NCBI GenBank assembly: GCA_947594855.1
Contig: CANQEL010000003.1
Location: 103,120-167,119, forward strand
From: an uncultured Lachnospiraceae bacterium
GTDB lineage: Bacteria > Bacillota > Clostridia > Lachnospirales > Lachnospiraceae
Direction of reading: 5' to 3'
Length of the DNA: 64,000 nucleotides
The position numbers were made by a program, and so were the translations under genes. The notes below the pieces were generated by a model, which was given only the letters and a program-made list of their open reading frames with translations, made no database searches and had not been told where the DNA came from. This document shows, piece after piece, positions 1 through 64,000 of this stretch (position 1 is its first letter; each line of letters opens with the position of its first letter).

Positions 1-3000
1 TTTTATCTTAATGTTCTTTACTGTACTGCAGCCATAAAAGGCTTTTTTACCAATCTTTTTAACACTTGCCGGTATAGTTACCTTTGTAAGTTTATTACAT
101 TTATAGAATGCTTTATTTCCTATTGAAGTAACATTATTACCAATGTTTACCGTCTGCAGTTTTTTATCTCCCTTAAATGCTCCGTTAGCAATAGAAGTAA
201 CTTTATACGAAACTCCGTCTATTAATACTTCATCAGGTATAACTACCTTTTTCTTAGGAGTATCAACACTGCTGAATTCTACCGTTTCTGACTGTAAAGC
301 CGCTCCTGTTACCATATACGTAACACCTTCAACAGGAACTTTATCCCCTTCATGATGAACAGCTGTCTTGTCAGCAGGCGGAATCTCCGTAGCGCCCGGA
401 ACTTTATTTTGACTATTACCTGTGTTACTGTCTGACGGCGCCTCTGTAACAGATGGAGTTTCCGTAACCTGTGGTCCTTCGGTTGCCTTTGGTTCCTCTG
501 TTGCTTTCGGTTCTTCCGTTACCTCAGGTTTTTCTGTTGCTTTCGGCTCCTCGGTTGCTTTCGGTTCTTCCGTTACCTTTGGTTCATCTGTTACCTTAGG
601 TTCTTCTGTTGCCTGTACTTCTACATCCCTTGTTTCCTGTTTTCCACATAACGTACATGTGTGGAATTCAGTTTTTCCATCATCTGATAACTTCCAAGCA
701 TCAAATGTATGTTCATCTGTAACAGCCGTTATCTCGCTTTCAGAATATTCACACACACTGCATACATGTTGCTTAATTCCCGTATCTTTGCAGGTTGCCG
801 GTTTTATCTCTTCCCATTTTCCAAAACTGTGGCCTTCTGTCGCATCTTCTACAGTACTGCGTGACAGCTCAGCCTCGCATATCGTGCAATATACCACTTC
901 TTCGTGGGAACCAGCTTTTACACAACTTGGTAATATTTCATTTTCCTTTACCGGATCACCGGCAACATGCTCATGATCCTTTTCAGTGACTCTTACAGTA
1001 CATTTAGCACTTGAAACAGCGCTTGCGGCTCCTGTAAATGTCGTCACCTTTAAAGTATATTCTCCGGCATCCGACTGTTTTACATTATCTATAATAAGGT
1101 TCTTATCAATCTGATTAGCAAGCTGTTCCTCGCCATGATACCATTGATAAGTATGCTCTCCCGCTGAAATTTCCGGAGATAACACAAGCTCTGAACCTTC
1201 TGCAACGGTTACTTTATTCTTCAAAGTAATTTTAGCCGGCTCTGCTACAGGTAAAACAACTGTTTCATTAGCTGCTTTCTCTTTTTCAGCAACCCTCTCT
1301 GAAATAAATCTGGCATCAATAATACTTCCATTCTGTATATCCGCATAATTCAGATTAATCTGCATGTTTTTGTTAATTCCTTCAACATCTTTGTATTCAC
1401 CTGCTACATTAACTGAATCAATTACATAGCCTTCTGAAGCTTTTACCGTAACAGTTTTGCTTTCACCTTCATGCAGCGTAAGCAGACCTATTGAAGAATC
1501 ATCTGAAGTAATTGTACCGCCCTCATCATGTGACAGGATAACTGTCTTTTCAGTATTCTGCGGAACCTCTCCATGCGAATCCACAGCTGCAATTGTAAAC
1601 GGACTGAAAGATTTAACCGTAATAATAAGTCCGTAAGGTGTTACCGTAATCGGAATCTCTTCAACTCCGGTAATCTGTCCGGTATTATCATCTGTTATAT
1701 AATGATAAGCTTTAAATGTTACTCCGTTAAGGCTTGAATCATAATTAAAGCCTTTCGGGAATCCTACAGATACCCTTACTCCCTGACCTGTCCTTACAAT
1801 CTGTTTTTTGCACAATGTAAGTTTGATATTATACGTATTGCTTGACAGAATATCCTCTTCTGCAACATCAATATTATCATCTTCAAGCAGCGTTTTTTCC
1901 ATTTGCTTGCTTTGTAAAGGTGTTGTTTCAGTTGTTACAAGCGTAAGCCTGTGAGAAATTTTACTGCTGATATCTACATCTTCCATTTCTCCGCTTTCCG
2001 TATTCTTACCAATCCATCCTCCTGTAGCCACATCAGATGTGTCAATAAGCTGCGGCTGGCCAAATACGTTCCAGTCATATCCCTGTGATTTATAGGTATA
2101 TGCTGCACACCTGAAACCTGCAAGATATGTTATATTAACCAACTCACGTCCCGTCTCTTTACTTGCAATACCTTCAAAATGAAGGCTATAGAAAACACCG
2201 TCGTCAGCAAACTGGGCACTTGGTGTAAAGTCAAATTCTATTGTTCTGTCTCCGTCAAATGTAAGATGGTCAATTGTACAATATTCACCTGCCGTTACAT
2301 TATCCCGGTTATTTGAAGTAGAATTTTCAAGAACAATCTTAAAATCTTCTTTTGAACCGGTATATGCAAGTTCCTGATCATATACTGCTGTTATATGGTG
2401 GCTTTCTCCTATATATAATGTTCCGCTCATACCCGGTGTAACCTTTTGAGGATAAGGCGGCGCAACATATCCATCATAATAAGTATTCTGATATGTTTGC
2501 GTCATAGCTGCAAACAGTGCAGGGTTGGTACCATAATAGCTACAGTAAAGACTTCCTTTTCTTACGGCTTCTACCGAAACATCCGGAGCTACATTCGTAA
2601 CAGCAAACTGCGCCAGCTGAAGGTGCGGCATATAGAATTTCAGATAGCTTTCTCCCATGCTGCTGTCATATCCCTTATCACCTTTCTGCATCTCCAAATC
2701 TAAACTATACATCTCAGGGCATACATATCCCCAGTCACTGTATTCCAGACTATTTTCATCATTAGATATTGCAAACCTTGCAACAATATATTCACCATTT
2801 TTTGCATTATCAGTGTAATTCATCCCTTTATAACTTACAAGCATTGTTCCTGACTTAATCACACCATCTTTTGCCTCAATATAGGAATCTTCACAAAGTT
2901 TTACTTTAAAATCACCGTCATTGTAAAACTCTACTCCTCTCAATGCTTCCTGATTAAGTATTGGATATGAAAATTCATAATTTGCTGCAGACATAACTCC

Positions 3001-4014
3001 CTGCGGAATGTGGTGCGCTGCCAAGTCATTTTCTCCTACAAGCAGGTACTGTTCTGTTTCAGCACCGCTTTTTTTCTCATTACTATATTCACCCATTCTG
3101 TCCTTAACCCTTGGGTCATCATGTGTAACGTCAACACCATACCATATTCCGTCAATCTCAACATAATTCCATATATGTTCACCGACTTCAGTCTGTGATG
3201 CGCGGTAAACTCCATATACGCATACACAAGGAATATCCAGTCTGTCTAAAACAGCTTTAAATGCCCTTGTATAGGCTTCACATACACCTTCTCCATATAT
3301 AAGACTGTCATAAGCTGTTCTGGAATTGCAATTTTCATTCGTAACCTCATCTTCATATTTATATATCATATGCTCTACGATATACTTATGAACTGCTTCA
3401 GTCATAGTCTTGGCAGGTGATTCATTTTCCCTTCCCGAAGCAGGTTTTGCTGCTTTTGCAATATCAACAACCTCATTTACTGCTTCTTCATATTTTACAA
3501 CAGCTTCCTCAATATTACCCGGTTCAAAACCCGGCATAAAATAATTATCTCTCTTGCCTGCGCCAAGATATCCATGGAAACCTGCGCTGTCCTTCTTAAC
3601 TCTTATGGATATTGCAGAAAAATCAACATAAAATACATCAGGGAAATCATTCTCGAATGCATCTCTTGCTGCTCCCATATCGTTTAACAGCTGCTGATTT
3701 CCTTCCAGCGCATAACTGGTAACCTGCTCCTCTGTTACATAACCGTTTTCAAGCAAATCACAGTCCTCGCCACGCTTAAAGGAACCGTCTTTATACATAT
3801 TGTACATTGCGTCGTACAGTTTTTTTGCTTCCGGAGTCAGCTGATAGTAAAAATACCTGTACTCATTTTCCCCGTTATCCTCCGCGGCAACTGATATGCC
3901 TGAATCTGTTGTTTCCTTTGCTGACACATTTACCACAGCCGCAATATTATATGGAATACACATAACGACTGCTAATGATGTAGCTAAAATTCTTTTTAAA
4001 GCTTTCATTTTCAT
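1..4014 (-). CDS. Large secreted surface protein, C-terminus off the left edge: signal peptide, transglutaminase-like domain, Ig-like/HYR-like regions, Pro-Thr-Glu repeat linker, C-terminal BspA-type LRR_5
   Basis: Not in the ORF track because no stop occurs before the window edge. ATG at 4014 preceded by GGAGGAC. Signal peptide MKMKALKRILATSLAVVMCIPYNIAAVVNVSA. Transglutaminase-like ...CVCVYGVYRASQTEVGEHIWNYVEIDGIWYGVD... LRR_5-like ...FKGDKKLQTVNIGNNVTSIGNKAFYKCNKL... Frame checked at codons ending at 3231 and 90. Confidence 0.88.
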   Translation of the reverse strand, partial: MKMKALKRILATSLAVVMCIPYNIAAVVNVSAKETTDSGISVAAEDNGENEYRYFYYQLTPEAKKLYDAMYNMYKDGSFKRGEDCDLLENGYVTEEQVTSYALEGNQQLLNDMGAARDAFENDFPDVFYVDFSAISIRVKKDSAGFHGYLGAGKRDNYFMPGFEPGNIEEAVVKYEEAVNEVVDIAKAAKPASGRENESPAKTMTEAVHKYIVEHMIYKYEDEVTNENCNSRTAYDSLIYGEGVCEAYTRAFKAVLDRLDIPCVCVYGVYRASQTEVGEHIWNYVEIDGIWYGVDVTHDDPRVKDRMGEYSNEKKSGAETEQYLLVGENDLAAHHIPQGVMSAANYEFSYPILNQEALRGVEFYNDGDFKVKLCEDSYIEAKDGVIKSGTMLVSYKGMNYTDNAKNGEYIVARFAISNDENSLEYSDWGYVCPEMYSLDLEMQKGDKGYDSSMGESYLKFYMPHLQLAQFAVTNVAPDVSVEAVRKGSLYCSYYGTNPALFAAMTQTYQNTYYDGYVAPPYPQKVTPGMSGTLYIGESHHITAVYDQELAYTGSKEDFKIVLENSTSNNRDNVTAGEYCTIDHLTFDGDRTIEFDFTPSAQFADDGVFYSLHFEGIASKETGRELVNITYLAGFRCAAYTYKSQGYDWNVFGQPQLIDTSDVATGGWIGKNTESGEMEDVDISSKISHRLTLVTTETTPLQSKQMEKTLLEDDNIDVAEEDILSSNTYNIKLTLCKKQIVRTGQGVRVSVGFPKGFNYDSSLNGVTFKAYHYITDDNTGQITGVEEIPITVTPYGLIITVKSFSPFTIAAVDSHGEVPQNTEKTVILSHDEGGTITSDDSSIGLLTLHEGESKTVTVKASEGYVIDSVNVAGEYKDVEGINKNMQINLNYADIQNGSIIDARFISERVAEKEKAANETVVLPVAEPAKITLKNKVTVAEGSELVLSPEISAGEHTYQWYHGEEQLANQIDKNLIIDNVKQSDAGEYTLKVTTFTGAASAVSSAKCTVRVTEKDHEHVAGDPVKENEILPSCVKAGSHEEVVYCTICEAELSRSTVEDATEGHSFGKWEEIKPATCKDTGIKQHVCSVCEYSESEITAVTDEHTFDAWKLSDDGKTEFHTCTLCGKQETRDVEVQATEEPKVTDEPKVTEEPKATEEPKATEKPEVTEEPKATEEPKATEGPQVTETPSVTEAPSDSNTGNSQNKVPGATEIPPADKTAVHHEGDKVPVEGVTYMVTGAALQSETVEFSSVDTPKKKVVIPDEVLIDGVSYKVTSIANGAFKGDKKLQTVNIGNNVTSIGNKAFYKCNKLTKVTIPASVKKIGKKAFYGCSTVKNIKIK
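430..625 (-). repeat. Degenerate 18-bp tandem repeat encoding (T/A)EEPK(A/V) Pro-Thr-Glu linker
   Basis: Iterated ggttcttccgtta/tgccttt units on +; minus strand reads EEPKVTEEPKATEEPKATE... Confidence 0.85.
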
Positions 4015-4085
4015 GTCCTCCTATTTTTTATTCAGGAAAATAACTTAATTCCGAATCTTAGCCGATTTATTCCATATGATATACA

Positions 4086-4118
4086 AAATAAAAATCGCCC
4101 ACACCAAAAGCAGACGAC
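4086..4118 (-). terminator. Probable intrinsic terminator of the riboswitch expression platform
   Basis: Minus strand TCGTCTGCTTTTGGTGTGGGCGATTTTTATTTT. The TCGTCT arm overlaps the CGTCT of an alternative AGACG/CGTCT hairpin next to the aptamer. Confidence 0.65.
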
Positions 4119-4129
4119 TTTAAGCGTCT

Positions 4130-4207
4130 AATTCGGCAACCGGCTGTCATAGTCCCAAGACCTTAGACCCCTGGCTTTGCGTCCCTGCTTTTCAACAAGT
4201 TTGCTAT
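4130..4207 (-). promoter_or_regulatory. Cyclic-di-GMP-I (GEMM-I) riboswitch aptamer
   Basis: Minus strand: AATAGCAAACTTGTTGAAAAGCAGGGACGCAAAGCCAGGGGTCTAAGGTCTTGGGACTATGACAGCCGGTTGCCGAATT. Matches GEMM-I hallmarks GGGACGCAAAGCC..GGGTCTAAGG..ATGACAGCCGG.TGCCG. Confidence 0.93.
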
Positions 4208-4312
4208 TATCGTTAAACTTATTTTGTTAATTTCCTAGCACTATTCTATGAATTACATATGCCAATGTCAAGTGTTTTTTCAAAAATTTCCCATTGTTTA
4301 TTTTTATTTTAA

Positions 4313-4768
4313 ATATACCGGAACATTTACGATGCTTCTGTAGGTACAGAAGAACTGGCACATCTTGAAATTGTTGCTTCTATTATTCATCAGCTTACAA
4401 AAGATCTTACTCCTGACCAGATAGCTGCATCAGGCTTTGACAAATACTATGTAGACCATACGCTTGGAATATGGCCTCAGGCAGCCGGTGGAATTCCTTT
4501 CAATGCGTGTGAATTCCAGTGCAAAGGGGACCCTCTTACAGATTTGTATGAAGATATGGCAGCAGAACAGAAAGCAAGAAGCACCTATGACAATATTCTC
4601 AGACTCGTTAAAGATCCTGAAGTTGCCGACCCTATACGTTTCCTTCGTGAACGTGAGATTGTGCATTTCCAGCGTTTCGGCGAAGCACTCAGAAGGGTTC
4701 AGGATACTCTTAATCCTAAAAACTTTTATGCTTACAATCCTTCAATTGATAAAAACAGCTGTAAATAA
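4313..4768 (+). pseudogene. N-terminally truncated CotJC/manganese-catalase family gene
   Basis: Frame reads ...YNIYDASVGTEELAHLEIVASIIHQLTKDL...GGIPFNACEFQCKGDPLTDLYEDMAAEQKARSTYDNILRLVKDPEVADPIRFLREREIVHFQRFGEALR...; in-frame TAA at 4310; no start before the conserved TEELAHLE motif. Confidence 0.82.
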
Positions 4769-4783
4769 ATATTGAAGTCAGAA

Positions 4784-4824
4784 AAAAACAGACAGCATAT
4801 AAGGCATACACCTTTTATGCTGTC
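4784..4824 (-). terminator. Intrinsic terminator downstream of the cytoplasmic GH43 gene
   Basis: GACAGCATA...TATGCTGTC stem; minus-strand stem followed by TGTTTTTTT. Confidence 0.8.
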
Positions 4825-4847
4825 TTTCATCTGAATTTATGATACGG

Positions 4848-6308
4848 CTAATCCAGGCTCCATGATTCCAGACCCAGTACTGCATCTGCATTATCCGATT
4901 CATATAAAATAAATATATCAAAAACACCATCGAGGTTTTTTTCTATCTGTGTTTTCAGCATTACAGCAGAATCCGACTCAGGCACATCTATGGCTGCAAT
5001 AACATTATCCTCACCGAGTCCGCCTGCATATAACTTCACTTTACCTTTAGAATTACTATTAATAACATTTATTACAAATTCATTTGTCTTATCACTGCAC
5101 AGATTCACGCTGTCAAGTCCTACAAAACTTCGCGTACCTCCAAACACAAGCTCCTGCGCTGCTTCTCCGGCAGTTTTTACGCCTTCTCCCCATGCAAACG
5201 CCCTGTTTGCCTTATAAGGGTTATAATTCTTTATGGGGTTCTTTATACCGGCCCTCGTCATTTTCTCAACAACAATCGAACCATCATCTTTTACTGAAAC
5301 CAAATCAATATACGTTGTCCTGTAAGCGCAGCCTGTTTCAGCGTTAAACTTCAATCCCAAATCTATCTCATACTGCGGCGTATGATAAAACATATACAAT
5401 TTATCCTGAATCTGGAGCATACAGTGATGATTATTTCCCCACGCACCGGTTGAGAAATCCTCACTCTGTCCCGGATTCTTCATAATTATTCCCTTATATT
5501 CAAATGGTCCCATAGGCTTATCACTTACCATATAAGCAATCTGAGCCTTTCCGTCTGCCCTTTCAGCGGCATCTGACCAGTTTGTACAGTAACTGTAATA
5601 ATATTTTCCATTAATTTTATTAATTCCTGAATCCTCAAAAAGATAAGGAGCATCTATCAGTACAGGTTCTCCGTCTATCCCTGTCATGTCAGCATTAAGT
5701 TTTGCAACACGTGCAGTTCTTGGGTTTATATCTTTTCCATCCGGAACCCCTCCGCCAAAATATATATACGCCGTTCCATCCTCTTCTACCAATACTGCCG
5801 GGTCAAACAGCCACAGTACATCTTCGCATCCGGGCATATCATGTGTAATCATAGGCCTCCCTATCGGGTCAGTCCAGGGACCGGTTGGTGAATCAGAAGT
5901 AAGAACACCTATACTTGAAGCTGAATTCGCAAAATATAAAAAGAATTTAATTACCATCTCTCCTGTAACTTTATCCGGCACTTTATTATAACATACAGCC
6001 GGAGCCCATGAATTAGCCGCCCATTTTGCTATTCCTTTTTTTCCTTTTTTATCATCATCCGCAATCTGGATTTCACCTTCATCTGTCCAGTTCAGCATAT
6101 CCTCAGATGATATACAATTAATGCTTTTTATATTACTATATTCATTTTTCGGATATATTCCATCACCGGAAATAAGGCTGTCTGAATCATTGCTTCCATA
6201 TACATACACCTTTCCCTCATAGTATACAGCATATGGATCAGCCATAAATCTCTGGGCAATAATCGGATTATTGTCACCAATTTTCTTTTTAATATTTATA
6301 GAATTCAT
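4848..6308 (-). CDS. Glycoside hydrolase family 43 (arabinosidase/xylosidase-type), no signal peptide
   Basis: IIAQRFMADPYAVYYEGKVYVYGSND..., WAPAVCYNK, GCEDVLWLFDPAVLVEEDGTAYIYFGGG, AWGNNHHCMLQIQDKLYMFYHTP. RBS GGAGGAGATGT supports ATG at 6308 (MNSINIKKK) rather than the 6356 start in the ORF track. Confidence 0.88.
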   Translation of the reverse strand: MNSINIKKKIGDNNPIIAQRFMADPYAVYYEGKVYVYGSNDSDSLISGDGIYPKNEYSNIKSINCISSEDMLNWTDEGEIQIADDDKKGKKGIAKWAANSWAPAVCYNKVPDKVTGEMVIKFFLYFANSASSIGVLTSDSPTGPWTDPIGRPMITHDMPGCEDVLWLFDPAVLVEEDGTAYIYFGGGVPDGKDINPRTARVAKLNADMTGIDGEPVLIDAPYLFEDSGINKINGKYYYSYCTNWSDAAERADGKAQIAYMVSDKPMGPFEYKGIIMKNPGQSEDFSTGAWGNNHHCMLQIQDKLYMFYHTPQYEIDLGLKFNAETGCAYRTTYIDLVSVKDDGSIVVEKMTRAGIKNPIKNYNPYKANRAFAWGEGVKTAGEAAQELVFGGTRSFVGLDSVNLCSDKTNEFVINVINSNSKGKVKLYAGGLGEDNVIAAIDVPESDSAVMLKTQIEKNLDGVFDIFILYESDNADAVLGLESWSLD

Positions 6309-6406
6309 ACATCTCCTCCAAAATAATAATTTGTATACAACAGCAGGTGTAAGCATACATACTCACACCTGCATTGATAATTATATGATTTCTTTTAACC
6401 CGGATA

Positions 6407-8542
6407 TTAGTTCAATATAGCTGCCTTATAGTAATCAAAATCAACATATCCGCCGGCTTCAGATGTAGCATAATTAGTAAGCCATGTTCTTGTACCCATA
6501 AATGTTGTTTTTGTTGAAAAACCTATTTTAAGCTGTTTTCCAATCTTAGTCCAACTCTGTCCGTCAAGGCTGTAATAAAAATCGGCAGTGTCAGCTCTGG
6601 TATTACCTGTATTAAAATGATATTCAATCTTAAGATATACCGGCATGTCACCGTCTACCTTATCAGCCGTTTCGTTTTCAGTAATTCCATCAGTATTTGC
6701 CGGTCTATTTTCATTACATGAACCGCTTCCCTGGAATACATATCTGCTGCCATCTGTATCGCATTTGACTCCAACCATTCCATAATCGCTTCCCACGGCA
6801 ACCAGTCCTGCATAATCTCCCGGTTTCATACCGCTTGTAATTATTGAAGTCTCAGAAACATATCCCGGTCCGACAGTTCTCTGCGTAAGCGAATTCCTTG
6901 CGAACCATACATTGTTGCATGTACGGCCGTTTCTAATTCTGTAATAACCCGGATTCTCTGTTACTGACCAATTATCATTGTCAGGATTGTGATTCCACTG
7001 CCATACAAGCTTAAGCTTATCGCCCTCTGCATATGTGAAATCATCATCACCTGTTATATAATTTTCTTTATCGCTCTTATTAAGCCTTATAGTAAGAGGC
7101 TCGGTCACTTTATCTGCCGTACTCTGACAGGATACAAATTCATCATTCTTATTATAGTAACCCATCATTGGCCAGTCTTTATAATTATGCTCTTCACCCT
7201 GGTCATCAGTATAAGAATAATCCCAGTTTACTGCAAGAATAGAAGGTATACGTCCTACAGCGTCATGATCCTGGAAAAGTATTCCATACCAGTCGCCGTA
7301 TATTGTATCAACTATACCGCCCTGCGCAATTCCTGTTCCGTATTCATATGTCGACCCCTGGAATACAATCTGTTCTTCCCAGTCCGAAGGTTCACTGTCA
7401 AGAAGCTTTTTGCTTCTGTAACATACCTCTGTACGGAACCATCCTGTTGAAGGAGATGCAATAATCATAAGATAATAGTAATCACCTATCTTGTATGCAT
7501 GTACGCCTTCCCAAAGTCCCCATGTCGAAGGCTGTGGAAAAAGCACCTTCCTGTCGCCGACTTTTTCTACTGTTCCCATATTAAACAGACGACTATCATC
7601 GGCTGCCTCTTCGCTAAGGGCTATCTCCTGTAATGACGAACCCGCATATATTACATACATATGACCGTCGTCAAACAGAAGCGCCGGATCATGGAAACTG
7701 TCTTTGATGAAATATCCGTTCCATTCTCCATTTTCAATATCATCTGTCGTAAATACGAAGAATCCATATCCGTTACTGTTAAATATTACATAAAACTTTC
7801 CTTCGTAATACCTTATTGCTGCCGCCCATGAACCGTTTCCATATACCTGCTTTCCGTTCTCAAGGTTATTGGCATCATCATCAAACAGGGTATCGTATAC
7901 ATAATTAACTATTTCCCAATGAACAAGGTCTGTGGATTTCATTATCGGAGCTCCCGGACACATATTCATTGTTGTACTCACCATGTAATAATTACCGCCT
8001 ACACGGATAAAATCACAGTCAGGCACATCTGAGAATACCGTAGGATACTCTGCTACCGTAAGGTTATTCATATCAAGCGACGGAACAGGCGTTTCTGTAG
8101 GTTCCGCCGTAGGTCCGCTATTTGTGGGAGATGGTACAGGTTCATTCACTACAGGTGTTGTAGGAACAGGAGCCGGCTGGTTAATATCTCCCGGTGTTAC
8201 CTTAACCTTACATTTCAATGTCTTCTTTGAAGCACCTGACATTGCAACTGTGGCTTTGATAACAGCACTTCCTTTTTTCTTAGCTGTTATAACGGCCTTA
8301 TTGCTGCCCTTTTTCTTAACTGAAGCCACCTTTGTCTTTGTGGATTTCCATTTAATACTTTTTATTTTTTTGCCAACTACTTTAATAGTTTTTTTGTTTC
8401 CTGCAGCCATATTAAGCTTTGTTTTATTAAGTTTTACTTTACCTGCCGCATCTGCGGGAACTGTTACAACTATAAGAGACAGCGCCATGGCACATATAGA
8501 TATGCCTGCAACAGCTTTCTGTAATTTCTTTTTCAAGTCCAT
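6407..8542 (-). CDS. Secreted GH43-family glycosidase with N-terminal Ig-like (BIG2) domain and Pro/Thr linker
   Basis: Signal peptide MDLKKKLQKAVAGISICAMALSLIVVTVPADAA; Big2-like KVKLNKTKLNMAAGNKKTIKV...; GH43-like VFSDVPDCDFIRVGGNYYMVSTTMNMCPGAPIMKSTDLVHWEIVNYVYD... Confidence 0.9.
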   Translation of the reverse strand: MDLKKKLQKAVAGISICAMALSLIVVTVPADAAGKVKLNKTKLNMAAGNKKTIKVVGKKIKSIKWKSTKTKVASVKKKGSNKAVITAKKKGSAVIKATVAMSGASKKTLKCKVKVTPGDINQPAPVPTTPVVNEPVPSPTNSGPTAEPTETPVPSLDMNNLTVAEYPTVFSDVPDCDFIRVGGNYYMVSTTMNMCPGAPIMKSTDLVHWEIVNYVYDTLFDDDANNLENGKQVYGNGSWAAAIRYYEGKFYVIFNSNGYGFFVFTTDDIENGEWNGYFIKDSFHDPALLFDDGHMYVIYAGSSLQEIALSEEAADDSRLFNMGTVEKVGDRKVLFPQPSTWGLWEGVHAYKIGDYYYLMIIASPSTGWFRTEVCYRSKKLLDSEPSDWEEQIVFQGSTYEYGTGIAQGGIVDTIYGDWYGILFQDHDAVGRIPSILAVNWDYSYTDDQGEEHNYKDWPMMGYYNKNDEFVSCQSTADKVTEPLTIRLNKSDKENYITGDDDFTYAEGDKLKLVWQWNHNPDNDNWSVTENPGYYRIRNGRTCNNVWFARNSLTQRTVGPGYVSETSIITSGMKPGDYAGLVAVGSDYGMVGVKCDTDGSRYVFQGSGSCNENRPANTDGITENETADKVDGDMPVYLKIEYHFNTGNTRADTADFYYSLDGQSWTKIGKQLKIGFSTKTTFMGTRTWLTNYATSEAGGYVDFDYYKAAILN

Positions 8543-8592
8543 AAATTAATATACCTCCAATTGGCAATAACCCCTTTTCTACATTACGTTAT

Positions 8593-9723
8593 TTATTTAA
8601 TCTTTGCCTTTGTTGGAAGTCCTGCTTTTTTAAGAAGTTTCTTATATGCCTTCTTTTTAGCCTTTGGAACCTTTACTGTCGCTTTCTTGCTGATACCTTT
8701 AAATGCTTTCTTGCCAATCTTAAGAGAATTTGATTTAATGGTAATCTTCTTAAGCGAACTGCAGTTAGCAAATGCACTCTTGCCAATAGTCGTCACATTT
8801 GCGCCTATGGTAAGATTTTTAATATCAGAATCCTGGAACGCCTTGGCATTAATAGTCGTTACCTTATATGCACGTTCCTCAATAGTTACTGTATCAGGAA
8901 TATTAAGTTTCTTTCCTGCTTCTCCGCCTATAACAGCTACAGTATCATTATCTATAACCTTGTAATCAATATTTCCAACTGTCTCTTCATAACCCGGTTC
9001 AAGATACTCCGGTGCCGGTTCTGCAGGAGTTTCTACAGCATCTGGTGCATCTGTCTGCTGTACAGGCGGTACTGTAGATGCAGGCGCCTTCGTAGGTTCA
9101 ACATAATCTCTAATTGAGAAATTATCAATATAATATTCTTCTTTATTCGGATCTTCATACGCATTATTCACATGCTCCTGCGTTGCTTCCGGATATGCAA
9201 ATTCAAGATAAACAAAATCCTGCTCCTTGTCATATGTAAAATCAATGCTTATCCTTTCCCATTCATTCATTGGAGCCGCATTAGGCTGTCCATACTGGGT
9301 ATAGTCAGGCATTGTATGTACAATACACGCTCTGTTAGTACCATACTCGCCCTTTGATGTCGTTGTTTCGCCATTCTCATGATAAATATCAAACGTAATA
9401 GTATATTTCTTACCAACCTCAAGCTTGCCAATCTTGCATGCAAAAACTGCGTTTTCCCAATAACCGGTACGGTTAGAAACCTTTATACAGTTACCTGACT
9501 CCGTACTTCCTCCGTAATTGCTATTCATACCTTCTACAAGTGTAAGTGTACAGCCGTTTCCGTATATGCCTGCATCCTTATCTTCCGTGAATCCATTATC
9601 AAAATTATCACTGTAAATATCTCCTGCAGCTACGGCTTTGTTAGCATTGCCACTAACAATCATGCCTGATACAAAGCAGATTGCTGCGCATCCTGCTATT
9701 GCCTTAAATAGTTTTTTCCTCAT
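8593..9723 (-). CDS. Secreted carbohydrate-binding (CBM4_9-like) protein with C-terminal LRR_5
   Basis: MRKKLFKAIAGCAAICFVSGMIVSGNANKAVAA signal; DNFDNGFTEDKDAGIYGNGCTLTLVEG...YENAVFACKIGKLEVGKKYTITFDIYHENG-type CBM; C-term ...TTIGKSAFANCSSLKKITIKS. Confidence 0.82.
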   Translation of the reverse strand: MRKKLFKAIAGCAAICFVSGMIVSGNANKAVAAGDIYSDNFDNGFTEDKDAGIYGNGCTLTLVEGMNSNYGGSTESGNCIKVSNRTGYWENAVFACKIGKLEVGKKYTITFDIYHENGETTTSKGEYGTNRACIVHTMPDYTQYGQPNAAPMNEWERISIDFTYDKEQDFVYLEFAYPEATQEHVNNAYEDPNKEEYYIDNFSIRDYVEPTKAPASTVPPVQQTDAPDAVETPAEPAPEYLEPGYEETVGNIDYKVIDNDTVAVIGGEAGKKLNIPDTVTIEERAYKVTTINAKAFQDSDIKNLTIGANVTTIGKSAFANCSSLKKITIKSNSLKIGKKAFKGISKKATVKVPKAKKKAYKKLLKKAGLPTKAKIK

Positions 9724-9800
9724 TATGCTTACCTCCATAAATTTTATATTATAGTATCAAATACTAATAATTAATTATAACATACACGCCATAGCGTGGA

Positions 9801-9835
9801 TATGTACATTATTCTTGCATATATGGACATTATTC
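9801..9835 (-). promoter_or_regulatory. Pair of direct repeats TATGKACATTATTC, 21-bp spacing; candidate AraC/YesN-type operator
   Basis: tatgtacattattc at 9801 and tatggacattattc at 9822, upstream of the 9723 start. Confidence 0.45.
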
Positions 9836-9856
9836 GTATAAATTATTTTCATTATA

Positions 9857-10945
9857 TTAATATGCTCTTTCCAATAACACATCCCATGTCACGGTAATCA
9901 TATCCATAGTATGTCCATTGACTACAATGCTTTTTATATTATCCTCATGTTGAAAACACGCTTCGTCAATATAATTAATTTTTTTAGTTACCTGCTCCCC
10001 CCTGTCAAGCTTTCTTATTGCATCTGCCACATAAGGGGCTGACAATGGATTACACTCAAAATCTGCATTTATGTTACCTTCAAGTACATCTGAAAGCCCA
10101 TCATAAACAGCATCAAATGAAATTATGACAGTACCTTCTTCTCCGTATTTTTTCCCCACGCTCTTCAGGGCTTCCATTGCTCCCCATGCTTCATTATCAT
10201 TCTGGCATACTACAACATCAATATTGTCATATTTTTTAATATATTCATCCATCACCCGCCTTCCGCCATTTTTTGTGAACTCTCCGTCTGTTTCATCAAG
10301 CTTATTCCAATTAGGTTTTGAATCAATATATCTGTCAAAACCTTTGCTTCTTCCTATCTGGGCAGACGAACCTTCCGTACCTGCAATAACTGCAATATCA
10401 ATATTGTCATTTCCCCTGCCTTTATCATTAAGATATGCTTCAAGCCAGGCTCCCGCAGCTTCACCTTCCGCCACAAAATCAGAGCCAAACCATGCCACAT
10501 ATAAATCTTCATCACAATCTATCATTCTGTCTATTATAAATACGGGAATTCCCGCTTTCTTCGCCTCTTTCATAATAGAATTCCAACCCTTTGTAACTAT
10601 AGGGTCTATAACAATATAATCCACTTTCTGTTCAATAAAACTTCTTACAGCTCCCATCTGCATATCCGGATCATTATTGGCATCAACATATAATAAATCA
10701 AATCCATTTTTTTCGGAAAAAGTCTCCATTGCCGACTCTGTAGCAGCTATACGCCAGTCTGATTCATGTCCCACCTGCGCAAATCCTACTTTTATCAATT
10801 CATTATTATGTACATCGGCCTCCGGTGTAGCAGACTCCGCCACCGTTTCTTCAGGATTATCATGTCTGCCGCAGCCTGTGAACATTGTGCTTATCAGTAA
10901 TAAAATCACGCCTGTCTTGAAAAACCCAGACCTCATTTCATACAC
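9857..10945 (-). CDS. Sugar ABC transporter substrate-binding lipoprotein (Peripla_BP_4 type)
   Basis: Lipobox LLISTMFTGC; KVGFAQVGHESDWRIAATESAMETFSEKNGFDLLYVDANND..., QKVDYIVIDPIVTKGWNSIMKEAKKAGIPVFIIDRMID. Confidence 0.9.
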   Translation of the reverse strand: MYEMRSGFFKTGVILLLISTMFTGCGRHDNPEETVAESATPEADVHNNELIKVGFAQVGHESDWRIAATESAMETFSEKNGFDLLYVDANNDPDMQMGAVRSFIEQKVDYIVIDPIVTKGWNSIMKEAKKAGIPVFIIDRMIDCDEDLYVAWFGSDFVAEGEAAGAWLEAYLNDKGRGNDNIDIAVIAGTEGSSAQIGRSKGFDRYIDSKPNWNKLDETDGEFTKNGGRRVMDEYIKKYDNIDVVVCQNDNEAWGAMEALKSVGKKYGEEGTVIISFDAVYDGLSDVLEGNINADFECNPLSAPYVADAIRKLDRGEQVTKKINYIDEACFQHEDNIKSIVVNGHTMDMITVTWDVLLERAY

Positions 10946-11029
10946 CTCCTGAAATGATTCAGAAATGTCTTATGATGTGTCGTTATAACAAGAAAATTAT
11001 ATCAGATTTATTCTTTTTTTGCAAGATAT

Positions 11030-11062
11030 ACGGCGGTTTTGCACATTTTGCCAAACCGCCGT
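11030..11062. other. Perfect 10-bp stem-loop ACGGCGGTTT/AAACCGCCGT without a strong U tract
   Basis: Between araA and the 9857-10945 SBP gene. Confidence 0.75.
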
Positions 11063-11095
11063 AACGCAATACATATAATATGATATTGTAAAATT

Positions 11096-12583
11096 TTACT
11101 TATATGCCGCCATATTCCATTTTAGTTCATTTTTGAATGTGCGTATATCAGTATTTTCATCAATTACAACACTCTCAATTCCCATGGCATCTGCCCAGTC
11201 AGTCATCTGACTGACAGTTAAATCATAAGAAAATGCAGTATGGTGCGCTCCTCCTGCAAGTATCCATGCAGTCGCTCCAACTTCAAGATTAGGCCTTGGC
11301 GTCCAGAATGCGGTTCCCACAGGAAGCTTCGGCATTGGCTCTTTTACTTTTTTACAGTCAACAGCATTTATAAGCAATCTGAAACGTGTACCCAGGTCAA
11401 CCAGAGAACATGCCACCGCAGGACCGGTCTTTGAAGTAAATACAAGACGCGCCGGGTCTTCCCTGTTACCCATGGACAGAGGACATACCTTAATCCCGAT
11501 ATCACCGTCTGCAACTGACGGACACACTTCAAGCATATGAGCCTGAAGTATCCCTTCTTCACCAGGCACAAGATTATATGTATAATCTTCCATCATTGAC
11601 GTTCCTTTAGCTCCCTTTATATCAGCAGTCATAAGTTTCATCATGCGGACCATGGCAGCAACTTTCCAGTCTCCCTCTGCTCCAAAGCCATAACCTTTTT
11701 CCATAAGCCTCTGTATTGAAAGCCCCGGAAGCTGTTTAAGTCCTCCAAGCATACCAAAATGTGTAACTATCGCATGATAATCATTATCAGTTAGGAATTT
11801 TTCAATACCTATCTCCTGCTGCGCCTGAACCGCAACATGCTTTCTAAATTCACCCGGATCTCTTCCTTCATCGATAATCTTATATTTATCGTAATATTCA
11901 TCCACAAGTGCATTTACTTCGCCTTCGGGCACGGCATCCACATAATCTACAAGATCGTTTACGCAGTAATGGTCTATCTCCCAGCCAAATTTAATCTGCG
12001 CTTCTACCTTGTCGCCCTCTGTAACCGCCACATTATTCATGTTATCACCAAAACGGCATACCCTTATGTGCGAAGATTCAATGACGCCAATCGCAGTCCT
12101 CATCCAGCTTCCAAGCTGTGTCTGAACCCTTTCGGATGCCCAGTGGCCAACAATAATCTTTCTTTCAATACCCATACGGCTTACAATATGTCCATACTCC
12201 CTGTCGCCATGCGCCGACTGGTTCTCATTCATAAAGTCCATATCAATCGCACTGTAGGGAATCTCCTCATTAAACTGCGTATGCAGATGGCACAGCGGTT
12301 TTCTGAATTCCTTAAGTCCCAGAATCCACATTTTTGCCGGTGAAAATGTATGCATCCATGTAATCACACCGGCACATGCATCATCATTATTCGCATCATT
12401 AAACGTTTTACGTATTGATGCCTGACTAATCAATGTAGGCATAAGCACTACCTCAAACGGAAGATTACCTGAAGCATTTAACGCTTCTACAATTCTGGCA
12501 GAGTGTTCCGCCACTTTCTTAAGACATTCATCTCCGTACAGGTCCTGGGAGCCTGTACAGAACCAGAACTTATAATTTTTCAA
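11096..12583 (-). CDS. araA: L-arabinose isomerase
   Basis: KNYKFWFCTGSQDLYGDECLKKVAEHSARIVEALN..., WMHTFSPAKMWILGL, HLHTQFNEEIPYSAIDMDFMNENQSAHGDREYG. Probable TTG start at 12583 after GGGGGTAATAAA; ORF track start is 12655. Confidence 0.95.
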   Translation of the reverse strand: MKNYKFWFCTGSQDLYGDECLKKVAEHSARIVEALNASGNLPFEVVLMPTLISQASIRKTFNDANNDDACAGVITWMHTFSPAKMWILGLKEFRKPLCHLHTQFNEEIPYSAIDMDFMNENQSAHGDREYGHIVSRMGIERKIIVGHWASERVQTQLGSWMRTAIGVIESSHIRVCRFGDNMNNVAVTEGDKVEAQIKFGWEIDHYCVNDLVDYVDAVPEGEVNALVDEYYDKYKIIDEGRDPGEFRKHVAVQAQQEIGIEKFLTDNDYHAIVTHFGMLGGLKQLPGLSIQRLMEKGYGFGAEGDWKVAAMVRMMKLMTADIKGAKGTSMMEDYTYNLVPGEEGILQAHMLEVCPSVADGDIGIKVCPLSMGNREDPARLVFTSKTGPAVACSLVDLGTRFRLLINAVDCKKVKEPMPKLPVGTAFWTPRPNLEVGATAWILAGGAHHTAFSYDLTVSQMTDWADAMGIESVVIDENTDIRTFKNELKWNMAAYK

Positions 12584-12669
12584 TTTATTACCCCCTTGTC
12601 GTAATTTTATTAAAAAGGAACCCACCAATATGATGAGTTCCTTTAAATTATACATAAAACATGAATCTG

Positions 12670-13719
12670 TTAATCTTTGTTCTTGTTAGCTATAATAATA
12701 CTCTGAACAACGAGGAACAGACAAAGCATTGCAGCTCTTGTGATTCCTATCCACCATGGTTCATCAAGTCCGGCAAGCGCAACGATGTTCTGAATGGTGC
12801 TGAGGGAAAGAACTCCGAAGAAAGTTCCTATAATATTACCAACACCACCGGTAAGCATCGTACCACCGATAATTGATGAAGCAATTGCATCCATTTCCAT
12901 TCCTGTCGCATGCGACGGCGAACCGGAACCTATATGCAGGAAGTATACGAATCCTCCTATACCTGCCAATATTCCTGATAAAAGATGTGAGATGAATTTG
13001 GTTCTCTTCACATTAATACCAAGCATGAGAGCGCTGTACTGATTACCTCCGACTGCATAGAAACCACGACCAAGTTTGGTCCATCTTAACAGACAGAAGA
13101 AAACTATTACAATTACAAGCGCAACTATGACACCTATCTCAATATATGCCGGTATGTACATGCCTTTGGCATTATTGGAACCAAGAAACGGTATAGTAAT
13201 ACGTGTATCTTTTAACTTAACAAATTTCTCATTTGCAACGTTAAATGGATTGGTATGTACAATAGTCGTCATACCTCTTGCAAAGAACATTCCCGCCAAT
13301 GTAACGATAAACGGCTGTATCTCCAGATACGCAACCAGGTATCCCTGTACAAGGCCGAATGCAAGACCGATTGCAAGAGCGATAAGTATTGAAACAACTA
13401 TGTTGCCGCCCAGATAATCCAAATATACCGCACAGCTCATACTAACCAAAGCAACCACGCCTCCGACAGATATATCAATACCGCCGGTAATCATAACAAG
13501 GCTCAGACCGCATGATACAATAATAAGGGCTGCCTGTTGGTTAAGTATATTCAGGAAAGCCTGAGGTTTGAGGAAAGATCCTCCCTGAAATACCATAGCT
13601 CCAATATACATAACAAAGAAAACTATAATTGTTATAACAAGGAGCAGGTTGGTATCAGACATTCCCTTTATTCTGGCACCTATGCTGATGCCGCCTGAAG
13701 ATGATTTTTTATCTTTCAT
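12670..13719 (-). CDS. Sugar ABC transporter permease (YjfF-like)
   Basis: Ribose/galactofuranose-type permease with GGIDISVGGVVAL, FIVTLAGMFFARGMTTI, GRGFYAVGGNQYSALMLGINV. Confidence 0.9.
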   Translation of the reverse strand: MKDKKSSSGGISIGARIKGMSDTNLLLVITIIVFFVMYIGAMVFQGGSFLKPQAFLNILNQQAALIIVSCGLSLVMITGGIDISVGGVVALVSMSCAVYLDYLGGNIVVSILIALAIGLAFGLVQGYLVAYLEIQPFIVTLAGMFFARGMTTIVHTNPFNVANEKFVKLKDTRITIPFLGSNNAKGMYIPAYIEIGVIVALVIVIVFFCLLRWTKLGRGFYAVGGNQYSALMLGINVKRTKFISHLLSGILAGIGGFVYFLHIGSGSPSHATGMEMDAIASSIIGGTMLTGGVGNIIGTFFGVLSLSTIQNIVALAGLDEPWWIGITRAAMLCLFLVVQSIIIANKNKD

Positions 13720-13720
13720 A

Positions 13721-14818
13721 TCAGCCGACCTCCTTTACACGTGTGCCTGATTTTAATTTCTTTCCTAATGAAGAAAGTTTCTCCCTTACAACAGGCGCAC
13801 TAAGTACAACGAGCAGTATTATAACAGCTGCCTTATATGCAGGGAGCGCATCTGCACGTACATTAAATTTATATAACGTAGTAGTAAGGAACTGGATAAC
13901 ATATGCTCCTATAATTGAAGCTGGCATACTGAACTTACCTCCGCTAAGTGCATTACCGCCCAAAGCTACTGCAAGGATAGCATCCATTTCAATATCTTTT
14001 GCAACAACCGAGTAGTTGATTGTAGAAACACGGCTTACTTTAATAAGTGCAGCTACTGCAACACACAATCCTAAGATTATGAAACTTAACAGTTTAATAA
14101 ATTTAGGATTCAGACCGTTAAGCTTTGATGAACTCTCGTTAATACCAACCGCCTGTGTATACAGACCCAGGTTAGTGAATTTGAGCACAAGCGCCATCAC
14201 AATCATGCATATGACTGCTATGATAAACGGCGTCGGAATCGGTATTCCCGGAATCAATCCTCCAAAGTAACCGAATTTAGGTTCATTTACTATCGGAAGC
14301 TGACTGTTATTAATCCAGGAAGCGATAGAACGTCCTGCCGTATATAATATAAGCGTAGCTACCATAGGCTGAATCTTAAAGTAAGCTACAAGCACTCCGT
14401 TAAATGCGCCAAACAGCATTGCTACAATACATGCTGCAAGGAATCCTACGATAATAGGAGCCTGCAGATGTTCCGGACTTACCTGTCCTCCGCAGAGCAC
14501 TCTCAGTATAACCGAACCGGCAATGGCAATGGCAGCGCCCACACTGATATCCTGTCCGCCTGAAGCAGCAGTAACAAGCGTCATACCAATAGCAAGTATT
14601 GCAAGCTCTGAACCGTTATCCAGAATCGTTATCAGACGTCCTGAAAGAACGGGGTTACCGGCACTGTTATGACCAAATGATATTGCAAAGAACGAAGGGT
14701 CCATAATAAAGTTAAACAGTGCAAGCAGCAGTAAAGCTGCTATAGGTATAAACAGCTGATTTCTAAATATACCGCTAAATGCTTTAGCTACAGATGATTT
14801 ACTGTTATTTTTCTGCAT
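13721..14818 (-). CDS. Sugar ABC transporter permease (YtfT-like)
   Basis: GQDISVGAAIAIAGSVILR, PMVATLILYTAGRSIA, YTQAVGINESSSKLNGLNP; adjacent to the second permease. Confidence 0.9.
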   Translation of the reverse strand: MQKNNSKSSVAKAFSGIFRNQLFIPIAALLLLALFNFIMDPSFFAISFGHNSAGNPVLSGRLITILDNGSELAILAIGMTLVTAASGGQDISVGAAIAIAGSVILRVLCGGQVSPEHLQAPIIVGFLAACIVAMLFGAFNGVLVAYFKIQPMVATLILYTAGRSIASWINNSQLPIVNEPKFGYFGGLIPGIPIPTPFIIAVICMIVMALVLKFTNLGLYTQAVGINESSSKLNGLNPKFIKLLSFIILGLCVAVAALIKVSRVSTINYSVVAKDIEMDAILAVALGGNALSGGKFSMPASIIGAYVIQFLTTTLYKFNVRADALPAYKAAVIILLVVLSAPVVREKLSSLGKKLKSGTRVKEVG

Positions 14819-14820
14819 TA

Positions 14821-16347
14821 TTATCTGTCACCTCCGGCTATTGTACTCATAATCTTGTTCTGAGTCAGGTCTTCACCCGAAAGTTCGCCTACCACCTTAC
14901 GGTCTCTCATGACGACAAGTCTCGAACATGTACGGAGCATCTCGTCTGTTTCTGATGAAATAAACGTAACGCTCATACCCTCTGAAGCAAGTTTAAGTAC
15001 CAGTTTCTGTATTTCAATCTTAGTACCGATATCAATACCACGCGTAGGCTCATCCAGAATCAGATATTCCGGATTCATAAGCAGCCAGCGTGCAAGTATA
15101 ACTTTCTGCTGATTTCCTCCCGAAAGGGATTTAATCGGCGTATCTGCAGATGCTGTCTTAATCTCAAGGAGTTTAATATATTCATCTGCAAACTTGTATG
15201 CCTGTGCCTTGGTAAATGGTTTAAAGAAACCTTTCAGTACCTGAAGTGCGAGTATAATATTCTCACGCACAGACAAATCTCCTATAATACCATCTATTTT
15301 ACGGTCTTCTGGAAGATATGCTATGCCATTTTTCATGGCGTCAATAGGCTTTGAAATCTTTATTTTCTTACCATTCTTCTTTACTTCTCCATGCAACATC
15401 CTGTCTGCACCGAATATTGCACGCACGCACTCACTTCTTCCTGAACCAAGAAGACCTGTAAATCCATTGACCTCGCCTCTCTTAATATAGAAGTCAAATG
15501 GTTTAATTCCTGCATTACTCTGAAGCCCTTTAGCCTCAAATACTGTTTCGTCAGCATCCTTGCCTTTATATACAAGGCTGTCATCACGAATCTCTTCCAT
15601 ATCGTCAAGTTCCTTACCAAGCATCTTGGCAACAAGCTTAACTCTCGGAAGCGTTTCAATTTCATATTCTCCAACGAGCTTTCCATCTCTGAGAACCGTA
15701 ATCTTATCGCTTACCTCGTATACCTGATCGAGGAAGTGCGTAACGAATATAATTCCTACGCCCCTTTTCTTCAAATCCCTCATGAGCCCGAACAGTTTCT
15801 GAACTTCCTGTTCATCAAGTGAAGATGTCGGCTCATCCAGAATCAATACCTTACAGTCCATGTCAACTGCACGTGCAATGGCAACCATCTGCTGTATTGC
15901 AATAGAACAGCTTGACAACTGTTGGGTAGCTTTAGCAGGTATATCAAGTGATTTTAAGATTTTATCTGCGTCAGCATTCATTTTTTTCCAGTTCTGTCCT
16001 GCGCCTTTTCCGCGCGCTATGTACATATTTTCCGCTACAGACAGATTGGGACATAAAGTGATTTCCTGATACACGGTACTTATTCCAAGTTTCTGTGCAT
16101 CCTGTGGGGAACGGATGACTGCCGCTTTATTCATTCCCTTAAGGAAAATTTCACCCTCATCCTTCTCATATACTCCGGTTAAAACTTTAATAAGTGTAGA
16201 TTTACCGGCTCCATTTTCCCCCATTAACGCATGAATTTCGCCTTCACATAATGTAAAATCTACATTCTGCAAAGCACGTACTCCGGGAAAGCTTTTGGAT
16301 ATATTCCGCATTTCCAATATAGAATTTTCTTTCACCAGTGCATTCAC
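14821..16347 (-). CDS. Sugar ABC transporter ATP-binding protein, duplicated NBD (YtfR-like)
   Basis: GENGAGKSTLIKVLTGVY, LSSCSIAIQQMVAIARAVDMDCKVLILDEPTSSLDEQEV, second NBD GLLGSGRSE...LSGGNQQKVILARWLLMNPEYLILDEPTRGID. Confidence 0.95.
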   Translation of the reverse strand: MNALVKENSILEMRNISKSFPGVRALQNVDFTLCEGEIHALMGENGAGKSTLIKVLTGVYEKDEGEIFLKGMNKAAVIRSPQDAQKLGISTVYQEITLCPNLSVAENMYIARGKGAGQNWKKMNADADKILKSLDIPAKATQQLSSCSIAIQQMVAIARAVDMDCKVLILDEPTSSLDEQEVQKLFGLMRDLKKRGVGIIFVTHFLDQVYEVSDKITVLRDGKLVGEYEIETLPRVKLVAKMLGKELDDMEEIRDDSLVYKGKDADETVFEAKGLQSNAGIKPFDFYIKRGEVNGFTGLLGSGRSECVRAIFGADRMLHGEVKKNGKKIKISKPIDAMKNGIAYLPEDRKIDGIIGDLSVRENIILALQVLKGFFKPFTKAQAYKFADEYIKLLEIKTASADTPIKSLSGGNQQKVILARWLLMNPEYLILDEPTRGIDIGTKIEIQKLVLKLASEGMSVTFISSETDEMLRTCSRLVVMRDRKVVGELSGEDLTQNKIMSTIAGGDR

Positions 16348-16368
16348 CCCTTAATATAATTTTAGGAA

Positions 16369-16421
16369 AAAGAGCGCTAAGCAAGCGTACTGACATTTGT
16401 TTACGCTGTGCCGCGCTCTTT
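16369..16421 (-). terminator. Intercistronic hairpin/attenuator between SBP and ATPase genes
   Basis: Minus AAAGAGCGC...GCGCTCTTTTTCC with internal GCGTA/TACGC pairing; T5 tract. Confidence 0.7.
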
Positions 16422-16458
16422 CTTTTAGGTCATAATTTTAAATTAAATTATTTTTAAA

Positions 16459-17553
16459 TTATTCCGTCGGTGCTGTCTCGTCGCCGATTCCGTTTGCTTC
16501 AATCTCTTCATCTGTTATTGAAGAATCAAAACCTTTCTCCTCAAGGATAATTACTTTCTCTGCAACTTCCTGACCAGCTTCAAGAGTCTTGATAACTTCA
16601 TCAATGTATGGAGCCTGGAATGGGTTACACTGTCCATCATAGTTCCATCTGCCTGCCTGAACTTCTTTAAGAGCCCACTTGTTGCAGTCAAATCCCATGA
16701 TGATTACATCGCCGTCAACACCATGTGAGATGTTTGCATTGTCAAGAGCTGCTACAGCTCCTCTTGCCATATCGTCGTTCTCTGCATAGATTACGTTGAA
16801 TTCCTCGCCTGAATCAATTACAGACTGAACGATCTGCTGAGCTTTCTCTGCGTTCCACTCTGCTGTCTGCTGTGTAACGATGTTCCAAGAATCTTCTGCA
16901 TCAACTTTCTCCTGAAGAGCGCCTGAACGTCCCTTCTGAGCTGCTGAACCCATAACACCCTGGATATGGATGATGTTGTACTCATCAAGATTCTGGCTTG
17001 CTAACCACTCAACTGCTGTCTGTCCTTCTTTGTCCATATCAGATACGATTGAAGCTGCATAAAGGCTTTCATCAGCATCTATTGTACGGTCGAAAAGGAT
17101 TACAGGGATACCAGCTGCCTGTGCATCTTTAAGGGTTGAATCCCATCCTGCTGTGTCGGCTGCTGAAAGAAGAAGATAATCAACGCCTTCCTGAATGAAC
17201 TGCTGAGCTGCGTTAATCTGCTCATCATTCTTTAAGCTGTAGAATGTCTTTGCTTCATATCCGTTAGCTGCACTGAATGCTTCCTCTAATGACTTAACGT
17301 TAGCTGTACGGTATCCTGACTCTGTAGGGTCATTATTAATGATACCAACTGTGATAACCTTATCTGATGAGCTTCCCTCATCTGCTGCTGCATCATCAGC
17401 AGGAGCCTCTGTAGCAGTCTCATCAGTAGGAGCTTCTTCTTTCTTGCCACATCCTGCAAGAAGAGTTGCAACCATAGCTACACTAAGCACTACACCTAAA
17501 AACTTCTTTTTCATTTTTTGTCCTCCTCTAAAATTTGTATGCCTTTTAGGCAA
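16459..17553 (-). CDS. Sugar ABC transporter substrate-binding lipoprotein (YtfQ-like)
   Basis: MKKKFLGVVLSVAMVATLLAGCGKKEE lipobox; ITVGIINNDPTESGYRTANVKSLEEAF..., DYLLLSAADTAGWDSTLKDAQAAGIPVILFDRTID. Likely start at the internal MKKKF. Confidence 0.93.
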   Translation of the reverse strand: MPKRHTNFRGGQKMKKKFLGVVLSVAMVATLLAGCGKKEEAPTDETATEAPADDAAADEGSSSDKVITVGIINNDPTESGYRTANVKSLEEAFSAANGYEAKTFYSLKNDEQINAAQQFIQEGVDYLLLSAADTAGWDSTLKDAQAAGIPVILFDRTIDADESLYAASIVSDMDKEGQTAVEWLASQNLDEYNIIHIQGVMGSAAQKGRSGALQEKVDAEDSWNIVTQQTAEWNAEKAQQIVQSVIDSGEEFNVIYAENDDMARGAVAALDNANISHGVDGDVIIMGFDCNKWALKEVQAGRWNYDGQCNPFQAPYIDEVIKTLEAGQEVAEKVIILEEKGFDSSITDEEIEANGIGDETAPTE

Positions 17554-17630
17554 ATTAATTTACGGAATCATGTGACAGATTCCATATGCTTAATTATAAT
17601 TTTATATTGATAAAATTTGCAGAATAAAAA

Positions 17631-17657
17631 TCTAATACGAGGTGCAAATATCTAATG
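17631..17657 (-). promoter_or_regulatory. Direct repeat TCTAAT at 20-bp spacing upstream of the SBP gene; candidate AraC-type operator
   Basis: tctaatacga at 17631 and tctaatgtat at 17651, about 57 bp or more upstream of the SBP ORF start. Confidence 0.4.
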
Positions 17658-17673
17658 TATATTTTTGTCGCAA

Positions 17674-19200
17674 TCATTTTTGTGTTTTTCTGTACTCGTC
17701 AGGTTTTTGTCCCGTAACCTGCCTGAATACGCGGCTGAAATATTTCGGGTCGGAATATCCGACTTCTGCGGCAATCTCATATACTTTCATATTGCTTCCC
17801 ACAAGCATAAGCTTGGCTTTCCCTATACGGTAATTTCTTATATATGAACTGAAATTAAGCCCCATTTCTTTCTGAAACTGCGCACTAAGATATTCCGGAG
17901 TAATTCCAAGTTTCCCCGCAATCTCATCAAGAGTTATTCCGTCTTTATAAAATTCATGTATCATATTTATTGTTCTTTTTACGGTTAGTCCTAAGTTTTC
18001 ATCTTCTTTCCGGTTTTCAAACAGGCTTCCGAATACCATATCAAGTATCCCTCTCATTTCGCCGGAACTCTTTGCTTCATTTATTCTTTCAATAAGCTGC
18101 TTCTGGCGTGCGGCAATCTGTTCAAACTCATTGATTTCTTTTAATATACCTAATGCCGCCCATATGAATCTTGTATATGCTTCCTTTATCACCTGAGGAT
18201 TATACAACGAACCGTCAAAGAAATAATCTTCAAATTTCTTTACTGAATTCAGTGTCGCCGCTTTGTCCATCGAATACAGGGAAGTTTTCATCAGATTTTC
18301 TGTTTCAACCGGATACTCGCACTTTTTTACTTTGATTTCAGTAACCTGCGGAAATGTTATTATCACGCCGTCGCCAAATATCATATTCCAGTGGAGATAG
18401 CTGTTTATAATTCTGTAACTGCTTTGTATATTTTCAAGACCCTCTGCCCTTATCATGCCCGTGCATACCTTACGCATGGATAACGGGTTTCTCTGTATAC
18501 TTGTTTTAATATGCCTTTCCATCTCATCCAGATTCCCGCATTTGTATATTAATGCAAGAAGCGACATTTCTTTTGGGAGCTCAAGTATTATATATTCTGT
18601 TCCGTCTATATGGTCCAGTATTTTACCTATTGTTTTCTTTACTGATTCCACATTTTCTTCATAATAATATCCAAGATATGCCGTAAGCTCTACAAATACC
18701 GTATCCCTCCGTATTCCGTGGCGGTTATCCATATACTGTACAAGCTTTTCATCTACATCTATGATTCCGTTTATAATTCCAAGGAAAATATTGTTTAGCG
18801 AACTCAGTGTTTCCGGCACCTCATTGTCATCCGAAATCTCATCCGCAAGATTACTTAATGTCTGTGTAAGCTCTCCGATTGTAATAGGTTTGGTAAGATA
18901 TTCCCTCACGCCCAGCCTCATTGCTTCCTGTGCATATGAAAACTCAGAATACGCGCTTATAACAATAACTTTTGGCATCCTGTCTTTTTTCTTAAGCTCA
19001 GCAAGCATCTCAAGTCCGCTCATACCGGGCATCATTATATCAGTAATAACTATATCCGGAGAATTTTCCAGTATCAGTTTAAGTCCGTCTTCTCCGTTAT
19101 CTGCAGTTGCTGCTACCTCATAATTATCACCTATTTTTTCAATAAGCCGGCATATTCCCTCGCATATTCTTATTTCATCTTCCACAACAATTATTTTCAT
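17674..19200 (-). CDS. Response regulator, REC + AraC-type HTH (YesN-like)
   Basis: MKIIVVEDEIRICEGICRLIEKIG...DIVITDIMMPGMSGLEML; C-term YIRNYRIGKAKLMLVGSNMKVYEIAAEVGYSDPKYFSRVFRQVTGQKPDEYR. Confidence 0.95.
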   Translation of the reverse strand: MKIIVVEDEIRICEGICRLIEKIGDNYEVAATADNGEDGLKLILENSPDIVITDIMMPGMSGLEMLAELKKKDRMPKVIVISAYSEFSYAQEAMRLGVREYLTKPITIGELTQTLSNLADEISDDNEVPETLSSLNNIFLGIINGIIDVDEKLVQYMDNRHGIRRDTVFVELTAYLGYYYEENVESVKKTIGKILDHIDGTEYIILELPKEMSLLALIYKCGNLDEMERHIKTSIQRNPLSMRKVCTGMIRAEGLENIQSSYRIINSYLHWNMIFGDGVIITFPQVTEIKVKKCEYPVETENLMKTSLYSMDKAATLNSVKKFEDYFFDGSLYNPQVIKEAYTRFIWAALGILKEINEFEQIAARQKQLIERINEAKSSGEMRGILDMVFGSLFENRKEDENLGLTVKRTINMIHEFYKDGITLDEIAGKLGITPEYLSAQFQKEMGLNFSSYIRNYRIGKAKLMLVGSNMKVYEIAAEVGYSDPKYFSRVFRQVTGQKPDEYRKTQK

Positions 19201-20987
19201 TTTGTTTCCTCATCTTTCGGCAATATAATATATACTGTTGTTCCTTCCCCAGGCTCACTTTCAATATGTATATCCACACTTTCGCCATAATACATATGCA
19301 TCCTCTGGAAAGCATTTTCCATTCCTACATGATATTTTTCATCATAATCGTCATAGTGCTGGAACTGTCCTGCATTAATTGCATCCACCTGCTCCTTTTT
19401 CATTCCGACCCCGTTATCTTCTATGGTTATCCTCAGCATATCGTCTGCTTTTATTGATATTCTAAGCATATGAAGCTGTTTTTTATTTTTAAAACCATGT
19501 ATTATCGAATTTTCAACAAACGGCTGAAGCAAAAGCTTATGTATATTATACTGCATTACCTGAGGCTCAACATCAATTTCAAATTTAAAAGTGTCCTTAA
19601 GCCTGGTCTGCTGCAGATATATATACTGCTTAAGCCACTCCATTTCAGTGGCAATACTGACAATTCCATTGCTGTTGCTTATGCCATACCGGAGAATTTT
19701 TCCAAGTGCGCTGATGGCATTGCTTATTTCTATCTCATCATTGTCTATCGCCATCCAGTTAATTGTATCTAATGTATTGTAAAGGAAATGCGGATTAATC
19801 CTTGCCTCCAGCGCCGTAATCTCAGCAGCCTTTTCCCTTTCAGCAAGCATTTTTTCCTTTTCCATGGACACTTCAAGCTGGTCAAGCATATCATTCAGAT
19901 GGTCTGCTATAGCCGCAAGTTCCGTAGGCATTCTTGATGTAGTCTCTATACGTACATTCATATCGCCTTTTTCAATAAGATGCATTTTTCTGGCTATCCG
20001 GTCCACATGCGACATAAGATATCTGGTAGTAAAAAGCACTATTATTATAACAAGTACAGCCGAACCAACCGCCATGGAAACAACCATCTGCTGTATCTGT
20101 ACAATTTCTTCATTATATCGGTTTGTAACTGATACATTAACAATATCCCATCCCAGTTTAGCATCATGCTGTACTTCATAAGACAGATTCTCCGCCTTCA
20201 ATACTCCTGTCTTTTGTACGAATTTTATATACGAGTCATTCGTAAGTCCTATATCTTCTGCTAAATACTGCGAATCTTCATATGAAATAACACGGCCGCT
20301 GCCATCAACCAGAAATGTAACCATATCTTTCCGTTTATAGCCGCTCGGATTACATATTTTTTCAAGAAGCTGTTCATCTATGCTTACTATTACAACAGCC
20401 CGCTTTTCTTCAACACCGGCCTTGTAAAGCATGGAGTGTGCCATATGGAATAAATAATATTTTTTATTTGGCCCTGTTTTTGCATATTCTGTTGATAAAT
20501 ATACATTCTCATCACTGTCAGATACCATATCATACATTTCAGACAGAGTCATTGAATACTCATGTAGCCAGAACGGATTATATGAAAAAGGCGTAACCCT
20601 GTCATAAAAAAAAGACTGATTATTTTCATTCACTATAGTAATTGACATAATATAGTCTTTTGTATTTAAAAGATTACGCAGCTCCTGTCTTATATCGGAC
20701 TTTATCTGATTCTTATCCTCAGATATATTATATTCTGCAAGCATCTCTTTAAGCGTCTCATCTGAATAAATCTGGCGCATTACATCACTGTATGAATCGG
20801 TCCACGTATCAAGCGATGTTTCTATATGAGAAAGGTTAGCGCGCGTGAGCTCCCTTGTATTCCGCTGTATTATATCAAGATATCTGTTATACATTATCAG
20901 GTCAATAATAAGTATCGGTATCAACGCAGCAAAAAGCATCGAAATTAACAGTCTTCCCCGTAAGCTGCCAAATCTGCGTCTTAACAT
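19197..20987 (-). CDS. Sensor histidine kinase (YesM-like; HAMP + His_kinase + HATPase_c)
   Basis: ALEARINPHFLYNTLDTINWMAI, IHKLLLQPFVENSIIHGF, ITIEDNGVGM; ATGA overlap with the RR gene. Confidence 0.95.
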   Translation of the reverse strand: MLRRRFGSLRGRLLISMLFAALIPILIIDLIMYNRYLDIIQRNTRELTRANLSHIETSLDTWTDSYSDVMRQIYSDETLKEMLAEYNISEDKNQIKSDIRQELRNLLNTKDYIMSITIVNENNQSFFYDRVTPFSYNPFWLHEYSMTLSEMYDMVSDSDENVYLSTEYAKTGPNKKYYLFHMAHSMLYKAGVEEKRAVVIVSIDEQLLEKICNPSGYKRKDMVTFLVDGSGRVISYEDSQYLAEDIGLTNDSYIKFVQKTGVLKAENLSYEVQHDAKLGWDIVNVSVTNRYNEEIVQIQQMVVSMAVGSAVLVIIIVLFTTRYLMSHVDRIARKMHLIEKGDMNVRIETTSRMPTELAAIADHLNDMLDQLEVSMEKEKMLAEREKAAEITALEARINPHFLYNTLDTINWMAIDNDEIEISNAISALGKILRYGISNSNGIVSIATEMEWLKQYIYLQQTRLKDTFKFEIDVEPQVMQYNIHKLLLQPFVENSIIHGFKNKKQLHMLRISIKADDMLRITIEDNGVGMKKEQVDAINAGQFQHYDDYDEKYHVGMENAFQRMHMYYGESVDIHIESEPGEGTTVYIILPKDEETK

Positions 20988-21111
20988 AAAGATACCTCCC
21001 GATTTTATTCTATAGATACAATTATAGTCTATTGACCTGTATATAAATATGTATTATAATCGTATTTATATAGATAATTTTCTTATAAATATTGTCAGGC
21101 GGAATACTATA

Positions 21112-21927
21112 ATGAATGAAATAATATTAAACAATCAGACTCTTCCTATCGTTTTAAATGCCGGATTTGCAGAAAAACTTCCTGAAAATATGACAAAGGC
21201 AGATTCATCTGATTATCATATTATGCTGTATATTATAAACGGAAAGATATCAATAACCGAAGAAGGCATTACTTACAATATAAAAAGCGGAGATATTATT
21301 TTTCTAAGGCGGAATCTTAATATACGTATTAATACTTACGGGAAATCTGGAATACACCTGTACTACTTTTTCTTTTATATGAAACAGGAGCCGGAAACGT
21401 TTCCTGAGCTTGCAAAGTCATACACTGTTCCAAAAACGCTTGAAGGAATATCCGGTTCTGTATTAGATATTAAAATTCATGATTATGCAGTATATTTCCA
21501 AAATTCCCATGAGTCGTCTGCACTTGCAGTTAATACTTCTTTTTATGACATTTTATCCGAATGTATTAAACTGAACCGTGAGTACCATTCATTTCAGAAC
21601 AACCTGTCTGACGAGATAAAAAATTATCTCAGGGAATATGCTGACAAACCTCTCAACACAAGAGATATGGAAAAACGTTTTTATCTTACATATAAATATA
21701 TGGGAACAGCATTTAAGAAAAGTACAGGCTCAACCATACTGCAGTATCATACCGACTTGAGAATGAAACAGGCGCACAGGCTGCTCACCACAACATTTTA
21801 CAGTATAGACGAGATAAGCAGACAGCTTGGTTACTCTGACGCATTGTATTTCAGCAGGGTTTTCAAAAAATATTACGGCCAGTCTCCGCAGATATACCGC
21901 AAAGCGCACAGAAAGCCACAAAATTAA
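21112..21927 (+). CDS. AraC-family transcriptional regulator (cupin + HTH_18)
   Basis: MNEIILNNQTLPIVLNAGFAEKLP...; C-term DLRMKQAHRLLTTTFYSIDEISRQLGYSDALYFSRVFKKYYGQSPQIYRK. Track start 21049; internal ATG at 21112 looks likelier. Confidence 0.88.
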   Translation: MNEIILNNQTLPIVLNAGFAEKLPENMTKADSSDYHIMLYIINGKISITEEGITYNIKSGDIIFLRRNLNIRINTYGKSGIHLYYFFFYMKQEPETFPELAKSYTVPKTLEGISGSVLDIKIHDYAVYFQNSHESSALAVNTSFYDILSECIKLNREYHSFQNNLSDEIKNYLREYADKPLNTRDMEKRFYLTYKYMGTAFKKSTGSTILQYHTDLRMKQAHRLLTTTFYSIDEISRQLGYSDALYFSRVFKKYYGQSPQIYRKAHRKPQN

Positions 21928-21953
21928 ACCCATACATCCGCAACAAATATTAT

Positions 21954-22889
21954 TCAGCCGAGGCATAACCATATTACAGCCGGTATCGTAATGATTGCCG
22001 CCAAAGTCGTAAGAAATATTCCTTTTGCCGCCATTTTTTCATCCCTTTTATATTCCGTTGCAAAAAGCACCGCGGTATTTGCGACCGGCATAGCAACAAG
22101 TATAAGAGTAATGGCAGCTACCGTATCATTATGTATAAAATACCTGATGACAGGCCACGAAAGGAGCGGAAGCACAAGCTGTCTTATGAATGTGTATATG
22201 TATATTCTTATATCACCAAGCATCTCACGTATATTCATCATTGCAAGGCTTGCTCCCACAAGCATCATTGCAAGCGGTGACGTAAGGCCGCCAACCGATT
22301 CAAACACTTCCATTATTACTCCCGGAACGGGAATCTCAAGAAGAAATATTATTACCGAGACAAAACAGCATAATATACCCGGATTAAGAAGTTTTTTCAA
22401 ATTCAGAACGGGAACGCCGTTATCATTTTCTTTAGGATAATTTATCAGAACAACTCCCATAGTAAACACACATATATTAAATACGCAGTTAAAAACCGCC
22501 GCATAGAATACCCCTTCAGTTCCATAAAGCGCATCAGCCACAGGAAATCCCATAAAACCTACATTAGAAAAAACTGTCATGAACATGTACAGGCCCTGAA
22601 GCGGTTTTTTTACACGCAGAACAAATGTGATGATTAATCCGGCAACCGGAAGAAGTATGTACATGGCTGCTGCAATTATAAACAGCTCCCCAAGCATATC
22701 TCTCTTTTCCGCACCCGCATTCTCTATAAAGGAATGGATAATGAGCGCCGGCGTGGTTACATAAAGAAGTATCTTTGTAAGATGTACCCTTGTATGGTCA
22801 TCAAGCATCTTCACTTTATATAAGAAATAACCGACACACATTATCAGAAAAAGTTTTATCATCTGCAGCAGCACTACTGTAATACTCAT
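21954..22889 (-). CDS. AEC-family (auxin efflux carrier-like) transporter
   Basis: Ten-TM pattern; LFLIMCVGYFLYKVKMLDDHTRVHLTKILLYVTTPALIIHSF, VFSNVGFMGFPVADALYGTEGVFYAAVFN. Confidence 0.88.
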   Translation of the reverse strand: MSITVVLLQMIKLFLIMCVGYFLYKVKMLDDHTRVHLTKILLYVTTPALIIHSFIENAGAEKRDMLGELFIIAAAMYILLPVAGLIITFVLRVKKPLQGLYMFMTVFSNVGFMGFPVADALYGTEGVFYAAVFNCVFNICVFTMGVVLINYPKENDNGVPVLNLKKLLNPGILCCFVSVIIFLLEIPVPGVIMEVFESVGGLTSPLAMMLVGASLAMMNIREMLGDIRIYIYTFIRQLVLPLLSWPVIRYFIHNDTVAAITLILVAMPVANTAVLFATEYKRDEKMAAKGIFLTTLAAIITIPAVIWLCLG

Positions 22890-22906
22890 ATCATATTCTC
22901 CGTATC

Positions 22907-25495
22907 TTAGTCATTCACCTGCTTTCTTATTCCAAGTCCGTCAGGCGTCCTGTCCAAGTATACCACACTTTCGGGATTTATGTCACCTGAAAGCATTGCT
23001 CTTGCAAGAACAGTTTCAATATTTTTCTGCATATACCTTTTTAATGGTCTTGCGCCATATACCGGGTCATATGCCTGATTTACGATATATTCTTTAGCTT
23101 CGTCTGATACTTCAAGAACAATCTCTTTATCTGCAATCCTTTTATTAATATCTTTAATAATAAGCTCTATTATATCAGATATATTATTTTTAGTAAGTGG
23201 CTTAAACATAACTATTTCATCAAGCCTGTTAATAAATTCAGGCCTGAACGAGCTCTTCAGCAGATTATTCACGGCATCTTCACATTCTTTATTGATATTA
23301 CCTTCATTATCTATTCCGTTAAGCAGATATTCGGAGCCGAGATTTGATGTCATAATAAGTATTGTATTTTTAAAATCTACAGTTCTTCCCTGTGAATCCG
23401 TTATTCTTCCGTCGTCAAGTATCTGAAGCATTATATTAAATACATCAGGATGCGCTTTTTCAACTTCATCAAATAATATGACTGAATAAGGTTTTCTTCT
23501 TACCGCTTCAGTAAGCTGACCGCCTTCATCATATCCTACATATCCCGGAGGCGCTCCGATAAGTCTTGATACCGAAAATTTTTCCATATATTCACTCATA
23601 TCAATCCTTATCATACTCTGCTCATTATCAAACAGACACTCTGCAAGGCTTTTTGAAAGTTCAGTCTTTCCAACTCCTGTCGGGCCAAGGAACAAAAATG
23701 AACCAATAGGTTTACGTGGGTCTTTAATCCCTGCCTTTGAGCGAAGTATTGCTTCTGATACTCTCGTAACTGCATCATCCTGTCCAATCACCCTTTTATG
23801 AAGCTCTTTATCAAGATTAAGCGTTTTGGTCCTTTCGCTCTCCGTAAGTCTTGTTACAGGAATCTGAGTCCACCTTGAAACTATAGAGGCTATTTCTTCC
23901 TCTGTAACGCTTTCCTTAATAAGTTCTGAAGTCTGTCCGTCACCTGCCTCGGAGGCATGAAGTTTCTTTTCAAGTTCGGGAATAATTCCATATTGAATTT
24001 CTGCGGCTTTGTTGTAATCCGAACTTCTTTTGGCTATTTCGAGTTCTTTCTTCCGCTGTTCAAGCTCTTCCTTTACTTTGCTTGTGCGTTCTACCATACT
24101 TTTTGCGACATCCCATTTTGCTTTCATGCCTGCAAAACTCTCTCTTGCATCCGAAAGCTCTTTTCTTATAACTTCAAGCCTTTCTTTACTCAGATTATCC
24201 TCCTCTTTTGTAAGGGCGGTCTCTTCAATCTCAAGCTGTATTATCTTTCTCTGCAGGTCTTCAAGTTCTGCCGGCATTGAATCAAGCTGCGTCTTTATAA
24301 GCGCGCACGCCTCGTCTACAAGGTCAATCGCCTTATCCGGAAGGAACCTGTCCGTAATATACCTGTCGGATAATACCGCCGCTGATACTATTGCAGAGTC
24401 TGATATCTTTACTCCATGGAAAACCTCATATCTTTCCTTAAGTCCTCGGAGTATGGATATTGCCTCCTCCACGGTAGGCTCATCTACCATTACAGGCTGA
24501 AAACGTCTCTCAAGCGCTGCATCTTTTTCTATATACTGCCTGTATTCATTAAGCGTTGTCGCGCCTATACAGTGAAGCTCACCCCTTGCAAGCATCGGCT
24601 TAAGCATATTACCCGCATCCATCGCGCCGTCAGTTTTTCCTGCGCCTACAATCGTGTGAAGTTCATCAATAAAAAGTATAATTTCCCCTGAACTGTCTTT
24701 TACTTCATTAAGTACTGCCTTAAGTCTTTCTTCAAATTCACCTCTGTATTTGGCGCCTGCCACAAGAGCCCCCATATCCAGCGCAAACAGCTTTTTATTT
24801 TTCAGTCCCTCAGGAATATCTCCCCTCACTATACGCTGTGCAAGTCCCTCAACTACTGCCGTTTTTCCTACTCCGGGCTCGCCTATAAGCACCGGATTAT
24901 TTTTGGTTTTACGTGATAATATCCTTATTATATTCCTTATCTCGTCATCCCTGCCTATTACCGGGTCAAGTTTCTGCTTTTTTGCCTGTTCTACAAGGTC
25001 ATAACCATATTTGGCAAGCACATCATACGTATCTTCAGGATTGTCCGTATTGACCGACTGGTTTCCTCTTACCTGCGAAAGCACCTGAAGAAATGCATCC
25101 CTTGTAATATTAAATTCCTTAAGAAGCGACTTAACATCACTGTCTCCATGCTTCATAAGACTCAGGAATATATGCTCTACCGATACGTAACTGTCCTTCA
25201 TGGCGTTGGCTTCATCTTCTGCATGTGTCAGTACTGCATTAAGTTCTCTACCTACAAATGGTTCTCCGCCCGATACCTTAGGTCTTTTTCTTATAAGTCC
25301 GCCAACCTGCGCTTCAAACACTTCCGTCTGTATATCCATTTTCTTAAGAAGGTCCTTTATAAGGCTTTCATCAATAGTAATGAGCGCGTACAAAAGATGT
25401 GCTGTGGCAATCTCCTGATTACCATATTCATCCGCCAAAGTGGCAGACATATTGACTGCTTCCATTGATTTTTGCGTGAATTTTTTTACGTTCAT
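22907..25495 (-). CDS. clpB: ATP-dependent chaperone ClpB
   Basis: [48 protein letters not shown], middle coiled-coil, [64 protein letters not shown]. Confidence 0.96.
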
Positions 25496-25545
25496 ACATA
25501 GCCCTCCTTCAAATTTTATATATTTGTTTTATATGTTCTATCCCA

Positions 25546-25574
25546 ACTATAACACCGTATTAATAAAAATGCAA
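25546..25574 (-). promoter_or_regulatory. Predicted sigma-A promoter for clpB: TTGCAT-N17-TATAGT
   Basis: Minus TTGCAT (25569-25574), 17-bp spacer, TATAGT (25546-25551); -35 lies in the 3' arm of the leuS terminator. Confidence 0.55.
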
Positions 25575-25604
25575 CCACTTTTTATTATGGCTGCATTTTT
25601 TTAT
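25565..25604 (-). terminator. Intrinsic terminator downstream of leuS
   Basis: Minus AAAAATGCAgCC...GGtTGCATTTTT. Confidence 0.8.
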
Positions 25605-25614
25605 TTCTATTAAT

Positions 25615-28026
25615 CTATTTCTGTACTATATTGACTATTCTTCCCGGTACATAAATTTCTTTGACAATATTTCCGGTAAGCTTGCCTGAAACTGCTTCTT
25701 TTGCTGCGCTTATGGCTTCTTCTTTAGATGCGGAAGCAGGAATCTCTACGGTATTTTTGGTCTTACCGTTAATCTGTACGGCAATCTCGATAGTATCTTC
25801 CACCATTTTGGCTTCATCATACTCAGGCCACTTTTCATCAAATATACTGCCGGTATGTCCGTATTGCTCCCATATCTCCGATGCTACATGAGGCGTAAAC
25901 GGCGCAAGAAGTATCGTCATTGTCTCTATAAGCTCTTTATCAATTCCGCCCTGTTTCTTTGCAACCTCATACATTTTATTGTTGTATTCCATGAATCCGC
26001 TGACAACAGTATTAAGGCTGAACGCTTCAAGCCTTGTGGTTATATCTTTTATAAGCCTGTGACGTATTTTTACCGTCTCATCAGTAGGAGCCATGCCCTT
26101 ATCCTTATTGTCCATTGCAAGCTTCCAGAAACGGTTTATGAATCTGTATACGCCGTCTATTCCCCTGTCGTCCCACTCGGAATCAAGTTCAGGCGGTCCT
26201 ACAAAAAGTTCATACAGACGAAGCGAATCACATCCGTAATCGTTTACAAGTTCATCAGGCGATACGACATTGCCCTTTGACTTACTCATCTTGGCTCCGT
26301 CTTTTCCAATCATTCCCTGATTGAACAGCCTTGTAAACGGCTCCTTGAAATTAATCACTCCTATATCATACAGGAACTTGGTATAGAATCGCGAATACAA
26401 AAGATGCAGCACGGCATGTTCAACGCCGCCTATATACATATCAACAGGCAGATATTTCTCAGCCTTTTCTTTGGACACAAGTTCCTTATTATTTTTATTA
26501 TCGACATATCGCAGGAAATACCATGACGAACCTGCCCACTGCGGCATTGTATTGGTTTCACGTTTTGCCGGCGCACCACAGCACGGGCATGTAGTATTTA
26601 CCCATTCCTCTATGTCTGCAAGAGGCGATTCTCCCGTTCCTGTAGGCTGATAACTTTCAACCTCAGGAAGAAGAAGCGGAAGCTCTTCCTCAGGCACAGG
26701 CACTGCGCCGCACTTCGGGCAGTGAACTATAGGAATCGGTTCGCCCCAATAACGCTGTCTTGAAAATACCCAGTCACGGAGCTTGTAATTAACTGTCTTT
26801 CTTCCAAATCCCTTTTTCTCAATCATCTCAGGCGCTTCCTTTTTAAGCACCGATGATTCCATTCCGTTCCACTCGCCGGAGTTAATCATTGTTCCTGAAG
26901 CTTCGGTATAAGCTTCAGTCATATTCTCTATTTCTTTACCGTCTTTTGCTATAACCTGTATAATAGGTATTCCGAACTTGGTTGCAAACTCAAAGTCCCT
27001 GTCATCATGCGCAGGAACACACATAATAGCTCCTGTTCCGTAATCTGCAAGAACATAGTCCGACAGCCAGATAGGAATCTTCTCATTATTAAGCGGATTA
27101 ATCGCATAACTTCCCGTAAATACACCTGTCTTTTCCTTATCCTGAAGCCTGTCTACGGAGGATTTCATTGAAGCTTTATATATATAATCCTCTACAAGCG
27201 CTTTGTTCTCTTCTGTCGCAAGACTCTTTGCAAGTTCATGTTCAGGCGCAAGAACCATAAAGGTTGCTCCATACAATGTATCCGGGCGGGTAGTATATAC
27301 GGTAATTACATCGCTTTTGCCATCTACTTTAAAATCAACCTCGGCGCCGTAACTTTTGCCTATCCAGTCAGTCTGCATTTTCTTTACCTTTTCAGGCCAG
27401 TCAAGGTCTTTAAGGTCTTCAAGCAGTCTGTCCGCATACTTGGTAATCTTAAGCATCCACTGTTTAAGATTCTTCTTCGTAACCTGCGCACCGCACCTTT
27501 CGCAGCAGCCGTTTACAACCTCTTCATTTGCAAGTCCTGTTTTACATGAAGGGCACCAGTTGATTGGCATTTCTTTCTCATACGCAAGCCCTTCCTTAAA
27601 CATCTTTACAAATATCCACTGTGTCCATTTGTAAAACTCAGGGTCTGTAGTATTCACTTCCATATCCCAGTCATATATTGCAGATATCTCATTAATCTGT
27701 CTCTTTATATTGCTTACATTTTCAGCCGTGGATTTTTTAGGGTGTACTCCCATCTTAATTGCATAATTTTCTGCCGGAAGTCCAAATGCATCCCAGCCCA
27801 TAGGATGAATCAGGTAATATCCCTGAAGCATTTTATACCTGCTCCACACGTCAGATATAACATATCCTCTCCAGTGTCCTACATGAAGTCCGCTTCCCGA
27901 AGGATACGGGAACATATCCAGACAGTAATATTTGGGTTTCTTACCGTCATCCACATTAACCGGATTCTTTTTCCAGTTATCACGCCATTTCCGTTCTATT
28001 TCCTTATGATTGTAGGGTGTTGCCAT
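25615..28026 (-). CDS. leuS: Leucyl-tRNA synthetase
   Basis: MATPYNHKEIERKWRDNWKK..., DMFPYPSGSGLHVGHWRGYV (HIGH), GKDGAKMSKSKGNVVSPDE (KMSKS). RBS GGAGG before ATG 28026. Confidence 0.97.
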   Translation of the reverse strand: MATPYNHKEIERKWRDNWKKNPVNVDDGKKPKYYCLDMFPYPSGSGLHVGHWRGYVISDVWSRYKMLQGYYLIHPMGWDAFGLPAENYAIKMGVHPKKSTAENVSNIKRQINEISAIYDWDMEVNTTDPEFYKWTQWIFVKMFKEGLAYEKEMPINWCPSCKTGLANEEVVNGCCERCGAQVTKKNLKQWMLKITKYADRLLEDLKDLDWPEKVKKMQTDWIGKSYGAEVDFKVDGKSDVITVYTTRPDTLYGATFMVLAPEHELAKSLATEENKALVEDYIYKASMKSSVDRLQDKEKTGVFTGSYAINPLNNEKIPIWLSDYVLADYGTGAIMCVPAHDDRDFEFATKFGIPIIQVIAKDGKEIENMTEAYTEASGTMINSGEWNGMESSVLKKEAPEMIEKKGFGRKTVNYKLRDWVFSRQRYWGEPIPIVHCPKCGAVPVPEEELPLLLPEVESYQPTGTGESPLADIEEWVNTTCPCCGAPAKRETNTMPQWAGSSWYFLRYVDNKNNKELVSKEKAEKYLPVDMYIGGVEHAVLHLLYSRFYTKFLYDIGVINFKEPFTRLFNQGMIGKDGAKMSKSKGNVVSPDELVNDYGCDSLRLYELFVGPPELDSEWDDRGIDGVYRFINRFWKLAMDNKDKGMAPTDETVKIRHRLIKDITTRLEAFSLNTVVSGFMEYNNKMYEVAKKQGGIDKELIETMTILLAPFTPHVASEIWEQYGHTGSIFDEKWPEYDEAKMVEDTIEIAVQINGKTKNTVEIPASASKEEAISAAKEAVSGKLTGNIVKEIYVPGRIVNIVQK

Positions 28027-28048
28027 TTTTAATTCCTCCATAAGATAA

Positions 28049-29506
28049 TTATTGTATTGTAAGCGCTCCCGGCGAAACATCGCTCTGTGTGCTGTCCTCA
28101 TTTACCGTAACCGTAACCTGTGATGTAAGAACTGCACCATTTGCCGTCGCTCCACCTGCAGTAACAGTAATAACTGCCGTTCCTTGTGACACTCCGGTAA
28201 CATTACCTGCTGCATCTACCGATGCCACCGCAGAATCGGAAGATACATAAGTATAATTTAATGAATCCTGTCCTGTTGCGTCTGCTGGTAACAGCGTACA
28301 TAGCACTCTCGTTACTTCACCTTTATTAATTGTACTTTTTTCCAGACCGGCTGCCATAGCGTCTGCATACTTTCTTACATGTATCTGACATTCTGTCTTT
28401 ACGCCCGAACCGTCTTTGGATAATGCGGTTATAACAGCATCGCCCGGAGCGACTGCATTAACTTTTCCTTTATTATTAACGGTTGCAACCGCCGGATTTG
28501 AAGATACAAATGTAAGGTCTTTAATAGACGCTTTCTTAGGTTTATACGAAGCAAGTTTAAGTTTACAGCTTTGATTATAACCCATATACATATATACGTT
28601 ATTTTTATTAAGGCTTATGGATGTAAGGTTAATCTTGTTAAGCACGGTATATTTTACTTTAAGCGACGCTTTTCTTCCAATTTCGTCAACCAGCTTAAAT
28701 CTTACTTTATATACGCCTTTTTTCAACGTATTTATTTTCTTTACTTTAACGTATTTCCCTTTTTCTGCCTTATACTGTATAGTATAGGTCACTTTGTCAT
28801 TTACGTCAAACCCTGTCGTATTCTTAGCTGTGATTGTTTTAAGAAGGTTAAAAGAAGAATTGTATTTTATATAAGTACTTCCTTTTTTACCTTTCGCCAT
28901 TTTAATTGATGGTTTTTTCTTATTATAAGGATTGGCAGGATTAGTCACATCCGTAGGGTCCCATCCGCTTCCTGCCGGAAGTTTAATTGACTCAGGCTTG
29001 CCTAAAGGTCCCGGGTCTTTTGAAGCATATATTTCAACAGGGGTTCCTGACGGACAATTATCATATATCCATTTGGCATCCCTTACATTTAACCTTACGC
29101 ATCCATGCGAAGCCATACTTCCGAGCCTGTTATACTGTGTATTTGACAGCGTTGCCGGATTTCCGTTCTGGTAATACCATACAGAATGGAATAATATATG
29201 CCCTGTAATCCTTGAACAATACTGGCCGTATACAGGACCCTCCAGCTCATGCCAGCGTATCTTTTCCTTAAGTCCAAATGTACCATACGGCGTCGCAGAA
29301 CCTACGGAGCATATCATTGCCTTGTACGGCTTATACTCTCCTTTGGAATTTATCTTATATATAGTAACGCAGTTCTGCTGCTTGTTTATCTTTATCCGGT
29401 ATACAGATGCCGCCTCCGAATCTGAAGTATTTATAAACACTCCCGCAATCATAACAAAAACCGTCATAATAAACACAATACTACAATTTATAAGTTTCTT
29501 TTTCAT
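28049..29506 (-). CDS. Secreted L,D-transpeptidase (YkuD) with Big2-type domains
   Basis: HILFHSVWYY...LGSMASHGCVRLNVRDAKWIYDNCPSGTPVEIY catalytic motif; C-term ...SSNPAVATVNNKGKVNAVAPGDAVITA. Start at MKKKLINCS (29506). Confidence 0.92.
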   Translation of the reverse strand: MKKKLINCSIVFIMTVFVMIAGVFINTSDSEAASVYRIKINKQQNCVTIYKINSKGEYKPYKAMICSVGSATPYGTFGLKEKIRWHELEGPVYGQYCSRITGHILFHSVWYYQNGNPATLSNTQYNRLGSMASHGCVRLNVRDAKWIYDNCPSGTPVEIYASKDPGPLGKPESIKLPAGSGWDPTDVTNPANPYNKKKPSIKMAKGKKGSTYIKYNSSFNLLKTITAKNTTGFDVNDKVTYTIQYKAEKGKYVKVKKINTLKKGVYKVRFKLVDEIGRKASLKVKYTVLNKINLTSISLNKNNVYMYMGYNQSCKLKLASYKPKKASIKDLTFVSSNPAVATVNNKGKVNAVAPGDAVITALSKDGSGVKTECQIHVRKYADAMAAGLEKSTINKGEVTRVLCTLLPADATGQDSLNYTYVSSDSAVASVDAAGNVTGVSQGTAVITVTAGGATANGAVLTSQVTVTVNEDSTQSDVSPGALTIQ

Positions 29507-29675
29507 AATAACAGACCTTTCTGATACTGACTTAGCATGCTGCCTTTTAAACAATTACTATATCAATATGTTATTTTTATGTCAAGTTTTCCTATAATAT
29601 TTCTTACCCGTCATGAATACACATATATCAGATTAAAGTTATCCTGTCTGATACAGGATTGCCGGAGGTATAATT

Positions 29676-32258
29676 GTGCACAGCCATAATATAAATAACA
29701 TTATTGCCGGATTTTCTTCCTCGTCTTCTACCGGGCTTTCTGCCGCACAGGCAAAACAGCTTTTACAAAAATACGGAAAAAACGAACTCCCTTCAGCCTC
29801 TTCAAACAGCTTTCTTAAAATGTTTTTTATGCAGTTTAAGGATTTCATGATATATACCCTTCTTTGCGCTGCCGGAATATCTTTTGCCGTTTCATATATA
29901 AACGGAGAGCCGGATTTTATTGAGCCGGGAATAATTCTTATTATAATAATTGTCAATGCCCTTATAGGCGTATTTCAGGAAAAGAAAGCAGAACACTCAC
30001 TTGCGGCGCTTAAAAAAATGACCGCTCCATCTGCCACAGTCCTCAGGGATTCCTCCTGGCAGAAAATCCCTTCAGCAGATATTGTACCCGGTGATATAAT
30101 TATGCTGGAAACTGGGTATCTTGTTCCCGCAGACACAAGAATAATAACATCCCATAACCTTATGGCAGACGAGTCATCATTTACCGGGGAATCACAGCCT
30201 GTAAGCAAATATCCTGACACTCTTTCACCTGATACACATCTTAGCGACAGGCATAATATGGTATATTCAGGCTGCATGATATGTTACGGCCATGGTATAG
30301 GAATCGTATGTGCAACAGGGGTAAATACCGAGCTTGGAGCAATAGCGGATATGCTGATTGGTGAAGATGCACCTGAAACCCCTTTGCAAAAACGCCTTGC
30401 AGTAACAGGCAAAATATTAAGCATTACAGCCCTCCTAATATGTATAATTATATTTGTGGCCGGCGTTATAATGAAACGCCCGATAATAGATATGTTTATG
30501 ACTTCAGTAAGCCTTGCAGTAGCGGCAATACCCGAAGGGCTTCCTGCCATTGTCACAATAATGCTTTCCCTTGGCGTAACAAAAATGGCGGAAAACAATG
30601 CTATAATAAGGAAACTTCCTGCTGTTGAGACCCTTGGCAGCACAACTGTAATATGCTCCGACAAAACAGGCACTCTTACACAAAATAAAATGCACGTAAT
30701 TAAAGAGTATTGCTTTTCAGGCGAAATCCCCTTATCTTCCCCGTATGGGAAAAAGCTTCTCTGTATGTGCTCATTATGTAACAATTCTATAATCCAAAAT
30801 ACCGAAACAATCGGTGAACCTACTGAAAATGCACTGCTTAATGCCGCTAATGATTCCGGCATTGATATATATGCGCTTAAAAAAAGATACAGGCGTATAC
30901 AGGAAATACCTTTTGATTCTACAAGGAAATTAATGACAACCCTTCACACAGACAATAACACCACCTTTTCAATTACAAAAGGCGCTCCGGAAATACTTAT
31001 ACCATTATGCACACATTATGAGTCCGGCAACGGCAAAATACTTCCCCTTAATTATTCAATGCGCAGGCAGCTGCTCTCAAAAAACAATCTATATGCATCA
31101 GAAGGCCTTAGGATTCTTTCCGTGGCATATAAAAATGATATTTCCACACATGACATTAAAAATTGTGAATCCGGACTTACTTTTGCAGGTTTTATAGCGC
31201 TGATTGACCCGCCAAGAAAAGAAGCATACCATGCGGTAAAAGAATGTATAAATGCGGGTATCAGGCCCGTAATGATTACCGGCGACCATGCCGCTACCGC
31301 TGCAAAGATTGCGTCTGAGCTTGGTATTAAAGACAAAAATTCCAAAGTCATAACCGGAAGTATGCTTTCTGAAATGTCTGATGAAGAGTTGGATAAAAAT
31401 ATAAGTAAATACCGTGTATTTGCAAGAGTTCTTCCTGAACACAAATTAAGAATTGTACGTTCACTGCAAAAAAACGGTGAGATTGTTGCAATGACAGGCG
31501 ACGGAGTAAATGACGCTCCCGCATTAAAAGCTTCCGACATCGGCTGCGCAATGGGAATCACAGGAACTGACGTTGCAAAAAATGCATCCGACATGATTCT
31601 TGAGGATGATAATTTTTCCACAATAACGCTTGCCGTACGCGAAGGAAGACGTATATATGACAATATTAAAAAATCCATACATTTTCTCATTTCCTGCAAT
31701 ATAGGCGAAATAATTACAATATTTTTTGCGATATTATTTGGGCTTACAGCCCCGTTATGCGCCGTACAGCTTTTGTGGATTAATCTCATAACAGATTCAT
31801 TTCCTGCACTATCCCTTGGAATGGAGCCGCCTGATAAAAATATAATGAAAAGGCCTCCCGTATCTCCGGATGCAGGTATATTTTCCGGCGGCCTGGGTCT
31901 TAAAATAGCTCTCGAAGGAGCCTTTATAGGAAGTCTTGCCCTGACAGCATATGCCATAGGCCTTAACACCAGTCCTGCAAGCGCAAACACAATGTGTTTC
32001 GCAGTACTCGGACTTACACAGCTGTTTCATGCTTTTAATTCAAGAAGCGATAAATCTCTTTTTGAAATAGGATTTTTTAAAAACAGGAAACTTGTCATAT
32101 CAACAATACTATGCGCCTTCCTGCAGGCTGTTACTATATGCGTTCCCGCACTTAATCCGGTATTTAATACAGTTATGCTAAGCGCCTGGCAATGGGTTGT
32201 GGTTATTGGATTGTCATTTATGCCGATTCCCGTAATAGAATTGCAGAAAAGGATATGA
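29676..32258 (+). CDS. P-type cation-transporting ATPase (Ca2+/P2 type)
   Basis: VICSDKTGTLTQNKMHV, AVAAIPEGLPAIVTIMLSLG, MTGDGVNDAPALKASDIGCAMGITGTDVAK. Confidence 0.93.
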   Translation: MHSHNINNIIAGFSSSSSTGLSAAQAKQLLQKYGKNELPSASSNSFLKMFFMQFKDFMIYTLLCAAGISFAVSYINGEPDFIEPGIILIIIIVNALIGVFQEKKAEHSLAALKKMTAPSATVLRDSSWQKIPSADIVPGDIIMLETGYLVPADTRIITSHNLMADESSFTGESQPVSKYPDTLSPDTHLSDRHNMVYSGCMICYGHGIGIVCATGVNTELGAIADMLIGEDAPETPLQKRLAVTGKILSITALLICIIIFVAGVIMKRPIIDMFMTSVSLAVAAIPEGLPAIVTIMLSLGVTKMAENNAIIRKLPAVETLGSTTVICSDKTGTLTQNKMHVIKEYCFSGEIPLSSPYGKKLLCMCSLCNNSIIQNTETIGEPTENALLNAANDSGIDIYALKKRYRRIQEIPFDSTRKLMTTLHTDNNTTFSITKGAPEILIPLCTHYESGNGKILPLNYSMRRQLLSKNNLYASEGLRILSVAYKNDISTHDIKNCESGLTFAGFIALIDPPRKEAYHAVKECINAGIRPVMITGDHAATAAKIASELGIKDKNSKVITGSMLSEMSDEELDKNISKYRVFARVLPEHKLRIVRSLQKNGEIVAMTGDGVNDAPALKASDIGCAMGITGTDVAKNASDMILEDDNFSTITLAVREGRRIYDNIKKSIHFLISCNIGEIITIFFAILFGLTAPLCAVQLLWINLITDSFPALSLGMEPPDKNIMKRPPVSPDAGIFSGGLGLKIALEGAFIGSLALTAYAIGLNTSPASANTMCFAVLGLTQLFHAFNSRSDKSLFEIGFFKNRKLVISTILCAFLQAVTICVPALNPVFNTVMLSAWQWVVVIGLSFMPIPVIELQKRI

Positions 32259-32325
32259 GTTAAATATCTGATTAAATTTCATACACCCACCCGTATTAAT
32301 ATTAACGTCTATTCTTCCTATCAGT

Positions 32326-32385
32326 CAGACAGCAGACCTCTGTACATCCGGGCAGCTGCGGAGCAAGTCCGTAGCCGCCTGTCTG
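32326..32385. other. Unassigned structured intergenic element (nested inverted repeats)
   Basis: CAGACAG(32326)/CTGTCTG(32379) outer stem; GGC-A-GCTGCGGA gcaag TCCGTAGC-C-GCC inner stem; tgtacatc occurs twice. Confidence 0.5.
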
Positions 32386-32456
32386 TACATCATAGAAAGG
32401 GGTAACCATCAAAATAAAAGAATGTTATCATAAAAGTAAAAAGGTATAAATTTAAA

Positions 32457-35400
32457 TTAGTATGCACGTTTACACAATTTCATACCCTGAATATTATATT
32501 GCCTTTCCTGATTAGTAGTTTTTGTGATACATATCACGTTTGCACTATTATCGACTGGAATTTCAAAACTGGAAATTGTATTAGCTTTCCAACATGATTG
32601 TACTGATGTTTTTGCACAGCTAACCGATGTTTCATTACCTACAATCTTAGATTTCAAATCTTCTTTTGAAGCAATTACTTCATCACCCACATTAGCAAAA
32701 TATGCGGAACCAATAACTCCCAATTCACTATACATCTTACAGTCAATCGAAGCATAATCTAAATTCACTGCCGATTTATCAGGCTTTATGTAGAATGCCA
32801 CAACATCCTTTGGACCAAGTTTTACTTCACATTCCCCATCTCTGAAAGTGATTTTATCCTCACTCACATTTGTATATGCCAGATTTTCCTTAGTCATTTC
32901 TATGACAAGATTCTCAGACTCATACGGATGCTCTTTCAGGAAAGTTATGGAGGTAATCGTTATCTTCTTATTTTTCGTTGTAAAGCTTATATCCAACGCC
33001 ACCGGGTTTTCCTGAAGCTTATCCTCATCACTGGCCTTTGCCGTCATATATCCGGTCTTAAGATAATAACACTCCGTGTTTTCAGTATCCTGTGTAACAG
33101 CTTTGGACCAAAGCTGAGTTCCGCCTCCATATTTTGATGAAGTATCCGTCATGCCCAAAACGGTAGAAAGTGTCATGCTTACTTTACTGCCATCGTCTGC
33201 TTTGGCACAAACTTTTATGGCTTCATACTGCCTGAAATCAAATCCAGATTTATCCGCATTTAGATAGAGGCCTAAGTTTTGTTGATTAGTCGCTGCAGTC
33301 ACCTCAATCCCCTCCTGGGTAAAAGCAAGGTTTTCAATGGTTGAGTACGCCTTGTTCGCTTCTGTCAAATCTAGTGTATAGTCCTGGACTTCAGGTGCTT
33401 TTACAGTAAGTGTAAGTGTTTTTTTCAAACTCGGATTTGACTTTGGTATAGCGACGATATTGATTTCGGTTCCGCCCGCAACATTTGCACCAACAGTAAG
33501 GTTTCCGCCTGCGTCAATGGAACATCCCGGCACTTCGGGTTCTATGCTAAGATTAATGGTGGTGTCTGGATTCTTACCATCTTTTGAATTGATCTCAGTA
33601 TATATTTTTATACTTGTACCGGGTTCTATCTCAGTTACTCTATCTACTCTATCACCGGCATAAATAATAAAGCCCGTAACCTTAGGTATTCTCACTCCAA
33701 GCGTAACAGTTCCAAAAATTTCAGGATTACTTTTTGAAACTGCCTTCACTGTAAAGCTTGTTCCTTCCTGCACATCTTTATCAATCGTTACCTTCCCGTC
33801 GGTCTTGTTAATCCTTATTCCCTCAACAGCAGGTTCAATGCTCCATTCAACTGCTGTTGAATAATTTCCGGTTCCGCTGACTGTCGCTGAAAGCTGTGTT
33901 ACAGTATCAGAATAAAGCTTGGTACCCTCTTTCGTATCTATTGTCACTTTAGTCACTGCAGGTGCCTCTGTGGGTGCTTCCGTCGCCTCCGGGTCTTTCG
34001 TCGGCTCCGTTGTCGGCGGTGCAACCGTCACATCCCTTACAAGCGTTATGGATTTTATCTTAATCTCTGCCAGCGGGTCAGCCGTATCCTCTTTCTGATA
34101 GGTGTTGTATTTTATGAACACTCCCTGCGCGGCATCCTTTATGCCTGACAGATTCAGTGTGTATGGACTTGAGCCCGCACTGAACGTTGTATACTGCTCG
34201 CTTCCTACTATTGGGCATTTCGAGCTGTCTGCTCCTGACCAGTAGTCTGTGGCTGCACCCGCAGGTATCTCACCCTTAAGGCTTACCGCCATCTCGTATG
34301 CCTTTTCTGTCTCATATGAGATTTCCAGGCTCTTATACTGCGACAGGTCTACGGATGTATGCGCGTCGTTCAGGTAGAAACATATGCCGTGTCCGCTGTC
34401 TGCAGATGAAAGGGCTACGCTTACCGTTCCGTCCTCGTTATACTCCGCTGTTCCTTTTGCATCCATGAACGCCTCGTTTGCCTTGTTTATGTTTACCTTA
34501 AGGTCTGCATACGGGTCTTCCGTTACAGAAGGTTCATCTGTAGTTCCCGGCTCTTCCGATGTGTCAGGTTCTGCTGATGTACCGGGTTCCTCTGATGTTC
34601 CAGGCCCAGGTTCCTCTGTTGCCGGTGGCTGTGTGGATACCGTTGCAGGGTCTTTTATGAGTTTTATGGATTTTATCGTCATTTCTGCATCAGGAAGGCT
34701 TGCTGCATCTCCCGCATTGTAAGTGTTGTATTTTATGAACACTCCGCCTGCCGTTTCCTTTATGCTGCTTATGTCAAGCCTGTATTCTCCCTCGCCCTTG
34801 CTGAATGTTGTATACTGCTCGCTTCCTACTATCGGACATTTAGAGCTGTCTGCTCCGTCCCAGTAGCTCTCTGCTGCGGTATCCGGTATATATTCCTTAA
34901 GGCTTATTGCCATCTCATATGCATCATTTGAATTATATGCTATGACAAGCTCCTTATAATCCGTAAGGTCTACCGAAAGTTTTTCCGCATTAAGGTAGAA
35001 GCATATGCCGTGTCCGCTGTCTGCAGGTGAAAGGGCTACGCTTACCGTTCCGTCCTCATTATATGTGGCTTCCTCTGCTGCGAATGCCTGGTTTGCTTTT
35101 GTCATCGGTACTACAAGCTCAGATGCATACGGGTCGTTAGTCACTGTCGGCCTGTCAGGAGCATCCGTCGGCTTTACTGTAGGCGGTGCATCTGTTTTAG
35201 GCGCTTCCGTTGCAGGTTTATCCGTCACGTCAGGCACGTCAGTTGCCGTACCGCCCGGTCCGGCTGTAGGTACATCCGTATTTTTGGGTATAATAATAGA
35301 AGGATCCTGCGGTATGTCCTGTGTCTGACCCTTCGTCTTTACTGTTACAGTACACTTAAGCCTGGTAACCTTTTTTCCAAGCTTATATACTGCCGTTATT

Positions 35401-35691
35401 TTTGCTTTTCCTTCACTTACGCCCTTTATTACTGCGCATGCTTTGTTTCCTTTTGTCTTTGTCTTTTTCTTTAAGATCTTTACTACTGATTTTTTGCTGG
35501 TCTTCCAGCTTACCTTTGCTTCCTTTTTGCCGTTCTTTAATTTAATAACGGCCTTCTTTCCAACTTTTACAGTTACCTTTTTCTTAAGGGATGGCTTTTT
35601 TACCCCCCCCCGCACGAATTTGGCCTGCCGGTACGAGCGTGAGCGCAAGCGTCAGGCACATGAGTGCGGCGATACTTCTTTTTGCCTTCAT
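32457..35691 (-). CDS. Secreted multidomain surface protein (Big2 + four related beta-sandwich/CBM-like modules); signal peptide out of frame through a G9 tract
   Basis: ATG 35691 (RBS GGAG) gives MKAKRSIAALMCLTLALTLVPAGQIRA-GGGKKAIP*; the other frame continues GGVKKPSLKKKVTVKVGKKAVIKL...(Big2) to 32457. ORF track entry 32457..35648 starts at a TTG inside the signal peptide region. Confidence 0.8.
34020..34500 (-). repeat. Repeat module copy B within the surface protein
   Basis: ATAEYNEDGTVSVALSSADSGHGICFYLN...DSSKCPIVGSEQYTTFS..., close DNA and protein match to copy A. Confidence 0.85.
34655..35115 (-). repeat. Repeat module copy A within the surface protein
   Basis: EATYNEDGTVSVALSPADSGHGICFYLN...DSSKCPIVGSEQYTTFS... 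Confidence 0.85.
35603..35611 (-). repeat. Poly-G(9) homopolymer tract in the coding region at the end of the signal peptide
   Basis: taccccccccc gcacg on +; nine consecutive C. Confidence 0.95.
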
Positions 35692-35950
35692 AAGTTTATT
35701 CTCCAATCATTTTACTTGGGTGCGGGATATCCACGCACCCTGTATATCTATATTACATCTTTATTATTTATTTGTAAATAGCTGACCGCTTTTTTATGAA
35801 ATGCTGTTATTGCGACAAAATACGCGCAAATCACCAGATTAAGGTGAATATGAAATTATTAAATTTTTAGAAACTGCACCGGCAAATGCCTTTTATGCCA
35901 GGATTAATTTAGAAATATAACGTATGTATATATTGGATAAGTTAAAACAT

Positions 35951-36088
35951 CCGGACAGGCATAGCTCTCTGTTATAAGACTGTTTGAGGCCGCCGGTGCT
36001 TAAACAGCGTTTTCTGCTATTTTATGCACCGTTTAGTGACGAAACAAGTGAAAACGTGTCTTATAACGGAGAACCCATGCCTGTCCGG
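35951..36088. repeat. 138-bp structured repeat, copy 1
   Basis: CCGGACAGGCAT..TCTGTTATAAGAC ... GTCTTATAACGGAG..ATGCCTGTCCGG with internal CGGTGC/GCACCG stem; core nearly identical to 39419-39556. Confidence 0.9.
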
Positions 36089-36105
36089 ACGCTGTTTACT
36101 CTATG

Positions 36106-36137
36106 CAATATTATAATTTATGTATTTCAAAATATGT
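36106..36137 (+). repeat. 32-bp direct repeat, left copy, flanking IS
   Basis: caatattataatttatgtatttcaaaatatgt, identical at 37327-37358. Confidence 0.95.
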
Positions 36138-36205
36138 TGGGATACAATAGATAGGTAACATAGAAAATAAAATACAAGGATTCACCTTTGTATGATATAT
36201 TGTAA

Positions 36206-37168
36206 TTGAGAAGAAACAATTATCAGAAAGGGGAGAATCCTTGCATGTCAATAATAACACAACAGAAATATCAACGTCAACGTATGGTTAAATATGCCCG
36301 GAATCATTCCGTGACTGAAACAGCAATACGTTACAGGGTAAGCCGAAAAACCGTATATAAATGGCTGGCACGGTATGATGGCACCGCCATGAGTTTAGAG
36401 GATCGCAGCCATAGGCCAAAAACATCACCCAGAGCCCACACGGAAGGAGAACTCAGAAAAATACGCCGCAGGTTAAAAAGGCACCATTGGACAGACCTGA
36501 TACTGGTATATCAGGAACTGGTGGAAAGAGACGGGTATAAACGGAGTTATGGGGGATTCAAAAGAATCTGTGCAAAATTAAAAGCGGCAAAACCGAAAAA
36601 ATCAAAAAAGGACAGGAAGCCAAAGCCATACAAACGTGCAGAATACCCGGGACAGAAAATACAGATAGACGTAAAATATGTACCGTCATACTGTCCGACA
36701 AACGGTGAAAAGTATTATCAGTATACAGCAGTTGATGAGTGCAGCCGGTGGACATACCGGGAAATGTATGATGAACACAGTACATACAGTTCAAAGGATT
36801 TTCTGGAGAAGCTGATAAAGAATGCGCCTTTTCCGATAAGGGAAGTGCAGACAGATAATGGTACGGAATTTACAAACAGACTGATAGTAACAAAGAGTGA
36901 TCATTTAACACTGTTTGAAGGAGAACTGCTAAGACTTAAGATAATATACAACCGCATACAGATAGCAACGCCAAGGCATAATGGGAAAGTGGAGAGGCAG
37001 CACCGCATAGACGAGGAAAGATTTTACAAATATATGAGGATGTATAATCTTGAGGATGGAAGGAAGCAGCTGGCAGTATATCAGAAGAAATCAAATAATT
37101 ATATGAAGACATGCCTGAACATGATGACACCGAACCAGGTGCTAGAGAAGTATCTGGGAATCATGTAA
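36206..37168 (+). CDS. IS481-family DDE transposase
   Basis: HTH RNHSVTETAIRYRVSRKTVYKWLARY...; rve core GQKIQIDVKYVP...YQYTAVDECSRWTY, REVQTDNGTEFTN, RHNGKVERQHRIDEERFY. Start probably at the internal MSIITQQKYQRQ. Confidence 0.92.
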   Translation: MRRNNYQKGENPCMSIITQQKYQRQRMVKYARNHSVTETAIRYRVSRKTVYKWLARYDGTAMSLEDRSHRPKTSPRAHTEGELRKIRRRLKRHHWTDLILVYQELVERDGYKRSYGGFKRICAKLKAAKPKKSKKDRKPKPYKRAEYPGQKIQIDVKYVPSYCPTNGEKYYQYTAVDECSRWTYREMYDEHSTYSSKDFLEKLIKNAPFPIREVQTDNGTEFTNRLIVTKSDHLTLFEGELLRLKIIYNRIQIATPRHNGKVERQHRIDEERFYKYMRMYNLEDGRKQLAVYQKKSNNYMKTCLNMMTPNQVLEKYLGIM

Positions 37169-37182
37169 AGGGGTAGTTAAGA

Positions 37183-37205
37183 GCAACAGCATTTTCTGCT
37201 GTTGC
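37183..37205 (+). terminator. Hairpin after transposase
   Basis: GCAACAGCA ttttc TGCTGTTGC. Confidence 0.6.
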
Positions 37206-37233
37206 GTACAAAGAAATTATATCATACATTAAA

Positions 37234-37288
37234 TATGTCAAGGTCAGGTAGTATTCTCTGAGAGAATCTCCACCTTACCCTTGACATA
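37234..37288. other. Long hairpin in the IS 3' non-coding region
   Basis: TATGTCAAGG/CCTTGACATA (10 bp), AGGT/ACCT, ATTCTC/GAGAAT. Confidence 0.8.
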
Positions 37289-37326
37289 ATTAAAGGTGAA
37301 AGTGTTACCAATCATTGACACCTATA

Positions 37327-37358
37327 CAATATTATAATTTATGTATTTCAAAATATGT
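37327..37358 (+). repeat. 32-bp direct repeat, right copy
   Basis: Identical to 36106-36137. Confidence 0.95.
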
Positions 37359-37389
37359 ATTGACATTTTATTTATTATATGGTATTTTA

Positions 37390-37480
37390 TTCATATAAAA
37401 GCAACCGCCCACAAAGTGGTTAGCCTCAGGGTAAATTATAAACCTACCTTTACTGGCCAAGTAACAAGGTAGGTTTATTT
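37390..37480 (+). ncRNA. Putative type I antitoxin RNA opposite the holin-like toxin
   Basis: Promoter TTGACA (37360) -N17- TATTTT; gcaaccgcccacaaagtggttagcctcagggt; terminator AAACCTACCTT(37440-37450)/AAGGTAGGTTT(37466-37476)+T-rich. Layout resembles Gram-positive Fst/Lpt-type loci. Confidence 0.55.
37440..37476. terminator. Bidirectional terminator shared by putative antitoxin RNA and toxin mRNA
   Basis: Perfect 11-bp stem AAACCTACCTT/AAGGTAGGTTT. Confidence 0.85.
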
Positions 37481-37574
37481 ATTTTCGCTTGTTTTTCCTA
37501 TCTATGTAGGCAAGCAGTGCAATAAGAAATGTTCCAAAAAGAATTAACAATGTTAAAACTTCATATGTACTCAT
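37479..37574 (-). CDS. Putative holin-like toxin (type I TA, 31 aa)
   Basis: MSTYEVLTLLILFGTFLIALLAYIDRKNKRK*; single TM with basic tail. Below the ORF-track size cut-off. Confidence 0.75.
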   Translation of the reverse strand: MSTYEVLTLLILFGTFLIALLAYIDRKNKRK

Positions 37575-37761
37575 ATGGTTCTATGTACCAATCGAATATT
37601 TCAAACTCATGGGCATAGGGCTTAAATTCAGCGGCGATCTGTTTTAAGTCGTCGACCATCATATGCCCGTTTGGCGAATGTCCCACCCAACAGTGACGGC
37701 ACCGGTTTGGACAGCCGTACATATCAAGACAGACGGTCAGGCTTTTGAACATAGTTTCCAT
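37561..37761 (-). pseudogene. Truncated radical SAM protein (N-terminal fragment)
   Basis: METMFKSLTVCLDMYGCPNRCRHCWVGHSPNGHMMVDDLKQIAAEFKPYAHEFEIFDWYIEPYEYI*; CxxxCxxC motif, only 66 aa, ends inside the toxin start region. Confidence 0.75.
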
Positions 37762-37789
37762 TCTTCGTTCCTCCGGGGAAATACGCTAT

Positions 37790-38395
37790 TTATAATAGCT
37801 TGTTCCTAAAATAATCTTCTTTCAATATGCCACGTTCAACAATGTCTACCCGCTCGCCCGTCAGTAGTAGCCGATATGCTTTTCTGCGAGTTCCCTCATA
37901 CTTTAAGCCACATTTCTCCATGACGCGCGACGAGCCGATATTTTCCGCCGCATGGCTGCCACTTATGCGATAGAATCCGACTTCCTCAAAGCAGTAACGT
38001 AAAACCTCTGTGAGAGCTTCGGTCATAATTCCTTCGCCCCACCATGCTTTTCCCATGCAGTAACCGAGTCCACCCGTCTCCTGATACTCGTCAACGTTTC
38101 CCGCCTCAATATCGCCGATGAGAATATTCCCGTTCTTCAATACAATAGCCCAATGGTAGCAGTCCGGACGTTTGCATTCCTCCTCGCGCGCTTTCAAAAG
38201 GGCACGGGTGAGTGAAATATCGCCGTGTGGCATCCATGTCAGATATTTGGTCACATCCGGGTCGTTCATCCAGTTGGCGAAGGCTTCCTCAGCGTCACTT
38301 TCCCGCCACGGGCGCAAAATAAGACGCTCTGTTTGTAATTCCTTTGTACCTTTATGTTCCATTTTCAGTCCCTCCTCGTCAATTTCAGTTATCAT
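37790..38395 (-). CDS. GNAT N-acetyltransferase (RimJ/RimL-like)
   Basis: LQTERLILRPWRESDAEEAFANWMNDPDVTKYLTW..., GGLGYCMGKAWWGEGIMTEALTEVL, NIGSSRVMEKCGLKYEG. Confidence 0.9.
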   Translation of the reverse strand: MITEIDEEGLKMEHKGTKELQTERLILRPWRESDAEEAFANWMNDPDVTKYLTWMPHGDISLTRALLKAREEECKRPDCYHWAIVLKNGNILIGDIEAGNVDEYQETGGLGYCMGKAWWGEGIMTEALTEVLRYCFEEVGFYRISGSHAAENIGSSRVMEKCGLKYEGTRRKAYRLLLTGERVDIVERGILKEDYFRNKLL

Positions 38396-38417
38396 TGTCT
38401 TTCCGACAAATAATCAT

Positions 38418-38948
38418 TTATTTTCTATGTTTAGATAAATACAATACAAGATCGTCGTCATTACAGCAATCACGATACGGCTCACATATCTGATCTTTAT
38501 ACCAGACGCCGCTCCCATCCGGAATGTATCCCCGCTTGACATACATCCTCTGTGCGCTTCCGTATCCGCTGTGCAGTCCCACTCCGAGATATATCACGTC
38601 CGAATAAGAGAATGCGATCTGTTCCGCAATATCCATAAGTTTGCTGCCAATTCCTCTGCGCCTGTATTTCTCCAGAACGCCGAAGTCAACAATCTCTGCA
38701 TAGCCCCGATTTGCATACGCACCACTCTTGGCATCGGGATAGACGTTAATATATCCGGCAATGCTGCCGTTCCATTCGGCAGCCAATGCGGTCGTTTTGC
38801 CCTCGGCCTGATGTTGCAGACGCATTTCGTATTTGTCTATTGTCGCATCCCAACCCTGCGCGATCTCTTCATCTGTAATGATTTGGGCATCGCTCTGCTG
38901 CAAATCTCGAATTACAATTCCATGTTTATCATAATAGACCATTCCCAA
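38418..38948 (-). CDS. GNAT N-acetyltransferase
   Basis: DFGVLEKYRRRGIGSKLMDIAEQIA..., YGSAQRMYVKRGYIPDGSGVWYKD. Confidence 0.88.
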   Translation of the reverse strand: MGMVYYDKHGIVIRDLQQSDAQIITDEEIAQGWDATIDKYEMRLQHQAEGKTTALAAEWNGSIAGYINVYPDAKSGAYANRGYAEIVDFGVLEKYRRRGIGSKLMDIAEQIAFSYSDVIYLGVGLHSGYGSAQRMYVKRGYIPDGSGVWYKDQICEPYRDCCNDDDLVLYLSKHRK

Positions 38949-39221
38949 CTACTCCTCTTTATCCTTTTTATTGCTTACTTGTCCATATGCGTTTCTTTCT
39001 ATATAGGCTTTCTTTCTATTATTTTCCCAAATTCCATAAGTAAGCCCTACAATCATAAATACAAATTGTATTCCATTATCTTTTACAAACCCATAAATTA
39101 TAAATCCTACTATAACAATCATTGCAATGGTTAATTCAAAAAAGTGTTCCTTATTCCATTTATCGCTATAATATTTTATCTTCTCTTTTAAAGTAAAGGA
39201 ACTATTTTTCTCTTGATCCAT
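38949..39221 (-). CDS. Small membrane protein of unknown function (two predicted TM)
   Basis: FFELTIAMIVIVGFIIYGFVKDNGIQFVFMIVGLTYGIW; start probably at the internal MDQEKN. Confidence 0.6.
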   Translation of the reverse strand: MDQEKNSSFTLKEKIKYYSDKWNKEHFFELTIAMIVIVGFIIYGFVKDNGIQFVFMIVGLTYGIWENNRKKAYIERNAYGQVSNKKDKEE

Positions 39222-39418
39222 ATTTCTTACTCCTTTCAAGAAATAACCAGACTATCGAACAGTCGTCCATTCAACATTTACTATTCTATCACCCAAATGT
39301 GAAGAAATCTACTGTACATTAAGACGGTTAATCAAATTATTCTCTTATATTCCCTTAATTCCAAATTAGAATTTTTTCATCAATAATACTCGATATATTT
39401 TGTACAGTATAAAAGCAG

Positions 39419-39556
39419 CCGGGTAGGTATGCTCGCTGGTATAAGACTGTTTGAGACCGCCGGTGCTTAAACAGCGTTTTTTGCTGTTTTATGCACCGTT
39501 TAGTGGCGAAACAAGTGAAAACGTGTCTTATAACAGAGAGACCACGTCCTGTCCAG
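39419..39556. repeat. 138-bp structured repeat, copy 2
   Basis: Core TATAAGACTGTTTGAGACCGCCGGTGCTTAAACAGCGTTTTTTGCTGTTTTATGCACCGTTTAGTGGCGAAACAAGTGAAAACGTGTCTTATAAC; same length as copy 1, diverged outer arms. Confidence 0.9.
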
Positions 39557-39786
39557 ATGCTGTTTACTCTATAGAATATTTCCGTATTTCAAAAAACTTC
39601 TTGCATTACATTCTTTTATGTGTTACACTAATAAAAAGCATATTTTCTATATAATTAATTCTGGGATATTTCTTTTATCTGAATATTATTTTTCGGGAAC
39701 TCTATGCTTTTATTTCACAATAATAAGCAGGAGCGGCCGGATATATCCTCCTGCAGGTTAATACTTACACAGGAGGTATATGATAT

Positions 39787-40761
39787 TTGAATGAGGAAAT
39801 AACCGCAAACAAAAAGTATAAGGACACGCTGTTCCGTATGCTTTTTAAGAGAAAAAGGGAACTGCTTACCCTGTATAATGCGCTTAACGGCTCACATTAC
39901 ACTGATACACGCCGCCTTACTGTCACAACACTTGAAAATGCAGTATACATGGGAATGAAAAATGATGTCTCCTTTATAATAGGAAGCACCATAAACCTTT
40001 ACGAGCACCAGAGCACGGTAAACCCGAACATGCCGTTAAGACACCTTATATACTTTGCAAAACAGATGAGCTCATATGTGGATGATTCCATATATTCATC
40101 CACGCTTTTAAAAATACCTGCCCCAAGGTTTATAGTATTCTATAACGGAATCAGAAAACAGCCTGAAAGACAGATATTAAAACTTTCGGATGCATACAGA
40201 ATCAGGGAAGATGAGCCGTGGCTGGAGCTTAAGGTGCAGTTTATTAACATCAATGCGGGCATGAGTGAAGAGATTAAGAGGTCGTGCAGAACCTTATACG
40301 GGTACTGTTATTTTATAGACCTGGTGCGCAGGTACAGGAAATGGAAAAAGATGTCGCTGGATGCGGCAGTGGATAAGGCAGTGATGGTATGCATAGAACG
40401 TGGGATTTTAAAGAGATTTTTTATAAAGATGAGAACGGAGATGACAGGTATGCCAATATCAATATTTGAATATGACGCAGAAGAGGAACTCAGAAAGGAA
40501 TACAGGCACGGAAGACGCGATGGGGAACGTATAGGCGAGCGTAGGGGTGAACGCCGTGGTAAATCAAAAGGCAAAATAATCGGAATAGCACAGGGAATTT
40601 CCCAGAGCCTTATCAATATCCTTGAATCCTATGGCGAAGTGCCGGATGAATTAAAGGCTGAGATATCAGGGCAGAAAGACATTAATATTTTGAATAACTG
40701 GCACAAAATATCACTTAATGTATCAGGTGTGGAGGAGTTCATACAGGAAACCAATCTGTAA
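39787..40761 (+). CDS. Rpn family PD-(D/E)XK nuclease / recombination-promoting nuclease
   Basis: TTG start after AGGAGGT; KKYKDTLFRMLFKRKRELLTLYNALNG..., NDVSFIIGSTINLYEHQSTVNPNMPLRHLIY; Arg/Gly-rich tail. Confidence 0.85.
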   Translation: MNEEITANKKYKDTLFRMLFKRKRELLTLYNALNGSHYTDTRRLTVTTLENAVYMGMKNDVSFIIGSTINLYEHQSTVNPNMPLRHLIYFAKQMSSYVDDSIYSSTLLKIPAPRFIVFYNGIRKQPERQILKLSDAYRIREDEPWLELKVQFININAGMSEEIKRSCRTLYGYCYFIDLVRRYRKWKKMSLDAAVDKAVMVCIERGILKRFFIKMRTEMTGMPISIFEYDAEEELRKEYRHGRRDGERIGERRGERRGKSKGKIIGIAQGISQSLINILESYGEVPDELKAEISGQKDINILNNWHKISLNVSGVEEFIQETNL

Positions 40762-40877
40762 TACAGAACTTTTGAAAAAGATATGCCCATAGGTTTTCTG
40801 CCTGAACTCCTACGGGCATATGTGCGCTGCTGCCATATATAAATATATAAGTATTCAGATGCTTTTATCTTACTACA

Positions 40878-43025
40878 CTACATAATCATACTAAGCTGAA
40901 TCCTTCCTCTTGCAATATCCACAGACAATACTTTTACGTCTACAACGTCGCCGATACTCACTACCTCAAGAGGGTGCTTTACAAATTTCTTATCCGTAAG
41001 CTGTGATATATGTACAAGTCCGTCCTGATGCACGCCAATGTCCACAAATGCGCCAAAGTCAATTACATTCCTCACCGTTCCTTTAAGCACCATGCCCTCT
41101 TTCAGGTCTGACATTTCAAGTACATCTGTACGAAGTACCGGTTTCGGCATTTCCTTTCTAGGATCACGGCCCGGTTTTTCAAGTTCTTTTATTATATCAC
41201 CCAAAGTAGCTTCTCCTATTCCAAGTTCATCGGAGAGTTTTTTTATACTGTCCTTACCGGATACAAGTTTACCGATTCCGGATATTCCGCCCTTTATGTC
41301 ATTTATATCAAATCCAAGTTTTTTAATAAGCTCTTCTGCCGCACTATATGACTCAGGATGCACGCTAGTTGCATCAAGAGGGTTAATGCCGTCATTTATC
41401 CTCAAAAATCCTGCGCACTGCTCATATGCTTTAGGCCCAAGCTTATTTACTTTAAGTATCTGCTTTCTGTCTGTGAATTTACCATTCTGTTCCCTGTATG
41501 CAACAATATTCTTAGCAACATTTACCGTTATTCCTGATACATACTCAAGAAGCGGCGCAGAAGCAGTATTAATATCCACGCCTACTTTGTTTACACAGTC
41601 CTCCACTACTCCGCCAAGAGCCTCTCCAAGTTTTTTCTGGTTCATATCATGCTGATACTGACCTACCCCTATGGACTTTGGTTCAATTTTTACAAGTTCT
41701 GCAAGAGGGTCCTGTATACGTCTTGCAATGGAAGCAGCGCTTCTTGCCCCTACATCCAGATTCGGAAATTCTTCATCCGCAAGCGGACTTGCCGAATATA
41801 CAGACGCCCCGGCTTCATTTACTATCACATATTCAACCCCCGGACACTCTTTAAGTATATCGGCAACTATTTTTTCTGATTCTCTTGACGCAGTTCCGTT
41901 TCCAATAGAAATAAGTGTAATTCCATATTTTTTTATCAGTGATTTTACAGTCCTTTTTGCTTCTTCTGTTTTATTCTGCGGCATTGTAGGGTATATTACT
42001 GTTGTATCAAGCACTTTTCCGGTACTATCTACTACTGCAAGTTTGCATCCTGTCCTGAACGCAGGGTCCCAGCCAAGTACAACTTTACCGGCAACAGGAG
42101 GCTGCATAAGAAGCTGTGCCAGGTTCTCTCCAAATACACCTATGGCATTATCTTCGGCAGCATCAGTAAGCTCATTTCTAAGTTCTCTTTCTACAGAAGG
42201 AGCGATAAGACGTTCATAGCTGTCATTTACCGCCTCTTTAAGTATCGGAGATGTGTGGGGATTATCATTTATAATCACTCTTTTTTCCAGGTATCTGATA
42301 ATTTTTTCTACCGGGGAATTTATTTTTACATTAAGATATTTTTCCTTCTCACCCCTGTTAATTGCAAGAACTCTATACCCTACAATCTTTTTTACAGGCT
42401 CGGAAAATTCATAATAATTTTCATATACGCTTTTTACCGAATCGTCTTTTGCAGCTGATACCAGTATTCCCTCGTTGCGCGTCATATTTCTTATATACAT
42501 TCTGTAATCGGCGTTATCTGATATTTCCTCCGCTATGATATCGCGCGCTCCCGCCACGGCTTCCTCTGCCGACTTTACTTCCTTTTCCTCAGATATATAA
42601 TCAAGCGCAGTCCGGTATATATCCTCCTCTGACATCTGAAGCTTTATTATATCTGCAAGCGGTTCCAGGCCTTTTTCCTTTGCAATCCCTGCCCTTGTAC
42701 GCCTCTTTGGTCGAAACGGCCTATACAAATCATCTACGACAGCCTGTGTCTTCGCTTCAAGTATACGCAGGCGAAGCTCATCCGTCATAAGCCCCTGTTC
42801 TTCAATAAGCGCAATCACCTGCTCTTTTTTTTCATTCAGATTACGCAGATAATTAAGCCTGTCATTAAGATTACGAAGAGCTGTATCATCTAATGAACCA
42901 TGTTTCTCCTTTCGATATCTCGCTATAAAAGGAATAGTATTGCCATCATCTATAAGTTCAGCAACCGCCTTTACCTGCCATATTTCAATATTCATTTCAT
43001 CTGCTATCTGCTTTATTATATCCAT
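40878..43025 (-). CDS. tex: Tex-family S1 RNA-binding transcription accessory protein
   Basis: IPFIARYRKEKHGSLDDTALRNL, GWDPAFRTGCKLAVVDSTGKVLDTTVIYP, IGVGQYQHDMNQKKL, C-terminal S1 KGTVRNVIDFGAFVDIGVHQDGLVHISQL. Confidence 0.96.
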   Translation of the reverse strand: MDIIKQIADEMNIEIWQVKAVAELIDDGNTIPFIARYRKEKHGSLDDTALRNLNDRLNYLRNLNEKKEQVIALIEEQGLMTDELRLRILEAKTQAVVDDLYRPFRPKRRTRAGIAKEKGLEPLADIIKLQMSEEDIYRTALDYISEEKEVKSAEEAVAGARDIIAEEISDNADYRMYIRNMTRNEGILVSAAKDDSVKSVYENYYEFSEPVKKIVGYRVLAINRGEKEKYLNVKINSPVEKIIRYLEKRVIINDNPHTSPILKEAVNDSYERLIAPSVERELRNELTDAAEDNAIGVFGENLAQLLMQPPVAGKVVLGWDPAFRTGCKLAVVDSTGKVLDTTVIYPTMPQNKTEEAKRTVKSLIKKYGITLISIGNGTASRESEKIVADILKECPGVEYVIVNEAGASVYSASPLADEEFPNLDVGARSAASIARRIQDPLAELVKIEPKSIGVGQYQHDMNQKKLGEALGGVVEDCVNKVGVDINTASAPLLEYVSGITVNVAKNIVAYREQNGKFTDRKQILKVNKLGPKAYEQCAGFLRINDGINPLDATSVHPESYSAAEELIKKLGFDINDIKGGISGIGKLVSGKDSIKKLSDELGIGEATLGDIIKELEKPGRDPRKEMPKPVLRTDVLEMSDLKEGMVLKGTVRNVIDFGAFVDIGVHQDGLVHISQLTDKKFVKHPLEVVSIGDVVDVKVLSVDIARGRIQLSMIM

Positions 43026-43197
43026 TACTCACCGCTCCTGCCAATATTCGAAGGTTACAATGACTTCACATTACATGAAAGTATTAATAATGTCAATGCA
43101 CAATAAATTAATTCATGATATAATAAATAAAAAATCAAAGACATCGGTTAATAAAGGCTTTAGCCTGTATTGTAAAATGCCGGGAAATGGAGATTAT

Positions 43198-45351
43198 ATG
43201 GATAAAAATTTTAATGAGCTTATTTCAGAAATGACAATAGAGGAAAAAGTAAATCTTTTACATGGCACAGCGCTTTTTCATAATGGAGACATACCAAGGC
43301 TTAATATACCCTCACTTATTATGTCAGACGGACCTCTTGGTGTACGTTTTGACTTTGAAGACAACCTCTGGAAACGCAAAAATGAAGAACTGTGCCAATG
43401 CTCATGGCTTATATCAGGCACTGCGCTTGCTTCCACCTGGAATACCGAACTGGCGTATGAAACAGGCAATATTCTCGGTGCGGAAGCACGCGGCCGTGGA
43501 AAAGATATCATACTTGCTCCGGGAATCAACATACACCGTACCCCTCTGTGCGGACGCAATTTTGAATACATGAGCGAAGACCCTTACCTGACCGGCATGC
43601 TTGCCGCAAAAGAAATACAGGGCATACAAAGTAACGATGTATCTGCATGCGTAAAGCATTTTGCACTCAACAACCAGGAAACCGACCGTATGGAAGTAGA
43701 TGTACGCGTGGATGAACGGGCCTTGTATGAAATATACCTTCCTGCATTTGAAGCTGCATTAATTTATGGAAATTCATACTCTGTAATGTGCGCATACAAC
43801 CGTTTCCGCGGCGACTATGCGAGTGAAAGCAAATATCTCCTTACAGATATCCTGCGTAAAAAATGGAAATATGACGGAGTCGTTATATCGGACTGGAGCG
43901 CGGTCCACAGCACCGAAGAGAGCTTTAACGCCGGAGTAGATATAGAAATGGGCGTTTCATATGATTTTGACAATTACTTTTTTGCAGCCCCGCTTTTGAA
44001 AGCAATAAAGGAAAATAAAATATCAAATGAAGTCCTTGATTCCAAAATTTTACGTATCCTGAAACTTCTTGACAAAATAAAGAAACTCGGTACCAAAGAC
44101 AGAAAATCCGGCGCATATAATATGCCTTCCTCACATGAAACTTTTCTTTGCGCCGCCAGGGAATCCGTCGTACTTTTAAAGAACGAAGATAATTTCCTGC
44201 CTCTTGATGTTTCAAAAACCAAAAACATTGCGGTCATAGGCGACGCTGCATCACGCAGGCTTGCGCTCGGCGGCGGAAGTTCCGAGATAGACGCATTATT
44301 TGAAATAACCCCTCTTCTTGGAATATCAATGCTTGTCGGAGATTCATGCAAAATACATTATGCAACGGGATATTATGTAGATAATGAAGAAAATACAGAA
44401 GGCGACGTAAACTGGCAGGCAGACAGCCTGGATGCAAAAACAACATCTTACAATCTTTCTGAAAGCATAATCTCCAAAAGAAAAGAACTCCTTTGCGAAG
44501 CCGTATCGCTTGCCAAAAAATGTGATGCCGTAATATACGTCGGAGGGCTTAATCGTTCCCATGACACAGAAGGTTTTGACCGTACATCATATGAACTTCC
44601 GTATGATCAGGAGCATGTGATATCGGAATTAATAAACGCAAACAAAAACATCGTGGTATGCATAAATGCGGGTTCTGCAGTAAACATGGCAAATTTTGCA
44701 CAGGATGTACCCGCCATATGTTACAACTCAATGAATGGAATGATGGGAGGGCTTGCACTGGCGGAAATCCTGTTCGGGCATACCAATCCATCAGGAAAAC
44801 TTCCGGTATCTTTTCCTGTAAGCCTTAATGACTGTCCTGCAAAAAATATGGATGGCAACTACAGCGAGGGGATATATGTAGGATACAGATACTACGAAAC
44901 ACGTAAAATCAAACCGCTGTTTTGTTTCGGTCACGGACTTTCATACACTACATTTGACTATTACAATATAAAAACCGAGTATATCGGCACAGACACAGAC
45001 GATATGTATGATAACGCTCCGTTATATAAGGTGACATGCACTGTTAAAAATACAGGAAACCGCTCAGGAAAAGAGACTGTTCAGCTCTATGTCACCCCAA
45101 TGAATAATACTCCTGACAGACCGGTTCTTGAACTCAAAGGCTTCACAAAAATAAATCTCCTTCCTAAAGAAGAAAAAAATATATCATTTACTTTAAAAAC
45201 ATCTTCATTTGCCTATTACAGCATACATGACGCCTGCTACAGGGCTGACGCAGGCGTTTACAGAATTAATATAGGGCGTTCATGCGAAGACATACGGCTT
45301 ATGGCCGATATAAGCCTCACAAAAGATTATTATTCACTGCGCTCACAATAA
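43198..45351 (+). CDS. Glycoside hydrolase family 3 (beta-glucosidase-like) with C-terminal Fn3-like domain
   Basis: MDKNFNELISEMTIEEKVNLLHG..., KYDGVVISDWSAVHS, FSVSFPVSL-like region, FCFGHGLSYTTFDY. Start at 43198 (RBS GGAG) rather than 42940. Confidence 0.94.
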   Translation: MDKNFNELISEMTIEEKVNLLHGTALFHNGDIPRLNIPSLIMSDGPLGVRFDFEDNLWKRKNEELCQCSWLISGTALASTWNTELAYETGNILGAEARGRGKDIILAPGINIHRTPLCGRNFEYMSEDPYLTGMLAAKEIQGIQSNDVSACVKHFALNNQETDRMEVDVRVDERALYEIYLPAFEAALIYGNSYSVMCAYNRFRGDYASESKYLLTDILRKKWKYDGVVISDWSAVHSTEESFNAGVDIEMGVSYDFDNYFFAAPLLKAIKENKISNEVLDSKILRILKLLDKIKKLGTKDRKSGAYNMPSSHETFLCAARESVVLLKNEDNFLPLDVSKTKNIAVIGDAASRRLALGGGSSEIDALFEITPLLGISMLVGDSCKIHYATGYYVDNEENTEGDVNWQADSLDAKTTSYNLSESIISKRKELLCEAVSLAKKCDAVIYVGGLNRSHDTEGFDRTSYELPYDQEHVISELINANKNIVVCINAGSAVNMANFAQDVPAICYNSMNGMMGGLALAEILFGHTNPSGKLPVSFPVSLNDCPAKNMDGNYSEGIYVGYRYYETRKIKPLFCFGHGLSYTTFDYYNIKTEYIGTDTDDMYDNAPLYKVTCTVKNTGNRSGKETVQLYVTPMNNTPDRPVLELKGFTKINLLPKEEKNISFTLKTSSFAYYSIHDACYRADAGVYRINIGRSCEDIRLMADISLTKDYYSLRSQ

Positions 45352-45452
45352 ACCACATACCTGAGATAATCAGTTGACTTTTAATCTTGTCGGTGATAGC
45401 ATATCCTTTGTAAATATCAGACATTTATTAAAGTCTCAGAGGAGGTACGGCA

Positions 45453-46556
45453 GTGTCAGTAAACATCGGGTTTGTAGGTCTTGGATTAATAGGCGGGGCT
45501 ATCGCAAAAGCAATAAGAAAAGCTCATAATGATTATATAATTTATGCATATAACCGACATTTTCCAAAAGAAAATCCTATGATAGAGGAAGCAATAAATG
45601 ACGGTGTTGTTAATTACGCAGCAGGCAGCCTTTCCGAACTGGGCTGTTGTAATATTATATTCCTTTGCGCACCTGTTTTATATAATATTCCTTACCTTGC
45701 AAAACTTAAGGATGTAATAAATAAAGACTGCATTATAACAGATGTCGGAAGCGTAAAAGGCAATATAAATAAAGAGGCAGCGCGTCTTGGTCTGTCAGCT
45801 AATTTTATAGGCGGACACCCTATGACCGGCTCAGAGCGTACAGGTTACTCCTATTCCTCGGCACAGCTTATGGAAAATGCCTATTATCTTCTTACGCCCA
45901 CGGCAGATACCCCTAAACATGTCGTAGATACTATGTATTCCCTTGTGCAGGACATGGGCTCAATTCCTTTTATATTAGATAATGCACGGCATGATGATAT
46001 TACGGCTGCCATAAGCCATATTCCTCATATAATTGCCGCATCACTTGTAAATATGGTTCGTGAAAACGACACTGACGACGAATATATGAAAACATTTGCC
46101 GCAGGCGGCTTCAAAGACATTACGCGTATTGCGTCTTCTTCACCTGAAATGTGGCAGAACATATGCCTGTGCAATACTGCAAGCATCCGCAAATTCCTTG
46201 ATATATACAGAGAATCCCTCGACCGTGTGGAAGAGGCTCTTGCAGCCGGCGACAGGGAATTCTTATATAATATATTTGAAACTGCGCGCAATTACCGCAA
46301 CAGTATACCGAATTCCAAATCCGGCACGCTTCCAAAAGTATATGACATATATGTTGATATACCTGACGTACCCGGTATTATTGCAATTATTGCAACTATA
46401 TTATCAAGTAACTCCGTCAGCATAAAAAATATCGGAATTGTCCACAACAGGGAATATGAAGACGGGGTGCTTCGTATTGAATTCTATGATGAAAGTTCAA
46501 TGAATTCTGCAAGAGAAGCGCTTGGCAAGTATCCTTATCCGGTATATGACAGGTAA
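45453..46556 (+). CDS. tyrA: Prephenate dehydrogenase with C-terminal ACT-like domain
   Basis: IGFVGLGLIGGAIAKAIRKAHNDY..., DVGSVKGNINKEA, FIGGHPMTGSERTGYSYSSAQLMENAYYLLTP; GTG start after GGAGGT. Confidence 0.92.
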   Translation: MSVNIGFVGLGLIGGAIAKAIRKAHNDYIIYAYNRHFPKENPMIEEAINDGVVNYAAGSLSELGCCNIIFLCAPVLYNIPYLAKLKDVINKDCIITDVGSVKGNINKEAARLGLSANFIGGHPMTGSERTGYSYSSAQLMENAYYLLTPTADTPKHVVDTMYSLVQDMGSIPFILDNARHDDITAAISHIPHIIAASLVNMVRENDTDDEYMKTFAAGGFKDITRIASSSPEMWQNICLCNTASIRKFLDIYRESLDRVEEALAAGDREFLYNIFETARNYRNSIPNSKSGTLPKVYDIYVDIPDVPGIIAIIATILSSNSVSIKNIGIVHNREYEDGVLRIEFYDESSMNSAREALGKYPYPVYDR

Positions 46557-46573
46557 AAATATGCAAAAGTTTT

Positions 46574-47782
46574 CTAATTTTTACTATACCAGCAGTTAAT
46601 AGTATACATGTGCTCATCATAAATGTACCATGTTTTTACGCTTCTCCTGCCGGTTAAATATTTTATTACTTCATCGCTGTATATTCCTGCCTGAACTTTT
46701 GCAAGGCATTTATCATACTCTTTCTTTGTCTTAAATTTGCAGCACCAGTAAAGTTCCCCTGAATGTATGCTTTTCTTCATATTTTTTATAACTTTATCTG
46801 AATATTTTTTATAATACATACCGTTTAATACATAATAATCCAAATCTTTTGAATTGCACTTTGGGAGTTTATCAATCTTATTCGCCTTACGGTCTTTATA
46901 CATCTGCCTGTCCGTACAACATAAATAATCATAACAATACTGCATCCCGTCAGGAAGGTCCGATTCGGACATATCCTGAATTTCCATTTCACCAAATGTA
47001 GTATCAAGCTGATAATATCTGCCGTTACATTTCACGATATTCCATGAATGATTTCCGCGAGTATATACCGTTCCTTCAATATATATCGTTTCTATTCCAA
47101 GTTTTTGAAGCAGATACTGTGTTGTCCTCGCATAACCGGCACATACGCTTTTTTTGTTTACAAGTACGCTGTAAATATCCTGACTATCTGAAACATTTGA
47201 TTTATACTCTGTTGAATCTATAATATACTCAAAAACAGCCTTAATCCTGTCATATTCTGCAGGCAGCATACTTATATCTGAAACAATTTGTGCGGCAGTA
47301 TTCTCTATCTTTTTCTGTTTTCTGATACGCTTTTTCCCTGTATACTTATAGCATGGCTCCAAAATAACGTATCCATCATAAATTGTATATGAATATAAAT
47401 ATTTGCCTTCATAATCTATATAAAACAGCTCGGGATGATCATTTATAACCATATTTACAAGCTTGTTTATAGTATCTTTATCCGTAATATTTATTCTGAT
47501 TTCTTTTTCTTCCTGAAGCAGACCGCTAAGGATAGTTTCATATATCTGCTTATCATTTTCATCCAAAAGACTGTAATAATAATACTCTGCAGATAATACC
47601 TTATCGTAATTATTACCTTCCTGTGACTGCTGTATATATGTATCCACAGCCTGCGGTGCCTCTGTGACAGGCGCATCTGTATTATTCTTCTGGTATGCAA
47701 AAAAATCAGTACCTCTGCATGAGGTCTGAGTTAGTATAAGAGTAAGTATAAGTATAAGAGCCGGTATGATTTGCTTTTTCAC
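46574..47782 (-). CDS. Transglutaminase-like domain lipoprotein
   Basis: MKKQIIPALILILTLILTQTSC lipobox; KKSVCAGYARTTQYLLQKLGIETIYIEGTVYTRGNHSWNIVKCNGRYYQLDTTFGE. Confidence 0.9.
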   Translation of the reverse strand: MKKQIIPALILILTLILTQTSCRGTDFFAYQKNNTDAPVTEAPQAVDTYIQQSQEGNNYDKVLSAEYYYYSLLDENDKQIYETILSGLLQEEKEIRINITDKDTINKLVNMVINDHPELFYIDYEGKYLYSYTIYDGYVILEPCYKYTGKKRIRKQKKIENTAAQIVSDISMLPAEYDRIKAVFEYIIDSTEYKSNVSDSQDIYSVLVNKKSVCAGYARTTQYLLQKLGIETIYIEGTVYTRGNHSWNIVKCNGRYYQLDTTFGEMEIQDMSESDLPDGMQYCYDYLCCTDRQMYKDRKANKIDKLPKCNSKDLDYYVLNGMYYKKYSDKVIKNMKKSIHSGELYWCCKFKTKKEYDKCLAKVQAGIYSDEVIKYLTGRRSVKTWYIYDEHMYTINCWYSKN

Positions 47783-47821
47783 TATAATCTCTCCTAAATA
47801 TATGAGCAGACTTCAAAAAAT

Positions 47822-47866
47822 AAATGCAGACCCCAAAATGTAAATCACACTCCGATATCTGCATTT
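47822..47866 (-). terminator. Terminator of Rpn-type gene copy 1
   Basis: AAATGCAGA...TCTGCATTT; minus U tract TTTATTTTTT. Confidence 0.7.
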
Positions 47867-47880
47867 ACTATATTTGCCAA

Positions 47881-48912
47881 TTACTGTACCAGATTCTCCT
47901 CCCGCTCTGCAAGCCACTCATGCAATGTTTCCATGCTGACCTTTAATGCACGTGCAATATCCTCATCCGGTAGTCCCATATCACAAAGCTCATACGCCGT
48001 TTCTTTGGCTTTTTTCATCTCACCTGCCGAAATTCCTTTATTGTAAACGCCTGTACTTAGGTTACACACAGAAAGCACCTCCTCGCTTATTTCCCTGTTC
48101 ACACTAATCTTAAATTCATTCTGCAGCGTATTCATTTTTTCCTCATAGCTTAAGTTCATAGAGAACATCTTACTGAGAAGCCGTATTGCATTGTCCCCAC
48201 TGTCCTCTCCTTTACTTCCAAGCCTTAATACTACCACCGTCATCAGGTCATAGTCCTTTTTCTCCTCATGGAAATCTCCCCTTAAGCAGTGTTCCGCAAA
48301 GGAATATCTGTTGATGGTGTCAGACCGGACATTCGCCGTATCCTCACAAATCCATATGCTTACAACTTTCTTAATCTTACCATACTCCTGGTCTTTAAAT
48401 ATTGTGCCCCGCTGGGAAGAAATCATTCTCGCTGCATAATAGATACCGCGCTTCGGTATTGGATAACCGGGGATATCATTATTTTGTATCTCAACATTCA
48501 CAAAAATCTCAGCCGTATCTCCACTCTGTGGAAATACCGCAAAGAAATGGATATCGAAATAAACCGTGCCATCCCTCTGTGACTTATCAGCAGTAGGAAG
48601 ACCTTCCACCTTGTCATCGCCGCTCATAATACCTGGGCTGCCGCCTTTATCCGGATGGTCCTGATTGACCGCCGCCCTTTTTATCTCCGGCTCGCCTTCG
48701 ATGAATTTCTCTGCTATCTCCTGCACCGGATACTCTGCATACTCATCAAGCGCGCTCTTCAAAATATATGCCAGCACCGGCTTCTGTGCCACAAAATTTC
48801 TTGCCGACTCATCATAACGAAAGGCAGCGTCTTCATCTGATACTTTTAAATTCTGCGCAATCTCACTCGGCACAGATACTGTCTCTGTTTTCTTCCGGTC
48901 CAATGAATCCAT
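47881..48912 (-). CDS. PD-(D/E)XK nuclease family transposase / Rpn-like protein
   Basis: DGTVYFDIHFFAVFPQSGDTAEIFVNVEIQNNDIPGYPIPKRGIYYAARMISSQRG; C-term ELCDMGLPDEDIARALKVSMETLHEWLAEREENLV. Confidence 0.82.
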   Translation of the reverse strand: MDSLDRKKTETVSVPSEIAQNLKVSDEDAAFRYDESARNFVAQKPVLAYILKSALDEYAEYPVQEIAEKFIEGEPEIKRAAVNQDHPDKGGSPGIMSGDDKVEGLPTADKSQRDGTVYFDIHFFAVFPQSGDTAEIFVNVEIQNNDIPGYPIPKRGIYYAARMISSQRGTIFKDQEYGKIKKVVSIWICEDTANVRSDTINRYSFAEHCLRGDFHEEKKDYDLMTVVVLRLGSKGEDSGDNAIRLLSKMFSMNLSYEEKMNTLQNEFKISVNREISEEVLSVCNLSTGVYNKGISAGEMKKAKETAYELCDMGLPDEDIARALKVSMETLHEWLAEREENLVQ

Positions 48913-49335
48913 GCTCCATCCCCCTCATATGAAACTGACGGAGCATCTTTTATATCTGCATTTTATTCTATCACCAATACCGCTGCTTTGCAATATTCCT
49001 GAAAAATGCAGGATTCCGGCTGATACAGTCAGTTACATTAATTTCACAACTGCTTTTGCTGCAAGTTTCTTTGAATTATTGTAACACATAATTTGTAATA
49101 ATGCAATACATTTTTTCATTTAAACCGTTCTCCTGCTCCGCACAATGAACTTTTAACCGCTGGTGTAATTCTTAATAGTCACAACTAAATTCTTACAAAT
49201 TGACCGTTCAGGCATAAAATAAGGCTTTGTGGTGCGTCGGCAGCCGATTTTTGACTATTAAAAGGTTATTTTTCACTATCGTAAGCATACGCGCAAAAAA
49301 AAAGAAGTCGCCCTATATGGTAAACTTCCTTTTGC

Positions 49336-49596
49336 CTAATCTTCATAATGTCCTTTGCAGGAAAGAATTTCAAGTATTCCAGTATTAATACGATAAATCA
49401 AACGGTTACTGTCATCTATGCGTCGGCTCCAGAATCCAGCATAATCCCCCTTTAATGGTTCTGGCTTGCCTATACCGTCAAAATTCGCTCTTTCTATATC
49501 CTTTATTAGTGCATTTATCCGTTTTATGGTCTTCTTGTCCTGCATCTGCCAGTAAAGATATTCTTCCCATGCTTCATCAAACCATATTTTTTTCAT
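49336..49596 (-). CDS. yoeB: YoeB-family mRNA interferase toxin
   Basis: KIWFDEAWEEYLYWQMQDKKTIKRINALIKDIERANFDGIGKPEPLKGDYAGFWSRRIDDSNRLIYRI. Confidence 0.94.
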   Translation of the reverse strand: MKKIWFDEAWEEYLYWQMQDKKTIKRINALIKDIERANFDGIGKPEPLKGDYAGFWSRRIDDSNRLIYRINTGILEILSCKGHYED

Positions 49597-49853
49597 TGGT
49601 CTATATCCTCGATTATTTCATGTTCTATACCTTTGCCAGCATTAAGGGCAGAAATACCACGCTGCAGCTTTTCCAGATACTCGACGTTCTGTTTTGCTTT
49701 CATCATTTCATTATACTCACTCTCTGAAACAATAACCACATTTCTATTATTTTTGCGTGAAACAATGACTGGCTCCCCATTAAAGGCATTATCAAGATAA
49801 CTTTTTAAGTTTGCCCTTAAATCAATCGGCTTTGTGGCAATCATAATCTGCAC
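49593..49853 (-). CDS. yefM: YefM/Phd-family antitoxin
   Basis: IMIATKPIDLRANLKSYLDNAFNGEPVIVSRKNNRNVVIVSESEYNEMM; overlaps toxin start. Confidence 0.93.
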   Translation of the reverse strand: MQIMIATKPIDLRANLKSYLDNAFNGEPVIVSRKNNRNVVIVSESEYNEMMKAKQNVEYLEKLQRGISALNAGKGIEHEIIEDIDQ

Positions 49854-49866
49854 TCCCTTTCTTTTT

Positions 49867-49894
49867 GTACTTAAAACGGTACTTATTTCGGTAC
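49867..49894 (-). promoter_or_regulatory. Candidate YefM operator: three GTAC motifs at exact 12-bp period
   Basis: GTAC at 49867, 49879 and 49891 immediately upstream of yefM. Confidence 0.55.
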
Positions 49895-50000
49895 TTTAAT
49901 TATATTCAAAGTATGCCCATGAGTCAACAAAAATAAAAAGGGAAGTTTTGCTACAGAATTTAGAATGTTCTTTTATATACTAACTACAGATTCCTTCTTC

Positions 50001-50482
50001 AAAACAATAAATGCAGACTCCAAAATGTAAATCTCACTCCGGTATCTGCATTTATTATATTTAACAATTACTATACAAGATTTTCCTCCCGCTCTGCAAG
50101 CCACTCATGCAATGTTTCCATGTTGACCTCGGCTACTTGTGCAATTTCCTCATCTGCCATGCCCATGTCATGAAGCTCATATGCAATTTCTTTTGCTTTT
50201 TTCAACATACCTGCTAAATATCCTGCAGCATATCCTGCAATATATCCTTTATTATAGATACCCTCACTTAGGTTACACATAGGAAGCGCCTCCTCGTACT
50301 TTACCTGCTTACTCTTAGTTAAAGCTCACTCTGCAATGCCTCTATTTTTATTATAACTTAAGTTAATCGAAAACATCTTACTAAGAAAACGTATTGCATT
50401 GCCCACAATGTTCTAGCCTTTACTGCAGGCTCCTTTACAATTATTGTAACACGTAAACCATAATAATGCAATACATTTTTTC
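50001..50482 (-). pseudogene. Decayed copy of the 47811-49119 Rpn-type gene unit (C-terminal ORF 50071..50280 plus both shared flanks)
   Basis: Near-identical terminator, C-terminus (HEWLAEREENLV) and distal flank (attattgtaacac...taataatgcaatacattttttca) in both units; middle of the gene deleted. Confidence 0.82.
50009..50053 (-). terminator. Terminator of the Rpn-type relic
   Basis: AAATGCAGA...TCTGCATTT. Confidence 0.65.
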
Positions 50483-50663
50483 AATAACATCATACAATTT
50501 TTCATATATTATAAAATATTATTAAAATCATCATATTAACTTTTTACTGTAAAAAATTCAGTTTTCCTTGATTTAAGTACACAAACCAAACCTGATAACT
50601 AATCTCCATTTTTAAAAACCTCAAAAAGAAGTACTACGCATTGTCGCAGACAGTTACCTGAAA

Positions 50664-50708
50664 TAAAAAGACAACCTGAAACCTCCTGATTCAAGCTGTC
50701 TTTTTTTT
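50664..50708. terminator. Bidirectional terminator downstream of the cvpA operon
   Basis: AAAAGACAaccTGAA...TTCAagcTGTCTTTTTTTT. Confidence 0.75.
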
Positions 50709-50741
50709 ATTTCTAATATGTTTTCACTAATTAATATACTA

Positions 50742-51278
50742 TTATCTTACCATATGAAATATTGTCTGCCACTTTTCTACAAGATTCATAAGCGGATTGT
50801 ATGAATTTATTTTAGTAAGAAAACTACTCTTTTCAAACAGGCTGTATATCTCATTGCTCCAAGGCATACCTATAAAATATCCTGCAATAAAGAATACCAG
50901 CCATACTACAATAACGCCTCTTACTATACCGGCGGCAATGCCGGCAATGCTGTTAATCTGCCTCGCTATAGGTATCTTGTCTATCAGGTTAAGGAGCCTG
51001 GTAATTGAACCCAGTATTCCTACAACGATACCATATATGACAACAAATGCTGCCGGAATGACGTACCGGAACTCCCTTGGAAGCGAGCCCATAACAGCCA
51101 TGCATACAACTCCGGCCAGTATACATCCTATTATCATCTTAACAATATAATATGTTGTTCTTATAAGACCGGTTCTAAAACCGTCAACAATAAATGCTGC
51201 AAGAACAATTACCGTAATAACCTCAAGAATATTAATATTTACTCCTTTTATTTCTATCATATGTAAATTACCCCTCAC
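50742..51278 (-). CDS. CvpA family membrane protein
   Basis: NILEVITVIVLAAFIVDGFRTGLIRTTYYIVKMIIGCILAGV..., SIAGIAAGIVRGVIVVWLVFFIAG. Confidence 0.82.
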   Translation of the reverse strand: MRGNLHMIEIKGVNINILEVITVIVLAAFIVDGFRTGLIRTTYYIVKMIIGCILAGVVCMAVMGSLPREFRYVIPAAFVVIYGIVVGILGSITRLLNLIDKIPIARQINSIAGIAAGIVRGVIVVWLVFFIAGYFIGMPWSNEIYSLFEKSSFLTKINSYNPLMNLVEKWQTIFHMVR

Positions 51279-52452
51279 TTAACTTAACGTAAGATATTTT
51301 AGTATCATCTATTACATAATATGAATTTTTACCTTTACCTTTTATAAAATACTGTACAGACGAATCAAAAGTACAATTCAGTTTTTCGCTTCCATTCGTT
51401 CTAAGTATTATACATCCGGTATCTGAGGTAAATATTATCTCACCATTTACCATTACCATTTCATTATAGTTATAATCAACAGACTTATCAAGTATAACTT
51501 TTCCTGACTTATTATACAAAACAAGCTGATGTGCCGCTTCCTCGCCTTCTCCTGAAAACATAAACCCTACGTGGCTATCGTCAAATACTGAGCCGGTAAT
51601 TTCCTTATCAAAATTCTGCGTAACTGTTTCCGACGGCTTTTTCATATTGGAAAACAGAGAAAATCCGTTGTCAAGGAAAACACATACATCATCATCGCCT
51701 ATAAATTCAACGCCTACAGCAAGCGATTCGTCATATGTTTTACCCCCGACTATCCTGTTTTTATCCTGTCCTACTTCTGAAAAATTATAAAAGCATACAT
51801 TACTTACAGGGTCTCCGCCTGATACTGCGAGATATACTGCTACAACGCTTTGGGCATCAGGTGAAAATGCAATATCTACAGGATAGCCATCTTCAGAAAC
51901 GTTACTCGGCGCTTCTGCCAAAAGCTTATCAGAAGATGAATATGGGTCATACAATGCAATTACATCCGAATTTGAGTCCTCAAGTACTACCGCAACTACT
52001 CCCTGTGACGCAACCCTCAGCATTGTAATGGGCAACGGAGTCTCTATAACGGTTCCTTCATCAGAACCATTGTATATGTATACTTCCTTGCCACCCTGCT
52101 CCGCTATTGCTACATACTGTCCACACGTATCCACAATAGGAGTGCTCATCTCATAACTTCCGTTCCAAAGTACCTCTCCTTCACTGTTTACTGCGGAAGC
52201 TCCATCCCTGCTGTATTTTAAAAGATTACCGCCATAGTATTCATATTGTACACTATTGCTGTCTGCTCTTTCAAATGACGCCGTTTCGGTGTATTCTGTA
52301 TATGTCTTTGTTCTTATCAGGTTCCATACCAGAAATACAACAAGACAAATGAAAAGCACCGCTGCAACCGCTCCGGTTATTAATAATATACGTTTCCTGA
52401 GCTTCTGCCTTTCAAGGCGGTATTCATTGCTTCTATCATTAAGTGTTTCCAA
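51268..52452 (-). CDS. DUF5711-type single-TM beta-propeller-like protein
   Basis: N-terminal basic + TM; NLLKYSRDGASAVNSEGEVLWNGSYEMSTPIVDTCGQYVAIAEQGGKEVYIYN. Confidence 0.8.
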   Translation of the reverse strand: METLNDRSNEYRLERQKLRKRILLITGAVAAVLFICLVVFLVWNLIRTKTYTEYTETASFERADSNSVQYEYYGGNLLKYSRDGASAVNSEGEVLWNGSYEMSTPIVDTCGQYVAIAEQGGKEVYIYNGSDEGTVIETPLPITMLRVASQGVVAVVLEDSNSDVIALYDPYSSSDKLLAEAPSNVSEDGYPVDIAFSPDAQSVVAVYLAVSGGDPVSNVCFYNFSEVGQDKNRIVGGKTYDESLAVGVEFIGDDDVCVFLDNGFSLFSNMKKPSETVTQNFDKEITGSVFDDSHVGFMFSGEGEEAAHQLVLYNKSGKVILDKSVDYNYNEMVMVNGEIIFTSDTGCIILRTNGSEKLNCTFDSSVQYFIKGKGKNSYYVIDDTKISYVKLSEG

Positions 52453-52516
52453 CGTATTTCCTCCTACGTTATAACTTTCTTTCTGTACATTTTACCATAC
52501 TTTTTATAAAAATCAA

Positions 52517-53668
52517 TTATTTCTCAGGAATCCATAGTTTCTGTCCTTCATATATAACATTTTCATCTTCAAGATTATTAAGCTCCTTTATTTTTTGGAC
52601 ATATTTTACGGATTGAAATATTTTTTCTGAAATACTTCCGAGGTTATCGCCGCTTTTTACAATATAAAAACTATATTTTGATGCCGTATTGTCCGACATG
52701 ACAGACTCTTCCTGCTTATCTGGCTTATCCTGTTTTTCCTTTGGCGGTTCTGTAACTGCACTTGTTTCATCAACAATATTTTCCTCTGGCTGCGGGTTTT
52801 CAGTAACTGGCACTTCTGTAGGCAATACCTCATCTGCAACTTCCTGTGTAGCCTGAGGCATATCCGTAACTGTCACATCAGAATCATTAACAGTTTTATC
52901 GTTAGACACAGCTATAGAATCCGTATTTCCTTTATCAGGCATAATATTATTTCTGTATATAACACTGGTTCCCACTAATAGTATGACAGCTGCAACAAGC
53001 ATCCCTGCTGCATATGCTGTCTGCATAATTTTCCTTCTATCGCCTTTTTCCTGCCTCTGGCTTAATATATTACGTATATCCTTTACAACACGGTCCTCAT
53101 TTTCCTCTTTTTCCTCGTCATTTCCATTTGATGCGAGCATATAATTATGCATTGTGTCATTCTTCTGATAGTATATATAAAATCCCCTGCGCTTTACAAA
53201 AGAATTATTTATAAAGTCAAAAAACATCTCTTCTTTTTCTTCGCAGTCATATACCATAAATACAAGGTTTTTACCTGAAAAATTACTGCTATGGACATTA
53301 AGCAGCCGCGAAGAGTGCTGAACATCACAGCTGCATCCGATATACAGCCATCCGACTATTTCTTCATCTTCGTAAAATTCCTTTATTTTATCGTATATTC
53401 CGGACCACATATCATTTGAAAATACAGCTTCCTTAGACTCCCGGAATCCATCAATAAGCACCATTCCGTTTATGTATGTTTCTACTTCCTTGCCTGAACT
53501 TTTTTTATGTCCCAGAAGCACTGCTGCCGCACAGTCCATGCTATTATCATCCGCCAGCGATTCGCCCGTTGTCTTGGTAAATGTAATAACATAATCCTCT
53601 ACATATATTTTGTGTGCGCTATCGATATTTCCTACCTGTCTGACATTTTTAGGTGTATTCATACGCAT
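52517..53668 (-). CDS. Membrane protein with extracytoplasmic LysM domain
   Basis: TM IMQTAYAAGMLVAAVILLVGTSVIY; C-term YIVKSGDNLGSISEKIFQSVKYVQKIKELNNLEDENVIYEGQKLWIP. Confidence 0.88.
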   Translation of the reverse strand: MRMNTPKNVRQVGNIDSAHKIYVEDYVITFTKTTGESLADDNSMDCAAAVLLGHKKSSGKEVETYINGMVLIDGFRESKEAVFSNDMWSGIYDKIKEFYEDEEIVGWLYIGCSCDVQHSSRLLNVHSSNFSGKNLVFMVYDCEEKEEMFFDFINNSFVKRRGFYIYYQKNDTMHNYMLASNGNDEEKEENEDRVVKDIRNILSQRQEKGDRRKIMQTAYAAGMLVAAVILLVGTSVIYRNNIMPDKGNTDSIAVSNDKTVNDSDVTVTDMPQATQEVADEVLPTEVPVTENPQPEENIVDETSAVTEPPKEKQDKPDKQEESVMSDNTASKYSFYIVKSGDNLGSISEKIFQSVKYVQKIKELNNLEDENVIYEGQKLWIPEK

Positions 53669-53929
53669 TCCCCTCCTGATGCCTTTAAAAACACCATAAC
53701 ATCAGTGTTATGCTTTGTCATCTTTTTTCGGTTGGCACATTCTTTCATTATTTTGCAATTTGATACAAATATATTTTAAATGCATATACATTGCTGTCGG
53801 ACATTAGACATACCTGGTCTATTATGCGATATTTTTTTCGGAGCTTATGAGTAAATATTTCCACACCTGAGAATACTTGTAAGAACAGATATCCATGAAG
53901 TTTATCATACAAAAATAAGGAGATTTTAT

Positions 53930-54502
53930 TTGAACACTTTACTTAATAATCCCGGAAAAGAAAAGAGAAAGACCGTAAAATATTTTAATCCATCAGGTAA
54001 GAATTCATATTCCGAGTTCCGAAACTGCCTGTCGCTTATGCTTGACATAAACAATGCGGATACCAGGGATATAGTCATAATATGTATAGGTTCTGACCGG
54101 GCAACCGGCGACTGTCTCGGTCCTCTGGTAGGTAATATGCTTGTTAAATGCGAGCTGCCTGTATCCGTATATGGAACACTTGACTGCCCGGTTCATGCAC
54201 GCAATCTTTCTGAAACTCTTGAAAAGATTCATAATTATCATTATAATCCCCTGATAATAGCTATTGATGCTTCTCTCGGGCACAGCAGGCATGTCGGTTA
54301 TGTAACCCTCGGCATGGGCTCGCTTAAGCCCGGTACGGGCGTTGAAAAAGACCTTCCCCAGGTAGGCGACATATGTATTACCGGTATTGTAAACGTCTCC
54401 GGAATGATTAACCAGATGCTTCTTCAGACGACGCGGCTTAACCTCGTCATGAAACTTTCAGATTTTATATATAAATGCCTTATGGAGCTGTTCATTTATT
54501 GA
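53930..54502 (+). CDS. yyaC: YyaC/DUF1256 family putative sporulation protease-like protein
   Basis: DIVIICIGSDRATGDCLGPLVGNMLVKCELPVSVYGTLDCPVHARNLSETL..., NPLIIAIDASLGHSRHVGYVTLGMGSLKPGTGV; TTG start. Confidence 0.9.
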   Translation: MNTLLNNPGKEKRKTVKYFNPSGKNSYSEFRNCLSLMLDINNADTRDIVIICIGSDRATGDCLGPLVGNMLVKCELPVSVYGTLDCPVHARNLSETLEKIHNYHYNPLIIAIDASLGHSRHVGYVTLGMGSLKPGTGVEKDLPQVGDICITGIVNVSGMINQMLLQTTRLNLVMKLSDFIYKCLMELFIY

Positions 54503-54503
54503 T

Positions 54504-55100
54504 TTACAACTCTATCCTTCCGTCATACGCTCTCATAAGAGTTATCTCATCTACATATTCAAGGTCTCCGCCTACAGGTACTCCGCTTGCAATCCTTGTT
54601 ACTTTTATGCCTGTAGGTTTAATAAATTTACTTAAAATCATTGCAGTAGCCTCGCCTTCGGTAGTAGAACCCGTTGCAATAATCACTTCGTCTACATCTC
54701 CTTCAAGACGCTTTATCAGCTCTTTCATTTTTATATCAGCCGGAGTAATACCAAGCTGGGGATTTACCACGCCATGAAGCACATGGTACACTCCTTTGTA
54801 CTGTCCTGTTCTTTCATAAGCAACAAGGTCTTTAGGCTCCTCCACAACCATTATCTGATTGTGCAGGCGATTCCCATTACTGCATATAGGGCACAATTCC
54901 TGGTCAGTAATAGTAAAACATTCTTTACAATACCTTACTTCCCTGCGCGCCGTTACCATTGCAGACGCCAGCGATTCCACATGCTCTTTTGGCATATTAA
55001 TAATATGAAAGGCCAGCCGCTGCGCCGTCTTGGTTCCAAGCCCCGGAAGCCTTGTAAGTTCCTGTATAAGTTTATTCACGGATTTACTGTAATAATCCAT
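54504..55100 (-). CDS. recR: Recombination protein RecR
   Basis: MDYYSKSVNKLIQELTRLPGLGTKTAQRLAFHIINM, CKECFTITDQELCPIC, TOPRIM VVEEPKDLVAYERTG; RBS GGAGAG; start 55100. Confidence 0.96.
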   Translation of the reverse strand: MDYYSKSVNKLIQELTRLPGLGTKTAQRLAFHIINMPKEHVESLASAMVTARREVRYCKECFTITDQELCPICSNGNRLHNQIMVVEEPKDLVAYERTGQYKGVYHVLHGVVNPQLGITPADIKMKELIKRLEGDVDEVIIATGSTTEGEATAMILSKFIKPTGIKVTRIASGVPVGGDLEYVDEITLMRAYDGRIEL

Positions 55101-55110
55101 CTTCTCTCTC

Positions 55111-56091
55111 CTAACATATCCTCGGAAGTCCTTCGCCCATAAGTACGCCAACTCCCCGTCTGCCGCCAAGATGTGTATTTACGATTACGCCTTTGCCTTC
55201 AGTGACTCTTCCTATTATAGCTGCGTTCTGTCCGTATCTGCTTCCTTTTATAATCTCAAGGGCCCTGTCTGCATGTTCAGCATTTACTATTGCCGTAAGC
55301 TTGCCTTCATTACCCATATACAGAGGGTCAAGCCCCAGAATTTTACTAAATGATTTTACATCTTTCGCTACCGGTATAAGCTCTTCTGATATCTCCATCA
55401 TACATCCCGATGCATCTGCAAGCTCATTCAGCACGGTTGCAAGACCGCCTCTTGTTATATCGCGCATTGCATGTATATCAATATTTTCCTCAAGCATATT
55501 TTTAACCATCTCTACAAGAGGCGCGCAGTCACTCTGTATATTATTTTCAATCTGCATACGATTACTTAATATGGCGGCGTGATGGTCGCCCATATTTCCT
55601 GATACTATAATAACATCACCGGTTTTGCAGTTTGCACTCGCACAGTTTACTTTCTCATCTGCGAATCCCACTCCGGCAGTATTAATGTACATTCCGCCTT
55701 CTCCATTTATAACTTTGGTATCCCCTGCTACTATAACTACTCCTGCTTCCTCTGCGGTATCTGCCATAGAGCTTACAACTGTCTCCAGCAGTTTGCTGTC
55801 AAGTCCTTCTTCAAGTATGAATCCGCATGTAATATATCTGGGTATCGAACCCCTCATAAGAAGGTCATTAACAGTGCCGCATATGGCAAGCCTTCCAATG
55901 TCCCCGCCCTTAAATATAAGCGGATTAACAACAAAGCTGTCTGTAGTCACTGCAATACGCGCTGCCCCTTCCACAACAGCGCTGTCCTCCATCTGATTAA
56001 GTATTGGATTGGAAAACCTGTTCGCAAACACATTATTTATAAGTTCAGACGTCTGCAGCCCTCCGCTGCCGTGAGCAAGTGTTATCTTCAA
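55111..56091 (-). CDS. hypE: Hydrogenase maturation factor HypE
   Basis: ITLAHGSGGLQTSELINNVF..., AVTTDSFVVNPLIFKGGDIGRLAICGTVNDL; C-terminus GLPRIC*. Confidence 0.96.
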   Translation of the reverse strand: MKITLAHGSGGLQTSELINNVFANRFSNPILNQMEDSAVVEGAARIAVTTDSFVVNPLIFKGGDIGRLAICGTVNDLLMRGSIPRYITCGFILEEGLDSKLLETVVSSMADTAEEAGVVIVAGDTKVINGEGGMYINTAGVGFADEKVNCASANCKTGDVIIVSGNMGDHHAAILSNRMQIENNIQSDCAPLVEMVKNMLEENIDIHAMRDITRGGLATVLNELADASGCMMEISEELIPVAKDVKSFSKILGLDPLYMGNEGKLTAIVNAEHADRALEIIKGSRYGQNAAIIGRVTEGKGVIVNTHLGGRRGVGVLMGEGLPRIC

Positions 56092-56111
56092 AGTACTACC
56101 TCCATATTATC

Positions 56112-57155
56112 TTATTTTCTCCTGTTAGTATAATAATGATAACATGCACCCTCCGTTGAAACCATACACGCGCCCTGCGGTGATGAAGGCGTACATATAT
56201 TACCATACAGCGCACATTCTGCCGGCGACTTTAGTCCCGATACTACTTCTCCGCAACTGCAGCCCTTATTAAACATTATATCTTCCGTAAGGTCTTTACT
56301 GCCTGCATCAAAATGCGCATATCCGGGTTTTAATATAAGTCCCGAATTCTTTATTATTCCCATGCCTCTCCATGCGGCATCACACGGCATAAAATATTTA
56401 TCTACCATATTTTTTGCGGCATCATTTCCTTTATCTGTAACAGCGCTTTTATACATATTAATTACAATACCTTTTCCACGTGACTTTACAAGCGCATATA
56501 TTGCAGCAAGAAGTTCTTCCCCTGTAAATCCCGCTACGGCAAACGGTACCGAAAGTTTCTTTGCAATAGGAATAAATGCATCGCTTCCTGTAATCACGCT
56601 TACATGCCCCGGAGCTATGAAACCGTCTATACACTTTCCGGCATAATAGACCTGTTCTATTGCCTGCGGCATAGTTTTAAGAGCGGTAAGAAGCCTGATA
56701 TTTTCAATCCCTTTTTCTTCCGCTTCTTTTAGAAGAAGGGCATATACGGGCGTGGTTGTTTCAAATCCCACTGCCGCAAATACATAAGTTATATCCCTGT
56801 TTTTTTCTGCAAGATTTATTATATCAAGCGGCGAATATACCATAACAACATTTCCGCCCTCTGCGCTTATGTCACGAAGTGATTTTTTGCTTCCCCTTAC
56901 TCTTATCATATCACCAAATGTAACTACGCATGTATTTTCCGCAACCGCAAGTTCTATAAGCCTGTCAATATATGCGGAAGCAGTTACGCATACCGGGCAG
57001 CCCGGTCCTGATACAAGCTTTATTTTATCTGATATTATATCTGCAATTCCATTCTCGGATATTGCAGCGGTATGCGTTCCGCATACTTCCATTATCGATA
57101 TATTTTCACCGTTATAATTTTTAAGATAATCTATTATATCTTTTATATCAGTCAT
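56112..57155 (-). CDS. hypD: Hydrogenase maturation factor HypD
   Basis: ISIMEVCGTHTAAISENGI, LVSGPGCPVCVTASAYIDR, AAVGFETTTPVYALL, GCSCGEVVSGLKSPAEC. Confidence 0.96.
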   Translation of the reverse strand: MTDIKDIIDYLKNYNGENISIMEVCGTHTAAISENGIADIISDKIKLVSGPGCPVCVTASAYIDRLIELAVAENTCVVTFGDMIRVRGSKKSLRDISAEGGNVVMVYSPLDIINLAEKNRDITYVFAAVGFETTTPVYALLLKEAEEKGIENIRLLTALKTMPQAIEQVYYAGKCIDGFIAPGHVSVITGSDAFIPIAKKLSVPFAVAGFTGEELLAAIYALVKSRGKGIVINMYKSAVTDKGNDAAKNMVDKYFMPCDAAWRGMGIIKNSGLILKPGYAHFDAGSKDLTEDIMFNKGCSCGEVVSGLKSPAECALYGNICTPSSPQGACMVSTEGACYHYYTNRRK

Positions 57156-57378
57156 TACTCTCTCCCGTAATTTCTTCCAATTCCTTAAAAAGGCTGATCA
57201 TATTATCGGCTTCTTCCTTATCCAGCTTCTGTATAATCATGCCTGCATGAACCAGTACATAATCCCCTGTATTTACTTTGGCAATACCCGTATGCGCATT
57301 TACAATATTACCGTCAAAGCAAACCTTTGCCATACTGCCGTCTATGCTCTTTACTATTCCCGGCAACGCAACACACAT
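57148..57378 (-). CDS. hypC: HypC/HybG/HupF family chaperone
   Basis: MCVALPGIVKSIDGSMAKVCFDGNIVNAHTGIAKVNTGDYVLVHAGMIIQKLDKEEA; essential N-terminal MC places the start at 57378, not 57390. Confidence 0.95.
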   Translation of the reverse strand: MCVALPGIVKSIDGSMAKVCFDGNIVNAHTGIAKVNTGDYVLVHAGMIIQKLDKEEADNMISLFKELEEITGESND

Positions 57379-57392
57379 AAAATCTACCACCT

Positions 57393-59753
57393 TTACCTGT
57401 CATTTTGTATTCCTGCAGCTATATATGCCTGCCCCAGCGCGATTCCTCCGTCATTTACCGGAACCCTCTCATTAAAGTATACCACAAATCTGTCATTTTT
57501 CATCTTATCAATTATCATTTTCGTAAGAAGACTGTTCATAAACACTCCCCCCGATAATGCAATCTGTATTCTTTCTTTTTTATCTTTGGAATATTCATAC
57601 GAATAATCTGCCACTGCAGAAGCTATAGCCTCATGGAAAGCATATGCCGCCTCTTTCCTGCCCTCTTTAGTATCATATATGCCCTGCATACGCAGTCTCA
57701 AAATCTGTTTTATCAGTCCTGAAGTATCCCATATCCCGTTTTCACATTTTAAGCTGTAGCTTATCTGTCTTTTATCAGAATTTTCATATTCGCACGCCGC
57801 CTTCTCAAGCGCCATTGCACATTCACCTTCATAATTATTGTAGTGCCTTATTCCGATAAGCGCACAGGCAGCATCAAATAACCTTCCCATGCTCGATGAA
57901 TAAGCAAGCCCTATCTTATATTCAAGCACACTTTTTACAAGTGAAAGTTTTTCTTTATTTTCAGGCGCTTCCATATCAAATATCAATTCCGGGTCCTCGC
58001 CTGCATTAATCATATAACACATAAGAGCCATATCTGCATCTTTGGCAATCTCATCACCGCCGCACATTGGAACCGTTTCAAGATGAGCAAGCCTCTCAAA
58101 CGAATGTCCTTTCATAAGGAATACCTCTCCGCCCCATATCGTCTTGTCGCAGCCATAACCTGTACCGTCAAATGCAAACCCGAGTATTTCTCCGGTAAGT
58201 CCGTGCTCTGCTGCAACTGACGCTATATGCGCATGATGATGCTGCACTTCGATAACTTCATCATAATCATATAACATTCCTGCCATATGCGCGCTGTAGT
58301 AACGAGGATGCATATCACATGCAAGTATCTGGGGTTTAAGGTTATATAGCCCTGCTACCCTCTTAATATTACTTTTCCACAACCCTCCTGCATCATAATC
58401 ATCCAAATCTCCGAAATACTGGCTGCATACAGCCTGTGAGTCTTTCAGATAACAAAACGAAGCCTTAAGATCTCCGCCTGATGCGAGGATTGTCTTTTCG
58501 CAGTCACAATTTTCTAAATATAGCGGAAGCGGCACATAGCCCCTTGCTCTCCTTAACACCTGTATGCGTTTGCAGATTACCCTTACTATAGAGTCATCAA
58601 GCGGCGTCATTATCTCCCTGTTATGAAACAGCATGCCTGAGATTATTCCCTTCGCCTTTATGAGCGCCCTCATTTTATCATCTGATATTATAATCGGCTC
58701 CCCGCCAAGATTTCCGCTTGTCATTATAAGCGGCGCACTGCTCTCATTTGTAAGATATATCTGAACCGGGTTTGACGGAAGCATTGCGCCTATATATATG
58801 CTGTCGCCGCATACTTCATCGAATATATCGCTTTCCGGCTTTTTTTTCACAAGTACAATCGGACGCGCCTTACTGTTAAGGCATTTTCCCTCCGTCTCAT
58901 TTACATATGCATATTCCTTTACTTCATCTGCATTTTTAAACATAACTGCAAATGACTTGCTCTGCCTCTTTTTTAATTCTCTGAGTTTTAATATGGCGTT
59001 ATTATCATCAACGCGGCATACAAAATGATATCCGCCTATATCTTTTACCGCAATAATCTCCCCGTTATTAAGCATTTCCTTTGCTTCAAAAAGTGCGTCT
59101 GTTCCGGTTAAATCCGTATCATCATCTTCGGTATTATCTTTTCTAAGCCTGAGCACAGGTCCACATTCATGGCATGCTATCGTCTGCGCATGACACCGCA
59201 CATCCTTAGGATTTCGATATTCGTCATCACATTTTCCGCACATATCAAATATATGCATACTTGTCGTTTCTCTGTCGTAAGGTATGCTTTCTATAATGCT
59301 GTATCTCGGACCACAGTCAGTACAGCTGATAAACGGGTGCAGATACCTTCTGTTATTTTTATCGTACATCTCTTTTTCACACCGTCTGCATGTAGCTATA
59401 TCCGGTGACAGGGCGGGCGTCTGCTCTGAAGTAGCAGGAGCGTCGCTGTCTGATATTACGAATCTGGCTGCGCATGAAGCATCTCTCTTTTTCATTCCTG
59501 TATCGGCTTCATACTCATCATCAGATATCTCATTTACGTCTATTTTAAGTATTCTGGCGCCGTCAGGGGCACTCAAAGTGAGGCGTCGGACATATTCATC
59601 CAACGCCTCTTTATCTCCCGTAATATTAATAATTACAATTCCGTTTCTGTTTCGTACATTGCCCGACAGGTTAAGCTCGTCTGCAAGCCTTAAAGCAAAA
59701 GGCCTGAAACCTACGCCCTGTACAATGCCGCACAGTTTTATGCAGTAATTCAT
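57393..59753 (-). CDS. hypF: Carbamoyltransferase HypF
   Basis: Acylphosphatase-like N-term GIVQGVGFRPFALRLADEL; zinc fingers CRRCEKEMYD/CTDCGPRYSI; HHHAHIASVAAEHGL. Confidence 0.96.
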   Translation of the reverse strand: MNYCIKLCGIVQGVGFRPFALRLADELNLSGNVRNRNGIVIINITGDKEALDEYVRRLTLSAPDGARILKIDVNEISDDEYEADTGMKKRDASCAARFVISDSDAPATSEQTPALSPDIATCRRCEKEMYDKNNRRYLHPFISCTDCGPRYSIIESIPYDRETTSMHIFDMCGKCDDEYRNPKDVRCHAQTIACHECGPVLRLRKDNTEDDDTDLTGTDALFEAKEMLNNGEIIAVKDIGGYHFVCRVDDNNAILKLRELKKRQSKSFAVMFKNADEVKEYAYVNETEGKCLNSKARPIVLVKKKPESDIFDEVCGDSIYIGAMLPSNPVQIYLTNESSAPLIMTSGNLGGEPIIISDDKMRALIKAKGIISGMLFHNREIMTPLDDSIVRVICKRIQVLRRARGYVPLPLYLENCDCEKTILASGGDLKASFCYLKDSQAVCSQYFGDLDDYDAGGLWKSNIKRVAGLYNLKPQILACDMHPRYYSAHMAGMLYDYDEVIEVQHHHAHIASVAAEHGLTGEILGFAFDGTGYGCDKTIWGGEVFLMKGHSFERLAHLETVPMCGGDEIAKDADMALMCYMINAGEDPELIFDMEAPENKEKLSLVKSVLEYKIGLAYSSSMGRLFDAACALIGIRHYNNYEGECAMALEKAACEYENSDKRQISYSLKCENGIWDTSGLIKQILRLRMQGIYDTKEGRKEAAYAFHEAIASAVADYSYEYSKDKKERIQIALSGGVFMNSLLTKMIIDKMKNDRFVVYFNERVPVNDGGIALGQAYIAAGIQNDR

Positions 59754-59779
59754 ATATATTCCCTTTTATATTATTCCCC

Positions 59780-60343
59780 TTATACGAATGAAATACACTT
59801 CTTAGGACATTTTTCACTGCATACGCCGCAATGTTGGCATGCATCTTCCGTAAGGGTCCACGACTTATTCGGCCTGTCTACCGCAATAGCATCTGCCGGA
59901 CAGTTTTTGGCGCACAATCCGCAGAATACACATGAATCAAGCGCAGCCTTTGGCAGCTTGCCTGATATATCCTCTGCAGGCGCATCGGTTTTCTTTTCTA
60001 CCGGTTTGCCTTTAAACGTATCCTCCACTTTCGTTACATCAGGCTCTGTGTACACATTCTCCATATGAAGGCACTTCTTAGGGCATCCCTCCACACAGTT
60101 TGCACACTGTACGCATCCCATTCTGTCTATCTTCCATGTTCTTTCGTTTCTGTCAACCGTAATAGCTCCCGAAGGGCACTTCCTGCTGCACAGACCACAG
60201 AAAAGGCAATCGTCAATATCTATTGTAACACGTCCACGGTATCTTTCCTTATACTCTTTCTTTACATAAGGATAACCATAGGTTGCAGGTTTGGAAAAAA
60301 GATTCTTAATTGCAAACCTGGAAAATTTCATAATTCCTGACAC
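59780..60343 (-). CDS. echF: Ech-type hydrogenase ferredoxin-like subunit with duplicated 2x[4Fe-4S] domain
   Basis: CLFCGLCSRKCPSG...CVQCANCVEGCPKKC and CVFCGLCAKNCPAD...CQHCGVCSEKCPKKC. Confidence 0.85.
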   Translation of the reverse strand: MSGIMKFSRFAIKNLFSKPATYGYPYVKKEYKERYRGRVTIDIDDCLFCGLCSRKCPSGAITVDRNERTWKIDRMGCVQCANCVEGCPKKCLHMENVYTEPDVTKVEDTFKGKPVEKKTDAPAEDISGKLPKAALDSCVFCGLCAKNCPADAIAVDRPNKSWTLTEDACQHCGVCSEKCPKKCISFV

Positions 60344-60356
60344 TTTGTATTCCCTC

Positions 60357-61436
60357 CTATCTCTCTGTACAGCTTACGCATGGGTCTATGGTAAGAATGA
60401 GAATCGGCACGTCTGCATAATCGCATCCCTGAAGAATCTTAACAAGCGGTGTAAGATTCGTAAAGGTAGGGGTACGCACACGGGCACGGTCCAGATTCTT
60501 AGTTCCGTTTGCCTTCACATAATATATTGCTTCCCCACGTGGCTGCTCAACACGCATAAATGCTTCTCCGTCAGGATTACCTTTAACCGCAATGGAAAGC
60601 TCTCCGTCAGGAATCTGTGCAACAGCCTGCCTTATAATATCAAACGACTGGAATAATTCTTTTATTCTCACTTCACAACGTGCGTATGAATCGCAGTCAT
60701 TACTTGTTATAATCTTAAAATCAATATTGCTGTATGCTGCATATCCTGTCTTTCTTGTATCAATCTCAATTCCGCTGGCCCTCATCATAGGTCCTACTGC
60801 TCCTGTTGCAATAGCATCCTCTTTTGTAAGGATTCCAACTTTCCTGAGTCTTGATTCTACAGTATAATCCGTAAGGAATACGTTACAGAGTTTCTTTATT
60901 TCATCTTCCATAGCATCAAATTCTTTAACAAATGATGCCAGCATATCCTTATCCATATCCTTAAGGACTCCGCCTATTTTATTAACTGAGAAAATAACAC
61001 GTCCTCCGGTTGATGCTTCAAACATATCCAGTACCTTTTCCCTCATTCTCCAGCACTGGTAAAATAACGATTCAAATCCAAATGCATCTGCCAGAAGTCC
61101 AAGCCACAAAAGATGGCTGTGGACACGCGACATTTCACACCAGATTGTACGGAGATATTTTGCCCGGTCCGGTATCTCCACATCAAATATCCTTTCAAGC
61201 GCTTCACAGTAACCCATTCCATGCATATAACTGCATATACCGCATATACGTTCAATTACATATAAATAATCGTTGAAATCCCTTTTCTCTATAAGCTTTT
61301 CAAGACCCCTGTGTATATATCCTATTGAAGGTATTGCCTCAATTACTTTTTCGTCTTCAAGCACAAGATCAAGGTGTATCGGCTCCGGAAGTACCGGGTG
61401 CTGCGGTCCAAAAGGAACAACACTTCTCTTACCCAT
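60357..61436 (-). CDS. echE: Ech-type [NiFe] hydrogenase large subunit (group 4)
   Basis: L1 motif RICGICSYMHGMGYCEALE, L2 motif DPCVSCTER at the extreme C-terminus. Confidence 0.9.
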   Translation of the reverse strand: MGKRSVVPFGPQHPVLPEPIHLDLVLEDEKVIEAIPSIGYIHRGLEKLIEKRDFNDYLYVIERICGICSYMHGMGYCEALERIFDVEIPDRAKYLRTIWCEMSRVHSHLLWLGLLADAFGFESLFYQCWRMREKVLDMFEASTGGRVIFSVNKIGGVLKDMDKDMLASFVKEFDAMEDEIKKLCNVFLTDYTVESRLRKVGILTKEDAIATGAVGPMMRASGIEIDTRKTGYAAYSNIDFKIITSNDCDSYARCEVRIKELFQSFDIIRQAVAQIPDGELSIAVKGNPDGEAFMRVEQPRGEAIYYVKANGTKNLDRARVRTPTFTNLTPLVKILQGCDYADVPILILTIDPCVSCTER

Positions 61437-61451
61437 AATCAGTTCTGCCTC

Positions 61452-61793
61452 CTACTTTTTAAATGGTGTTTCCTGCTCTATACGATACAGTTTATTGTTA
61501 TAATCCAGATACATCGAATCAATCTTCACTCCAAACAGCTCTTTCATCTCATTCTCATAAAAAACTGCTGAAGGATATATATCGCCTATACTGGCAATCC
61601 GGGTATCCTCATCAATGACTATTCTATAGTTAATAAATTCGTAGCCCTTTGCAAATGAATATGAAAGCTCATATCCGCCCTGAATACTTACCGCACATAT
61701 CTGTACAAGACGCGCATTATCCCTCTTCATCATAAGGGCATACCTTGATAAATCTCCACTGTCTATGACAGTCAGTTCATATTCTTCCCTCAT
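61452..61793 (-). CDS. echD: Ech hydrogenase subunit D (NuoC-like)
   Basis: MREEYELTVIDSGDL...RIASIGDIYPSAVFYENEMKELFGVKIDSMYLD; start at 61793. Confidence 0.82.
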   Translation of the reverse strand: MREEYELTVIDSGDLSRYALMMKRDNARLVQICAVSIQGGYELSYSFAKGYEFINYRIVIDEDTRIASIGDIYPSAVFYENEMKELFGVKIDSMYLDYNNKLYRIEQETPFKK

Positions 61794-61794
61794 A

Positions 61795-62214
61795 CTACAC
61801 CTCTCGTTTCTTTTCCAGTATATCAAGCGCTTTTACAACGCCGTCAATAATTGATTCGGGCCTTGCCGCACATCCCGGTACATATACGTCAACGGGTATC
61901 ACCTTATCGGCACCGCCAAGTATGTTATAGCAATCCTTAAACACACCGCCGTTACATGCGCATATACCTACTGCAACTACTACTTTAGGGTTCGGCATCT
62001 GTGAATATATCTGTTCAACTACCTGTTTATTCTGTGTATTGATTCCTCCCGTAATAAGAAGAATATCCGCATGCTTCGGATCACCTGTATTGATAATTCC
62101 AAATCTTTCAACGTCATACACCGGGGTCAGACATGCCAGAACCTCGATATCGCATCCATTGCAGCTGCTTCCGTCATAATGCAGAAGCCATGGTGATTTT
62201 GATATTTTTGCCAT
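61795..62214 (-). CDS. echC: Ech hydrogenase small subunit (NuoB-like)
   Basis: SPWLLHYDGSSCNGCDIEVLACLTPVYDVERFG, VVVAVGICACNGGVF, PVDVYVPGCAARPE. Confidence 0.93.
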   Translation of the reverse strand: MAKISKSPWLLHYDGSSCNGCDIEVLACLTPVYDVERFGIINTGDPKHADILLITGGINTQNKQVVEQIYSQMPNPKVVVAVGICACNGGVFKDCYNILGGADKVIPVDVYVPGCAARPESIIDGVVKALDILEKKREV

Positions 62215-62229
62215 GATGTCTCCTCCTTG

Positions 62230-63105
62230 TTAAAACAGATACTGAAGAATCAGCAGGTTTACAGTTCCTAATATAAATGATATTGTCCACGCAGATGAAA
62301 GCATAACTTTCCACTTCACACGGGCGCATGTATTATCTATCAGTATCTCAATAAAGTATACAATGAAACATACAAGTACTGCAAGTGGAATACTCCACCA
62401 GTGGCTGTTGATGACAAATAATGCTACCACTCCGAGGAGCATTATATTCTCATACCAGTGTGAAATCTCAAGTATTGCAAACATTCCGCCCGAAAGTTCC
62501 GTGGTAATACCTTTTACCATCTCCTGGTGAGCATGATGTGACGTGCTTATGTCAAATGGAGATTTACGGAATTTAATTGTCAGGATATAAACAAATCCGA
62601 TAAAAATTCCGGGAATATACACTATCGCCGAAACATCCTGCTTTACTATATCATTTATGACAAATGTTCCCGTTGCCTGATAGAATCCTATCGCCGCCAG
62701 AATAACCATAGGTTCATATGCAAGCATCTGCGCAAGCTCCCTCATTGCTCCCATTCTTGAAAATGGAGAATTAGGAAAACTCGCTGCCAGAACAAAGAAC
62801 ATTACCGCCGTAGTCAGTACAAAAAATACAAGCAGTATATCCAGTCCCGCAAAAAAGCACGAGCCTGTAAATATTATAAATGCAAGGAAACAGAACATAT
62901 ACAGATACTGCATACGGCCTATTGAAAGAGTTTCCTTGTTAAGAAGCTTTGCAACATCATAAAACGGCTGCAGTACGGAAGGCCCCTTCCTTCCCTGCAT
63001 CCTCGCAGTAATCTTTCTGTCAAGACCTGCAAGGAAGCCGCCAAGAAACGGTGCAAGTACTATAAAAGCAATAACCCTGATTAAAACAGCTGTATGTATA
63101 TCCAT
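62230..63105 (-). CDS. echB: Ech hydrogenase membrane subunit B (NuoH-like)
   Basis: FLGGFLAGLDRKITARMQGRKGPSVLQPFYDVAKLL, FPNSPFSRMGAMRELAQMLAYEPMVILA. Confidence 0.92.
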   Translation of the reverse strand: MDIHTAVLIRVIAFIVLAPFLGGFLAGLDRKITARMQGRKGPSVLQPFYDVAKLLNKETLSIGRMQYLYMFCFLAFIIFTGSCFFAGLDILLVFFVLTTAVMFFVLAASFPNSPFSRMGAMRELAQMLAYEPMVILAAIGFYQATGTFVINDIVKQDVSAIVYIPGIFIGFVYILTIKFRKSPFDISTSHHAHQEMVKGITTELSGGMFAILEISHWYENIMLLGVVALFVINSHWWSIPLAVLVCFIVYFIEILIDNTCARVKWKVMLSSAWTISFILGTVNLLILQYLF

Positions 63106-64000
63106 TATAAAGCACCCCCTATTCCGATAACTCCGATTATGATAATTACGGCAGAGGCAATATATATTACTGCTTTTAAGAGTTTTTGTTCATTTACCAT
63201 ATCCGTAAAATACCAGTTGGCAACATTAAGTGTTTTTACACCATCAAATGAATCAACAAACGACTTATTATCACCGGTATTTATACCTGCCATATATTCA
63301 TTACTCTGTGTAACATCCACATTCTTTACAAACATATTTCCTATAACGGGAACTACAACAAGCGCAACCAGCATAAGAAGCAGTATGTACATATCTGATG
63401 CTGAAAGCACCGGCGCCACTACGCTTCCGTATAACTCGTAAAGCATGGGCTGAAGCAGATAATATGCAATAACCGGAAATACAAAGCAGAGTGCAATCAT
63501 CATAAATGCATGCGCTCCTATTGAACACCACTGGTTAGCTGACGTCTTGTTGCGTTCAGGTTCTCCCGGAACCTGTACAAGCACTTTGCAGAGCCACTTG
63601 GTCCAGTAAAACAGCGTCGTTGCGCTTCCGAATGCAATAAACAGTACAAGTACGACATTACCGGCATCAACAAATGCCTTAAGAACCGCCCATTTGGATA
63701 TAAGCATACCAAACGGTGCAAGGAACATTCCTGCTATACCTATGCATAAAACAATTGCCAATGCAGGGAATCTTCTTATAAGTCCCGTCATATCCTCAAT
63801 ATCCCTTGAACCAGTAGAATTCTCTATAGCTCCAACCGTCTGGAAAAGAAGTGACTTGGATACTGCATGGAATATTACCAGCAGCACGCCTGCCCATACT
63901 GTCTGCTCTACACCAACACCGGCACAGGCTGTAATAAGACCTAAGTTCGATATGGTTGAATAGGCAAGTACGCTCTTTCCATCGCTTTGTGTAATCGCAA
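63105..64000 (-). CDS. echA: Ech hydrogenase antiporter-like subunit A (NuoL-like), N-terminus off the right edge
   Basis: Frame open to window end; LLVIFHAVSKSLLFQTVGAIENSTGSRDIEDMTGLIRRFPALAIVLCIGIAGMFLAPFGMLISKW. Confidence 0.9.
   Translation of the reverse strand, partial: AITQSDGKSVLAYSTISNLGLITACAGVGVEQTVWAGVLLVIFHAVSKSLLFQTVGAIENSTGSRDIEDMTGLIRRFPALAIVLCIGIAGMFLAPFGMLISKWAVLKAFVDAGNVVLVLFIAFGSATTLFYWTKWLCKVLVQVPGEPERNKTSANQWCSIGAHAFMMIALCFVFPVIAYYLLQPMLYELYGSVVAPVLSASDMYILLLMLVALVVVPVIGNMFVKNVDVTQSNEYMAGINTGDNKSFVDSFDGVKTLNVANWYFTDMVNEQKLLKAVIYIASAVIIIIGVIGIGGAL

Follow-up and report, generated by a model that had tools for sequence, protein, structure and literature searches.

A candidate slipped-strand poly-G locus between a signal peptide and a large surface protein in a Lachnospiraceae genome, with similar tracts across the family

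A gene on the minus strand of the 64,000-nt stretch of Lachnospiraceae DNA analysed here (the window) raises the question why a signal peptide is separated, by a run of nine guanines, from a large surface protein that continues in another reading frame. As read from the sequence, ATG 35691 opens a Sec signal peptide and is preceded by a GGAG ribosome site. The signal-peptide segment encoded from this start codon, MKAKRSIAALMCLTLALTLVPAGQIRA, is followed by the pure G9 tract, and translation ends with AGGGKKAIP and a stop codon. A preliminary description of the locus had given the start codon (35691), the GGAG motif, the signal peptide and the tract (35611-35603) exactly, in coordinates as well as in sequence, and had placed the end of the signal-peptide frame at GGGKKAIP, which is confirmed by the short ORF listed below together with the other features.

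35750-35778, minus strand: sigma-70-like promoter TTTACA-17-TAATAT (9/12 matches)
35701-35704, minus strand: GGAG Shine-Dalgarno sequence, 9 nt 5' of the ATG
35584-35691, minus strand: short ORF in the present, presumed OFF state, comprising signal peptide and GGGKKAIP (35 aa, then TAA)
35603-35611, minus strand: G9 homopolymer, proposed slippage site, directly 3' of the signal-peptide codons, with GCG sharing its last G
35596-35601, minus strand: A6 run 3' of G9, second possible site of a one-base frame change
32457-35610, minus strand: long open frame of the mature surface protein, 1,051 codons 3' of the tract (dN/dS 0.22-0.45 versus relatives)
35331-35609 (approximate limits), minus strand: Lys-rich N-terminal domain, common to about 20 paralogs in the genome
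34608-35117, minus strand: repeat module 1, modelled as a beta-sandwich (pLDDT 90) resembling CBM11, CBM4 and CBM86
33993-34502, minus strand: second repeat module, sharing 65% identity with module 1
34597-35111, minus strand: 515 bp without a mismatch to the contig C10 paralog, the surrounding DNA being about 79% identical

The long frame, shifted by one base relative to the signal peptide, extends over 1,051 stop-free codons from the tract to position 32457, in agreement with the earlier claim of more than 1000 further codons in another frame. Read in silico from the upstream stop, the product comprises 1,082 aa at eight G, 40 aa at nine G and 35 aa at ten G, and signal peptide and long frame are in register at 8 or 11 G, as had been predicted. 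The ORF finder begins the long frame at TTG 35648 within the signal-peptide region and thereby hides the signal peptide, a point likewise recognized before. Translation from this TTG without a signal peptide was rejected, due to the absence of a ribosome site at that position and to the use of the signal peptide by relatives. For the promoter TTTACA-17-TAATAT, one site was found versus 2.3 expected by chance, which is weak evidence alone.

Most probably, the locus is a slipped-strand (poly-G) contingency locus caught in the OFF state. DNA polymerase slippage on G9 would add or remove a G. At nine G, translation would stop eight codons past the signal peptide and the exported protein of roughly 1,080 aa would not be made (OFF); at eight or eleven G, signal peptide and mature protein would share one frame (ON). 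Slippage at G9 would thus toggle synthesis and export of the surface protein, and several such switches would give rise to a surface make-up differing between cells of one population. Both the variation in tract length among cells and the reversibility of the change are what we infer from this arrangement. The preliminary description had read the locus in the same way, and this reading is supported by the G-run spectrum of the genome, the other G9 tracts, a C9/C8 pair of prepilin-like genes, the same layout in three genera and the coding constraint downstream of the tract.

The junctions of the closest relatives bear on whether the frame change is a switch or a fixed lesion. In the full-length paralog nearest to the focal gene (C10, 63% identity) the junction reads GCG GGG AAG GTA AGC AAG CCT TCC, to which the focal junction would correspond codon for codon at eight G (GCG GGG GGG GTA AAA AAG CCA TCC). 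The closest ortholog (G006:C2, 74%) reads GCG GGC GGG GGT AAG AAA CCT TCC, and the GCG-to-CCN spacing is 15 nt in both relatives versus 16 nt in the focal gene. As the interrupted run of G006:C2, GCGGGCGGGGG, has the same total length as the focal run and is in frame through the following bases, a single fixed, non-switching indel in the A6 run is possible in the focal gene. Deletion of one A from A6 (35601-35596) also rejoins the frames and yields AGGGKKPSLKKK, the exact junction peptide of G006:C2. Relative to this ortholog, one extra A explains the frame as well as one extra G, and the sequence alone cannot tell whether the G9 or the A6 run moved last. An early pseudogene, fixed by a one-base indel in either run and without switching, would also fit the redundancy provided by the paralogs and the IS481-type transposase directly upstream (36206-37168, plus strand), which together with a P-type ATPase forms the neighbourhood of the gene. 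We nevertheless consider it unlikely: apart from the frame change at the tract, the gene shows no break, its signal peptide and ribosome site are intact and no stop interrupts the 1,051 codons of the long frame, which is under purifying selection against the paralogs and orthologs compared. Furthermore, the break coincides with the only G run of eight or more in the window, and other genes with the same pattern occur in mixed states.

An assembly or consensus error, i.e., an ordinary gene with a true tract of eight G, is a less probable explanation still. The genome is a draft of 33 contigs and homopolymers are error-prone, but an Acyl_transf_3 gene of the same assembly (C19:32670) is in frame at exactly nine G, with 383 aa versus 72 or 63 aa at eight or ten. 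Thus, there is no general one-base excess in the assembly, and two genes would need errors in the same direction. Together with the large neighbouring genes, which are unbroken (leucyl-tRNA synthetase, cation ATPase, Tex, and GH3), the acyltransferase frame makes such an error less likely. In addition, the MAGs closest to the focal genome have NODE contig names, suggesting short-read assembly, although the platform of the focal genome itself may differ, and short-read chemistry is not likely to introduce such errors in runs of nine.

Programmed recoding, in which RNA polymerase slippage on G9/A6 or +1 ribosomal frameshifting would still produce a share of full-length product at nine G, is very improbable. 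GGGGGGGGGTAAAAAAG is a plausible slippery stretch, and in other systems long runs are established sites of transcription slippage, but no slippery sequence is conserved, the orthologs and paralogs lack the tract and are in frame without recoding, and no stimulating structure stands out. Folding of the leader is no better than that of shuffled sequence (fold z = 0.15), and an RNA-structure switch is therefore not supported either. Rfam contains no family matching the focal region. The leader carries a hairpin GGGTGCG...CGCACCC at 35718-35740 (minus strand, no Rfam match), and a similar inverted repeat, GTGCGG...CCGCAC, is situated upstream of a relative in G006 (G006:C49).

The slipped-strand reading gains weight from the number of G runs in the genome (2.48 Mb). 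Exact counts are two G7, two G8, six G9, and no longer runs, compared to 20.5 G7, 3.3 G8, and 0.26 G9 expected per 2.2 Mb of coding sequence from synonymous-codon shuffling of 129 kb of the genome. The Poisson probability is 4e-5 for at least six G9 runs at a generous mean of 0.6 and 5e-7 for at most two G7 runs at a mean of 20; of all Gly codons, GGG is used least (9%). G9 is in excess and G7 is depleted, and the tracts are thus beyond chance. Two of the six G9 tracts, those of the focal gene and of C1:141608, are located at the 5' ends or 5' regions of genes from a single surface-protein family with about 21 members (binomial P = 1e-4). Not every G8 run can be taken as a switch; this notion was rejected, many of these runs occurring in ordinary genes, at rRNA-like contig ends (G001) or on a contaminant-like contig (G006:C77).

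The G9 tract at C1:142206 is located inside TTGACA-N10-G9-TAGAAT, with a 19-bp spacer at nine G, upstream of the sister gene C1:141608, a BspA-LRR member of the focal surface-protein family. At C1:226601, a prepilin-like gene is divided by C9 into parts of 132 and 204 aa, and the ortholog in G007 (82%/78% identical) carries C8 and is intact with 327 aa. The tract at C1:109877 lies at the end of Wzz, 10 nt 5' of the ATG of a capsule-type kinase gene (L044). Across species, this junction contains G9 here and G8 in both G006 and G007, and seven further species lack a tract. With eight G, the stop codon of Wzz and the ATG of the kinase overlap, and with nine G Wzz ends earlier; judged from this overlap, tract length may affect translational coupling. 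In a genome scan with the kinase, the two nearest relatives were rabbit-gut ("Lapin") Lachnospiraceae MAGs. The tract at C6:92871 is intergenic. Several loci are associated with surface functions, as in a phasome: a surface-protein promoter, the prepilin-like gene, the acyltransferase and the Wzz/kinase junction. Altogether, with the focal tract included, the genome contains at least four or five candidate switches (split ORFs, a promoter spacer, and perhaps gene junctions), most of them at surface-protein or surface-polysaccharide genes.

Tract lengths differ between species at two non-focal loci, namely Wzz/kinase (G9/G8/G8) and the prepilin-like gene (C9/C8). MutS is intact, and the missing mutator background was counted against switching; loss of MutS as a cause was rejected on the same ground. 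With MutS intact, as is likewise the case in Neisseria, tract length itself would set the switching rate. A G8 tract at C5:51079 (L048) is located in an intergenic region after a gene for a 1,597-aa STAND-like protein and before a D12-class adenine DNA methyltransferase gene, and is possibly part of a phase-variable defence or methylation locus.

About 21 proteins encoded in the genome carry the same Lys-rich N-terminal domain as the focal protein, nearly all with an in-frame signal peptide, and except for C1:141608 the G tract is absent from these paralogs. The focal protein had been described as Big2 plus repeated modules. The repeats were recovered as CBM-like beta-sandwich models, but Big2 was not: no Pfam domain passes in the focal protein, neither Big_2 nor a CBM. 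The repeat module model (pLDDT 90.1, pTM 0.84) finds its best PDB matches mostly among CBMs or CBM-bearing enzymes (CBM11, CBM4, CBM30, and Roseburia CBM86), at E 2e-4 to 1e-3 with a TM of only about 0.5 and an identity near 12%. The modelled fold suggests that the product is likely a secreted or surface polysaccharide-binding protein, a binding role that we infer from these matches. An LPXTG-like motif is absent from the 1,063-aa frame. The 515-bp identity with the C10 paralog (L042) suggests recent gene conversion among family members, or else an assembly mis-join at a repeat; gene conversion between both genes could shuffle surface-protein modules. A scan of 85,462 species genomes with the focal protein returned no relative, and exact-pattern scans of viral contigs detected neither the focal tract flank nor the prepilin-like gene.

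In the Lachnospiraceae, 102 of 150 genomes (one per genus) contain one or more tracts of at least nine G. In nine genomes picked for several tracts, and thus not a random sample, 41 tracts were classified mechanically, with at least one mis-assigned frame (L147), as coding in frame (8), coding out of frame (11), non-coding with a -10-like hexamer directly 3' (12), and other (10). The layout of signal peptide, poly-G and large exported protein was observed in three further genera. In case of G136, one of four surface-protein paralogs of about 700-745 aa is ON and three are OFF; a 708-aa phosphodiester-glycosidase protein of G018 is ON; and two lipoproteins of G109, with G9 and G10 just 3' of the lipobox, are both OFF. 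In G002, which belongs to the same genus as the focal genome, three acyltransferase genes carry tracts, two of them G8 and out of frame and one G9 and in frame. Such mixed ON/OFF states fit switching better than decay, for which all genes would be OFF, or neutral codon runs, for which all would be ON.

A further property of the tracts is the dinucleotide that follows them. Among 55 tracts of nine or more G that were not selected by flank (loci L031-L177 and the window), 27 (49%) are followed by TA, compared to 7-9% of runs of four or five G (Fisher test, P at most 7e-10). Counts for GGGGGGGGGTA and its reversed control ATGGGGGGGGG are 208 and 34, respectively, in the 150 family genomes, versus 61 and 37 phylum-wide (all summed by hand); the TA-flank ratio differs between family and phylum with P = 1e-6. 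The TA flank is present both in coding tracts and in those preceding -10 boxes. The pooled tract set was also searched for a palindrome surrounding the tracts, and none was found; this set included tracts chosen for their TA flank, so that the flank rule relies on the unselected 55 tracts and the family counts only. It is tempting to speculate, at somewhat less than even confidence, that Lachnospiraceae run multi-locus poly-G phasomes comprising surface proteins, lipoproteins, acyltransferases, glycan genes and promoters, and that the shared rule of nine or more G followed by TA reflects one so far undescribed cause behind the formation, maintenance or slippage of the tracts.

The locus type itself is already known; the family-wide extent in Clostridia and the TA flank rule are new. 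A literature search, thin on subscription journals, retrieved no paper on slippage switches in Lachnospiraceae. Phase variation by DNA inversion, as for cwpV of Clostridioides difficile, differs from the slippage proposed here. Similar to the focal candidate, cwpV encodes a phase-variable, large repeat-rich cell-surface protein in a clostridium (PMC4737114). The closest precedent is given by the sortase-pilus switches bbr_0113 and bbr_1889 of Bifidobacterium breve UCC2003, in which pili are switched on by the loss of one base from the G10/G11 tract that separates the Sec signal from the LPXTG pilin (PMC9187656). Similar to the focal gene, Sec signal and mature surface protein lie in two frames across a G tract (G11 and G10 there), a -1+3n change fuses the frames, and more than one locus per genome is present in a Gram-positive gut commensal. 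Slippage was measured in B. breve, whereas it is proposed for the focal locus, and the pilin belongs to a sortase cluster, whereas the focal gene encodes a multi-module carbohydrate-binding-like protein without LPXTG. Multiple G8-G11 tracts per genome at surface glycan and protein genes, mixed ON/OFF states, and tracts in promoter spacers as well as coding regions are shared with the poly-G/poly-C phasomes of Campylobacter jejuni and Neisseria (e.g., cgtB with 8/9 G, PMC6437147). Unlike in these Proteobacteria/Campylobacterota, the tracts described here occur in Clostridia with intact MutS, are fewer per genome and show the TA flank bias. Listeria inlA (PMC2831843) also carries a 5' homopolymer that truncates the product of a Gram-positive surface-protein gene after few residues, but there a single gene with a poly(A) run is affected instead of poly(G).

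Slippage-driven multi-locus phase variation is known for the most part from pathogens, an apparent restriction that a 2025 review treats as an open question (PMC11868660); here, the pattern recurs in a dominant commensal family of gut Clostridia. If switching is confirmed, cells of one strain would differ stochastically in their surface make-up, in their sensitivity to phages and in polysaccharide binding, and many Lachnospiraceae surface genes would be mis-called by annotation pipelines as broken or mis-started.

Further tracts were observed in this family. The three acyltransferase-3 genes of G002 are located within 15 kb (G002:C21 98500-118400, L122), and every one of them contains a separate G8 or G9 tract. 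In G154 (L186-L193), genes with G9-G11 tracts occur in mixed states, most of the tracts being followed by TAT, and several of these genes are of glycan type (hexapeptide transferase, AMP-binding enzyme). Finally, G8-G9 tracts are found at the Shine-Dalgarno position, 6-10 nt before the ATG, in L110, L120, L109, L112, L117, and L104 as well as at the Wzz/kinase junction; glucuronyl-esterase and cellulase genes are among them, and length changes in these tracts might tune translation.
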